64,000 bases of DNA from Panorpa germanica. Lineage: Eukaryota; Arthropoda; Insecta; Mecoptera; Panorpidae. The stretch spans positions 4,712,001 to 4,776,000 of the forward strand of contig OY783203.1 in the NCBI GenBank assembly GCA_963678705.1. Reading direction: 5' to 3'. Shown here one piece after another: positions 1 to 64,000 of this stretch. The notes under the pieces were generated by a model. The model was not told the DNA's origin. It saw only the letters and a list, made by a program, of their open reading frames with translations, and did no database searches. Both the position numbers and the translations under genes were made by a program. Each line of letters starts with the position of its first letter. Within the stretch, counting starts at the first letter, position 1.

Positions 1-720
1 ATATTAATGTTGGATGTTGGATGACAACAATAGCAAACATAGTAGGAGGTCGTTAATTGTCGAAAATAGGAAAAGTAAGGATTTATCTTTATTAATCCAT
101 CGTCTGCAAAGAATTCCCAATGCGAGGTAATAACCGCCGGGCCTCGGCCCGTGAGAACACGAGTGTGAGCGCCGAAAAAATCCGTCTGCAGTGGCATCGC
201 CCATCGGCGCCTGTCACTTGAAGTTCAACGTAATGTTATTTAAAGAACCGCGTTCTCAAAAATTAAGGGTAAGACTTTTTAAATACATTTTTTATACATC
301 CGTTTATTTTACCGAAAAAATATGTCCCTTATATAAACAACATATTCTAAAAATATCAGATACTTTATTTCCAGATAACTGTAATAAAAGACACATTCAA
401 ATTAATGATATTTCTGAAAGCATTAGAAAAACTGTAAACCTTTAAAAACTCATAGGGTGAAGGCATTATTTACTTTTGAAGAAATAAGTGATCGTATCAA
501 ATTTTAAAAAAGTCCCCGTTATTTTACATTATATTAAAATATTTTACCCTTTTCTTAAATAAAAATTTTTCTCACAACTCTTGTTGCCATAATCTATTAG
601 CAAATGTAATAAATTTAGTTTACGTAAATAAAGAATTTGGGGAAACCCTAGTTCCGGTATTAGTGTACCCTCCGTAACCCATAACCCTGGTGTAATGCCA
701 ATAACCCTTGGTCCTTTGCC
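1..720. other. Intergenic DNA with a GC-rich patch
   Basis: A GC-rich patch lies at about 75-235 in otherwise AT-rich DNA. Read on the minus strand it is open for about 60 codons and then runs into a TAATAAAGATAAA-like stretch, which resembles the 3' end of a non-LTR retrotransposon or of a transcript. No domain is recognisable. Positions 250-720 are AT-rich without any feature I can name. Confidence 0.3.
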
Positions 721-729
721 TTCCAGATC

Positions 730-792
730 ATTGAGGTTGCCCAGGTTGCCCAGGTTGCCCGGGTTACCCAGGTTGACAAGGTTACCTGGCTT
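730..792. repeat. 9-bp minisatellite (CCAGGTTGC unit)
   Basis: About six imperfect copies of a 9-bp unit, CCAGGTTGC or CCGGGTTAC, stand in tandem. Because 9 is a multiple of 3, every reading frame gives a periodic peptide, including Gly-Asn-Leu on the minus strand, so the apparent open frames here are products of the repeat. Confidence 0.75.
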
Positions 793-1309
793 GCAATGCA
801 CCCGTATCAGATGTTTTGTTGTGGATCCTTCTTCTAACCCTTACGTCTTTTCAAATTTTTTTGTAAATGATTTTTTATGCCCAAAAAAAACTATTATAAT
901 ATTTTTTATATAAAAAAAACGTATTTTATAAGGGAATTTAAAAAAATCCGTAAGAAAGAGTTTGCGAATCACAAGAAAGGGTAAATAGTCCTCCAGGTAT
1001 AAATTAGGGAGCCCGTGTTCCCTGCTCGGCGGGGTCACCTGACAACGGGTACATAAGACGTAATAGAAATTTAGATTTTGTTATGCAATTTGATATTTTT
1101 TTGTAAATAGGGGAACACAGTAAAGGAAAGGATAAAGAGTTTAATCGTTTCTTTTTCAACAAAACAGTTTAATATTATATTTTTATTTTAGCTATTTTAA
1201 TACATAAAAACGGTTACTGATATTTTTTGATTAATGATTCTTGAATGATTAGTTAAATCTGGAAGTATTTCATCAACATCACAAACTAAATATTAAAAAA
1301 TACTTTGAC

Positions 1310-1372
1310 GTTAAGAGCTGGCAGTGCTGGTAAGGCTGGTAAGACTGGCATGGCTGGCATGGCTTGTAAAAA
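1310..1372. repeat. 9-bp minisatellite (GCTGGYAAG/GCTGGCATG unit)
   Basis: Five to six imperfect 9-bp units (GCTGGTAAG, ACTGGCATG, GCTGGCATG). On the plus strand one frame gives Gly at every third residue over five triplets, like collagen. The run is short and no flanking collagen exon is visible, so a simple tandem repeat is the safer reading. Confidence 0.7.
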
Positions 1373-1690
1373 TTCCTTTCCGACATATCAGATTTTGTAC
1401 TCAAATTTAACCATATAAAAGAGAAAAAGAAGAAGTCAATACACTGAGAAATAAAAAAAACTATTTAAATTATTCGAAACATTATAACAGTCATATTTAC
1501 AGAATCGAACGAAGAACTAAAATTCAGTGGCGTATCTAGAAATTCGAAAACCGCATAAATAAAATTAAAATATTATAATCGTTGCCGTTCATTGTTTACA
1601 AATTCCAAAATTAGCTATTTCTTTGTTTCACAGCGATTGAAATTTTATAAAATAGACCTATTTACTTTAAATATACACTTATAACCTTGG

Positions 1691-1826
1691 TAGACAACAG
1701 AGTGGGCGGGAGCATTGACGCTAGACACCAAACTGCTGTGTCTTCGAGTTCCACGGTTATATTTTCTGGGCTTAGTTGTTATCAAGTTAAATTTATTATG
1801 TACATACATAATCATAAACTTAATTG
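1691..1826 (+). mobile_element. tRNA-derived SINE, 5' two-thirds
   Basis: This is a diverged copy of the SINE seen complete at 18154-18424. It shares the A-box-like AGTGGGCGGGAGCATTGACG, the CTGCTGTGTCTTCG segment, the TTTTCTGGGYTTRGTTGTTAT segment and the CATAATCATAAACTTA segment. The 3' third is missing. Confidence 0.75.
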
Positions 1827-4293
1827 ACTGGTTTCGTTACTGGGAGCCTTCCGACGCCCCTGGCAAGCAGTATCCAGACATCTGACGCGGGGCGCTCAAA
1901 TGCTGGATACTGGATTGTGATGAATGCCTGATATAATGAACTAGTGGACGTTAGCGAACGAAAATATTATTTTTATGCAAACTTATTTACTTTTCTTGGC
2001 GTTGACGTATGTGCTTGACTTAACTGAAAAAAGTAAAAAGAAACAATGAATTCCATATTTTTTATAATTATGCAAAGTTTCTTATAAATTCAGTTTCAGT
2101 GAAGTGCAATTTATAATTACATTTTTTTAAGAAAAATGATTACTGACTGCAGGCAAATACTGAAGAGAAGAAAGTATTTAGAGAGTCTTGTCTTTTTTAT
2201 AGACAGATCCCAACACCATTTGACCATGTCAAACAAACGAATCTTTTTATTGTTTTTATATATATCTAGTTATTTATATAGTTTTGATATTTGCATCTGA
2301 CTGCCGAAGTTATTAGTAAATATACGCGCCTGGAGTATATGTAACTAAAGTAACACCGAGTTAATATAATTATTTTTACGTTGTTTATTTCTAAATCTAT
2401 TGACTTTATTTAAATAACTTCTATTGAAATTAATAGTTTAGAAAAAAAAGTAAGAGAAATTTTAATAAATATTAAAATAGCACCAGATGTTAGAATAAGT
2501 TGAGCCAAGGAGCTGCTGTGTCCTCGAGTTAGATTCTCAAATTTGCGTTTCGTTTAATGGATTATGTATATTAAATTATATAAGTACAATTTTTGCATAG
2601 TAATAGTTTTTATAAGTAGTAATTGATGTTTTATGTAACTCGTTTTAATGATATATTCTTATATACAATAAATCATTTCAGGTTAAATTCCGCCTGATAG
2701 ATATACTTCTAATACAGCACCGAATATTACCAAAATAAGAAGTTTAGTATGTTGCTTCTCTCTTACTAGCAGATAATTTACCAACAATGTTCTTCAATAT
2801 ATATTAAATATTTGTATAACAAATACTAAAATTAAGGAACCAAATTAAAAGTTTTTAAACATGTTGGTTGATAGATTAAAGATTTTGATACCGGAGTATA
2901 TTTTAATTAAATTATATTCCAAATATAATTATATTTTTATTAGGCAGTGATGTAGACGTCATAAAAACTGCCAAAAATATGTTTGGATTTTGAAACAAAT
3001 GTTTTATTTAAAAATTATAAACTTTGGTAAATGTTAATTTGATTAGTTTATAAGTTTCTCATTACAGGTTTGAGAATCGGTTTAGGTGCTTTTGCTTTTT
3101 TTGAAAAAATGAAGAAACAAGTGAAATTTCATTCATGGGATTCAAATGTAGCAATGCAACACATTCTCATCAAAAATCATTAATATATTATATATTAAAA
3201 TATTAATATATTAATAATCAGTTTACAATTTAATAATCCATACGCCATCTCTTAGCTAAATCGTTAACTAAATACTACTTATTAATAGATGGCGCAGTAT
3301 TATATGACAGTAGATGCATAATCCAGTACGGTTTGAACTTTAACTACTTTTGTGGTTTATTTCTTTTTTAAATCTTGTCTATTCGGTGTTTTTCTAAAAA
3401 ATAATAAAGTTGTAAATATCTTGAAAATGGTGCACTTTTGCCCTATAGTTAGCTATGACGTCCGCTACAACCCTTAAAGGGATAGTGATATTTCACCAGT
3501 TTTTAAAAGCTTAAATATATTTAGTAAAGTCTCCGAAAGAAATAAAATGTTGTCCTATATGGAGTGTACGTATGGTTTGTACTTAATATCCGACTATACT
3601 TTTGCCTTCGATTGTCACTTGTAAATTACATTAAAAATATTTTTGTTTAGTTTTTCTTACAGAAAATCTTTAAAAGCAACTTTCTCTGGCCCTTGGTCTA
3701 GCAGCACAGGTTGAATAATCGCACAGCGTTATCACTTATCAGTCATGAGGGGTACAAGGTGTGAGCGGCGTGAGGTGTGTATTCCCATTACGTAAGTAAA
3801 GTCATATCTGTTTACTTGGCTAAGTATTCCATATAAGGACACCGCATACAAATATAAAAAATCTGATACATATATATATGCAATCACATTACACCAACTT
3901 AAGATTACGGATGGATATTCACCTTATCAACAAACTAGCGTTTCCCGTCCAAATTATTACATTTGTAATTTCAGACCAAATTTTAATTCCATTTTAAATA
4001 AAATATTGGAGTTGAATATTTAATGGTATTATTTCTCTTCTTAACCAATACCGTCTCGCTCTTAAGATTTAATTTACTTTAATAACGGCTCCCAGCGCTA
4101 CCGCCCATATCCTCTTAATTCAGTTTTGAGACGACTATCGGGTCCCCGCACGGAAGACTTCACCTTCGTCATGTTCACATATAGTGTGATACAGACATAA
4201 ATAGAAAAAACAAGTTCCTCTGTCAGTCAGTTTTTAGATACAGTTTTAGTTGTAAAACTTAATATATATTTTACGTAAAATATTATGGTACTT
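1827..4293. other. Intergenic DNA, no firm gene
   Basis: AT-rich DNA. It holds a perfect inverted repeat at 1868-1912, a 38-bp SINE scrap at 2938-2975 (ATTAGGCAGTGATGTAG), a small inverted CGCCATCT/AGATGGCG pair at about 3243-3298, and two short open segments with gene-like composition at 3743-3793 (+) and 4098-4172 (-). None can be assigned to a gene. Confidence 0.5.
1868..1912. repeat. Perfect 10-bp inverted repeat, GC-rich loop
   Basis: CAGTATCCAG at 1868-1877 pairs perfectly with CTGGATACTG at 1903-1912 across a 25-nt, GC-rich loop (CTGACGCGGGGCGCTC core). It is a small hairpin with much higher GC than its surroundings and no evident gene. Confidence 0.7.
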
Positions 4294-4854
4294 CTGAAAT
4301 TGATGTTAATAAATGTGTATTATCGTGTTTATTTTATTAAATATCTAAATGTTGACGGAGATATAGCAATTACAAATTTGAATTGTAGTTTTACCACTAG
4401 AAATGGTCGGCCATATTTGTATGACGTGAAATGCATTTTAACGTCAGTTTGCGTAAGTTATTTGTTGAGTAGGTCAGTGCTGTGGTAATGTTTTGTAGCA
4501 GTTGGTAGTCGAAATAATCAAGTCAAATCAAAGAATAATAAGTTTTTATTTTATTTAACCCGGCTAAGGCAGACATAATATTGGATTTTATTGTTCCTTG
4601 AAATAGCTGTAAATAATATTTGATATTTTGATATATAAATACATATAGCAGTTGTGATGTCACATGCATTTGGAATGTGTACAACGTTGAATCCCTTTAA
4701 TAATTAAAGAGACAAAATGACTTTTTTAATTGTTAATATTTCTTAACATATAAGGAGTTATTAAAATATAATTGAACATTTGAGGTTCTAGTAACCCACT
4801 TTATCAATATGTAGTACACTTTTATAGAAATTAAGACATAGGAGACAAGCCCAT
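4294..4854 (-). mobile_element. MITE C copy, truncated at one end
   Basis: Matches the full copy at 51243-51868 in inverted orientation. It shares TTGACGGAGATATAGCAATT, AATGGTCGGCCATATTTGTA, the CCCGG(CT)TAAGGCAGACATAATATT segment and the ACAAGCCCATT terminus at 4844-4854. The opposite terminus is missing. The short open frame beginning at 4285 lies inside this repeat and is not a gene. Confidence 0.8.
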
Positions 4855-5584
4855 TGAATTTGGTGTTAGAGCACATAATACGACATTATACTTAGCATTG
4901 AATGTTCCAACTACAGTAATGGCTCGCACAGTTGAGCGGTTTAAAAAGTTGTTCTCTCGCATTCTGTGCGCAATTGATACCTACTAATAATTAGCATAAA
5001 ATGTAGAAATTCTTGATATTGTTGACAAATACTATTGATTACTACGATTACTTCCAATACAATTATATGAAATGATTATTTACCTTTCATAATAATTCTT
5101 ATTTTTTTTGGGTAAATTTTTGTGCATTCAGTTTTTATTATTTCTTTTTTGCATTCTTAGCTAATTAGGGCCTATGATATTTTCGATTTATAACCTATTT
5201 TTTTATTTAACCCATTGTGTCAGCAGATAATTCAGCAGTCTCTGGAGAAATGACGGACAAGGAACCAGACGAAGGAATACAGAACCGAATGAAGATTTGT
5301 TCAAATCTGCAGAGGAAACTGTAACGTTCACATTTTTTGACCAAAGTAATTCAAATTGTATCATTCATTGTACTAATATGGATTATTTTAGTCGAAAGAT
5401 GAGTTCAAAACAATCAACATCCTTGGAGCTTATTACATTATTTATTAGCCAACATTAACTAGACTAAGGCTGGTACCGTTTGTTGGTGAGTATAAAGAAA
5501 ACCATAAATATTGCATTTCCTTTTCCTTATTTATCTTTCTTTATGAAAGTTATTATACTAAGTCTAATGCCGATTTCACGCCAG

Positions 5585-5977
5585 AGAGACAGTTTTGAAA
5601 ACAGTTTTCTTGTCAAAAAACAAAACAAAAACATGTTTTGTTTTACTATAAAACAGTTCTGTTTCTCAAAAACAAACTAATCACACTGAACAGACTGGTT
5701 TTATTTTTAGTGTTTTTCTGTGTGTCCCATAAAAATTATAAACATGATAAACAACAACTGGCAAGCGAAAATGTTCACAAAAAACCAGACTGCGTGTTCA
5801 AATCAAGCAGACTAAAAAACAACAACAAACGTGTTTTCCTTTGATCTTACCAACTCCAGATGGGAATGTGTTTTGCTTACTAAAACAAAAATGTTTTAAG
5901 AACTTTCTCTTTGGTATAAACATTGGTGTTTTTGTTCAGAAAAACAAGTTTTTGTTCATGTTTTATTGAACTGTCTC
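5585..5977. mobile_element. MITE-like element with GAGACAGTT ends and internal palindromes
   Basis: GAGACAGTT at 5585-5593 is mirrored by AACTGTCTC at 5969-5977. The interior is rich in short palindromes such as AAAACATGTTTT and AAACAGTTT, and in runs of the CAAAAACA/TGTTTTTG type. The inverted ends and self-complementary interior suggest a non-autonomous DNA transposon of about 390 bp. No second copy was seen and the target duplication is unclear. Confidence 0.5.
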
Positions 5978-6408
5978 AAGATTACGAAACGTTTCAGCTA
6001 TAGTATACATGTTCGAAAATATAATTTATAATAATATTGTTTAATCTATAATTTAAAATAAATGATACACCTGTAAAATATATTATTTATTAAATAGATA
6101 GAATGTGCTTAAATAATGTGTGACAAACAAATTATTATCTAATCTTATCCAATTTTTTAAGATAAAGTAATACTTTCAAGTGTCAAATAAACATTTACTT
6201 CTAAGAATTTTTACTACGTAATTGAAAACATATCGAAAAAAAAGATCAATAAGAAATTGATATTTTTTTAATCAAATTTATTATGAAATACTTGTACTTG
6301 ATTAAAAAAATTCTTGTTTCCTTATTAATTGCTAATTAAATATTATTTATCGATGTCCAACTTTACACCTAACACTTAAATGTTATATCTTTAGAGAGCT
6401 CTGCATTA

Positions 6409-6500
6409 GGAACCATCCATAAATTACGTAACACGTAAGAGGAGGGAGGGAGTTTAGAAATTGTGACAAGATGTGACAATGGAAGCCGAGCAATATAATA
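6409..6500 (+). mobile_element. MITE E terminus (fragment)
   Basis: The segment GGAACCATCCATAAATTACG, followed by a G-rich stretch, matches the left end of the element at 45821-46120. The far end is not recognisable. Confidence 0.6.
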
Positions 6501-6920
6501 TAGAAATGAATATAATGCAGAATTTAAAAAAAGAAGAGCTTATAAAAAGCAAACGTCATTTCCTAAAAAAGAATAAATTTGCATGAGAGCTAACAAAAAA
6601 ATGGTCATTTATTCCAAAAACTGTAAAATTTATCTTTCCTCTCTAATTGAAACATATTTTTGAAATAAATTCTACATAGTCTACATCTCTTAAAGAGCTT
6701 TATGTTAAACAAACCTTAAATATATGTTTATACGAACTATATTTATGATTTCGAACAACGAACTGTACGGCACCAAATAAAGACAGGTGACCTAAATAAA
6801 CCGGATTCAAAGCTATACCGTCGCAATCACTCATATCGGTTTCCCAGAACGTAATACTTCCTTTGACCTGAATCTCGATATTTCAACAGTGTCAAGTATT
6901 TGGCTATCGAATAGGTTATA

Positions 6921-7358
6921 ATGGGGCTTGTGAACCAATTTCTATAAAACTGCTAAACAATATATTGACAAAGTTGGCTACCAGAACCTCAAATGTTCAA
7001 TTATTTTTTATTAACACGCTGTTATTTTACGAGAAATTAACAATTGAAATAGTCATTTTTTCAGTTAACTATTAAATGGATTCCAAGCCATGTAACGTCA
7101 AGTCCGCTAAGTTGCCAACTCCTTTATACTACAAAGCGTAAAAGAGATTGCATACATAACACAGAACTCTTATACATGTTACGTCATAAATATGGCCGAC
7201 ATCTGTACCGCTAAAACTACAATTCAACTTTTTCATTGCTATATCTCCGTCAACATTTAGATATTTAATAAAACAAAAACGCCAATATAAATTTATTGAC
7301 ATCTATTGCAATCAACAATTTAAAAACCAATTTCTACAAAATGAGTTCACAAACCCAT
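6921..7358 (+). mobile_element. MITE C copy, shortened
   Basis: It begins ATGGGGCTTGTGAACC after a TA and ends GAGTTCACAAACCCAT, so both inverted ends are present. Internally it shares AAATATGGCCGACA, GCTATATCTCCGTCAACATT and TAGATATTTAATAAAA with the full copy at 51243-51868. About 190 bp of the interior is missing. Confidence 0.85.
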
Positions 7359-8293
7359 TGAGATGTTCTTTATTTCTTTAAGTGATAATTTAAAGCATTC
7401 TTAAAAATTATACACATTACTTTTTAAACGTTTTCGATCTAGTTTTACAGTTTTAAAATTAAAATAATTACAATAATTATTTTGAGATGAATATCTGGGA
7501 ACAAAAGCCTTACTGACAATATCGCTCCAGTGTTATCTGATAGTATGAGCCAGGTAGAACAATTCTAAGAACACTTAATGTATTTCGAAGAATCAAAGGG
7601 CACTAGCACATATGACGTCATCAATGCATTGTTATACAGATAAGTTGAAACCGGTTATTTAGTTATATATAATATTCTTTATAGTCAGGATGTGTAGGCT
7701 TTTTCCTTTTTGTTTCACATCAAATTCTATTTTATCCAGTCATAATTAACTTACAATAGAATTTATCGAAGCAATAAAATTAATAGAATGTAATATTTAA
7801 ATCATGCAAATTAGTTGTTCCAAAAACCAGAATTTTCTATCAGGCCATGACTAATAAGGCTTGTTGTCAGATTAAAATAAATATACCATTATCAGAATTA
7901 TTTTCTTAGAAAATAAATAAATAAGTTGATAGCCTCACCTAAAAACATAATACTTAAAATCCAAAGAACATACAAATAAAAGTACTCGATATTACCCAAT
8001 CTATTAATTTTGTTATCTAAATGTTCTATTTCTGTAACGCTGTTATACTTTTTAGATGTTCAGTTTTAAAGTACGGGTATCATTACCAGCTTCTATTTTA
8101 ATTTTAACTTAAATTACATAGCATATGGCTATATGCAATATAATTCCTTTTGCATAAGATTTTATTTAAAGTTAATTTTAGTTTTAGTTAGAAAAATAAA
8201 TCTTTACCCATGTTTATAACCTATATACATAAATAATATTAATTTTATATTATAACCTAGAAAATGAGAACATCTATCAAAGTATTGAGGGAA

Positions 8294-8341
8294 CCCAGTA
8301 AACAATTTGGTGAAGTGCCCTATTTAGTGACGTTCGAGTCA
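8294..8341 (-). mobile_element. MITE A terminus (fragment)
   Basis: CCCAGTAAACAATTTGG, GAAGTGCCCTATTTAGTGACG: one end of MITE A in the orientation of the copy at 46226. Similarity stops after about 50 bp. Confidence 0.7.
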
Positions 8342-9418
8342 CTCGTACAATTCAATTCTAACGCTGTACAAGTTCTCTACCTGTCACAGATTTTGTGTTA
8401 GTTGTTAGAATTTTTTCATAATAATATTCTTTCTTTTTCCAACATCATTCATTAAGTAGCAGTTGTTTCTTTCACACTAGGATATATATTTGTTTAGTTC
8501 ATTTTCATTCCAAAGTGAGAGAGAAACGAGATGCGGTTAGACAAGTAAAATATATTTTTCACCGTTACACTTGTATACTTGTATAGTATTTCGTTCAGTG
8601 CAAAGTATATGCTATCCTTTTTCAACAAATATTTCTTTAATGGTAATAGGCACACGCTGTCTCCCTCAATCTCCGAATATAATGTGTTTAAACGAATACT
8701 TTAAGCAGCGAGGGTAAGACAGAGGTTTTAAACCTAACGCAGACCTGCCGATCGTGGATTTTTGAATCACCAAAACAATGTAAAAAACTAATATAACGAG
8801 TATTGTTGAAGATGAATAATATTCATTAAAAAAATCACGATCCGTACTAAAGATTACATCTATTTATTTCTTCATTTAAATATTTATATTTAAATTGAAT
8901 TGATTGCCGATATTTGAAAGCAAAAAAAGTCTAAAAAGCCTGATTGACTAAATCTAATTTACTTTAAATACACATACTCGTATTTATAAATGTAAATTAT
9001 ATATTACATTCCAGCTCATACCACCGAAAATGTAAGGGTAATACTCGAGTGAAATTTAAATTTGTAACAGCGGTGTTGTAAAAGTGTAATATAATGAATA
9101 CACTAAAGAGAGAATAAATATTTATCATATAGTTTAATAACAAAAGCGTGGGGCGTTATTGATACTAATATACAAAAATTGTAAAGATAATTTGGCATTA
9201 CTAGTATTGTATTTTTCATTTATTAATAGCGCCAGCCTGATAACGACATAACCAGTGTCTACGTGATAAAAATATGCGTTTGGTCAAAAGTACTCGTCCG
9301 GGGTGACGTGGCGTACTTTATATAATCTGTTCATGTTCCAATAAAAATTCATATCGAAGAATTAAAGGTCATTTCTGTTAAATGATTACACAATTACCTT
9401 AATGGTACTTGAATATAC

Positions 9419-9420
<2 letters not shown>

Positions 9421-9508
<88 letters not shown>
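9421..9508. repeat. (TA)n microsatellite
   Basis: About 44 uninterrupted TA dinucleotides. Confidence 0.97.
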
Positions 9509-9512
<4 letters not shown>

Positions 9513-10028
9513 AGATTCGCATATATATACAACACTATGCCCATATATTATATCATGTAATATTTTTCTAAAGACCTAGTAATATTTAATCTGAAAGTAT
9601 TATATTATATTATTTTATCACGTTATAGTTATTCCCAAAATCTTTTCATCCTTAAAAAAAACTTTTCTCTAAAGAAAGAGAGAAGATTTAATATTCCTTA
9701 AAAAAGCATCCTTAATTAGTTTTTTGAGCATGCTAAGGTTAAATTTGTTTTAAAAAAGCAGTAAAATAAATCACAAAACGTAGTATGTAAGTAAAATTGG
9801 TTTCGTAATAGATAAGCACCACAGTCGTTTTAGTCGTATCTAAATTCGTACGGCTCATAGTGTAAATATGATGCCACCGACATTTCCAAAGTTCTACCAA
9901 CTAGAGCCATTCGATTTTAGGTTCTGTAGACTCATAGTACTCTTCCACTTCCCTCCCCACTTCTTATCTCAATTATGTTAAAGGATAATTCCGATGAGGT
10001 AATGCCGACCTGTGAACGCTTATCCATA

Positions 10029-10459
10029 AGACCGTCTGCACACGGGTCGACTGATTGCAAACTAGCCGCGCAACGAAATTTCCAACGAAAACGAAAACCG
10101 AGCTATGTCGAGCCGGGTTTCGTGACTAGAATTTTTAACAATAGCATAATAGGGGATTTTATTGTGTCGTATTATGAGGTATTTGTATGTATGTATGTAT
10201 TTAAATACTTTTGAAAAGTATTTGTGCACATCTCTGCGTAAGATGTTTACCATCAAAAGCATGCAACGTAACTGCCTGCTACCTAGAAACACAGTCGCTC
10301 AAAACCAATTTCAAATCAGTTTTGTTTCATTCGTGACGTGTGCGTTTCACACTCGTATACACGTGCGTTGTCTCAATTACAACACAGTTGCATTCTCATT
10401 CGGTTCGGGCAGATTCGGGGCTCACGTTTGCAATCAGTCGACCCATGTGTGGACACCCT
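10029..10459. mobile_element. MITE B copy with long inverted ends
   Basis: Flanked by TA on both sides. The left end, AGACCGTCTGCACACG, GTCGACTGATTGCAAAC, is inverted at the right end as GTTTGCAATCAGTCGACC. The interior shares GAATTTTTAACAATAGCA and GTATGTATGTATTTAAATAC with the copy at 52953-53479. Open frames across this element are chance products of it. Confidence 0.85.
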
Positions 10460-10672
10460 TAGTCTTAAATACCACAATATTTGCAACTAGTTACACGACT
10501 ACTAAAAAATTATCAAACTTCTCCTATTTGTTAGCTGTAAAGATAAAGCGGCCATTTATTGCGGCTTTACATCCATATTTACATACTATGAAATTATTCA
10601 ATGATCTTATGAACTTATTTTTGAAGCTATATGAATATTCAGTTTTGCCACTTGTTGTTACTTAATAAAAAC

Positions 10673-10760
10673 ACAATTAAATATTTGAGGTCCTGATAAC
10701 TAAGTTTATCAATTTATAGTACAGTTTTATAGATGTTAAATCATAGTTTACAAGCCCATT
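10673..10760 (-). mobile_element. MITE C fragment
   Basis: It shares ATATTTGAGGTCCTGATAAC, TATCAATTTATAGTACA and the terminal ACAAGCCCATT with MITE C. Only the last 90 bp of the element are present. Confidence 0.65.
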
Positions 10761-10906
10761 CGGTAATTTTTGGACATCAAAAGAAAACATTTTCCGAAAA
10801 ATAGGGAATCACTAATCCAGTTAAAATGTAGTTAAACAAGAAAATTGAATTACAGGAATAAGTTTTATTGTATGGTGTCCTTGGTCGTTGACATATGTAT
10901 GTATAC

Positions 10907-10914
<8 letters not shown>

Positions 10915-10981
<67 letters not shown>
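10915..10981. repeat. (TA)n microsatellite
   Basis: About 33 TA units, followed by a second short run at 10996-11012. The frame translating as repeated Ile-Tyr here is an artefact of the repeat. Confidence 0.95.
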
Positions 10982-10983
<2 letters not shown>

Positions 10984-11389
10984 AATGGCCCTTAATATAT
11001 ATATATATATATGTGTGTCAAGAATTTTGTTTTAATAATTTTTTCACAAGCCATTGAGTATTTGCGTTTCATGTAATCAAGGCTACATATCTTGAGCTAC
11101 ATACAAGTATACTAGCACGATACACATCGATATCAATAAGCAAACAAAAATGTTCCTCAATATTTACTTATAATATCTAGGGAATATTTTCTTACCATGT
11201 AGATAAGGAATACCACTGAAATAAATTTATAAAGAAACCATTCTATTTACAACATTATATGAAACAGGATAAAATAAAATCACTTCATAGCTTATAGCAC
11301 TGCTGGAAAACATAGGGGTCGTTTCTTACAGTGACTCACGACTGAAGTCTTAGACAACTGTGCAATGGTTCTGTCCTTATCCACTTATT

Positions 11390-11545
11390 CTAACTCCTTA
11401 ACTTTGCATCTGAAATAAAATATATTATTTTCGGGTAAGTGGAGTCGTAGTTTTCTCGCTTTATTTTAATTCAAGTGAGATTCCACTACTCCAACTTATT
11501 CGACTAATAAAGATATCGTCGAGTCTTCTCAGATTATTTACAAAT
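11390..11545 (+). repeat. Dispersed repeat G, copy 1
   Basis: Shares TATTATTTTCGGGTAAGTGG, TCTCGCTTTATTTT, CAAGTGAGATTCCACT and CTCCAACTTATTCGA with 15114-15262, at roughly 80% identity by eye. Element class is unknown. It could be the 3' end of a SINE or LINE. Confidence 0.7.
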
Positions 11546-12109
11546 ATAAAACCACTATGTGAATTTGCTCATATTTCTAAACATAATTTAACAAAAAGAT
11601 AGACCGAAACAATGTCATGACACTTCGAAACTGTTCACTTAATTATTTGTTTCATTCTTAAAATACAGTAGCGGGCGCAGCGAATTAGAAACAGGCTTCA
11701 AATACATAATGATCAACACATCCAGGCCAAGTTCTGTCAAAAAATATAAGGTAAAATTGGGGCTGAAATCTCATCCCACCATAGAGCGAAGCTAAAATGT
11801 CAGGTCAACATGAAATATAAACACAGGTAAATACAAAAATATAAATTGTGTTATTATTACGAGCATATAGATGTAGTAATAATTGTATATTCTAGGTCAA
11901 CTCGTGCTTTGCCAATGCGCACTGTGTGCAAAGGACAACTGTAGACACTGACAAGTGCGCTCATGGACAAACGTAGAGAACTACATATATGTATAACCGT
12001 ACGCAATGTCAAATGTGCACACTAAAATAACTCACATGGAAACTTATTCCTGGATATCACGACATGCATGTTGTTATTAAATTTTTATAAAATTATTCAT
12101 ACAATATTA
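11546..12109. other. Intergenic DNA, nothing recognised
   Basis: AT-rich sequence without coding bias or repeats that I could match within the window. Confidence 0.5.
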
Positions 12110-12352
12110 CCCAGTAAACATTTTTGAAGTCACTTTGCCATCATATTGAAGATGCGTATAATTGTTTTGTTATGAAAGAGTTCAGTTTCTCACAGTCGTT
12201 CATATGAAATGTCTATTTTATCGGCTATAAATGGTGAAACCACTCCATCTGTCGGAATACAAATGAACATACAGTTTATGCGAACTATAATTGAAGTGCA
12301 ATAGTAATAGAAACGTCACAAAACAGGGCACTTCACTTAATTGTTTACTTGG
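12110..12352 (+). mobile_element. MITE A copy
   Basis: 243 bp starting CCCAGTAAACATTTTTG and ending TTAATTGTTTACTTGG, imperfect inverted ends. The interior shares ATATTGAAGATGCGT, CATATGAAATGTCTA, TCTGTCGGAATACAAATGAA and GGGCACTTCAC with the copies at 17043, 46226 and 52575. Confidence 0.85.
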
Positions 12353-15113
12353 AAGTTTTACATATTTAAATATTGTTATGTAATGTAATAAAACTAATAG
12401 TAGTTTTAGAAAACGGATTTAAATTAGTGTGAGAGTTAGTCGAACATCACTGTCCTACATAGAAAATAAGGGCAGAAAGAGGAGCGAGTAGAAATTCCTT
12501 ACATAGTTGTCTAATGATAAAAGCTATACAGGACCGTTTTATTAATTTTATAATTTTGCCACAAATTTTCTTATGATACCTAAATCACATAGCTCGTCCA
12601 ACACTGTTCTAAACAGTCTGCTGTAAGGTGGGTACATATTGATAAATAAAATAGCAACACTTTGGCAAAATATCAATTTTTAAAAAATATGAATATTCAA
12701 AATTTCATTCACTTTTAATATTGAGCTATATCTTGTTATCAGTATCCATTTAAATTTATGACTAAATAATATTTATTATAATATGTGCTCCCTTTTATTT
12801 AACAACAGAAAATGGAAAGAAAATGAAGAAAACCATAGTGCCAAAGTATTGGAATAATTTGACATATTAATATATATAATAATATACACAACTACATGCG
12901 TATAAATAAATATCCTTTATATTATTTGAATTATCAAATTTACATTTGAAAGATGCATGACTTTTGTGACGTTATTGCGCAAACAACGAGTCAGCAGGAT
13001 GCTATAAATGACGTCAAAGCGGCAGAGTGTCTTACAATAACATTTGCTCCGTCCTATGCACGTACACTTTATGTAGCCTATTTTTTAATTATGTATGTTT
13101 AAACCAATTATCAAACTATATGTTATAAGAGTATAGAATTATGACAGATAGTTTTATAGGTCTATGTGAAATTGTTATTGACCTCACAGACTTATATTTC
13201 AGTTACAAATATTTACAAATATTTACAGCGCCCAAAACCCCAAAATAAATGTCTTTGTGAGAGAGAGAAAATATTTGCTAAACAGCATGAAACTTCAAAA
13301 TAATTAAAAGCTAAGACTTCAAACCAAATATGCAAAAATTTGGTTTAATATTTTCTGAACCACTTTTACAGATGTCGAAAGTTCTTAGTTCACTGTAGTG
13401 ACTATCCCAGCCAACAATTAACAATTCTTAACAAATTTTTTAAATATTATTGTTGTAACAATCAGATTCTTCACGATTTGTCTTGAATAACCTTTTCTTA
13501 TGATCTCATACTAATTTTCAATTTTACTAACAGTAACAACTTATTCAGGTAGGGTCCCTTTTTTAGCTGGTGCTCTAAACTTCACCCTAGACAGTCCAAG
13601 GGTAATTCGGTGCTGTTTGGAATGTTGGCAGAAAACAAACTGAAGAATATTTGCTGCTTAAACTATATTCTCTGGAAATTTAAAGAATAATTGCTTAAGG
13701 TAACTATTTTTTTACTGTAAATTTAAAACTTTTACGGTAAAAATTAAACAACAATTATTCTATTCCAGGTACGAGGTGCTACATCCATTAGCAGAGCCGT
13801 TCTTAAACAGGGACTCTAATTATTCAGGGACTCTGAACCGTCATCATAACGTCCACATTACTGTTAGTCCAAATACATTTAAAATATTACTGTTATTAAA
13901 AATTAAATTGATGAAGCTGTTCCTTTTGCTTAAAAATAATTGTGTATTATATTATTATGTCCATTAGCAACAAGATTCAATTATTCAACTAGAGAATGCA
14001 GTTTATACAAAAGAATTATCCATAATCCAACGTTAAGATTAGAAATATATGATAAAGAATTTATTACATTTTGTAAAAATTAATTTTTGAGTGTAAATAA
14101 TCTTATATTTGTATAGAGATATAAATTTGATAAAAATTTATAGCATATTAATTCAAATAAAAAAAAGTTAGCTAAACTCCAAATAATAAATTACAAAAAA
14201 GGTTGGGTTTTAAGCCCTATAAATCATTTTACCTACAAGTGTATTTTACATCTATAAATATTATATCACAAAACTAGTAGCTTCTAAAGAAAAAGATTAA
14301 TAATAAAATACTATTATATAACAAAAAAAAAATATTTTTATTTCTAAGACACCTTGCTCTATTTCACCTTAATGTAGAAAACTCTTATCTAATTGATAAG
14401 TACAAAAAAATGTCTTATCGATCTTTATGCTTATTGGTTTATAAGGGATCATCGATATGATTTAGACCAATGACAAAATGACATAAGTCGTTTTATTTAC
14501 TCTAAAATATTGTTGAATACTATAAAAGCTGGTATTTATTAATATTATTTTATTTGTGTTATAAATTTTGTTAGAAAATAACTGTTTAGAGTGAAGGGAA
14601 CTTTAGTTTTGTGAATTGAATAATTAGTTTAACAAGTGTTCAACTTAAGGTGGATACTAGAGTAATAGTATTTCTACTATACATATACATTATATATATG
14701 TATATGTATATAGAATATTTTTACTAATTATTCTGATATCTATTTCGAAAGTGTCACGATTATTCGCTGGTTATTAACTCGATAATGACTGCGATATTTG
14801 ATTGTTACTTAACAAGTGTTACTTAACTTGAAGTCGTCTGACAGTCGTTTAAGTTGGAATTGTGGTCTAGGCAGTGCATTTAAGGTTTGCCAGATCTAAC
14901 TCTTCCAGCTTACATTGCTGCAGAAATACTTCAATAATTGTAGTTCCTGACCAGCAAATAAATTACATTTTACTATTCTATTTAATAACTCATAATTTAT
15001 TTATAAATTTAAATATTATTACACTATATTTTTGTAATATTTAAATTTATTTAATGGTTTCATTATCATTTTCATAATTGAATCATATTCATTTGCCAAC
15101 GTGTACAGTTATT
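12353..15113. other. Intergenic AT-rich DNA with one candidate spliced segment
   Basis: No supported gene. A stretch at 13549-13970 has acceptor-donor-acceptor spacing compatible with a small spliced transcript (see findings). A TATA-rich palindrome, ATACATTATATATATGTAT, is at about 14685-14705. Confidence 0.4.
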
Positions 15114-15262
15114 TTGCATCTGAGATTATTATAGAGTATTATTTTCGGGCAAGTGGAGTAGTGGTCTCCTCGCTTTATTTTGATCCAAGTGAGATTCAAC
15201 TCCTCCAACTTATTCGATTAATAAAAATGTCACCGGATCTCAGATTGTAATAAATAAAAATG
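15114..15262 (+). repeat. Dispersed repeat G, copy 2
   Basis: Second copy of the repeat at 11390-11545, with the same GGCAAGTGGAGTAG and CTCCAACTTATTCGATTAA segments. It is followed by an A-rich, T-poor tail, consistent with a retroposed origin. Confidence 0.7.
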
Positions 15263-15490
15263 TGATTGTGATTCATGTACTACATATTTAACATTTTATC
15301 AAAATTCTTTAATCCATCAAACATTATGATATATTTCGCAAATTTGTTCATCTAATTACAGTTTTTTTTAAATTATACTTTCATCATTAATCTCTTCAAC
15401 TTACAATTATTATTTTGGTGCTGTATAATTTTTAAATTTTAATAAATTTTATTGATTTATTTATTTATTAATTTACTTAACATTAATAGG

Positions 15491-15558
15491 CAATATTTAT
15501 GGTGTCGTGGCTTATATATATGAGCTATATCGCTGACTCATAAGTTTTATGATTATGA
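15491..15558 (-). mobile_element. SINE fragment, 3' part
   Basis: The reverse complement reads CATAATCATAAAACTTATG, then AAGCCACGACACCATAAATA, matching the 3' half of the SINE at 18154-18424. Confidence 0.65.
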
Positions 15559-16194
15559 GAACAAGCATTCAAATTAATTTCTGTACCTAATAGCAGTTAT
15601 GTATATTTTACATAATTGGAAAATAATTTATGCCAAAATTATGTAACATTCAAAAAATTTTTTTAACTTAATGGTAGAAATTATAATATTATTGTATAAT
15701 TTATTGTACCTATCATTCTAATAATATGTAAAATAACTTGTAAATTTAGTTTTCCTAAATTTCTTTTAAAAGTTTACCCATTACATATTACATAATACCG
15801 GTAATGTAATATTCATTTCTTGTGTCTGATGAATATCTCCATATAGCTCATTTAACTAACTTACTATTGAAAAAAATTACCAGTAGATAGTTATTTTTTG
15901 ATAAATATTATATGAATAGAATTCGATAATCAAATTGTACATTTAGCCCCTGCAACAGGCAACACTTCTTACATATTATATATAACTACCCATACTTTTG
16001 AAATATTACCAATCATAATAGATAGCTCATAATAGATTATATCAGTTTTCTACATATAATTTATACCCGTATATAAAAGTTATTAAATACTTTTATAGTT
16101 ATAGTTTATACTACCAACTTTAACCAGTAGCGAAGACACCGTACTTACTTGGTGTGAATCTTTAATAATATCTTAGGATATGTACTTTGATAAT

Positions 16195-16200
<6 letters not shown>

Positions 16201-16250
<50 letters not shown>
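16201..16250. repeat. (TA)n microsatellite
   Basis: About 24 TA units with one G interruption. Confidence 0.95.
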
Positions 16251-16257
<7 letters not shown>

Positions 16258-16491
16258 TCAAAAGCGAAATATAAAACGAAAAGTATATTTGCAATATAAT
16301 TTTCTTTGATTGCATTTAAGAGTTATGTGGTTATTGAATTAGATGGAAATTACAATTTACATCTAATTGCATCCTCAACTCAAATATACGAATTACGAAT
16401 TCTCGGAGAGGTCTCACTGAAAAACTGAACAACCGATATAATTGTACTTCCATGTTCGGCCACTTAGGTACATTTTATATTCTCTCTTAGG

Positions 16492-16842
16492 GGTCATCCC
16501 AAAGCACGTGGATCAATTATGGCCTCTTTAAAATTACGTCCTCCCTATGTAACGTAGCCACCTGGATGGAACATTATTTCTTAGTACGAACTAAACTGTG
16601 GTGCTTTTTTGAAACGCGTAAAAAAAATAATTTAAACCTAAAAGAAATGGTTAGATATCAATAAAAGTAATTGAGCAATGGAAATAAATAACTATATGTT
16701 GTTACTTATTGAGCCAAATAAAATAAATAAAGCAAATTACGTAGCTTAACTCTAGCCTCCCCATCCCCTCATGTAGCACTGCGTAGCTTTCTGTCTTCCC
16801 CTCCCACCATCTTAATAAAGCCACGTGGTTTATGGATTACCA
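16492..16842. mobile_element. Diverged MITE E-like element
   Basis: The left end GGGTCATCCCAAAGCACGTG is mirrored by CCACGTGGTTTATGGATTACC at the right. Both resemble the GGGACCATCCATAAATTA terminus at 45821, and internal C-rich stretches (CCTCCCCATCCCCTC) mirror the G-rich stretches of that element. Confidence 0.55.
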
Positions 16843-17042
16843 CTTCTATTAAAAACATCAAAGATACTGGGTCCGACGTTTTTATAAATTATAGAATAGC
16901 CTGAACAAATCTGTGCTATTTAATTTACCCTAAGCAATTGCAACAATTTTATAGCTCTTATAAGGTAAAAGGATAGTTTCGGAAGAACCTATATTATATG
17001 ATTTACTGAATCACCTAATAGCCAACCAATCTGAAGTCTTTC

Positions 17043-17296
17043 CCCAGTAAACATTTTGGAGTCACTTTGACATCATATTGAAGATGCGTCATGATTTTTT
17101 TGTCATTAAAGAGTTCATTTACAGTTCAGTTTCTCACATTTTTTCATATAAAATGTCTACTTTATCGGCTACAAATGGCGAAATTACTCCACCTGTCGGA
17201 ATACAAATGAAGATAAAGTTGATGCCAACTATAATTAAAGTGAAATAGTGATAGAAACGTCACTAAATAGGGCACTTCACCAAATTGTTTACTGGG
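17043..17296 (+). mobile_element. MITE A copy, near intact
   Basis: 254 bp with matching ends: CCCAGTAAACATTTTGG at the left, CCAAATTGTTTACTGGG at the right (16 of 17 positions complementary). There is no open frame, so it is non-autonomous. The target duplication is not obvious. Confidence 0.9.
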
Positions 17297-18056
17297 TCAT
17301 GTGATTGACAATAATTGAAGATAATCCTTAAATAGCCTTGCAGAGATTAATGTTATGGCAGCATTATTTATATGAACACTTCATATATTTTGTCTGGAGA
17401 AATTTATTCATTTTTCAGAAAGTGTTTCAGCAAAATTGTTACTCTAGAAGCGACCACTCGTGGTTTCTTTTAGCTGTCAATGATGGATCCAATATTGCTT
17501 AACTACAGCTTAATGTGCTGATACAACTTCTTTTATAATCTATAATAGTATAAAGAATAAAATCTAATCATTTAGGAAGTAAATTATCAAACTGATATTT
17601 ATTTAATTATAAAAAACATTTAACAACAATAACATAAATGAAACGATTATGTAAACAAGACATATAACTAAATAATAATAGTTTCTTGTATTTATATTAA
17701 CAATGTAAATTAAATACTTAAATAATTTCAAATAACTTGAAATATAAAATACTCGTAATTAATAATTAACTGGATCTAAAAAATAATATTATCTGCATTT
17801 AAACAGTTTAAATTTATTCAAAAACTCGAAGAACTCGAAATATAAAAAAATAACAATTAAAAGTATCTAATAAATATTATCTGCTTTAAAGAGGTAAACT
17901 GTATCACTCATGTCACACTCGACATATAAAAATAACAATTAAATATCATCTATCTAATATTATTATCTGTAGGTATTAATAGGTACTAATTTCATTTTTT
18001 TAGTATTAAAAGATATGTTATAAAAATATAAACAAAAAACGTATTTCACAATTATT
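17297..18056. other. Intergenic AT-rich DNA 3' of the ZMYND11-like gene
   Basis: AT-rich DNA with several TTTATT motifs that would be AATAAA poly(A) signals on the minus strand. Nothing else recognised. Confidence 0.4.
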
Positions 18057-18120
18057 TTACAGATGATAGTCCGCTTCGCTGAAACTACTGCTACTGGATG
18101 AAGAAGTACTTGAAAGATTC
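18057..18120 (-). other. Candidate alternative last exon of the ZMYND11-like gene (Ser-rich tail)
   Basis: A pyrimidine-rich TATTTTTTAG acceptor at 18121-18130 precedes a segment whose first base G completes the same split Trp codon (TG|G) left by exon 10. It then encodes a 20-residue tail, Asn-Leu-Ser-Ser-Thr, a run of seven Ser, Phe-Ser-Glu-Ala-Asp-Tyr-His-Leu, and a stop. It would replace the MYND finger in an isoform. It cannot be joined downstream of the MYND exon, because no donor of the right phase exists there. A SINE sits 33 bp upstream of the acceptor, so this exon may be chance. Confidence 0.3.
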
Positions 18121-18153
18121 CTAAAAAATAAACCATTTGTTAATATACACGTA

Positions 18154-18424
18154 GACGACACAGTGGGCGAGAGCATTGATGCTTGACGCCGACTGCTGTG
18201 TCTTCGGGTTCGATCCCCGGACCAGATATATATTTTCTGGGTTTGGTTATTATGAACTTATATTGATTATGGTCATACATAATCATACAGTTATTAGGCA
18301 GTGGTGTAGCCCACATATATGAGGCCACGACACCATAAATACTGCCAACATTGAAGGAGGTCGTCGGTGATAGGACTCAGCATCGGAAATAGGCCGACGT
18401 TAAATAAAAAAAAAAAAATAATAA
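18154..18424 (+). mobile_element. tRNA-derived SINE, complete, with 13-bp target duplication
   Basis: The 271-bp element is bounded by the perfect direct repeat TAATATACACGTA at 18141-18153 and 18425-18437. Its head has an A-box-like CAGTGGGCGAGAGCATTG and a canonical B box, GGTTCGATCC, at about 18208-18217, as in tRNA-derived pol III promoters. The body carries CTGGGTTTGGTTATTATGA and GGCAGTGGTGTAGCCCACAT, and the tail is CGACGTTAAATAAA followed by an A-run. The intact duplication and tail show it is the youngest copy in the window. It lies in the last intron or 3' region of the ZMYND11-like gene, in opposite orientation. Confidence 0.93.
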
Positions 18425-18437
18425 TAATATACACGTA

Positions 18438-19093
18438 TCGTATTTCAATTAGCTATGTGTACTAAAATTGAAATATTGTAATTCTGCAACCTAATCATGT
18501 AAATCATTTAGAATGTTTTCATATGAAATTCATGTATTAAAAATAACTTAACCATTAACAGAACTTTAAGATAGTTTCTTTTAATTGTCATTACATAAAT
18601 ACAAAATACACTTATAATTTTTTACTAATATATAGTTTATAAAATGCATAGTGTTGCAAATTTACAACAAATCATTCTTAGTTTGTTGAGCTTCTTAAGT
18701 TCTTTGAAAATGCTTATAGAGCTTCTATAACACTTCTATAAGATGTATATTATTACAGATCGATAACAACCCATCCTTAACCAAAATAGAACAGTAGAAG
18801 AACTTAAAGTAGATGTCAAAAACAGAAATTAATAAAATTTTAAGCATGGTGTGAGAAAAATCATCTAATCATTAACTGGACTTATTTTATGTTAGTAGCA
18901 GTTCGTTAATAATTTGTGGTTTATTAAATAAGAGATTTGTAGAAATTATATGTTAGAAAGATACAGTCACAGATTCAGTCCAATAACCAATAAACCAGGA
19001 AACACTCTTCTTTATCTATAGAAAGAAATTTCCATACTTTGCCTTGTATATAACGCATTAAATTTTGTATTTATGACCATGAAACAAAATCTT
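18438..19093 (-). other. Probable 3' UTR of the ZMYND11-like gene
   Basis: The sequence after the MYND-exon stop codon holds no coding signal. A minus-strand AATAAA lies at 18920-18925, about 170 nt past the stop, and is a reasonable cleavage signal. If the Ser-rich alternative exon is used, this interval would instead be intronic. Confidence 0.45.
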
Positions 19094-19208
19094 TTATGGT
19101 GTAACATGAACGTGCCCCTTAAAACGGTATTCCATTCGACATAAGTTACTGCAATAAAATGTACTGGAGCAACAAAAGAGAACAGCCTCTTCCGAGCAGT
19201 TGGAACAC
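19094..19208 (-). other. Exon 11 of the ZMYND11-like gene: MYND finger
   Basis: A 97-nt intron separates it from exon 10, and its first G completes the Trp codon. It encodes Trp-Cys-Ser-Asn-Cys, Phe-Cys-Cys, Tyr-Cys-Ser-Asn-Leu-Cys, then Gly-His-Val-His-Val-Thr-Pro and a stop. The first six Cys ligands and one His align with the vertebrate MYND. The final Cys, expected four residues after that His, is Thr here. Confidence 0.88.
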
Positions 19209-22200
19209 CTGCGGTATGAATACATTATACAAAAGAGTAGGCAAAAATTACGAAATTACGGATAGGCTAAAATTCTGCAATGCGAGTTGCAAAGAAACTA
19301 CATACCATTGATGGAGTTTAACTGCATTCACCGCCTGATTGGTCTTTTCAAGCTCCTCTTGAATTACCATTTGTTCCTGCTGTCCTTGTTTAAAAACTTC
19401 GGCTTCTCTGGCTTCACAAAGCATTACTTCTGTAAATAAACATTTAAATGAATATACAACATTGAGCTGTCGTAATTATATAGATTTTGTATTATGTTTA
19501 AGTTCAAAATGTAGAAAACTAAATTTTATAATGCTACTAAAGCTAATTTTTAAACTAATTTCCAACGTTCTTTAGTATTAGACGTTTTCCAAAGAATTAT
19601 TTTTGACAAAATTATTATTTCTAAAACATCTATTTTAGGTAACAAAGTACGTAGCCTAATTTAGTTGATATACGTCATTGGGTCAAAAATTGCTTAATGT
19701 AAAAACAAACATATCTAGAAAAGGATAAGCCATTCCTAGCTGTGCAGAGATTTATGCTTAAATGTGATGCCCATTAAATGTGGCCAGCGTGCAGTTGGCG
19801 GCTCCATCACTTTAACGCACCATAATACTGACTGTTTAGACAAATTGTGAAACGAAATATTACTTAAATTAAATTTACATAGCTGTATTAAGCCTGGTGA
19901 TTGCACTTCGTTGGTGACGTTGGCTATGTGACTATTTATTTTTAATAATCTGTTTTACCCCTATCACTCATTAGTTGCCTCATTTCTTCTGCATGACGTA
20001 ACTTTAATGCCTCATTCTCTAGTTGCAACTTTCTTATCATTGCATTTTTGCATCCTGCGTCTGCCATTTCATACACAGTTTCTTGCATCAACTGTATGAA
20101 GTAGTTAGACATCTAGAATTAAGGAGTGTTTATATTAATTAATGTTTTACTTAAAATTGATAATTACAATTTGTAGTACTACTTGATGTATTATCTAAAC
20201 TTCAATAAATTATATTTATCCTTTTGTAACTTTCTAAACTGATGAGCAGATATATTTCTCTATCCTTAACAAGTTTTTTTGATTTTGATTTTAAATGGGA
20301 TACGCATACTAATTTTTGTAAGAGGAGTAAAGTCTTATATGGCTGAAAAATGGTTTAGTTTGAGAAAAGACAGACCACAAACCGTCCACCAAAGCTAACT
20401 GCGTGCAGCACACCTAAAGCGAGTTAGTACCATCACACACTTTCGGTTTTCTTAAGTTAACTTTTACGCGATTCACGATTTCTTTTCAAAATATTTAATG
20501 TAAAAAAAAAAACTTCATTCCTTACTTAGTTCCAGTAATAGTAAGATAATAAAATATAAGGTAATATTGATTTTACCTTCTCAGCATTATCATGTAATAT
20601 TTTCATGAAAGAGTTTTGTTCTTCAGAAGGAACTCCCTGGCTATATCGAAATGATTGATTCTCCGGCAATTCGCTGGGTCCTGTTAATGCAGAAGCATCA
20701 TCACCTGCAAAATAAGATATAAGATGCTTTTAAATGAATAAGAAAATAAAAGAGTACTTGACCTTTCTGTCACCATAATTACTTTATTTACCTAGTGTCA
20801 ATCTGGAGTTCATTTGGAGTTGTGTTTCATTCAACGTTCCAGAAGTTGATGGAAGCTCTTCTGTTCTTATCTCACTCGAAATTGAGGTATTATTAGAATG
20901 ATCATGTGCTTTCTCTATGTGAGTATTTACAATAAACTCATTGCCAATGTCAGGTACATTAACCGACGTGTTATTAGAAGCTGATTTATCTTGGCGTTCA
21001 TTTTGAATTCGTAAACTGTTCAGTTGCTCTATATAATGTTTTTGCATTTCTATGAATTGTCTCTGTGGCCTAGGAAAACTTTTTCGAGCATATCTTGGCA
21101 CATATCGTGCATTCGATGTTGGTTGAGATGCCTCTTCATTTTCTATAGGCATTACAAGTGTGTCTGGTACTTCTTTTACATTCTGCCGATTAGGCATTGC
21201 AGAAGAACTTTGTTTAGCAGCAGTATTTGAAATAGAAATTTGATCGTTTGATGGTTTATCAGGATTTGATGAACTCCTGGTTTGAAGTGGCGGTGGCAAT
21301 GATGAATTCTGAGCTTTGCGGGTAACTTTAATCTCTTTCACAGTTTTGTTTCCGTTTTCTAGAGAACCAATGGAAGTTTTGTCCTCAGAGTTTTTCTTAT
21401 TGCTATTGCTACATGTTTCATTACATGGTTTCGTTTCATTGTAATTCGGAAACATGTAGCTATAGAAATATTCTTCTATTTTCGGGTCAAATTTTGTATC
21501 AAAAGGAAAATAACAAATGGATCCAAATCGCTTTTCCAAATTATCTATATAAATATCAAGTTCCTAAAAAAAAATGCAACAATAAATATTTACAAACTTT
21601 ATTATTTTACATAGGTAAGTTCTTAATTGAATTAAATATCGAGGTCAGAATATTGAAAACTGAGAGAAAGAAAAAATATTTGAAAACTAGATATATTTGA
21701 AGAGAACTAATGTTATTGTTCAAATAATGAAATGACAAAACAAATGAACTAATTGAAAAACCAAGGATTAAAGTTTCAAGTTTTGAAATTTATGCAAACA
21801 ATTTTTATATTCTTAATATTGAAGTTTAAACTATCGATTAGTTAAAAGATTATATTTACTTGAAAGCTTTCAATGATTAAGGGAAGTAAATTTCCTTTAT
21901 ATAAGTGTAGTGGTTTCTTGCCATCGTACAGGTAACAGTCCTTAAGCGGTATTCTCGAGTGTTCATGTTTACCGAAGAAACGCACATTTCCCATTCCTAA
22001 ATTAACCGATATTAGTTTTGCTGGCCAATAAGGATATCCTGAAAAAATTAATAACAATATAGCAAATTGTTTATCTACGTAAAATGGCATAACTAATTGG
22101 TTTTTACCTCCTGGAAGATTATATAAATAAAGTCTACTTAAATAAATAGACTGTTTTCCAATTGCGGAACAAGAGCGTATAATGCGGCATTATGCATTAT

Positions 22201-25200
22201 TTTAATATTAGATATGTTAGATACGACAGCAGTTTATATGATAGTTTTATATAATTTAACGTAAAAATAACGTAAATGGTGGTATCTTTTAGGAAATAGA
22301 TCCCAAGAAATACATAAGAGAAATTATAATTGTGTTTTATAAATGAATTCAGAGTAACACCTGCTAAATATGAAATATATTTTACAAACACCTTAAATTA
22401 AAAAAAATGCATTTGGAAATAGGCAAAAAAAAAGGTATTAATATCTAATAATTCATAAATAGATTCTTTTATAGATTTCTTTACGTAATATTTTCATGTT
22501 CAGGGAGTAGCTTAAATAGAAAGATTATAAATTTATTATAAAAACCTCTGACTTTCGCCCAAATCGGTAAATGAGCTTTTGAACACAAATCAGTAAAGAA
22601 AATATCGTCGTCCCAAGTCATACCCTTGAAATAACAATCCTGACAAACTTTTATTTTCTTAACTTCTTCTATTGAAACTTTTATAATACTTTTCGCTGCT
22701 GCAACCCTTTTTTCTTCACCTGTAAAAATCATATCTACATGATAATATCTTACATTTATAAAATAGTTAAACAAAAATCTTAACATTTAATGAAATAATC
22801 TAACAAAGGAATAGATAAATTGTTAATTTGGATTATATGTTCAGAAGTTAATGAGAAAATTAGTATTTAAGAAACCTGAGATTTAACTTGCTTTAATATA
22901 TGTTAATCGAGAAATATTTTCTTCTTATTGCTTTCGAATTAATATTTAAGTTTAACTAAGATGCATTTGCTGAAATGCAAGAAGAGATCTTTAAACAGAA
23001 AGAACCCTTTTCGTCACAGTCCCGATAAGTGGCAAATGAAACCAGTTTTATCTTGCATAGGTGTTTCCGGAAATAGTGATAGTACTCTCCCACTCTTTAA
23101 CAGGCTTTAGCAAATAGATCCTAAACAATATGAACTATCAAATCTTTTATAGGTATTTATTTGACTAATCGGATCCACCATTTGCAGGAGTACTTGTAAA
23201 TCAAATCAAGCCAAGGAAATTAGTTTGTGATAGAATAAACAACAATTTATAGAAAAAATTTCTAGAACTTATTTGGATAAATTGTTACTTTTATTTACAA
23301 TTAATAGTGCTACGAGTTCTTAGCTTAAATGGTTAGCAAATAAAGTAAGTCAACTACATAAGTAATTACATAAATTCTTACCAAAGTCATAAACTATGGA
23401 GTTGTGTAATATCCATTTGCAGTCAGCTAAAAAAGCCTCTGGTTTTTTGTACATATTATGGTCAATATTTAATTCTAAAGTGGATAAATCCATACGTTTA
23501 ATTATATAATTGTCGTAATCTGGATGCATCTCTGTGTCCACGGGCTTCTTGAAATACTCGACCTGAAAATATGTAAAATTATTACAATCTTTTCCCGATG
23601 GGATCATAAAATACTTTTAAACTACCTGACTCAAAAAACTAAACTTTTTCTGTTTATATTTTAAGTAGAAAATAATAAGCGATGTAACACTTTAATTAGC
23701 TAGAAATAAGCCAGCAAGTGTGTGACTGCGTTACAATGTAATTTTTAGATGAGAAAATGAACCTTGGCTTGTGATAAACTACCTTACAAGCAAACTGTAC
23801 TGCAAGACAATTTTCTACCTGGGTATTATATCAGAAAAATTAAGCCGATATATTAATTTGTACCAGAAATGTAGCTAAAGTCTTTAAAATTAGTTTGATT
23901 TATATAAACATTCAAAACCAGATTTGTTTAACATTTCATATAATATATTTTTTGTTTATATCACTCTTTTTTAAGAAACTCAAGAACAACAAACCCAAAA
24001 ATGAAACATTATATAAATAATATTTATTCTAAAAAACATCAATTGCAGAAAAATGTTGCATGTTGAATTAATATTCTTATCATAAACAAATATTAATAAT
24101 TATCTGTGTAAAACTACTTACTCCATAGTGTTGAAGCATTTTATTTAACCCATACTTCAACATTTGTGACAGATGTGTAAGTCCAACCCTTTTCCTTTTA
24201 GAAGCCCTGTAAATAATATTTATTATAAAAAAAAAATTTCCATTAAAATATATTTCCATTAAATGCAACTATAAAACATTTTAATATAGTTTTCGTCAAA
24301 ATGTTTGAAAAGCTTTTCTATCGTAAAACTGTATATATCAATCATCCTCTTCATTAGTGAGACCTGCATTACCTGGGTATTGAAACCTTCTAAAATATGA
24401 TGCCATTGCTTTCTTATCGTTTAAAATAGATTAAGATCTCAAAGTTACATCAATTTCTTTCTTAGAATTGAATTTAATAATACTGTTTGTAATAAAGTGC
24501 AAATATTCCCTGCGAAAGGGAACTGACGAAATGCTTATAATGACCATCAAATCTTAACTATTATCAATGGGGAAGGTATATTTGAGATGTTAAGAATATT
24601 GTTGATTACAAAGTGAACAAATGATTAACATATTAAATGATGTCAAATGATTAAATCGGTCAATAAATACTTTTAATAGTACAACGTAAAATCAAATAAT
24701 AATCTACAAGATTCATGCAATGCAAATAAGAATAAAAAATTATTCCGTTTTATATTTTGTAAAATGATTTACCTAGCAAATTCGTTGACTTCGGTCCTGT
24801 CATGTGGGGCATCTACACATTCGCAACAAATCCAGTTTTCAGAAAAAACAGTTCCTCTTTTCAAACATCGCTTGTGATACGATCGTACGCAGTGATGACA
24901 ATTTACATCAATTCCTGCCATGTGGCACATCCAACAAAAGGAATCCTGAAAACAGTATAACTAAAATCAGAAATATACCACTTCTTTAATTATTAAAATA
25001 ATTAAACAATTTATCTTAGATATACATTGCGTAATTGGAAATTAAGCTTTTATGATTTAAAAGGTCTTTATTTTTTAATCACACCTATTTCAGTTGTATC
25101 TACTTCTGCCCTATCATTTCCTACGCATGATCCGCATATGTTTTTATTAAAAATAATAAACATTACCTTATTACTATTATTACTAATTGGTGGCTTATTT

Positions 25201-25526
25201 AATATTCGTTGAGGACGATGTACCAACACAGTTTCGTTTTGTAAGATATCAGGCGAAGAACTGTTTTCCTGCACTGGTCTCTCTCGTAAATTATATGAAT
25301 TATTTGTGTTTTCTTTTGCTTGATGAGATGATTTCCGTTTTGAAGATTTTTTTGCTACCTTTCGAGGTCTTCCATGTTTGTTCATGGTAGTCACTACATT
25401 TGTATCTTCCCTATCACCCATATCTATTGTTTCGATAACTTCGAAAACCTGTTGAAAATCTTCTCCTTGAGAATTGCTAACGGATGAGGCAACAGAATCT
25501 TCCTCAATAGGTATTTGGTCATTCAT
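19094..25526 (-). CDS. ZMYND11: ZMYND11 (BS69)-like chromatin reader, 11 coding exons, 814 aa
   Basis: This is a nuclear reader of modified histones. The family binds H3.3 K36-trimethyl nucleosomes through PWWP and recruits repressors through MYND. The exons, in transcription order, are 25526-25167, 24945-24773, 24206-24122, 23562-23382, 22719-22546, 22038-21860, 21563-20792, 20704-20577, 20112-19959, 19429-19306 and 19208-19094. All introns are GT-AG, phases agree, and the total is 2445 nt. Domains: AT-hook (about residue 51), PHD (about 121-170), bromodomain (about 180-300), Cys/His zinc linker (about 300-320), PWWP (about 320-400), Ser/Asn-rich linker (to about 684), coiled coil (685-775) and MYND (776-812). 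Diagnostic blocks are WAKVRGYPYWPAKL, VRFFGKHEH and HQWCSNCSEEAV. The ATG at 25526 is fixed by an in-frame TAA just upstream; the GTG three bases before it is not the start. Vertebrate ZMYND11 is about 600 aa. This protein lacks the N-terminal winged helix and has a longer linker. Confidence 0.93.
21860..22719 (-). other. Exons 5-6 of the ZMYND11-like gene: zinc linker and PWWP
   Basis: Exon 5 (22719-22546) carries Cys-Gln-Asp-Cys and Cys-Ser-Lys-Ala-His, the zinc site linking bromodomain to PWWP in this family, and ends in WAKVRG. Exon 6 (22038-21860) continues YPYWPAKL, VRFFGKHEH and the C-terminal helical part. The aromatic residues expected to cage trimethyl-lysine (Tyr, Trp of YPYW and Phe of RFF) are present. 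Confidence 0.92.
23382..24206 (-). other. Exons 3-4 of the ZMYND11-like gene: bromodomain
   Basis: Exon 3 (24206-24122) gives the first helix, including HLSQMLKYGLNKMLQHYG. Exon 4 (23562-23382) gives the ZA-loop FKKPVDTEMHPDYDNYI and the C-helix WILHNSIVYDFG. The position normally filled by the acetyl-lysine-contacting Asn of the YN motif is Asp. ZMYND11 relatives are also non-canonical there, so acetyl-lysine binding is doubtful. Confidence 0.88.
23683..23826 (+). repeat. Dispersed repeat H in intron 3 of the ZMYND11-like gene
   Basis: Two related half-units, GTAACACTTTAATTAGCT with AGCCAGCAAGTGTGTGACTG, and ACAATTTTCTACCTGG, match the dimeric copy at 50743-50884 and the copies at 28567 and 63430. 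Confidence 0.65.
24773..24945 (-). other. Exon 2 of the ZMYND11-like gene: PHD finger
   Basis: Encodes Cys-Trp-Met-Cys, then Cys-His-His-Cys, Tyr-His-Lys-Arg-Cys and Cys-Cys-Glu-Cys: the Cys4-His-Cys3 ligand order of a PHD finger, complete within one exon. It starts phase 0 after a TTTTCAG acceptor and ends two bases into an Arg codon. Confidence 0.92.
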
Positions 25527-25567
25527 CACAATATTTCTTTAATTGAATAAAGAATGCCAAATGGTCT

Positions 25568-26400
25568 TCTTAAATATGAAAAAAAAGAAAGATCAATTAA
25601 ATATGAATGCCTAGAAAGCACGAAATTATGTATCTGATATGATATGACATATTTACTAAATATGGACAAAATAATATGCTAGAAAAACGTAATGCCGATT
25701 TATATTCAAGACGTAATGAAGATATAAATAAAACATTTTTTTGAATATAAAACACCATTCGATTCATAACTTAAACGTTTCAACCATTTCTTTGACAGGA
25801 CAACAAACTGTACAATACGTGTACAAATTTACGTGTACAATAAAAGAGTTTTGGACCTATGACTAAAACAAAGAAATATCAGTATATAGAAGAAATAGAT
25901 CATTAATATACTACGTAGTATATTACATTGTAGCAACCACTATAATATTTATTCTAACTCAAGCTAAGTTTCACTTATATTTTAGACGCTAATCACAGCG
26001 ATATAGACGCTTGTCCTCATATTTAGATTTTCTTCATTATATCAACATTTTACTCGTAAAAATAAACTTCACCAATTGACAGAAAAGCGATAAATATTTA
26101 GCAAATTAAAAAAATATTTGTATATTTATCTCTATTGCCATAAAGAAAAGATGATACAATCATAGAAGGGTTAAAGCTAAGGGCATGCATTATTACATTC
26201 AATTTATAATTGCAATAAGTACTATAAAATTCTTACCTTTGATAATATATTTGCAAAAAGAACATAAAACTCACTTATTTATTTATAAAATATTTTTTAA
26301 TCTTTACACAAGTAAACAGCTTCACTATTTCAAGAACAATCGGCGTAAATCGGCGTGAATCGGCGACTGTATTTAAACAATAGTGAGAAAATGACCCAGA
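25568..26400 (-). promoter_or_regulatory. Likely 5' UTR exon, first intron and promoter of the ZMYND11-like gene
   Basis: A good donor, AAAG|GTAAGA, lies at 26236-26237 and a good acceptor, CATATTTAAG, ends at 25569, so exon 1 probably has a spliced 5' leader ending at 26237. Just upstream, 26338-26371 carries three tandem copies of AATCGGCGT. The transcription start is probably between 26300 and 26420. The first intron of about 670 bp holds nothing else recognisable. Confidence 0.5.
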
Positions 26401-28000
26401 ATGCAATAGAGTAGTATAATCAGAGCCATATGGTGGATATTGGAACTAATAATACGATGAATGTATGGTGATATATTTACTTTTTAATCGATAAATTAAA
26501 CATATATTATTATTTTAAATAATAAATTAATTTTATATTTACATTGGATTGTTAAGTTGCTTTAAATGGATATCGTTTGTCGATATTCTAGACACAAAAA
26601 TGCACACACCTTTGATCACGTGACACAATCTCGTGGGATACTATTGGACCAAAAATTGCGCAAATTGTTTTCGGTTTCGTTCGGTTATTGTTCGGGCTTT
26701 CGGAAACTTTCTTTGATTTCTTATCAAATGGCGGGAATTGAATCTAGAGAAAAATATAAAAAGCTTCTTCCAACCTAATAATGTAAATGCCTTAAGGAAT
26801 CACTCGAACATAGCTAATACTTTACATTTGACAAACCTAAAAATACATATTAATAAATTCATAGACTTTCATATAATATTTAAAGTAATTCTAAATATGA
26901 TGAAGCCAATATGTAGACGGTAGACGCCAACAAATATAGCGTCATTTATTCTACATCTGTTCTTTTCCAAGAACTATCGCATGCCCTTATGTAAAAAAAT
27001 TAATAAGTACGGAAATGTAATTAAGCTATTAGTAAATTAACAAATCTTTTCAACAATATTTTACTAAATAAAATAGCTATAGAATAAATAGTCAAAGCTC
27101 TACTTTTTGACTTTTTGAATATATATTAGAAAAAGGCAAAAGATTAAGAATTACAAGATGCAGATATACTTTAAAGATCTTATTTTGCTACTTTCGTTTG
27201 CGGGCAAGATTTTCGCAAAGGAAATAATTAGGTCTTATGTGCGGTATAAAATATTTAAATTTGAAGTTGGCCCATTGTAAAGAAAAGACATTATTTATGT
27301 TTAAATTTATTTATTTAATTTATATATTGTAGACATTTTTCGTATGCTGAGCCATATCACCAACGACCTTTACTATATTATATTTTACGGAAACATATCA
27401 CAGTACATTGTTAGCTTAAAAGTAGTTTACTCATTTCTCCTTTATAATGACAAACTTATTCTAATTTACAAATAAATTATTTTAGAAGAGTGCATTAAAA
27501 ATACTTTTATATAAGTGGTTTTTCAAATAATAAATATTAATTTCTATTATATATATTATCAACATATTTCTATTTAGATATATAATTGTACTTAACAAAA
27601 TACATATATTAATCACAGCCTTCCTCTTCTCCATCAGTCTAGTAAATATTATAAATATATCTTTAAACTACTTCAACTTCAACAAGGATCAAATTATCCT
27701 CTTTCATCCAATGTTGATATGAAAGTATTATTAGTGGCGTAAATATATTATCTGATATACATCAGATGAACCATTTAATTTTCAGAATGTTTGTATATTA
27801 AATTTGTAGACGTTAAATCATAATGCTGATATACCTTATGATTAAAAGATTAACTTCAATGCCACATTTAACTCATCCCACATTAGTGGGATTACATGCA
27901 GTTTCAATAATGGGCTAGGTCTCTTGATCTGTAATCAATTTCTTTACAATTTCCTTACATTTCAATTAATTTAAATGTGCTCTTTCGACTGAATTTTCCA
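26401..28000. other. Intergenic DNA with a GC-richer patch at 26600-26780
   Basis: The patch has CACGTGAC and CTATTGGACC (inverted CCAAT) motifs, then ATGGCGGGAATTG starting a 16-codon plus-strand frame at 26728-26778. It may be the divergent side of the ZMYND11-like promoter. Positions 26800-28000 are AT-rich and empty as far as I can see. Confidence 0.4.
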
Positions 28001-28500
28001 TTAAAACTAAACAATTATATTTTTATATAAACATAACTTTGTAATAATCCTTCATGTGCTTTTCTTCCGTTATGTTCTTTCCAATTCTTGCGTTGAACTC
28101 GCTATTACTAGAGCAGTTATCCCTTTACTTCCTTTTCTCCTATTCCTGTACGTATATTTCTTGCCTTCTTGTGAAGTCGTCAACTTGAACTAAGTTTCTT
28201 TTAGCCTGTATTGCCTTTATCATCTGCTACCTCCATCTTTCTGTTCTCCTTAAGTGATTTTTCAGTAGTACCTATGACATAGTACCACCTACACTTCGTT
28301 CCAATCATGCCTTAATCAAGTCCATTACTTTCCCTTTGTTTATGTAAACATTTATTGTCTTTCTCCTTAAACCCTGCTCCATTCTACTTGCTCTTCTTTG
28401 ACCCATCTACATCAACATGTCAATTTCTCTCCTTTTGTTCCTGTTGCCTTGTTATTATTTTTCTCTTGAAAGTCTCAAAGATCCTTTTTCCAATAACTTG
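28000..28500 (-). mobile_element. Degenerate LINE endonuclease fragment
   Basis: Translated on the minus strand, the purine-rich sequence keeps an EFNARIGKN motif, like the DFNARTG motif of LINE endonucleases, and nearby Arg/Glu/Lys-rich pieces typical of the same elements. Stops and frame changes are frequent, so it is an old relic. The base composition matches the LINE 3' pieces at 37540, 42250 and 48228. Confidence 0.5.
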
Positions 28501-28566
28501 TTTTGAGAAACATTGAAGAATCTATATCCACTGTCTTATATTTCTAGACGTTAAGTCATTTTCCTT

Positions 28567-28650
28567 GTCAGGAAGATATGTAACGCTTTAATTAGCTTGT
28601 AGCACATTAGCAAGATGAGTCTTGAACAATGTGTTACAATTTCTGTGATA
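28567..28650 (+). repeat. Dispersed repeat H copy
   Basis: GTAACGCTTTAATTAGCTTG, then TAGCACATTAGCAAG and GTGTTACAATTTCT, matches the repeat at 50743-50884. Confidence 0.65.
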
Positions 28651-29349
28651 GATAGAACATGAATATTGTATATAGCAAGCAACCAAACTATTAAATGAAT
28701 AAGTTGTTACCTTATACTATCTTCTAGAAACTATATATGACCAACTTACTTTGTAGAAATAGTACATACACTATTAAAATGTATTGATCTTACTTTTCAA
28801 TAATTTTTCAGTTTCTAATATTATATTGTGAAAAGCAACATTTAGTTCACTCTATTTCAAAAATTGTAACTCATTGTAAAGCAGTTTGATTATTTTCTTT
28901 TGATTTTTCATTTTCTGCAATTTCCCGGGGACTCTATTTGTAATTAGTTCCCAGAATTTCCTTAAATTGTATTCGTGAGTAATTTGTCTTCGCCGCAAGA
29001 GCTTTTAGCCCTCAGAATTGTCCTGCAAAACCATAATTTTTATTAAACATTTTATGAAACCAAAGAAAACTGTAGAAATATTAATAGTATTACATACAAC
29101 GTCAGATCTATACTGCAAATACTAATTCAGGATATTAACAGATAGAAAATAGATGTCCTTCAATAGACAACTTTCGACATCAACCAAATTAATCTGATTC
29201 CATCAGTATTTACTTTACCGATATGACTTGTATGTACTACGAAAAATGATTAACATAAAGATAATATATTACCTCGAAGGCAATATTTAAGTGTGTAGAT
29301 ATTTTTGGTATGGTTATTTAGTTAGTATGATCTTGCAAGAAACTTATTA
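28651..29349. other. Intergenic, probable 3' side of the 110-aa gene
   Basis: No coding signal. Minus-strand transcripts of the 110-aa gene should end here, but no clear AATAAA lies close to the stop. Confidence 0.4.
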
Positions 29350-29682
29350 TCATGAAGATGCATAGCCTTCATCATTAAGTCTTACTAAGACACGCCCGTC
29401 AATATATTTCTGGTTGTATATAAACAGGCCAAGAGCATTTCTGCTAAGGTCGATGAAGCCCATGTCATAAGCCATGCCGGATAAAAACCATATCCTAAAG
29501 TCAAATATTCGTGGACAATGACGAATGGTTACCGTAATAGTACGATGGTTGGGAGTTGACAACATTATGTACGCTTCAGGCATACAGTAGTCGAAGTAAA
29601 TTATTGCCATGTTGTTTAATTCGTATGGATACTCCAATCGAATAACGTCCGAATGGTGGGTGATGTAGTTCATGAGCTCCAT
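29350..29682 (-). CDS. Small protein of unknown family, 110 aa (tandem paralogue 1)
   Basis: I do not recognise the family. The coding part is a single exon opened by a TGTTTTCAG acceptor ending at 29692. The protein has LEYPYELNNM near residue 17-26, then alternating hydrophobic residues suggesting beta strands, a TIRHCP motif, an MGFIDL motif and the C-terminal LNDEGYASS. No signal peptide or membrane segment is visible. The start was chosen because from this ATG to PYEL is 20 residues in both this protein and the paralogue at 32582-32917. The in-frame ATG at 29712 lies across the acceptor and would not be in the mRNA. GC content is clearly above the flanks. Upstream leader exons are possible at 30702-30800 (donor TTAAG|GTAAGTAA) or 30414-30440, the latter extending the frame by an in-frame MNPNIFTKQ. 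Confidence 0.72.
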   Translation of the reverse strand: MELMNYITHHSDVIRLEYPYELNNMAIIYFDYCMPEAYIMLSTPNHRTITVTIRHCPRIFDFRIWFLSGMAYDMGFIDLSRNALGLFIYNQKYIDGRVLVRLNDEGYASS

Positions 29683-31079
29683 TTCGAAATTCTGAAAACA
29701 GTAAATTGGCATTATTTATTGGCACAACTTTAATTGATGTTCGTTCGTGAAGTTTGTAAATATTGTATAAATAATTTTTGATTGATTCGTGTTGAAACAC
29801 AGAACTGCGTCTCTACTATGATCACTTTAAGATTACTTTAATTAGAACAATGGCAAATTTTAGTAAACGTTTTGGAATAGTTCTTCAATGACATCTTTGT
29901 TGATACCTCCAGTTTGCAATACCACCGTCCTTATTTTGTTTAAGAGTGTCCTTTAACATTAGACGATTTTCTAATCTAGCGTTTCGAATAAGGCAAAGCT
30001 ATAGGGTATACCCTAGGGTAGATTAAGTAACCAAATTTTGTACAAAATGATCAATTGAAAAACGTCAATGGTAATGGGAACAATTTTAGAAGAAATTTCA
30101 AATTACTATAATATTATTAGACTACTTGATTAGGGTTATGATATAACGCCAAATTAGTAACTTATGTATATCTTGGGTGAACTAAAGTTCTCCAACTTTA
30201 GACCTTTAAATAGCGTCTAATGTTAATAGGCGTTCGTAAAAATTTGACAAGGAAGGGGCTAATTTAAACTAAAATCATTTATCCGAATGGAGTTCTTTGT
30301 ACTTTCAAAGCATTAGTTATAGAAAAATACATAACCTTCTATTGGTTGTGAATATTTTCCCAGAAAAAACACAACAACAAAATATGCTAACTGGAAACTA
30401 AAATTTTCCTAACCTGTTTTGTAAAAATGTTCGGATTCATTTCAAACTCAATAATGACTCCACCGCATATAAAGTGTGGAATTGTTAGTCAGAATAAGGA
30501 ATGGACTTATACAGAAATATTTTATTATAAGGGCATCTGTCATTTATGACCTATTCAGAATTTGTTCATGTCTGTTTGCAGATATATTTAAACAAAAAAT
30601 ACATTGTTTAATATATATAACAAATACAATAATAAATAAAAATAATAGAATCATATATGTTAAATAGTTACAGGAATTGTGATTATAATGGATTTACTTA
30701 CCTTAATTAATGTTAATCAACAAAGATGCCTAACGAAGCCCAACACGTCCGTTAGCATCAGCACCCACACTTAAATTGTGCAAATTTCAGCTTGCTTTTT
30801 TTTACATATATGGAAATGTGTTCCTTTAGTCAGGATATAGTTTAAAATCGAAAAGGAAATGTGTTCCTTTGGTCATTCTACCATCGTAATTATTTAAATT
30901 TTTACTTTAATGATATTTCAGAAAATCAAATTAAATATATGAATGCGATATATATATAACGCTAATTTTTTTTATAAATAATTTATGTATCAATGGTTTT
31001 CTTGGAATTACTCTTGCACTTTTAAAGTAGCCGCTACTGGTGTAGCGGAAGATAATAAAAAGAATGAACCCGATATTTA

Positions 31080-31089
31080 GCGCATGCGC
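31080..31089. promoter_or_regulatory. GCGCATGCGC palindrome, NRF-1-type site
   Basis: A perfect GCGCATGCGC palindrome, the core of the consensus bound by NRF-1 (Ewg in flies), in DNA otherwise poor in CpG. It lies about 280 bp upstream of the best leader exon of the 110-aa gene. Confidence 0.5.
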
Positions 31090-32487
31090 GTTATCAGAGC
31101 AGAGATCATTACACCAATTCTCTTGATTTCTGTTTTAGGTTGCGGAACTGGTTCGGAATTCTAGAATAGTAATGGTCTTTGACAACAGATGTCCTCTAAC
31201 CCTCGAATACATTTGATTTAAAAACACTCCTTATAAAATTAGAAGTAAAAAATTCAATAAATATTATAAAAATTTTAAGAACTTTTTAAGAATTAATTTA
31301 TACCTATTTATAGGTATAATTTTTGTCGAAAAAGTTACTAATAAAAGTAAAAGTTACAATAATAACATTTGTAAACATAATTTTATACTTATTTAATTTA
31401 ACAATTTTATATATTTTTAAATACATATTATCAAAATAAATAATCTATCTGAATAAATAACATATCTATTACACTTAAATTATATAACAGAAATATGTAT
31501 TCTGTGGTAATTCTTTGATAGTTAAATAGGTGTCTTAAATATTTCGGTGAAATACAGTTTCTGTATTTGTATTATGATAAATCTGGCCTTGCTGATGGTA
31601 ATACTCGTACAACTCTTGCATTTTTCATTTGTAATTAAAAATAACTATAGATTTTTAGTAATTTAAATATATAATTCTTGATATTATTTGAATTCTTCAG
31701 AGGGTTTTTTTTATTTTTAACGTAACCTGTAACACAAAAATCAAATGAAAGTTTGTTATGGAATGAGTAATACAAATAATGTATTGCAATGTATTGTAAA
31801 TGTAACACCGAATTAGTAAACTTGCCTAGTTAGAGTAATTGTTTGTACGAGTATGTTTGTCACATGTATTTCAATGATAGTCTCATTGGCTTCTTGACAA
31901 TAATCTAATATTAATACTTCAATTTTAAATTATTTTTAGTATCCAGTAGCGCATGAGTAGAATCATAAAGAAAAAGATTTTCGTCATAGAATACGAACAC
32001 GAGAGAACGAAAGAAATAGAGAGAGCCTTACAGAAGTCTTACAATACTTTCAAAATCTTAATCCAACACTGCTACTGTTCACGAATTGTGCAAGAAGTTG
32101 CTTATTAACCAAACTAGGCTAGTTTACTAATTCCGTACAACTTGTTCAATTGAGATGACTGTATATATTCTTATCCAAAGCAAGAGTGAACTAGAAACAT
32201 GTTAGCTACTCAAAGTATCGGAATTTATGATTTTTTCGAACCGGGGCAACAACTTGACATTGGCGCCCTCTATCCCCTACATACTGCGAATATTTCTTAA
32301 TTAATTTAATTTTTTCATTGGTAAAAACAATACAAAGTCAAAAAGAAAAGAAATATGATAGGTTAGTTGTCTACTCTAAAAGTGTACGTAATGCCTTTCG
32401 GAATTTAGGGCCTCAATGATATTATTCCCTTATTTCCCTCTTGGGGCAAGTACCCCGGTTTGCCTCAAAACCTCAATGAAACCGAGT

Positions 32488-32532
32488 CCCAATTTGAGCG
32501 GGCAAATACGGTAAAATCACGCTCAAATTGGG
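32488..32532 (-). other. Perfect 13-bp hairpin in the 3' UTR of paralogue 2
   Basis: CCCAATTTGAGCG at 32488-32500 and CGCTCAAATTGGG at 32520-32532 pair without mismatch around a 19-nt loop. It begins 50 nt after the stop codon, so it should be in the transcript. It could be a stability or localisation element, or a trace of a small inverted repeat element. Confidence 0.75.
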
Positions 32533-32581
32533 AAGAATGTTCACCTTCTGTATAACGATAACCTTACGATAGCATAAGTCG

Positions 32582-32917
32582 TTAATCTTCAGACATATAT
32601 CCTTCATCTCGCAGTTGAAACGGCACTGGATCCCCCATATATCTTTTCCTGTACACATACAGATATCTTCTAGTTCTTTCCAGATCCAGCCGACCCATCT
32701 CATTGTTGTCAACAGTTTTGAATATTAACTTCATTCGGAATGCGCCTGGACAGTGACTTATGGTTATGGCGAGGCTATAATTATCACCGTGAGATAATAC
32801 TATATAAGTTTTTGACGCAAACACTTGATAATATAAAAGCACTGCGTCCCTTAACTCATATGGTAAAACAATCGGAACTCTTTCAGCAAAGACACCTTCG
32901 TAATTGAAGTCCTCCAT
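32582..32917 (-). CDS. Small protein of unknown family, 111 aa (tandem paralogue 2)
   Basis: Function unknown. It aligns end to end with the 110-aa protein at 29350-29682 with one single-residue gap. Shared positions include the initial ME, NY at residue 5, PYEL at 19-22, YI.L near 38, HCP near 55, MG.(I/L)DL near 74, a Tyr-rich (L/F)YVY stretch and the C-terminal L.DEGY.S; I count about 34 identities. The protein is mixed charged, with predicted strands and no signal peptide or membrane segment. The ATG is preceded by an in-frame TAA 12 bases upstream, so the start is firm unless a leader intron intervenes. Transcribed in the same direction as paralogue 1, about 2.9 kb upstream of it. The 31% identity points to an old duplication retained under selection, because both frames are intact. 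Confidence 0.75.
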   Translation of the reverse strand: MEDFNYEGVFAERVPIVLPYELRDAVLLYYQVFASKTYIVLSHGDNYSLAITISHCPGAFRMKLIFKTVDNNEMGRLDLERTRRYLYVYRKRYMGDPVPFQLRDEGYMSED

Positions 32918-34905
32918 ATTGAATAAATATTATTTTTAATTATATCTATTAAATGAAACGTCACTGTTGTTTCTATTCAAATCGATGAATCATTGCTAAC
33001 TTTACTAACTTCACTTCATTGATAGAGTTTAAATTTTTAAATTTAAAAATATTTCATTATTTTGTATTATTATTTAGAAATAACATTACAAAAACTCGTA
33101 TATTTAAAGAAAAGAAATAATATCGAACCGGTTAAAAAAATTATATTATAAAATTAAAAAAAAAACGTAAATATTGAATAAATGAAATAAATACGTTAAT
33201 TAAGATTTCTCTATGTCCAATGTAAAAGTTTTATTATAACTTGTAATTGGTAACGTGATTTAAAAAACTGATCGAAAAAATGATTTAGATCACTTTTTTT
33301 AGGCTTACTGTTTAGGCTTACATACTGTACTGCGAAAACAAATAGCGCAAAAATAATAATAAAAATAATCTTCCAAAAGTCTTCTAAAAACTAAGTTAAA
33401 TTATGTCTAGATACAATTAATTTTGCGTGGGGCTAAAAAAATGTTATCATTTCAGTTCTGCTGGAAGGCAATGCTAACTAGATGCAATTGATACAAGAGA
33501 AAAAGGACCCCTGTAGTCTCGGTCTATGCAGAGCTATCTGCATGACAAAGTTTACTTGTTCGAATAACACAACCTACAAATATAGGGTTCAACCAAATGT
33601 CCCTATATTCTCAGCTATTCTTACGAGAAAATACAATTTTTTTTACAACTACAACTACAACACCCCGCGCAAATGATTCGAACTTTGATTAAATTCATCT
33701 CTAGCTCAAAACGGTCAATTAACTTTAAATTTTGAGGATAATTAGCTAAATATATCCGTTATAATTGTACAAAAACTGGTTGAATTATATTTATAATAAA
33801 TATCCAAAAGTTGACTCTGGTTTAAACTCCGTGTAGTGGAAATAATATATTTTTATTAACTTTACTAAATATAACTAATATTAATTATATTTGTTAATAT
33901 TATTTAGTTAATATTAACAAGAATTAACTAAATTATAGATAGTCTAAAACTGGACAAGACATTAAATGTGTCTTTAATTTTTTTGCAAAGTTTTGTCCCT
34001 TTAGTTATTCTGGTTTTTTAAACGACTATTTTAATCGTTTATATCTTCAATAATATTGCGACTATTTAAAACAAATCACATTTGTGATCCTGATAGTTAA
34101 CTTCATCAGTACGATTATAAGGTGCTAGTACTGAAAACCAACCCAGTCAGTGCCTTGTATTATTCTCACTCCATTGTTCAACTGAACCTGTTTTAATGAA
34201 TCTATAAAATGTATGTTTATTTATATCATATTATATGATACAATACATAATTGGGCATTACATTACATTCTAATCCAATTATTTTCCTTGTTAAACTGTT
34301 CTCTATTCAATAGCTATTCCAATAACATTTACAATTTGTCAAGAGAGTTTTACATTTATTTAGGGACGAGTACATTGAATAGAAACAACCTTTTAGCACC
34401 GACCTTTAGCGTTTAGTGTGCTCAGATAATGGCAGACATTGCAAACAAGAGTTCAAACACAGAGGGGGATGGTCGGATGTTCAATCCAACCCCCATACTC
34501 CCTTGTAAGTTGTAGAGAGCGGGCAATGGAGATACGCTTCAGTTCCATCCCATACATCACACTTTATACCTCGAATTGAAACCATCGTTATATTTGTATT
34601 ACCCGTATATAAAATGTTATGTAGTATAATAGGACACACAATGTGTTAGTATTGCACCTTAACATTTTGTAAATGTCAATTACATATTTGACCTTTAGAA
34701 TTTGAGCTTTTCCAGTTTGTTAAATTATACGATGTCAGATGCTTTCAACGTACGGAAAATACAGAAGGAAGTTTGTATAAAATTGAGTTTAATTTGTTTT
34801 GAAAAGGTTACTTGCACTTGGAATTCTATCCCCTTAAAGAACACAACAAAGAAAAAATCTTATTAACAAATTTTAATGAGAGTCTACTAATAAAAACAAT
34901 GTTTT
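32918..34905. other. Intergenic AT-rich DNA with one exon-like segment
   Basis: No supported gene. The segment 34427-34504 is flanked by splice-site-like sequences and is discussed in the findings. The open frame at 33482-33676 has no family resemblance I can see. Confidence 0.4.
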
Positions 34906-35600
34906 TTAAGGGGTTATATACAGTTAATATTTAAAAAAAAAAAAATATTTCATTTTCGTAATGTACATATATTTAAGTACACACACAGAAAATATCAAGT
35001 AAATCGGGCGATTATTTTTGAAGTTATGTAACTTGAAAAAAAATATTTTGTACTCTATGTATAGTGCTTTTGTAACTTTAAATGCGTTTTTCTTAAAACT
35101 GTGTTTTTAAAATCGGTGACCAAGATTTCTTAGAAACGGCTGAACCGATCAGTCTCAAATTTTAACACAAGTTTCTTTAGTGTACTTTTTAGTAATTATT
35201 CGAAGGTTCTTTCTCACCGATAAATATATTTTTTTTTATAAATAATTTAAGGCCAAAATTTTGGTCAAAAATCGATATTTTTTTTTAGGAAGCCGCTATT
35301 TTGCTTATTCCTTCAATTAATTACTAGATTATGCATTAGTTTAACGAAATCCGTTTGGTTTTTTCATTTTTGATGATTCAGTCCAGAGATATCGTGGTCA
35401 CCGCAAGATGCCTTTTTTGAGAGGAGCTCCGGGAAATCAACTATAGCAGCTTTAAAATTATTATTTTTACAAATATGAAAATGTTAATATACAGTTAAAA
35501 GTTACCATAATATGTGAACAAATTTTTACATTATTACATTCAAAAGTCTTCTCCGGAAAAATTCGTGAAAATCGCTTTTTTGGGTCTAATAACCCCTTAA
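34906..35600. mobile_element. Non-autonomous piggyBac-like element with TTAA target sites
   Basis: The element is framed by TTAA at 34906-34909 and 35597-35600, with inverted ends GGGGTTATATACAG and GGGGTTATTAGACC (right end read inverted). TTAA duplication is the hallmark of piggyBac. The interior of about 690 bp is non-coding, with TAGAAACGGCTGAACCGATC and GAGATATCGTGGTCACCGC segments. Confidence 0.7.
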
Positions 35601-36009
35601 TAAAGTTTAAAATATCCAATAAAGAAAACTTGTGCCCAAAACAACGCAATTGCAAACTGTTTCAAATATATGTAAATTGATCTGCTCGAGAAGCATGTAG
35701 TCTAATGTAATTCAGTCTTTTATTCGACAAAGCTTGCACAACGTGACCACGCAAACAAAGAGATCAATTTCATGAAAATGAGAATTTACCATATTGAAAC
35801 TTAAAACGTATATTACGGTATAAATCTTTTCCATCTTGTCAACTACTAACGAGAGAACTATGATATTTTCGTCCTCATAAGGGTGTCTCAGTTGCAGACT
35901 GAAAATACGAATATATTGCAAAGATCTATTGTATATTATACAATCTAGAAGGTGTAGTATAACACTATAAATTGAAGCTAGTTTATCACGAAGTTGTTTA
36001 TCACGTGCG

Positions 36010-36245
36010 CGGGATTTAGAGCGGTTTAATCGTTTCTAAGATGACCGAGAAAACGTTGAAGATGACGCACACCGAGGACGCCCAATTGTTTGTCAAAAAC
36101 GAATAAAAATATTGAAAACATCGGTAACTTGATTCGATCTAATAGTCGGTTCATCTATTTAAGTCATTGCTGAAACTTTGATAATTGGAATTGACAAATT
36201 GGAAAATCGTCAAATGTTAAACGGACACATACTACCTTGCGACAA
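36010..36245 (+). mobile_element. Mariner transposase fragment, N-terminal part
   Basis: The frame reads RENVEDDAHRGRPIVCQ, matching the GREDVEDD..SGRPSTSKT segment between the helix-turn-helix motifs of mariner transposases. DNA similarity continues with AAAACGAATAAAAATATTGA, where the reading frame shifts, and later stops occur. No terminal repeats were found around it. It is a decayed partial copy. Confidence 0.72.
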
Positions 36246-37539
36246 ACTAATTCTTCTACCTTGGACACAGTTACAAAAAACAGTTAAACAGTTACACAAT
36301 AAGGGTCCGAATCCTATCACCGACGAAAAGTAATAAAATTTACGATATGCTTGCTGGTGTCTTTTTCTCATTTGCTAAGACTTTCTGCAGGTTTACAACA
36401 TTCTATGTCTACATAGTAAAATTGAATAATAAACTTCTTAGTTCAATATAGGTGTCGAAGAAATTTATTTCCAGAGCTCATAAATAAAGTTAACCTTTAA
36501 TAATCATTAATTAACCTATTAAACTATAGCTGTGTATTCATCCATATAGGGTGAGCAGTAACGAATCTACGATTTTTTCGAACAATGGCCCTATTTCTGA
36601 GTATTGCAAACAATTTTTTTAACAATATTCCGTTTTTTCCGCGTTTTTCACTATTTGTGAACTTTTATTAACAACGGTTTTAAACTTTGAACTTTGGCAA
36701 CTTCTGGACCATGTAGTAGATACTTCAAGAAGTAATGTAGAATTTTTTCATTTTTTGAAAGCTTAGAAAACTGGAAAAACTCGACTGTTCCCTCAAACAC
36801 CCAGTGTACACATCATGACCCGAAAAATATAGTGTTCACACGTAGGGTTAAACAAATCAGTCTTGCAGATGATATATTCGTATACAATAAAACGTCACTT
36901 TATGAAGGAGAGCTATCTTAGCCGAGGCACTTCACATATAGTACGTTGTGAAAATGATCAAGATGTACTCATGCTCCCATTTTCCTCCCCATAGATCTTG
37001 TTGCATAACGACATCCATAGACCGTTGTAAATAAAAAAGCACTGGCGCCAGTTCGCGGCTAATCACGAGCGACAAGGACTCTAGCACCAGCACCAGCATC
37101 AGTACTAGCATCAATTCCACCACCAGCTATATCTAGAAGTTTTATTGCGCTAGGCGACGGCTTGCTGATGAATTCGGAGTCGAACTAAAGTCTGGCATCC
37201 GCAAAATTTATCTGCATTAGTTTTTTCACAAAAGAAATGTATTAAAATCCATAGCCTATATACAACTCATAAAACCACTGTCTCACTGAAATTTGAAAAT
37301 AAAAATAAACTGAAATGTAGAGCAGGAATGAACACGCTGGAATAATATATATTTATATCTACAGTATATTAATTATTATAGGAATGTATAAATAATATAT
37401 AATTATTATTATTTTATTTTAATGTTTTTGTTAACTCATTTATTTACATATCATTTTGCTCAATTCAATTTTAATCCTTATTATATCTAAACATTCTCAC
37501 TCCTTCCAAAAGAAAAAAATATTATCCTTTTAAAAATAA
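36246..37539. other. Intergenic DNA with a CAG/CAC-type microsatellite
   Basis: The stretch at 37078-37128 is a degenerate CASCAG/CATCAG trinucleotide repeat. The surrounding sequence at 36950-37200 is GC-richer, with no recognisable protein. The rest is AT-rich. Confidence 0.45.
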
Positions 37540-38215
37540 AAACAAAACTGCTACTGCTTCGCTCCTCCTGCTACTCTGCCTCCTGTTTCTACTCTGCCAT
37601 TCCTTCTCTTTCCTCGTTGCTTTTCTCTATCTCCGCCATTCACCTCTTCTCTTCACTGCCTCCGTTTAATAACTGCACAATATTCTTTTCGCTTATTACC
37701 TTATAACTTATTGTGCTCCAATATTTCTATCTCCGTTCCGCATACCCTGCAAACCTTTTCTCGCTATTTGCCCAGTATCTGTTTCCTTTCTCCTCGTTTC
37801 CCAATCTGAATCTGTCAATCCTTCTCATGTTTTTTGTGTCTTTTTCTCTTAAGTATTCTAGTATCTCTCTCTCCCAAATCCTTTTATATCTTTTGTTATA
37901 ATTGCTCTTCTCAATTTTTTCCATTCATTCTTGTTGTTGTATCTTCTTAGCTCCTCTTCCTCACTTGTGCCTTCTTTTCTTCTTCTCTCTGCCTTCATTC
38001 CTTTCAAAATACTCCCTACTCTTTTTCGGGCCTCCTCTCCAACCCTCCTTTCTACTGTTTCAATAACACCAGTGCTTTTGATACGAACTGTACGGACCTG
38101 TTTTGGATACCTATTCATATAGTACGAGCAATTAGTATCCAATAGTTTTCTATTTAAAATCTTCACAAGAAAGATCCACCGTGTGTACCGGACTTAATAC
38201 TTACCACCCTTATCT
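37540..38215 (-). mobile_element. LINE fragment, C-terminal end of ORF2
   Basis: On the minus strand, Arg/Glu/Lys-rich translation includes ILEYLREKDTKN and IDRFRLGNEEKGNRYW, the pattern (EYL..E....RIARFR.GNE....YW) seen near the C-terminus of insect non-LTR elements. One frame change lies near 37880, and several stops follow in the 3' part. The plus-strand open frames here are pyrimidine-rich shadows. Confidence 0.75.
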
Positions 38216-40065
38216 TTCCACCCTTATTCGTTGATTGAAAAGGTCTTCACATAGTCATCCCTTGGGGCTAGTTATAATATATTACTTTTATTTATGTTTG
38301 TACAGAAAGGTCTCTTCCAAATAAAGATTGCTATATGAGATTATGACGAGAACGTAACGAATTTAGAAGTCTTTATTTTTTCTTATCTTATATCGTGATT
38401 TAATCTAATACTTCATTATTTTTATCAGATTATTTACATTTTTTCTAAAAAATATTGAATACTTTTTTCAATTTATAAGACAGTTACAGATTTTACTCCA
38501 CTCCTGATGGTCCTAGAGCTGGTAACGAATGTTGAATAGTTTAACTAATTTTAGACAGACTAAAATACCTTGTACATTACACCTTACCTACTTTTAAACG
38601 GATTTTTTGTACACGAATTCGAAATAACACGTTTCGAAATAATACAAAAAAGAACAATCTTCCTTTGAACGAACTACTTAGTTTTAACACGAATTCCAAA
38701 ATCATTTTACTATATAAAATAAAATTAAAATATATTTAAAAATTTTACTAATTTTCAAAAATGTTTTTTTATTTTATGTTTTGTAAATGTAATAAAGTAG
38801 TAAAGATACCAATGTTTATGAGAATCAGTTATAATTGTTTAAATTATGTTTGTTTCGAGATATTTGTTTAGGATTAGATTTGGTATGTTGTCTGGAATTG
38901 TAATTTTCAAAAATATTGTACAAAAAGAAACACAACACCAGATGACGTTATTAATGAAAGTAATGTAGGTCCCATTATATCTTAATGGAATTATGATTTT
39001 TTATGTTTTTTATATACGTACTTTTATATACTAAATTAAGTATTTCTTCTTTTAATAAATATAGAAATGTATTTTTCATATTTTGTAGAATTTATATATT
39101 ATGGGTTTTCATTATTTTTATTATATATATATATGAATGAAATATATTCAAGTAGCTGCGGTGTATGGGGGATTATATTAAAATTATATAACGCCTGGTC
39201 AGCAGCAACAGATGTTACACTCAGACTACAAATGACTGCAAGTGAATCTGTTACGACGTACTGGCCTCTGAACATACTCCGAAGAACTCGAAATAATACA
39301 TGCAGCTTTGCAAAGAAGGGTGGTGAATAGAGTACTACGTGTAATAGTACAAGCATGAGGATCGTAAGAAAATTAAATTAAATATAGCGAGGAGTGCGTG
39401 ATGAATCTTAATCAATTGTTTACAATGTATTATACAGAGATGTACACAAATAGTTTTCAAAAGTATTTAAATATTAAGAATCTTCATAACTTTTAGTTTT
39501 TATTTTGAATCGACACAAAACCTATTGGATCTAATCATAATTGAGTTGCCGCCATCTACTTGCTACCGTAACTACTACAATGTTGCCAGTTTTTGTGGTA
39601 TCAAGGTTTCATAAATGTGGCCTGTACCATTTAATACATTACATCGTACATTGTTCATTAAATATACGAAAAGCAACTAATAACATAGTACACCAGTGAA
39701 AACAATAAATATTGATATACTCATAAAAACAACGCCTGAATTGATTGCAACACAAATAACCCTGAATGATTATGCTTGATTATAGTGATGTTCAGTGAAA
39801 GAATTTTATAGTCAATGCGTTTTATGTATGAATGAGTATATGCTTCGTTCATTTTACAACTTTTGTTATTATTCATTTTAGCGAACTTTTGTTAATTCTC
39901 CTCATACCTGAATTTAAAATTAAAATAAAATTGTAAGCCACAGTATTTCAATAAAATAGTTTCGAATAATTTTATAACAAATTTAATATTTCCTAATAAC
40001 CAGCAGAAACAAATGGTAAAAATAATTAGTTTTATCATCCTTATATTACGTCACACAAATTTCTT
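38216..40065. other. Intergenic DNA with repeat I and an unassigned open segment
   Basis: Repeat I is at 38582-38712. The segment 39170-39345 has higher GC and is open in two plus frames (HAALQRRVVNRVLRVIVQA in one), suggesting an old retroelement scrap, but I cannot place it. Confidence 0.4.
38582..38712 (+). repeat. Dispersed repeat I, copy 1
   Basis: Shares ACACGAATTCGAAATAACACG and ACACGAATTCCAAAATCATTTTAC with 58340-58470, with a conserved pyrimidine-rich spacer. Class unknown. Confidence 0.65.
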
Positions 40066-40200
40066 ACGAGACGAGAACACTGACAGCTGTGTCTTTGGGT
40101 TCAATCGTTGAACCAGAGTTAAATTTTCTGGATTTGCATGTCATCTAATTTAATTGATTATGTACGTACATAATCATAAACTTATTAGGTAGCGGTGTTG
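40066..40200 (+). mobile_element. tRNA-derived SINE, 5' two-thirds
   Basis: It keeps CTGTGTCTTTGGGTTCAATC (B-box region), TTTTCTGGATTTGCATGTCAT and CATAATCATAAACTTATTAG, aligned with 18154-18424. The head and the 3' end are lost. Confidence 0.75.
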
Positions 40201-40466
40201 GAAAGAAACTCATATCAATTTAAAAATATATCTTATGTCTATATTGATTCAGATATGTTCAGATACAGTTTCTGAATTATTTTATGAATGTTTTATATTA
40301 ACACAATGAATTAATTAAATTCGAATAAAAGTCAATAATTTTATTGATAAATTAAATGTTTGTGTCTCGCTCTTAAGTTTCTGTCTATGTTATTTGTTTA
40401 TTTATACTTTGTTTAATGCATTCGGGCAGTCGGATTCGACTTACAGAAACAAATCATTTCCTGTTG

Positions 40467-40475
40467 TATAAAAAT
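40467..40475 (+). promoter_or_regulatory. TATA-like box upstream of the 44-aa frame
   Basis: TATAAAAAT lies 35 nt before the ATG of the short frame at 40510. If functional, the leader would be only about 10-15 nt long. Confidence 0.3.
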
Positions 40476-40509
40476 AATTACAATTTGAACAATAACACAT
40501 TGTAGATCC

Positions 40510-40644
40510 ATGAAGGCCTCAGTTCTGTTCATCGTGTTCACAGCACGGCCGACTGCACAGGACTTCCTACCAGCGACCGGCAACCGTTACCGCCAACCAG
40601 CAACCAACTGTCATTATTATACAATCTATTACACTGGCTCTTAA
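40510..40644 (+). CDS. Candidate short secreted peptide, 44 aa
   Basis: The frame begins MKASVLFIVFTA, a short positive n-region followed by a hydrophobic core as in a signal peptide. A Pro/Ala/Thr/Asn-rich part with two PAT repeats follows, then Tyr-rich residues, one Cys and Gly-Ser. GC content is about 50%, far above the flanks. A TATA-like box lies just upstream. Against it: the frame is short, the DNA contains imperfect heptamer repeats (GGCAACC, GCCAACC, AGCAACC), the hydrophobic core is brief, and no family member is known to me. It could also be a scrap of a cuticle or secreted-protein gene. Confidence 0.35.
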   Translation: MKASVLFIVFTARPTAQDFLPATGNRYRQPATNCHYYTIYYTGS

Positions 40645-42249
40645 AAAGTTGCTTTAAAAAAGTCTTGGTTTTTTTTTTAATACTGTAAAAAATTTTCACG
40701 GTTACCTCTTTTCTCAAGTGAAAAATGACGGTTTTTTAGGTAGATGTAAAGACGTTACTAGTATTGTCACCAAAGACTTTGTAGATATGGCACTGACACT
40801 ATTTTATGAAGAATAATAAATAACTCAAAATGTAATATAGTTACGTACTTTGTTTTAGTACGATACAGTACAGCTACTACGTGCTTAGATTAATGACTTA
40901 GGCTATTAAACAATGGTTTAAATGATTTCTTTGGGTTCCTAGGATGAAAGTTCCTCATTGAGATTTACCTTATCCGGAAATTTTAAAAGAATAATAATCT
41001 CTAAATATGATCTAGGTCAGCGTAAAACAATTTAACAAAAATTTGTTTACTGTTTTATAAACTAACTAGAAAATTCAATTAATAATAGATAGGTTTAAAA
41101 CAGGATTAAAAAAAATCTTCAAAAAATACATAAACAATATTCATTGTCAATTATTACTCTATACTTTATAAAACCAACTGTGTCTTATTATCTCTCGTGC
41201 CTTACTAGTAACATACTCTTTACGTTAAATAATGTAGCGGCTAAAATAATTGCTTTCATGTCACTAATTTGACATATTTCAAAGTCGGTGATAATTTTGA
41301 AAGTTAATGGGAAGAACTAAAACGATTATATTAGGCTTCGGCCTAACCTAAAAATAAAGGCCGTAATATTTAATTCGTTTTAATCAATTGTTTGTATTTT
41401 ATTGCCGAAATTGTAAAAATGATTGAAGTTACAGAACTACTACAAACTTTACTGACGTTTTTCTCGATACAAAATAGATTCGAATAATAAAAGATTTTAA
41501 ATCGAGAAACTAATCTATGAATTGTATTGTCAAATATATTTAAAAATTCAGATTGTAAAAACAATTACAATATCTTTCTTATGTATTATTTTAAACGCTT
41601 CATAGTTTTAGAGTCATTGAATTAACCAACAATACAGCAATAATTTTTGTTACCTTATTGTTACACTCTTATAAACATGGGCTTGTGTCATTGTTTAGTC
41701 TTATGTATTACAGAATTTATTTTAACTTTTAAGTTTCTCTATTAAATATAAAACAAAATGATAGTAGTACATTATTTAGAGTTTGCTCGCCGTTGTATTA
41801 ATAATAATAATAATATTAATTAAGAAAATTTATAGCTCGGGTGTTTAATGTAGAATGACAGCGTGCGTGTCTGGTCTATATAGATATACTCCGTAGTCAT
41901 TCTATAAAAAATAAATGGGCTTAAAAGGTGGGTTAGATGTCAGGTGAGATAAGGAACGCGATTGCAAAGTCGATGAAGACCGAAAACGAATGTTTAGATA
42001 ATAAATTATTCCATATAGCGCAGGAAAATTAGGAAAACCAGCTGGTTTTAAATTTTATCGTGTTAAAAATGTTTCCTTATATTTTGTTGTAGACTTTGTA
42101 TTGGAAAGTGTTTACTTACATCTTTAGCACTGGATTTTATTTTATGAAACACATTTATTTTATAATACTGTTACAAGTACTAAATTCATTTATTATAAAC
42201 AGGCAAATACAATATAAAACTATTTACTTATAATTTATTCCGATCCAAT
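40645..42249. other. Intergenic AT-rich DNA
   Basis: Nothing recognised apart from simple (AAT)n at about 41800. No coding bias. Confidence 0.5.
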
Positions 42250-42680
42250 GATAGATTTGATTTTTGACAAATGCCGAAACGAGAGAGAGAAGAAAGACAA
42301 AAAGGGAAATAAAAGTATATGAGGGGAAAATGCTTTGTTAGGAAGGATAGGGAAAAGATAATAGAGTTTGTCGAGAGGAGTCAAGGATGGCAAGAAGTGA
42401 GAGAGGATGGAAACGGGAAGAATGAAGAATGGAAGTAAGAAAAAAGAAAAAAAAAGTAGAAGAAGAAACTTTGTGAGAGTGAGGAAGGAACGATTACAAG
42501 AGAAGATAAGAAAGTAGATAGGTGGTGGAAGTAAGGAGAAGGAGGAAACAAAGGAGACGAACATTGAAAAGGAAGAAGAAAATATAAAAAATTTAAAAAT
42601 TTGTAAATGAAATTTAAAATGAATGTAAGAAGGTTGTAATGCCGTAAAGGCAGATCAATAAAAATCATATAAGAATCGAA
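42250..42680 (+). mobile_element. LINE 3' end, copy 1
   Basis: A purine-rich strand encodes Arg/Glu/Lys-rich peptides with stops, including FVERSQGWQEVREDG. It is followed by an untranslated end, TTGTAATGCCGTAAAGGCAG, ATCAATAAA. The segment AATAGAGTTTGTCGAGAGGAG recurs at 48240-48260. The minus-strand open frames are shadows of this purine-rich run. Confidence 0.65.
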
Positions 42681-43339
42681 TAAAATTAGTTTGTAGAGGG
42701 AATTAATAATGACCACCATTTATTGATTTAATGTATTAATTGGGTTTTTACATTAGACTATTAAATTGCACTGTATTTCGGTAAATTTGTCTACCATCAA
42801 CTCGTTTATCAGATTCTTTAATTTTTTAATTAGTAACAATATTTTTAAATATATTAGCAACTAAAATTTGAATTTAAACCACTACATAAAATTATAATTT
42901 CGTAATGTATCGCGTAATGAATAATTTCCAGATAGTTTTAGAGCCGATATTTCAATAGTCGGTTAACTGTGGATTAACAAATAATCATAATTTTACTTTT
43001 CCGTTTTTTGGCGCCTGTTCAAAATTCGCGTATTTTACTATCTCTGGGTGGCACTGTTTCCTGTGTATTGATAATAGGTATTACGCCACTGTGCCGTTTA
43101 TTCCCCACAGTCTAACAAGGACAGTATTTTTAAACCACCCTCTCCCTTATCCTATATCTGCTGTCAGGAGAATTAACTAACAATGACGTTTCAAAACCCC
43201 GGGCTTATTTATTTTAGTACCGATTTGTTGTATTAGAAAAATACATTTAATTATATTTCCGTTGAAGAACGAAAAGTAAATATTCACTATTTGCAATAAG
43301 TAAATAATAAAAGATGAAAACAATAAGAAATATGAAATG

Positions 43340-43545
43340 AACGGGCTTGTATTTTGATTTCTATAAAAGTGAACTATATATTGATAAAGTGAGCAATCAG
43401 AACTTAAAATATAAAAATATTTGTAAATCACAATTAATCCTTTTAATTATTAAAGTGATCCAAAGTTTTAAAAATTAATCTGCGTGTGATGTCATATTCG
43501 ACGATTTGCCATCTCTTTTATACAATAAAGATGCATATGAGTATG
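43340..43545 (+). mobile_element. MITE C, left-end fragment
   Basis: GACGGGCTTGT-like terminus followed by TTTCTATAAAAGTGAACTAT, ATATTGATAAAGTGAGCAA and GTGTGATGTCATATTCGACG, aligned with the first 200 bp of the element at 51243. Confidence 0.65.
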
Positions 43546-44580
43546 TGTTTGTGTGTGCGTCTTTTACTACTAACAAATAAGTCGCGCACCCCATCAAGAT
43601 TTATATTACGATTGCTGTAAAAATAGAAAAATCTCCTGTATGTGTAAATCAGTATATGCTTCTGTATCAATAGCCCCGCATCCTAAAATATTTATTAGAA
43701 TAGCGTCTAGTGAGTTATGATTTACTATATTTGATCGATTGACATATTGCATATATAAAGTTTAATTTAATATCAAACGTTAAGCTAATATTTAACTAAA
43801 AACCATAAACCCTAAAATAACATTCACGCGCTAAATTTAATGTTTAGTGTCAATAGCGTGGCGGAATTCCATATGACTTTGCTATACGTCATTTTATTTC
43901 TATTGGATAGAGTCCACAATTCTCTTGCTTCCCACTTTCTGACTTTTACCCTATTTCTGTCTCTTTCACCACTCATTCCACTGTTAGTAATATTGTTTCA
44001 GTTTCAGGAACATTATCGCACCTAAATGTTTCGTGTCAAATTACCCTAATAGAAAGTAAACTCGATTAAGTATTATGGAGAAAAACTATTTCTTTTTTTT
44101 TTACTTTGGAAGTTTATGCAATATGAAAAACTTATTTTATAATATATAATAAAATAAAATTTATAAAGTGATGATTATACATAATTAATAGTTTAGGTAT
44201 TGTAGCTGTTAGCAATCCTTTCAAAATCAAATACAGACTACCGAAAGACATAATTCTCTAGGCGCACGCTAGACAAAAATAATACAAGACATCAACCAAA
44301 AACATCTGCAATGTGGATATCGTGAAAACTAGGCACCGTAGAATTACATTAATAAACTTATAAATATTTTGTAAATAACTTATGAATATTGAACTTTTTT
44401 AATTTAAATTTGCTCTCTAATTGTGAGTGAGTGAAGTGCAGAAGACTTAATGCCGGTGTAAGTATTATATTATGTCCTTAATGTCTCGTTTGAAAAAATT
44501 TCGTTTTGAAAAAGATATGCCAAATTTACTTTTCTTGCAAATTATATATTGAACTTCAATTGAATTCTTCTTCTTCTTAA

Positions 44581-44581
<1 letters not shown>

Positions 44582-44634
<53 letters not shown>
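44582..44634. repeat. (TA)n microsatellite
   Basis: About 26 TA units. The Tyr-Ile repeat in an overlapping open frame comes from it. Confidence 0.95.
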
Positions 44635-44637
<3 letters not shown>

Positions 44638-45820
44638 CCAAATAAAATTTTGAATTTTTTTTTTTAATATGATATTCGATTATTACAAAATCCAAATTTG
44701 AGCTTTCTAATTTTCTCGGCGCCCTTTTATAAAATTTTGTATTTCTAAATTTCGAAATGTGTTTACATTTAATAGAGTAATACACATGCAAAATTTCACT
44801 TTTCTATCTTTTACGAATACAAAGTTATACAGCAAAAAAATGCCCAATTTTTTCCAGTCTCTAAAATTACGAGTTTCCAGGAAATTCGAGTGAAAACCCG
44901 GGAATGCCAGCAGATTTTTTTTCTCTATGAAATAGGAAATTTTCAAAAACTTTCTTGGAGCCGTTTTCGAGCTACCATACAAAATTCGAATCAAACATAT
45001 AAGCAGGTGGACCGTCAACATCGAGACCGCCAATTTCACTGACGTTAAAAAAACGACCCTTAAAAAAAGAGTTCACAAGCCCAATGGGCTTGAAATAATA
45101 TCGCTGTAACTTTGTATACCATCAGTTAATTGTCGCAGTGTTACCGCTAAATACCCTACAGTCTGCACTTCACATGACAAACTAAATGTTTTTGTGTTCT
45201 ATTTGTCAGTGACTTGTGCTTTATAATTGTTGTGTAAAGTGTACATCAGGAACACACCTTTAAAAATGCATTAGGTAAATTAAAGGAGTGCCAAATAATG
45301 ACTCACGAAATCACAAAAATAATACACTATGTATTTAATAAACTGGGTAAAATATGAATTAAGATAGATGTGATAAAGAATTGATAAAATAGAATAATAT
45401 CAAATTAAATGTATATTACTACTAACTGTATACATTTTGTGATTGTATTTATTTAATAAAGCAAATGCAGTAAATATGATTGATTATTGATTACGAGAGG
45501 GTATATATATATAGATTATAATAAAAGCTTTTATTTCATTGATAAATGGACATAACACTTTTCATAAAAATTTTGAGTTGTGTGAAATTAATGTTGGGGG
45601 TATTCCATTAATTACATCACACGCAAATAAGGTGAAGTGGGGACGGGGTGGGTTTCGGTTGTTTATTCCTAAAGTGTGACATGACGTGACAAGGCGGAGG
45701 GATATGTCACATATAATCTAAAATTCGACATTCCAAAGAAAAACAAAACCAAAAGATTTTCTTTTTCAAATAAATACACAAGAGTTCGAAGAAACTGCGT
45801 AAGTCGAAGTGCGCCTATTA

Positions 45821-46120
45821 GGGACCATCCATAAATTATCCATAAAGCAAATGGGGGGGAGGGGAGGGGTTGTACACAAATTTCGACAAGAGGGGGAGGT
45901 GTGAAAAAAGAAAAGATAATTTATTCCAAAAACCTAAAAGAGACAATAAAATATCACAAAAAAATTATATTATAAAAAATTATATAAAATTTTGAATTAA
46001 AATATTTGACATAATATAGAACATCAATGGTAGCGGCTCTGCAAAATGTGACAATAACGGAAGGGGGGGGGGGGGTGTTAACCACAAAAAAATTGTGTGG
46101 CGTCATTTATAGATAGTCCC
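45821..46120. mobile_element. MITE E, complete, TTA target duplication
   Basis: 300 bp with ends GGGACCATCCATAAATTA and, inverted, GGGACTATCTATAAATGA, flanked by TTA on both sides. It has G-runs on one strand (GGGGGGAGGGGAGGGG) near each end. A 3-bp TTA/TWA duplication would fit PIF/Harbinger, but TA alone cannot be excluded. No coding capacity. Confidence 0.75.
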
Positions 46121-46225
46121 TTATATGCTGGTACTCATTTTAAATGAAAATTGCAATAAACCAACTGCTCAGGTAGAAATTTTTTTTCTCCGTGCAGATT
46201 CACATATCTACAATCTAATTAAAAC

Positions 46226-46479
46226 CACAGTAAACAATTTGGTGAAGTACCCTATTTAGTGACGTTTCTATCACTATTTCACTTCAATTATAGTTCGCAT
46301 CAACTTTATCTTCATTTGTATTCCGACAGGTGGAGTAATTTCGCCATCTGTAGCCGATAAAGTAGACATTTTATATGAAAAAATGTGAGAAACTGAACTA
46401 TAAATGAACTCTTTTATGACAAAAAAATTATGACGCATCTTCAATATGATGTCAAAGTGACTCCAAAATGTTTACTGGG
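46226..46479 (-). mobile_element. MITE A copy, near intact
   Basis: 254 bp with ends CACAGTAAACAATTTGG and AAATGTTTACTGGG. Inverted relative to the copies at 12110 and 17043, and very similar to the latter. The open frame starting at 46430 overlaps its edge and is not a gene. Confidence 0.88.
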
Positions 46480-47596
46480 ACGTAATTTTTTTGGAAAATT
46501 CTTGTCACATACACAATATCCTAGCTTTTATGAATGTATTGATCTTTTTGCAACGCCTGCTAATGAAGTTAACATAATGTTGAACTCACGTAGTCAGCTT
46601 TACAAATTTGCAATAACGTCCTCCTATAAATCTTAACGATCCATATTATATTACCACTTGTCGCGCAAAGATTGGATTTGACCTCAGAAAATGTATATAT
46701 AAACATTTTAAACGTTTTACTACAATACGTAAAATTTTTAACTATCAACTAAATTAAAGTTTTGCTTTACCTGCTTTCGATGTATCGTACTTGGTACATG
46801 TGCAGGCTAGGTACATACATACATACACAGATAGAGCTAATCCTAATTACGCAGCGTTTTATGCTTTGTAATTCCTTTTATAGGATTACTTTATGTTAAA
46901 GGATGGTTTACGTTTACGTTCATGATTTACAAATGATATAAATAACATAAAGCTAGTTGTGAATGCTGTTAGATATTTTAATCATCAATTTATATATTAA
47001 ATATCAATTTAGTATAGCGAATAAGGGCCTCTCACACTAGAACAGACTACTTGGGTCATTTTTCAGTAGGGTGAAGTCGCATAGGAGGAAGTTTCTACTT
47101 TAAAATTTATTAATACAATTTATCAAATCATATCAAATTTAATTGGTTGTGTGTTAACATAAAAATAAATATGAAAATATTATTACAAAGAAAAATATGC
47201 AAAAAAGAAATACAGGAAAATTTAAAGAATTAGAAGAGTAACAGAAAATAGGAATAAAACAGTTTTTTTTTTTAAATGGATATGGTTGAAAGAATGGAAG
47301 CTGTGCAGTGGGAGAACTTAATTAACATATGGACGGAATATACATTTCAAAAGTGGCAAGAAATGTAATAGGAGACATCAGACAAGTGAAAACCCATAAA
47401 AGATACAAGAAAAGGGATGTTGGAATATGAATGATAAGAAAACAACGATGGAAGAGTTTGGAATAAAATGGGACAAACTGGGAAATTATAAAATGTTAAA
47501 ATTATGTATTGTGAAATGTTTGTAAATGTATATATTGATTTAAGTGCTAAAAAAAGCGCACAAAATGTGCCTAAGGCGCACTTAAATTCTCCTCTG
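46480..47596. other. Intergenic DNA with a GCGCAC hairpin
   Basis: No gene. A small palindromic stretch, GCGCAC...GTGCC..GGCGCAC, is at 47556-47581. Purine-rich sequence at 47200-47480 may be another eroded LINE end, but no motif supports it. Confidence 0.35.
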
Positions 47597-47706
47597 CATA
47601 TATGAGGCCACGACACCTCAAAAACTGGCAAAATAGTAATGTCATCGGTTATAAGACTCAGCATCAGAAATAGACCAACGTTAAATAACTTAAATAAATA
47701 AAAAAT
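47597..47706 (+). mobile_element. SINE, 3' end
   Basis: ATATATGAGGCCACGACACC, GTCATCGGTTATAAGACTC and CAACGTTAAATAA followed by an A-rich tail match the 3' third of the SINE at 18154-18424. Confidence 0.78.
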
Positions 47707-48227
47707 GTAGTGTTCAATGTTATAATTTTGGTTTACAAAAAAGAAGAACTAAAAAGTAAACACGAGCTATGTTATTCTACGTAAAAACGAATGAAATTCT
47801 TTTGGTTTCTGGCCGTTATTTGTAAACCCTGGTATACTATTCTCGTATTTTGATCGTTAAATCGAAACAATACATATAATATAACATTGCACAAAAACAG
47901 CTATAAATATTAACCACAAAATCGTGATTTATTTTTAATAAATCAAATGCAGCTGGTTTCAACACCAAAAAACAGCGCTGCGGCGATGCCCATCGATTCC
48001 ATTGTAGATGTACTACTCAATTTTTGTAAAGTAAACAATATCTATTTGCGAAATCAATATTTCTCACAGCACTCATTTAGTTGTAATTCAAATTACGAAA
48101 GATCAGCGGGGATTTATCTTTAATTGTACAAATCTTCTATAGAACCTTCTGTCTCACTCATTTTACTATAAGATGTATAGGAGCAAAAAAGATATAAAAT
48201 TCACCAAACTAGAAATAAGCAACAGAA

Positions 48228-48478
48228 GAAGTGAAAATATAATAGAGGGTTTGTCGAGAGGAGACAAAGAAGACAAGAGAGGACTAGGGAAAATGAAGTG
48301 AGAGGGGTCAAGAGAAGACAAGCAGAAAGTACTTCTGGAAGTAATAAATGGCTAGAATTGTTTAAGTTTAGTTGTAAGTTTCAACATAAGAATGAAATGT
48401 ATTAGGAAATATAATACTGTAGATTGTAAAGCCGAAAGATACACAATTAATATAATAAATAATAATAAAATTCACCAT
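48228..48478 (+). mobile_element. LINE 3' end, copy 2
   Basis: ATAGAGGGTTTGTCGAGAGG followed by purine-rich degenerate coding sequence, then ATTGTAAAGCCGAAAG and an A-rich end. It aligns with 42350-42680. Confidence 0.6.
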
Positions 48479-49280
48479 CGTATCGTAATTTGTTTGTTTA
48501 AAGGGTTTTATAACCTCTTTTGAGCATAAGTCATCGCCGAACTCTCGTAATTTTAACTATATTGTTGACTTACCCCAATTTAGATATAAACTTATACTAT
48601 TTTATGTTGAAAAGGTTTTGATATTACAAAATAAGATATCGACAAGAGGCTTTTTTAATTATTTTAGTTTACAACAGAACTTTGAAATTAAATTTAAGAA
48701 AGTAATTCGAATTAATATAAGATCGCTGCTATAAATTATAAAATGACCCTTATGTATACCTATCATAAGATTCATCATTGTCAATATTAGAAATATCAAA
48801 CGATCCCAACATAATAATTCAGAATAATGTCCTTCAAGACACTTAATTAGAAAACGGTTTGCACTATTGTAAGACGCTATGTTCGCAGTTCCCACACAAA
48901 TTTGCAGGAAGTTGTAAGCGAGCAATATATGTACTTAGACTTACAATAATTGTCATGCGAAAAGCCGTGTTAATATTCGATATTCAACGTAAAGGTATTA
49001 AAACTTAACATTATGCATTTCATAAAACCTTACTTATAAAAAGCAATTGTAAAATACACTCGTTATGTTTTATGTTACTTTATATGCAATATTATGCCAT
49101 ATACGTCAATGGTTATATTATGCCACTTCTTACATTTTTATGACCTGCCATAACTATTGTCAATCACAACTGTTAATATTTCCAGACAAGAACGCCTACG
49201 TGTCTAAGATGAATTCTCAGAGATTAACAATGGTGTTAACTTTAAACTGTAAATGATACTCGACAATCATGTGACTGAAT
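48479..49280. other. Intergenic AT-rich DNA, nothing recognised
   Basis: No coding bias and no repeats matched in the window. Confidence 0.5.
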
Positions 49281-49597
49281 AGTAGTGGCAGCTCCGGATT
49301 AAGATTTTACCGGGCACTAGACAAAATATATAAGCCGTGCATCTATATTGTTAACGAATGAACAACCTGTCTATTCATCTAAGTACACTCTTGCTATTTT
49401 TAAACTAAGCATTATTACACTGGCCTTACAGACATCAGGTACCGCCACACGTTGGTCATGATATCCAACATACAATTTATGATCAATAAATTACAATAAC
49501 TACTTCTCTCTTTTAATCAGTTCACCTCTCCGAAGACTAACGTACTTAGTTTTCTCACGGCACTAACAAATTATAATCCGGACCTGGCTGGTAGTAC
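49281..49597. mobile_element. Possible hAT-like MITE
   Basis: AGTGGCAGCTCCGGATTAAG at the left is mirrored by ATAATCCGGACCTGGCTGG at the right. The inverted core is TCCGGATTA with some further matching (GGGCACTAG against CGGCACTAAC). The interior is non-coding. Confidence 0.4.
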
Positions 49598-49970
49598 CAA
49601 TTTACTGTAATAGTAATTTGATGTAATATTTACTTTTTGTTTTCAGCAGTTTTTATTTTAAAAAAGAAGTTGTTCAATTTTATCATTTTAAAATAGATAG
49701 GAAATTAAATACACCAATGGCTAAGTAAATAGCGGGAGGAGTAAAATACATCCTTTTCAAATATTGACATATCCCTCTTGTAAACTTCTATACTTTTTAA
49801 TTTAATTTTCTGTATGTTATTCAGAGTTCAGTACGAACCTTTTAGATTTAAAACTTGATATTTAGTGTTAAAAAAGGTACAGATTAAACAGAGACTGTCA
49901 AAAACACAAACGACATTTAAAATATTTATCAAAATTGTATTTGAATAAAATTTAATAACTACAAAATATA

Positions 49971-50175
49971 TACGGGGGCACTCAAATATAAACTGGAACA
50001 TTTTAATATAGATTTGTGACTTATAAAAATACAAATGGAGAGCTTAATTTTTTGACGTAGTTTTCTTGAACAGAAAAAAATCCTCCATCCGATAGAAAGG
50101 TTATTGATTCCTTCTTGGATAAAACGCTGCTCGACCGAAGCGTCGTCTTATTATTTACAATCATCGAACAATTAC
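49971..50175 (-). mobile_element. Mariner element, 3' end with C-terminal transposase remnant
   Basis: The terminus TACGGGGGCACTCAAATATA, AACTGGAACATTTT, is a mariner-type inverted repeat. Reading inward on the minus strand, EQRFIQEGINNLSIGWR and VQENYVKK match the C-terminal F...GI..L..RW..C...G.Y.. pattern of mariner transposases. The rest of the transposase is not recognisable. Confidence 0.6.
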
Positions 50176-50488
50176 ACCATTCAGAGCCCATATTATGTGA
50201 AGTTTAATCGTAACACGCAGTAGAGAATTATTATGATTGTTTCACTGCCTTATGACTTTTTTGGACACCAGTGGTAGTTTGCCGTAGTGCAAATGCTAAC
50301 AATAAGTTTGCTTTTGAGTTTCTGTTTCTCCTGTCAATTAATATTCTTAGACCCAGTTCGTCACTGGTTGATTATCGATAGTTTATTTAACGCAGACAGA
50401 GTTTTATCAAATTTGCTGATAATCTTACGAGATTTTGGTGATGGAAACGCTGGAAGGTAAAATAAAAAACTTCGCGAGCTATATATTA

Positions 50489-50630
50489 AGGCCCTCTGCA
50501 GTGTGCCGTGTGTCTTATCTCACTCGTATACATGTTCGTTCTCTCCCTAATAATACAGTTCCATTCTCATTCGGTTCGTGCAGATTGGGGGATAAGGTTT
50601 GCAATCAGACGCATCATGTGCGGAGGACCT
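50489..50630. mobile_element. MITE B, internally deleted copy
   Basis: Flanked by TA on both sides. It starts AGGCCCTCTGCA and ends GCGGAGGACCT, and keeps CACTCGTATACATGTTCGTT, TTCTCATTCGGTTCG and GGATAAGGTTTGCAATCAG. Nearly the whole left half is missing. Confidence 0.78.
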
Positions 50631-50742
50631 TACTTGGCCCATTTAAAAAAAAGAAATTCCTGATAGCTCCATTCATGGTAATGTTCCTTGGTGAGAATAC
50701 AGCTGAAAACAAAGAGTGAGTACTGAGGTAGAAAACGTTTTA

Positions 50743-50884
50743 ATTAGCCTGTAGTAGGCTAGCAAGTATGAAACTTGCACTGCATTACAATTTTCTATAT
50801 GACAAGTAGAAAATGAACCTTTGAATTAGGTTGTAGCAAGCTAGCAAGTGTGAAACTGTATTACAAGGCAATTTTCTACCTGTG
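50743..50884 (+). repeat. Dispersed repeat H, dimeric copy
   Basis: Two tandem units: TTTAATTAGCCTGTAGTAGG, CTAGCAAGTATGAAACTTGC, ACATTTTCTA and then TTGAATTAGGTTGTAGCAAG, CTAGCAAGTGTGAAACTG, with ACAATTTTCTA closing each unit. Class unknown. Confidence 0.72.
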
Positions 50885-51242
50885 CAATGAAAGCACAAAG
50901 TAAGATCCATAGTAAATTAAAATGCAGCACTGGAATGAACAATGGATTCTTATTATAATAGTAGTTACAGCTTAGAAAAATAATGTACTTCTAATATATC
51001 ACAAAAAAAATTTCACGGATGCTGAAATTACCCATAAAAACAATAAAAGAGTAAAACTTGTCAGTCTGGTGCGCTGAACCATTAACTAAATGAGTTATTT
51101 TTTCTGTTTTGTTCACTAACCATTACGATGTGTTTAAATGATGTAAAAGACATTAGAAATTATGACTAGGCATCACAAAGCACATCATTTCAATCATCGC
51201 TAGTACCTAGTACCTAGTACCGTAATAGCCCGATTTTACATA

Positions 51243-51868
51243 ATGGGCTTGTGTCCTATGTCTTAATTTCTATAAAAGTGTACTATATATTGGTAAAGTA
51301 GGTTACTAGAACCTTAAATGTTCAATTATTTTTTAATAACTCCTTAAATGTTAAGAGATATTAACAATTTAAAAAGTCATTTTGCTCTTTAATTATTAAA
51401 GGGATTCAACGTTGTACACATACCAAGTGCATGTGACATCACAATCCTTGTGTAAGGTTACCAATCTTACAGCTCATAAATCTCTGCTATATGTATTTAT
51501 ATATGAAAATATCAAATATTATTTACAGCTATTTCAAGGAACAATCAAATTTCAATATTATGTCTGCCGTAACCGGGTTAAATAAAATAAAAACTTATTA
51601 TTCTTCGACTTGACTTGATTATTTGACTATCAACAGCTACAGAACATTACCACAGCACTGACCTACTCAACAAATAACTGACGTTAAAATGCATTGCACG
51701 TCATACAAATATGGCCGACCATTTCTAGCGCTAAAACTACAATTCAAACTTTTAATTGCTATATCTCCGTCAATATTTAGATATTTAATAAAATAGACAC
51801 ATTTATTAACATCAATTTCAATCAACAATTAAAAAATCGACCACTAAAAAATGAGGACACAAGCCCAT
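51243..51868 (+). mobile_element. MITE C, complete copy
   Basis: 626 bp between TA dinucleotides, with perfect ends ATGGGCTTGTGTCCT and AGGACACAAGCCCAT. Non-coding interior. Copies or pieces are at 4294, 6921, 10673 and 43340. TA duplication and terminal repeats fit a Tc1/mariner-related or similar non-autonomous transposon. Confidence 0.9.
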
Positions 51869-52574
51869 TAGAAATTACTAATTTCCGTGTAAATCTTAGG
51901 GCTCTAAGAGAACTTGGGTAAATTATTACTACAATATTAAAAAACACATTTATAAAATACTAATGTAAAAAGAAATAATACACACTTATATGTATTTACA
52001 TTAATTTTTCATAAAAAAATATTATCTTTTATGTAAAAAAATATTGCCTAAACATTTTGTTCAGTTATGTTGCTTATTGCTATTAGAATCATAAAAAGAT
52101 AAGGTCTATTTGTGTTTCACTATATATCTACGAGTATACCTCGCTTGAGCAGGCAGACGACTTGAGTTAAACGATCATGGTTCATGAAAAGAAGAAGACC
52201 ACTTCAACAAATTGGTGTTCAACAAACACGTGTCAACAAAAAACTAATCATTAATAAATTCAGTTTTAATTTCGTCGAAAGTAGAAATTTGATTATTATA
52301 ACCTAAATGGAAATTATTTAAGATCCTACCTTCGCTCGCTAAGAATTTTACTGGAAACTCTTCTTCTTTTCTCTAAATGCCATATGATTATTTAAAAAGA
52401 AGAAGAATGTTTTTAACCTTTTCGATACAACGGAGTACTTTTGATTGAATATACCTGTATTTTGCGGAGTATTACTAAAGAAAATGTACTAATAGATATT
52501 ACCGTTATATTTCAGTCTGTATTCTTAATCCTTTTACATTTTTTAAGTATTTATTTAGTTAATATTAAGAGATT
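51869..52574. other. Intergenic AT-rich DNA
   Basis: Nothing recognised. Confidence 0.5.
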
Positions 52575-52781
52575 CCCAGTATACAATTTGGTGATGTGTC
52601 ATATTTTGTGACGTTTCTATCACTATTGCACTTCAATTATAGTTCGCATCAACTTTATCTTCAATTGTATTCCGATATGTGGAGTGGTTTCGTCATTTGT
52701 AGTAGATAAAATAAACATTTCATATGAACACTTTCATGACAAAAAATCATACGCATATTCAATATGATGGTAAAGTAACTT
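52575..52781 (-). mobile_element. MITE A copy, eroded
   Basis: CCCAGTATACAATTTGGTGA, ACGTTTCTATCACTATTGCA, TTCGCATCAACTTTATCTTC and ATATTCAATATGATGG align with the copy at 46226, with a deletion near the middle and a lost right end. Confidence 0.8.
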
Positions 52782-52952
52782 CTGACGATTTTCAAAAGCC
52801 TATATTTTCTAAATTAGGCAACTAATGCTTGTTTCAAGGTATGAGATTAATCTTGACCTAATTTAGACAATATAGAAGTTAACGGACGTCAGACAAACAT
52901 TTACAAAATAGGGGTCTTAGCTCTCAGAAATATACTGTTACAAAGTACTTTA

Positions 52953-53479
52953 AGGCCCTCCGCACACGAGGCGACTGGTTGCAAACCTTAGCCCCGAATC
53001 TACCCAAAGCGAATATGATTACAACTTTTGTTAGTGAGAGATCGAAATATAAGATATGAGATAAAACACGAAAAAGGCACACGAGTCGGCTGATTGCAAA
53101 CTAAACGCGAAACGAAGTGTTTAACGAAAACGAGCACGAGCCATGTCGACCCGTGTATCGTGACTCTATAGAATTTTTAACAATGGCAAAACAGGGGATT
53201 CTATTGTGTTTGTGTTTGATTGTATGTATGTATTTAAATACTTTTCGTAAACATCTCTGTTGATGATGTCATCATGAAACCAACAGTGCCCTGCGACCGA
53301 GAAATCTAGTCGCTGAATATTTGCTCAATTAAAATCAGTTTAGTTACGTTCGTGCCGTGTGTTTTATCTCACTCGTAAACACTTTCGTTCTTTTACTAAC
53401 AACACAGTTGTAATGACATTCGGTTCGGGCAGATTCGGGGATAAGGTTTGCAACCAGTCGCGTCGTGTGCTGAGGGCCT
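52953..53479. mobile_element. MITE B, complete copy with >90-bp inverted ends
   Basis: 527 bp between TA dinucleotides. The left end AGGCCCTCCGCACACGAGGC, GACTGGTTGCAAACC and the inverted right end AGGCCCTCAGCACACGACGC, GACTGGTTGCAAACC remain alignable for about 90-100 bp. A second internal inverted segment (GCACACGAGTCGGCTGATTG) suggests a nested or doubled structure. No transposase. Confidence 0.9.
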
Positions 53480-56400
53480 TATTATTCTGGTAGTTTAAAT
53501 AGAAAGTTGACTAACTTGAGATAGCACATATCATATACATACATTTTTCGAATTTTAGATATTGTACTCAAATACTCAAATTCTATAAGAATAGGTTTTT
53601 AGCAGTGGGTCCTCAAACCCATCTTTTTTACCAGATCTGCAGCCCTGGTTTGAACATATACTCGTATATTGTACACGCAGTATGGCATATTTAATAAACT
53701 TTGTCTGACACTTCACATAATACACTGAAATATACCCCATGATGTCTAGTTATAACAACAATCTTCACCGACAGTGTTGATATTCAACAGTTATCGACTA
53801 AATCCGAAATTTCACGAGGATTAACGAATATTTACGAATTTTGTTTAAAGTAATATTCTTTTCCACAAAATACTAAACATCTATATGTTTATGTTTGCGA
53901 CAAAAATTCTATTTACTCAAATAAATGTATGTGTCAATTTATTTGTTTATAATCAGAACAATAGAATGTCGAATACGACGTAACGCGCGGGACCCCTCCT
54001 CCAACTTCCATAAACTAAATACGATGCATCAAACAGTAATGACGCGAATATTACTTCTTCGTAGCAGTTGCGTCGAAAATCGTAAAAGGTATATTACTTC
54101 AGTGTTTTGGTCATTTGAAAAACTAATAACGAGGTAAACTTGAAGTAATTAGTGTGAGACCACAGCCACAGTCTTATTAAAATCAAAGTGTGTTTCAACG
54201 GCGCAATAAACGTTATAACACTCCTATAAAAATTAATGGAAATAACAAAAGATATATTAAAAACGGTCAGAATAAACAGGCACCCTGTATACTGGAGTTT
54301 ACTATAGTCATCGAATACTCTCGGAAATATACGAATTTCAACGAACATAAGTAAGTTTCTCAGTTGGAAATATATTCCTGCAAAGCAACCAGCAAGTTAC
54401 TCAGTTCAGCTTTGGTTGTTCGACTGGTAGCAGGTTTTGTTTTCTGTTAAAGTTATGTTTTTGTTCAAATTTCGTTCGCTTTTTTGTGTTTGTTTCTTTA
54501 TGTTATTATATCTGATTTTAGTTATAAAAAAAAGTGTCAAGTAGTGTTTTATATGGATTATTTTTTTAATGTATTTTTATTATATATATATTATTTTTTA
54601 ATATATGTTTTTAATTCGATCGTCACCCAGCATATAGAGTTTGACGTTTGTCTGACCTCACGACGTGTAGGTTTGTATAACAATTGTTTTTTTTTCATAA
54701 ATTATTGGAGAGTGGGTTCTTTATGAATATGACTCAATAATTATGTCATAACTTGTAATATAAAAATACAACAGTAACAGAACACCGTAAAATACAAATC
54801 ATCATTTTGCATGTAAACAAAGAAGTAATAATCCATACTTACAAAGTAATAATTTATGGATATTTGTATCGATTTCTATAAATTTTAATACGAATATATG
54901 TCTAAAGTATAGCACCAAAATTTAAATTTTAGATCTCGTAATATTCATAATATCAACATTTGTCAGCTGTGCTACGTAGAACCGTCTACGTTAGTAGGCT
55001 AAAATTATCATTTGAACCATATTAAATTCTTCGTTAAATAATGTACTTCAACATATGAACATACTTGACTTACATGTACATAAGAAATTCTTTAAATAAA
55101 TAACATTATTCTTTAAAATTGCAAACCGTTCTAAATAAAACTGCATTGTTGTTTGCCAGTTCAAATTAAATTAATATATATTAGGTGTATACTGTTCTTT
55201 GTTCTTTGGAGTTCAATAACTGTAATTATTCTCTAAGCTTTAACGGTTTATTTTGTAAAGCCTGCAGTTTAGTTTATTTAAAGTTTAGAAGTCATTAAAA
55301 TATGAAACCATTTAATTATAAATTAGGAAAATATAAAAGTTGCGCATTAGAATCGTCTTGTCAGTTACACAAAGTCAAAATTTTGTATTCTATCAATATG
55401 TAATAAATTGTTATACCTGAGTTATTTACTTTATATATACCCACGAGTCACAATTACGTGTTTTTAAGGTTTATTTAACATAAATATGTAATAAATAACA
55501 TCTAGAACTCATAGAAAGTAACTTTTTCGGATTGATATAATCATAAAACTTTATCTTATTATTATTTTTAGATTTACAAAAGAAAACGTTCTTAGACAAA
55601 ACCTAATTAGTTTAGGCGTTTTTTAAACTTAGCTTTCGTTTAAGAAAAACCTTACATGTATTCAAGGTAATATCTATGTTTTGGTTTAACTGATATACAC
55701 ATAATTGTCTTTCTTTTTTGTCATTAACTAAGTATTCTAACTAATCACTAAAATAAATTGCCTTTTATATTGCGCAGTAAATATTTTCCATTAATACGTT
55801 CTTTGTCAAGTCAATAGTTCTTTGTTACAAGTTACGAGTATGTAATTTAAACATTTTATCACTAAATATTCCAAAATGTACATTTGTTGTTCAAGCAAAT
55901 GATTATTATAAAATCGACTTAGTAAATTAGAAAAAAAATTTTGTAAATATTACAGATACTAGTAATTGTAATCCTCAGCTATTTTTCAACGTTGCGTTGG
56001 AAGCATAAATAACATAAATAATAAATGCCGTATTTATTGTCCTGGAACGGTTTTAATTAAAAGCTTTCTTTGTTGAAAAAATATTAGAACCCTTATTTTG
56101 ACTTATAATTTTTAGTGCACTTTAAAACGTCTATTATTTCAAGACGATAGATAATGAAACTTATGAATATTAAAATATTATATATATCGATCGTGTAGTT
56201 CATTAATGAGGCATCTCAGAGTTTTTTTTTTATTTATAAAGATTTTATAATTACATCGATCATGTAGTTGTACATATCTGAATTTACATATTTGCTTTAT
56301 TTATTTATTATATGATGTTGATTAGCTTTGTTATTTTTAGATACTTTTTGTTATTATTATATCATACGTCAGTGATGTTATTGTCTAGTTGTAGTTATAG

Positions 56401-57254
56401 CGTAGTCTCAGAGTATTGAATATTGAGATAACGACAAGAGACAAGTTTATCTGAATTATAACTTTGTTTGATTCAATTTTGAGTTATTTGAGTTCTAAAT
56501 AAGATAGGGAGTACAATTTTACGTATACTCAACAAAAAGTTCGATTTTCGAAGATGTCTCACTTATCAAATAATGTGAGGTTAATTTTATATAAAATTAA
56601 TATAATTAATATTGGCAAATGTGAAATACGTCAACGTTCAGTAGAAGTTAAGTATTCTCAGGGAACTAAGTTGCCTATATTCCTTTTCACTTTATATTAA
56701 TTAAAATAAGACGAGATGACACAGTGGGCAAGTAAATTAGCAATTAGTGTCAGTAAATTAGCAAATTTCATTGGTTGTAATAGAATTGGGCGATTTGTCT
56801 ATTTTACAGAAAAATATTTCTTTCCCCAATCTCATGCTTCTGTTGTATATTCGGTTCTATCTACGTTTTAAATCGGTTTGTTTGCTTTTCTGATATTTAT
56901 TTTTTTACTTATTTGTCGATTATATTCTTATCAAATATTTTAATGTGATTGTTTTTAAATTACGTACAAACCAATATGTAATCAATAAAATATTGTTTGA
57001 CTGTTATTTTGTAAGTAATTACATTACTAAGTTTACTTAAATCGATTCTTGAAATTTGTTCTTTACTGAAATGTAATTTGTATTGATAATTAACTGAAAA
57101 TAATTATACTTAATTAAAAAAAAGTGATTGTCGTACTCATTAAATATGTCTGGATTGGTTTTTAAGAGGTTAATAAATTAAAGTTGATTGATTCTACTAC
57201 GTATGTTCAATTATAAAATTAAAAAATAGGTTTTTTGTTATATTACTTTACTGT
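53480..57254. other. Intergenic AT-rich DNA with one GC-richer patch
   Basis: The patch at 53960-54090 is described in the findings. A SINE-head scrap (GACACAGTGGGCAAG) is at about 56716. No gene is supported across these 3.8 kb. Confidence 0.45.
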
Positions 57255-57320
57255 TTCATGACAAAAAAATCATAAGCATCTTCAATATGATATCAAAGAG
57301 ACTCTAAAATGTGTACTTGA
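57255..57320 (-). mobile_element. MITE A fragment
   Basis: CATGACAAAAAAATCATAAG, CATCTTCAATATGATATCAA and CTAAAATGTGTACTTG match the right end of MITE A. Confidence 0.7.
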
Positions 57321-57869
57321 ATACGTGAGAGGGATAAATTTAACAATTTGGTTCTGTTACTAATATTTTTTTTACTTAATTACGAAAGTAGAGTTAATAA
57401 CTCAACAATATATGCAAATTAATTATGTATAATTCAATTTTATTGACTGCTTTTTATAAATCAGAATTGATATTCTCCTTTACTATAGTTGCCTATTCAA
57501 TTTCTAGTATTAAGTGTAAATAATGACAGAAAAACACATCTTACTGTCTGTCACAGTGACATTTATTACATTGTTCTCGAAGTATTAATCTCTTAAGTTT
57601 TAAAATGTAAACAAGAGCCAACATATTTAGAATGTAGAATTATAACAATTAGAACTGTTATTAAATAACAGTCATTGAATAATTTTATTTACCAATATTT
57701 TTACATAAAAATAACTATAAATAATTGTGAAATATATATTTTTTATTCTTTCTTCAAAAATTCTGTCATATTCACTTAATTAAGTGTTTTTTAGTATAAA
57801 CTTTATTTTTTCAATAAATTTTAAATTTTATTCACCGACGTCCTATTACTAGTTTGACAGTTTTACATC

Positions 57870-58022
57870 GACCACATCGCTGCCTAATAAATGGGAACAT
57901 AATTATTAAAAACTTTCATGAAACTTCCAAATCCAGAACATATAGCACTGGTTCAGGGATCGAACACAAGATACAGCAGTCTGACGTCAAGCATAACTGC
58001 ACTTTACCATTGCGCTGTCTTT
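57870..58022 (-). mobile_element. tRNA-derived SINE, 5' two-thirds
   Basis: The reverse complement shows the head, B-box region (GTGTTCGATCCC), CTGG and TTATTAGGCAG segments of the SINE. It was the source of overlapping open frames at 57854-58151, which are not genes. Confidence 0.78.
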
Positions 58023-58204
58023 TTAACACTACAAGGTTTGGGACAAGCAAGTAACGTCGTTATGTATTTTTCGGAAATATTCTTTTTACAATTATGTAAT
58101 TGTGTTTTTTATGAAGAACAAAATTATATAATTAGTTTTAATCTGAATTAAAGCGAACATAATTGATTAGAATTAGAACTTTGGTCTTTATTATATCATC
58201 GGAA

Positions 58205-58303
58205 TATTACATCGCTGCCTAATAACTTTATGATGATTATATATTGTATAATCATTTAAAGGATACAATAACTAAAGCCAGAAAATGTATCGCTGGTCTG
58301 AGC
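58205..58303 (-). mobile_element. SINE, middle fragment
   Basis: The reverse complement carries CAGCGATACATTTTCTGGCT, TTAGTTATTG and TTATTAGGCAGCGATG. Its proximity to the copy at 57870 in the same orientation suggests insertion near an older copy or a local duplication. Confidence 0.7.
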
Positions 58304-58339
58304 TTTACATAAATATACCCTTGAAATATGTAAATAAAA

Positions 58340-58470
58340 ATACACCTAACCGTTTATACGAATTCGAAATAACACGGTTCACAAACAAGAACTCATTTTT
58401 CTCTTTTTGCACGAATTATTTCTTTTACACGAAATCCAAAATAATTTTACCACATAATACATACATTTTT
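58340..58470 (+). repeat. Dispersed repeat I, copy 2
   Basis: TACGAATTCGAAATAACACG and ACACGAAATCCAAAATAATTTTAC align with 38582-38712. Confidence 0.65.
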
Positions 58471-61126
58471 ACACTATTTTTTTTACGCGGAATTTATTGG
58501 AACGTATCTACCGTGTTAAACGAAGGTGTAGATTTAACGTGAATGAGACTTTTTCAAATATCATGAAAAATGTAATTTCTTAAAAAAGTGTTGTAAAGTT
58601 TTGAAAAGAAAATTTATATTGTAGTTATTTTTTTCTTTTAAATACCCTAAATTCGCCCATATTTCTAAACACGGTTCAGTTATCATCAGAAATAAACTAT
58701 CGATTTTTAAACCTACTGGACTATTTAATGTACGACTTATGGACTAGCCTACTAGCCGCCACTGGTGTGTATATATTTGACCTTTTATTTTAGCGGATGC
58801 GTTGACTCACAATCAGTCCAGAGTAAGTTAGGACTAGGAGTCAAGCAGTCCCAGTTGAGTCATACAGTCCCGACTATATACATATAACGTATCGTACGTA
58901 TTATATGTTAGCGGTTAGTGCAATAGTGGAGTAAAACGATATGAAAAAAATGTGACATTCATACTCCGATGTCGGTAACTTTTTTTAGTGTTGATAATGA
59001 AAACCTTTACAAGCCAAAATTGACGCTCTAATCAGGAAACATTTTAAAATCATCGAAATCGTAGTGTTTTGAACAGTTCTAAATAAAACACTAGGTTTAC
59101 ACCACTAGTAATGGATATATATGGATAGTGGGGATACATGGATATACAAGATCCAATCCAATACAAATACATACACATTTATTCCATTATTATTTCGTAA
59201 TGGTTTAAATACTGTTAATGGATCGAGGGAAACGAGAATGACATGCTATTAAACATATCATGTTTCTTTATACAATTTTTGTTAATTAGAATAGAAACAG
59301 AAATTAATGTAATTAGTTTATTTTGTTACTTTTTGAATTACATTACTTAGTGAACTGTAAAATCAACTCTTGAAATTTGTTCTTTACTGGAATGTAATTT
59401 GTATCCTTAATTAAGAACCAGCAGAAGACTTTATATTATGATAGACAAATTCATTTAATTTGTCTAGATTATATTAGGTACATTTATAACCAAAGGCGGG
59501 TTACAGTTCCATTAGGTCCTGGGCTAATTTTAATTTTAGGATTCTTCAATTCGATTTGGATGTTCTTACTACAAAAATTTCTATTTTTTAATTGTATTAA
59601 TCATTTTTCTTATATTGTATTAAAATAGTGACGTAGACCTGCATCCAGGGTTGGGTCTTCAGCTCAGGCCGTTTGAAATTTAGTTTTTGCGATAATGGAT
59701 CATTGTAATTTTTTGTGATTTTAAATCTATTTTGCATCGACGAAAGACGAGTAATATTGTGTTTTGGAATATCGTATGCTGCTGATGTGTGGGACATCAT
59801 ACATTTGTTTGGTTTTTTGTTAATATTTAGTACTGCGGTTTTCACCTTACTTTTTGTTTGCTCATTCCATTCATTCTTTATGTGTTCTTATCGATTCAAA
59901 TGGTTATTTATTCATTATTTTATTGCTTAATTATTATTGTGATAAATCTATGATCTCTGGATGCAACTTTGAATTGATTGAATTCTTACTTAAATTTAGT
60001 AGTGAATCCAATATTTATTTAATCCTGGTCTTCTCATTGTAACACTAGTTAATTTTTGAATACAACACATTTGTTTAATTAAAGTTTTATAATTTTAAAT
60101 ATATTTTTTGTGTTTATATTTTGATATTATTTTATGGTTTAAGTATGTAACGAAGGATTTACGTCTCCATGGTTTTTTCGTTATATGAATTGGTAATCTA
60201 ATTAATAAAACTATTGAATTTTGTGCCTCTTTTGTTGATGGAGCTAGTGGTTCTACAGATTCCACAGCAAATTTGTTTTACTTGAAATTTTGCGTTCAAT
60301 TAAAGAAATATATCATTCTGTTCAGTGTTTGCTACAGATTCAATTATATGTATTAGGTGTATCGCCCGTGGTCGTTTTTTGGTTCATATTAATGTTCATC
60401 AAAAACATAAAAAAATTAGGAGTAGGTTCCAGTGTGAGATTCTCGTAATATTAGACTTTATACATTTTATTTGTAGTGTCTAATTCTGCTGTATGCATAT
60501 TTCCACAATTCAGCATTAATAAAATAATAACCCAATATTTAACCCTTTTATATTACAAATTTGTTTTAAACAAACATTCAATTATTTTTACATTTTTTCC
60601 TTTTAGGAAACTAGGAACTGTTTTCCGAGATTTGCTTTTGCACTATGTACGAGTATTTCACTCTAAAGTATGCTGTGTTATTGTATTTCACATGTATAGT
60701 ATATGCTACTGTAGTATATACGCACGTAGGTACACAGGCATGTCAAGAAACGTAAAATATCTCGTTATTTATAGTGTGTTTACAATTATAAATATTTTAT
60801 ATAAATTTTAAAATCATATTATTATGCTATAATTGCATTTTTTCTAGAATTATAATTTATGGTTATTGGTTTTGTATGAATTGTTTTATTTAATTTTAAT
60901 TGATTTAACTATTGTACTCCAATCAAATAAATAGCACTGTTATTATCGTTACGAAAATATTTTTATTGTTTTTTTTTATGTCAATCAAACAAATAGGTAC
61001 AATTTACGATTATGAAAAAATTTATTAAGTGTTGTACGATATAGACATAAAGACTTAATCCACCCCTGGTTTTGATGTACCTTGAAAGAGTAACTACACT
61101 GTAAATAAATTACTCGAAAAAATGAT
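58471..61126. other. Intergenic AT-rich DNA
   Basis: Two AP-1-type sites are at 58803-58809 and 58856-58862. The segment 59600-59850 is open on the minus strand for 82 codons with no recognisable motif and may be an old retroelement piece. Nothing else is supported. Confidence 0.4.
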
Positions 61127-61325
61127 CGACACAGTGCTGTGTCCTGAGTTACATTTTCTGGGTTTGGTTGTTATCAAATTAAATTGTTTATATATTACAT
61201 AATTATAAACTTGTAAGAAGCGGTGTTGTTTACATATATCAGCCACGATACCTACATTAACAGACATTGGTGATAGAACTCAGCATCGAAAATAGGCTGA
61301 CGTTAAATAAATTTAATTAAAAAAT
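61127..61325 (+). mobile_element. tRNA-derived SINE, internally deleted head
   Basis: The copy begins GACACAGTGCTGTGTCCTG, joining the first bases of the head to the B-box region with about 45 bp deleted. It continues through CTGGGTTTGGTTGTTATCA to the CTGACGTTAAATAAA tail. Confidence 0.82.
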
Positions 61326-62749
61326 ATACGAACCAAGTTGTAAAAAATCTCTTAAAACAGAAGGTGTCTTTAATCTTACGTATAACTACGTACAAACAAA
61401 TGAAATGATTTCATCTTTTAAGCCTTATCTCTGAATATTTATAGTCAACAAAATGGAATGAATTAATGCTAAACATCTTGCTTTTAATTCTTCTGTTTTG
61501 AAAACATTATATTTTTCTTTTTTATTGTATCAATTAAATTTTTCATTGTCTTTATTTTAATTTTTTTAATCTGTATTTCAATTTTAATTTAAAAAATATG
61601 TTTTCCAGTTTTTGTAAGGGTGTTATATTTTTGATGGTTTTTTATATTTCCATATTTTACCATCTGTAATATTATTCTTATCAACCTTGAAGTATATTAC
61701 CATTCTTTTATCTTTTCTTAATATTAGGGGTGAAATTTACACTCGTTATTATTTTAAAATACTTCCGCATTTCAGTTTAAATGTTTTTTCATGTCAATTA
61801 CGAAGGGGCGTTTTCATTTTCTCAAAGCATTTTCCATTCACAATGTAAACCGATTATGCCAGAGTCTTTCTTTATCACAGATGGTGAACCTTTTGAACGC
61901 GTGAATCACAAGTTATAAACACCTTACATATGGAGATCTTTCCGTAGATTGGCTATGAGTATGGGAACGTTCTTAACTTTGATAACAACGAAATCGAGAG
62001 AATGTTATGCTAGTCTGGGAAGCTAGCAGTCTGACGGCAAACATACGTCGTGATGCGCCGCATTTCTGTTATTCGAATTCCCGTTCGGTTATATTCATGA
62101 CAAGGTTTCGGTAAATAACGTAATTTGTAAACCATATTCAAACCGTTTTAAGGTGATAAACCATTGCTGAATACCTAGACAACAATTTTTGTGTAAATTA
62201 TAGTTTTAATTTTTTTTTATAATATCTTGAAACGTTTAGTAAGAAAACTCAATATCAATGAAATCCTAATTACATTAAATACTGTAGAGACTAATTACAA
62301 CAAAACAAGATATTTTTGTTGTATAAAATCACCCTGTCTTAAATAACGAGGAGAGTTTTCTCTGAACAACCGTAAAGTTTACTTTCCCTATCTTATAAAA
62401 CAACCGAGGGTGATGAAGATCCCTTTAAAATGGTTTGTTATATTTTTCCCTTAGGGTGCAATAACACCTGTGCATCCCATAGGATATTTAAAACCCCTTA
62501 ACAGATTTAAAAGCAGATGTAATACATACTCTTTATAGTAATCTTTATAGTCTTGTTATCTAAAATTACACTTTAATGTCACTTCTTCTATTGATTCTTC
62601 TATCTTCTATCTCTTCTATCTGATTAATCTTATTATTATATTAATATATTTGTCATTTTTTTCTTAAAATCATTTTTTTCTATTTGGTTTCTAAAGATTA
62701 TTACAATCTGTCCTGCTTAGAGGAAATTCAGTGATAGGTATGTCAAAAT
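61326..62749. other. Intergenic AT-rich DNA
   Basis: No coding signal or matched repeat. A slightly GC-richer stretch at 61850-62060 has no recognisable content. Confidence 0.5.
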
Positions 62750-63074
62750 AAAGTGTCTTGCGCGGGATGTGCCCATCGACTCATCTCTCAATTTTAATAG
62801 ATCCTAGATTCTGTTTAGTTGACTAATAGACCTGAGGTACTTTCTTTTTTAGTCTGCGTACTGTGGAAATATTGGAAATTAGACAGCTGGCCAAATTGTT
62901 TGGATGTTCAAGTATTCTCTCTTTGTATGCTTTGGTTCTAAGCACTATTTCTTCATTTACTGTAGGTATATCCAGATCCCGATGTATTATTTGATTAGGT
63001 ATAAACCAATATATCATCATTTGATGTTTAAATACACAAACTTCATGTAATTCGTAAACAATTTTAGACGACAC
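62750..63074 (-). mobile_element. LINE fragment, jockey-type ORF2 C-terminus
   Basis: The minus-strand frame reads NQIIHRDLDIPTVNEEI, then YKERILEHPNNLA and TVRRLKKKVP before a stop. This matches the conserved tail of jockey-clade reverse transcriptase proteins (VIHRDL.IPTVKEEI, RL..HPN.LA, VRRLKR). What follows to 62750 is probably its 3' UTR. Upstream reverse transcriptase sequence is gone and a SINE abuts it. Confidence 0.8.
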
Positions 63075-63082
63075 ATTTGAAG

Positions 63083-63350
63083 AGAACTGACTGCTATGTC
63101 TTTGGCTTCGATCCTCGGATAAGAGTTATATTTTCCGGGTTTGGTTGTTATATATCAAGTTATATTTATTATACATATACGTAACATATTTATTAGGCAG
63201 TGGTGTAACCCACTTAGCTATAAATGAATCCACGTAACCAAGCACTGTAAACATAATAATAGCTCGACGTTACCGCTGCTTAATAAATGTATGATGATCA
63301 TAAATCAATTAAACTTATAACAACGAAACTCAGAAAGTATAGCGCGAGTT
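63083..63350. mobile_element. Two SINE pieces in inverted orientation
   Basis: Plus-strand copy at 63083-63270: TGCTATGTCTTTGGCTTCGA, TTTTCCGGGTTTGGTTGTTA, TATTAGGCAGTGGTGTAACC. Adjoining minus-strand piece at 63271-63350: TACCGCTGCTTAATAAATGT, then AACTCAGAAAGTATAG. The junction could form a large imperfect hairpin. Confidence 0.72.
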
Positions 63351-64000
63351 TGTATATCGAACAGTTTGTCGTTAACATCAATTCACCAATTAATAATAAT
63401 TTTATAGATAACAACATTTCTCAGTTAGAAATGTAACGCTTGTAGCATGCTGGTAACTTGAATCTTGCACACTGAGCTACAAATTTTAAATGGACCTTGT
63501 GGTATCTTGGAATTAGCTTGTAGCAGCCTATCAAGACAGTTTTAATCAGTATGGACACATAAAAATGGCTCTAATTTTGTTTTGAAGTTTACTACCATCG
63601 ATTAACATTGTTTATCTGACGCTGACGTTGATGTGCCCGTGATTATTCTTCCGTTTTTATGTAGTATGTCACGTGATGTAATTTATATGTAGCTTCAACA
63701 ATAAGCCCAGTCATTTGTTACCATTAAGTGTTCGTGTTCCGTAACGCCATCTAGGAAAAATAGTAATAAGTCCCAATAAATAAAGAGTTAAAATAATATA
63801 TTACACTTTATCTAGCACACGAAGTTCAAGTTGTAAATGTTTGCGGCTATATTAGGGCCAGTATTGTATTAATGTTCGAGAAAAGAGAAAAACCGTACCT
63901 GGATAGATTTGACTTAGAAAATAAATGTCATTCGGAGTAAAAAGTTCAAAATATGAAAAAGACTCACAGTATTCGAAGCCACCTTGTGATTTTACCTAAT
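63351..64000. other. Intergenic DNA with repeat H
   Basis: Holds a dimeric repeat H copy at 63430-63545 (GTAACGCTTGTAGCATGCTG and GGAATTAGCTTGTAGCAGCC). No gene is visible to the window edge. Confidence 0.5.

Follow-up and report, generated by a model that had tools for sequence, protein, structure and literature searches.

The closest described systems to the gene pair reported here are the lineage-specific tandem families of insects, which it resembles as a kind, and two fungal protein families to which weak matches point. One of these comprises the fruit-body lectins of fungi (FB_lectin, PF07367), whose fold we take to be actinoporin-like, and the other is PH_fung_RdRP, a fungal RdRP-associated PH-like domain. 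In the portions available to us of the literature on fruit-body lectins in arthropods and insects, and on restricted tandem genes in insects, nothing was recognised that concerns the family described here. We compare with these systems two small neighbouring genes, A and B, from a 64,000-nucleotide stretch of the scorpionfly Panorpa germanica (the window), which were probably retained as coding sequences after an old duplication.

Results

An earlier note on this DNA had drawn attention to two intact minus-strand frames of 110 and 111 residues about 2.9 kb apart, and both are present as described. Together with two short elements near A, they are:

29350..29682, minus strand: coding frame of gene A, 110 amino acids from the conserved Met, stop included; called from homology to B and frame retention
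32582..32917, minus strand: coding frame of gene B, 111 amino acids, stop included; called from homology to A and frame retention
29692..29702, minus strand: splice-acceptor-like stretch, core TGTTTTCAG, 9 nt ahead of the A Met; picked out by eye on the sequence
29039..29044, minus strand: AATAAA, a hexamer like a poly(A) signal, about 0.3 kb downstream of the A stop; picked out by eye

The frames are separated by 2,899 bases and lie on the same, minus strand. Frame A is intact and ends at 29350, with the conserved Met at 29680-29682; the longest ATG frame starts at a Met at 29710-29712 and encodes 120 aa, and the inner Met (110 aa) is favoured because the alignment to B begins there. Given that this alignment runs from Met to stop in both genes and that the B frame is closed by a stop 12 nt ahead of its Met, A and B are unlikely to be exons of a longer gene, a possible leader intron in A aside. 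The acceptor-like stretch ahead of A, which reads TTTTCAG by eye, may possibly mark the end of such an intron. As a candidate poly(A) signal the AATAAA hexamer is weak evidence, because AT-rich DNA contains many of its kind. The features by which the note had linked the two frames hold as well: PYEL begins at residue 19 in both, at an equal distance from the Met, and HCP, DL and DEGY are common to A and B, as is one Cys. The GC content is indeed elevated, at 0.402 (A) and 0.39 (B) versus 0.23-0.36 per kb across the window. No hydrophobic leader or signal peptide was seen by eye in either protein.

BLASTP aligned A and B without gaps, with 35/110 residues identical (32%, where 31% had been reported), 61/110 positive, 67.4 bits and an E of 6e-21. 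The ungapped BLOSUM62 score was 171, against a mean of -107 (sd 23, maximum -5) over 20,000 shuffles. Under a third-order Markov model, a 64-kb sequence is expected to contain 0.41 ATG frames of at least 110 aa by chance (no more than 2 in any of 100 runs), so that a lone frame of such length has little meaning and it is two frames aligning end to end that count. The similarity of the two DNA sequences is confined to the frame and stops at its edges: identity in ungapped 30-base windows is 0.37-0.60 inside the frame (base 10 to 339) and 0.13-0.43 outside, the single exception being a window straddling the start codon region (0.47). At a nucleotide identity of 48.5%, differences fall at 55, 45 and 70 of 110 sites for codon positions 1, 2 and 3, respectively (p 0.003). 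When neutral decay was simulated to matched identity (~0.49-0.50) from either starting copy, both frames stayed open in 0/20,000 runs; across all eight settings, 2/20,000 runs were open in one (identity 0.63) and 0/20,000 in the other seven. Both frames are thus open beyond neutral expectation, as tandem paralogues under selection would be, and the earlier suggestion that they are maintained at high divergence is borne out. NG86 gave dN 0.74 and dS 1.66, a ratio that is merely indicative because dS is near saturation. The edge-limited similarity, the bias among codon positions and the retention of the frames together make it well supported that A and B are maintained coding genes, a paralogous pair whose frames have stayed open since an old duplication.

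Apart from A and B, tblastn gave no convincing place in the 464-Mb assembly (464,208,970 bases in 249 contigs). A search with B at E up to 0.001 returned B itself and A, and one with A at E up to 10 returned A, B and a place on contig C12 at E 0.19; since the tool scores just its best candidates, very diverged copies could escape these counts. The place on C12 was rejected as a third paralogue and taken as a chance match: neither conserved end is present, no B alignment falls on it, and the 97-aa frame at this place continues into dispersed-repeat sequence. A two-sequence profile of A and B was run on 264 kb with 5,813 stop-free frames and found nothing better than E 0.81 after A and B themselves; two frames scored at that value, and the surroundings of one of them, at C21:4792985, showed nothing further by eye. 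The many dispersed copies that would mark a repeated mobile element were not found, and with two convincing places the pair is not a repeated element. A match to a transposon-encoded protein, which the note had named as grounds for refutation, was sought and did not emerge from either the genomic places or the mobile-element proteins in Pfam.

The family had been called unrecognised, and for the libraries searched, whose DNA collections are viral, phage and prokaryotic, this is established. Pfam-A gave no row above cut-off for A or B and none for mobile-element proteins, NCBIfam and PHROGs gave nothing convincing, and PDB sequences gave no match under E 0.1. Nor were relatives of the pair found in viral contigs, phage records (B only) or prokaryote genomes, the locus searches among these reaching mainly close relatives. 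Several rows were set aside as too weak: the sole Pfam row for A, PH_fung_RdRP (PF25358; residues 36-71 of the 120-aa form, E 0.12), for which membership was rejected with 12.4 bits versus a cut-off of 27 and no row for B; the solved structures SCaMC-1 (E 0.11, 0.22), haemoglobin linker (0.45, 0.5) and SarX (0.15-0.21); and a PHROGs row at E 0.21.

Structure prediction gave B an all-beta fold with strands throughout (pLDDT 61.9). The prediction for A (pLDDT 40.0) is too low for fold comparison and has a strand order similar to that of B. The fold matches of B are weak and mixed, and the best rows among them are fungal fruit-body lectins. In Pfam, neither A nor B had a row for the FB_lectin profile itself with E as high as 10, a limit to be read with the HMMER filters in mind, which drop most rows above ~0.1. 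A genome search with FB_lectin gave 0 matches in the insect's own assembly and likewise in 0/14 control genomes, and is therefore uninformative.

The synonymous codon choice of A and B is unlike that of the host. Synonymous codon scores were -0.069 (A) and -0.035 (B), while ten local frames taken as genes scored 0.003 to 0.040, a range flattered by the inclusion of these frames in their own training set; the corresponding test gave P 0.96 (A) and 0.65 (B), that is, no host-like signal. For whole-codon scores, the ten frames, again included in the training, span 0.017 to 0.258; B (0.077) falls within this span and A (-0.058) under it. The host frames, picked by eye as likely genes, are a small yardstick. 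GC3 is 0.473 (A) and 0.369 (B) versus a mean of 0.259 over 29 blocks from twelve local frames, and the cut-offs of 0.468 and 0.366 were reached by 0/29 and 1/29 of these host blocks; local retroelement frames have a GC3 of 0.32-0.43. Host-unlike codons and high GC3 count against an ordinary host gene, and could reflect a different class of gene expression or a foreign origin. They do not cancel the frame-retention result, because retention was judged from A and B by themselves.

Relative to the frames of a gene with a PWWP-like exon (window 20787-25538, minus; exon at 21845-22189, E 0.003, below cut-off), A and B share the strand and are situated upstream; the frames next to that exon presumably resemble ZMYND8/ZMYND11 proteins. 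Two other tandem families, diverged to a similar degree, occur nearby. Eight related frames of ~125 aa comprise seven in tandem at C21:4698316-4710785 (L015 from 6316, L016), spaced by ~2 kb and ending 1.2 kb before the window, and one at 4870416-4870808 (L026); 25 of their 28 pairs match at E 1e-3, with 20-48% identity. Three leucine-rich-looking tandem frames of 360-397 aa, 28-35% identical, stand at C21:4859357, 4866300 and 4873573 (L025, L026). At E 0.01, Pfam had no match for the three of the eight ~125-aa frames that were scanned, nor for any of the three leucine-rich-looking frames. With two other diverged tandem families lacking a Pfam name within 264 kb, such a pair is ordinary in this region.

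Several further elements were observed. A perfect 13-bp inverted repeat, CCCAATTTGAGCG / CGCTCAAATTGGG, lies at window 32488-32532, 50 bp past the B stop (by eye). The short repeat at window 32214-32291 has two other matches in 264 kb, one of 79% across 86 nt and one of 85% across 46 nt, and contains a TTGGCGCC stretch that, on our assumption, resembles a retroelement primer-binding site. Two Pao-type retroelement frames, at C21:4662837-4664573 (L012) and 4861807-4863513, are alike by eye over their first 260 residues, and the former matches DUF1759 and Peptidase_A17. A dispersed repeat of ~0.6 kb (window 51501-51878 and L005 1703-2341) occurs many times within the 264 kb, with identities of up to 96%. 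About 100 kb away lies a cofilin whose closest solved chains are AGAP012056-PA and 'Cofilin/actin-depolymerizing factor homolog', which we assume to be mosquito and fruit-fly proteins. A zf-AD domain, a type typical of insects, was seen below cut-off (E 2.3e-4, 21.8 bits versus 28). The cofilin and the zf-AD domain lend support to an insect source, short of proof. The telomere-type pattern matched once in each orientation and its control once, which shows no telomere array.

Discussion

We propose that A and B are functional small insect genes of one coding exon each, descended from an old duplication and with frames preserved by selection, whose products would be intracellular all-beta binding modules; we put the probability of this reading as a whole at roughly 0.5. 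Its parts differ in strength. The sequences argue strongly that A and B are real genes, whereas the predicted structure hints weakly at a binding function. Each product would be an intracellular all-beta domain of ~110 residues acting as a binding module, in which the PYEL, HCP and DEGY stretches may maintain either the fold or the face used for binding as the remainder diverges. A and B might bind different partners or serve in different tissues. Given the conserved ends, the lack of a leader by eye, the one shared Cys and the all-beta prediction, an intracellular single-domain binding protein would be the most economical reading.

The chief alternative is that A and B are members of a wider family, ordinary among insects or animals and missing from the libraries used, in which case 'unrecognised' would reflect those libraries, which lack eukaryote proteomes, and would not point to a restricted origin. 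This is compatible with the mechanism proposed above, and the DNA collections searched, which hold viruses, phages and prokaryotes, would leave room for it; however, Pfam-A covers all life and has no match above cut-off for either protein, and the PDB sequences likewise have none, so that we hold it to be unlikely, if the most credible of the alternatives. A foreign origin is more doubtful still. Transfer into the insect from a virus, a fungus or some other source, with subsequent duplication and retention, would fit the host-unlike synonymous codons, the high GC3, the single coding exon per gene and the fungal lectins among the best fold rows of B. Yet viral contigs, phages (B only) and prokaryote genomes yielded no relative, neither A nor B matches FB_lectin in Pfam, and copies at 32% identity are old, so that a foreign composition should have faded.

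It is very improbable that the frames are pieces of mobile elements or of a dead gene, open by accident. The codon usage, a GC3 within or above the local retroelement range, the old repeat ~0.3 kb downstream of B and the lack of expression evidence for A and B could all be accommodated by such relics, but these would hardly have both frames open where 0/20,000 neutral runs at matched identity do, a conserved start and end, only two convincing genomic copies and no mobile-element protein match in Pfam. The most specific version, in which A and B would have founded a new insect family with a horizontally acquired beta-sandwich of the FB-lectin (actinoporin-like) type and would act as an intracellular defence pair binding glycans or membranes, we consider barely credible.

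Should A and B prove to be expressed, and to occur in a single insect lineage, they would make a small, clean case of a new family keeping its frame and fold down to 32% identity; at present they add another undescribed tandem pair to a region holding several. Among the described systems, the fruit-body lectins are where the best, though weak, fold rows of B point, while A and B are without a match to the PF07367 profile. The link to PH_fung_RdRP consists of a weak row for A below cut-off, with none for B. The lineage-specific tandem families of insects differ from A and B in that the pair has just two members, and as a kind they share with it same-strand neighbours, strong divergence and the lack of a Pfam name.
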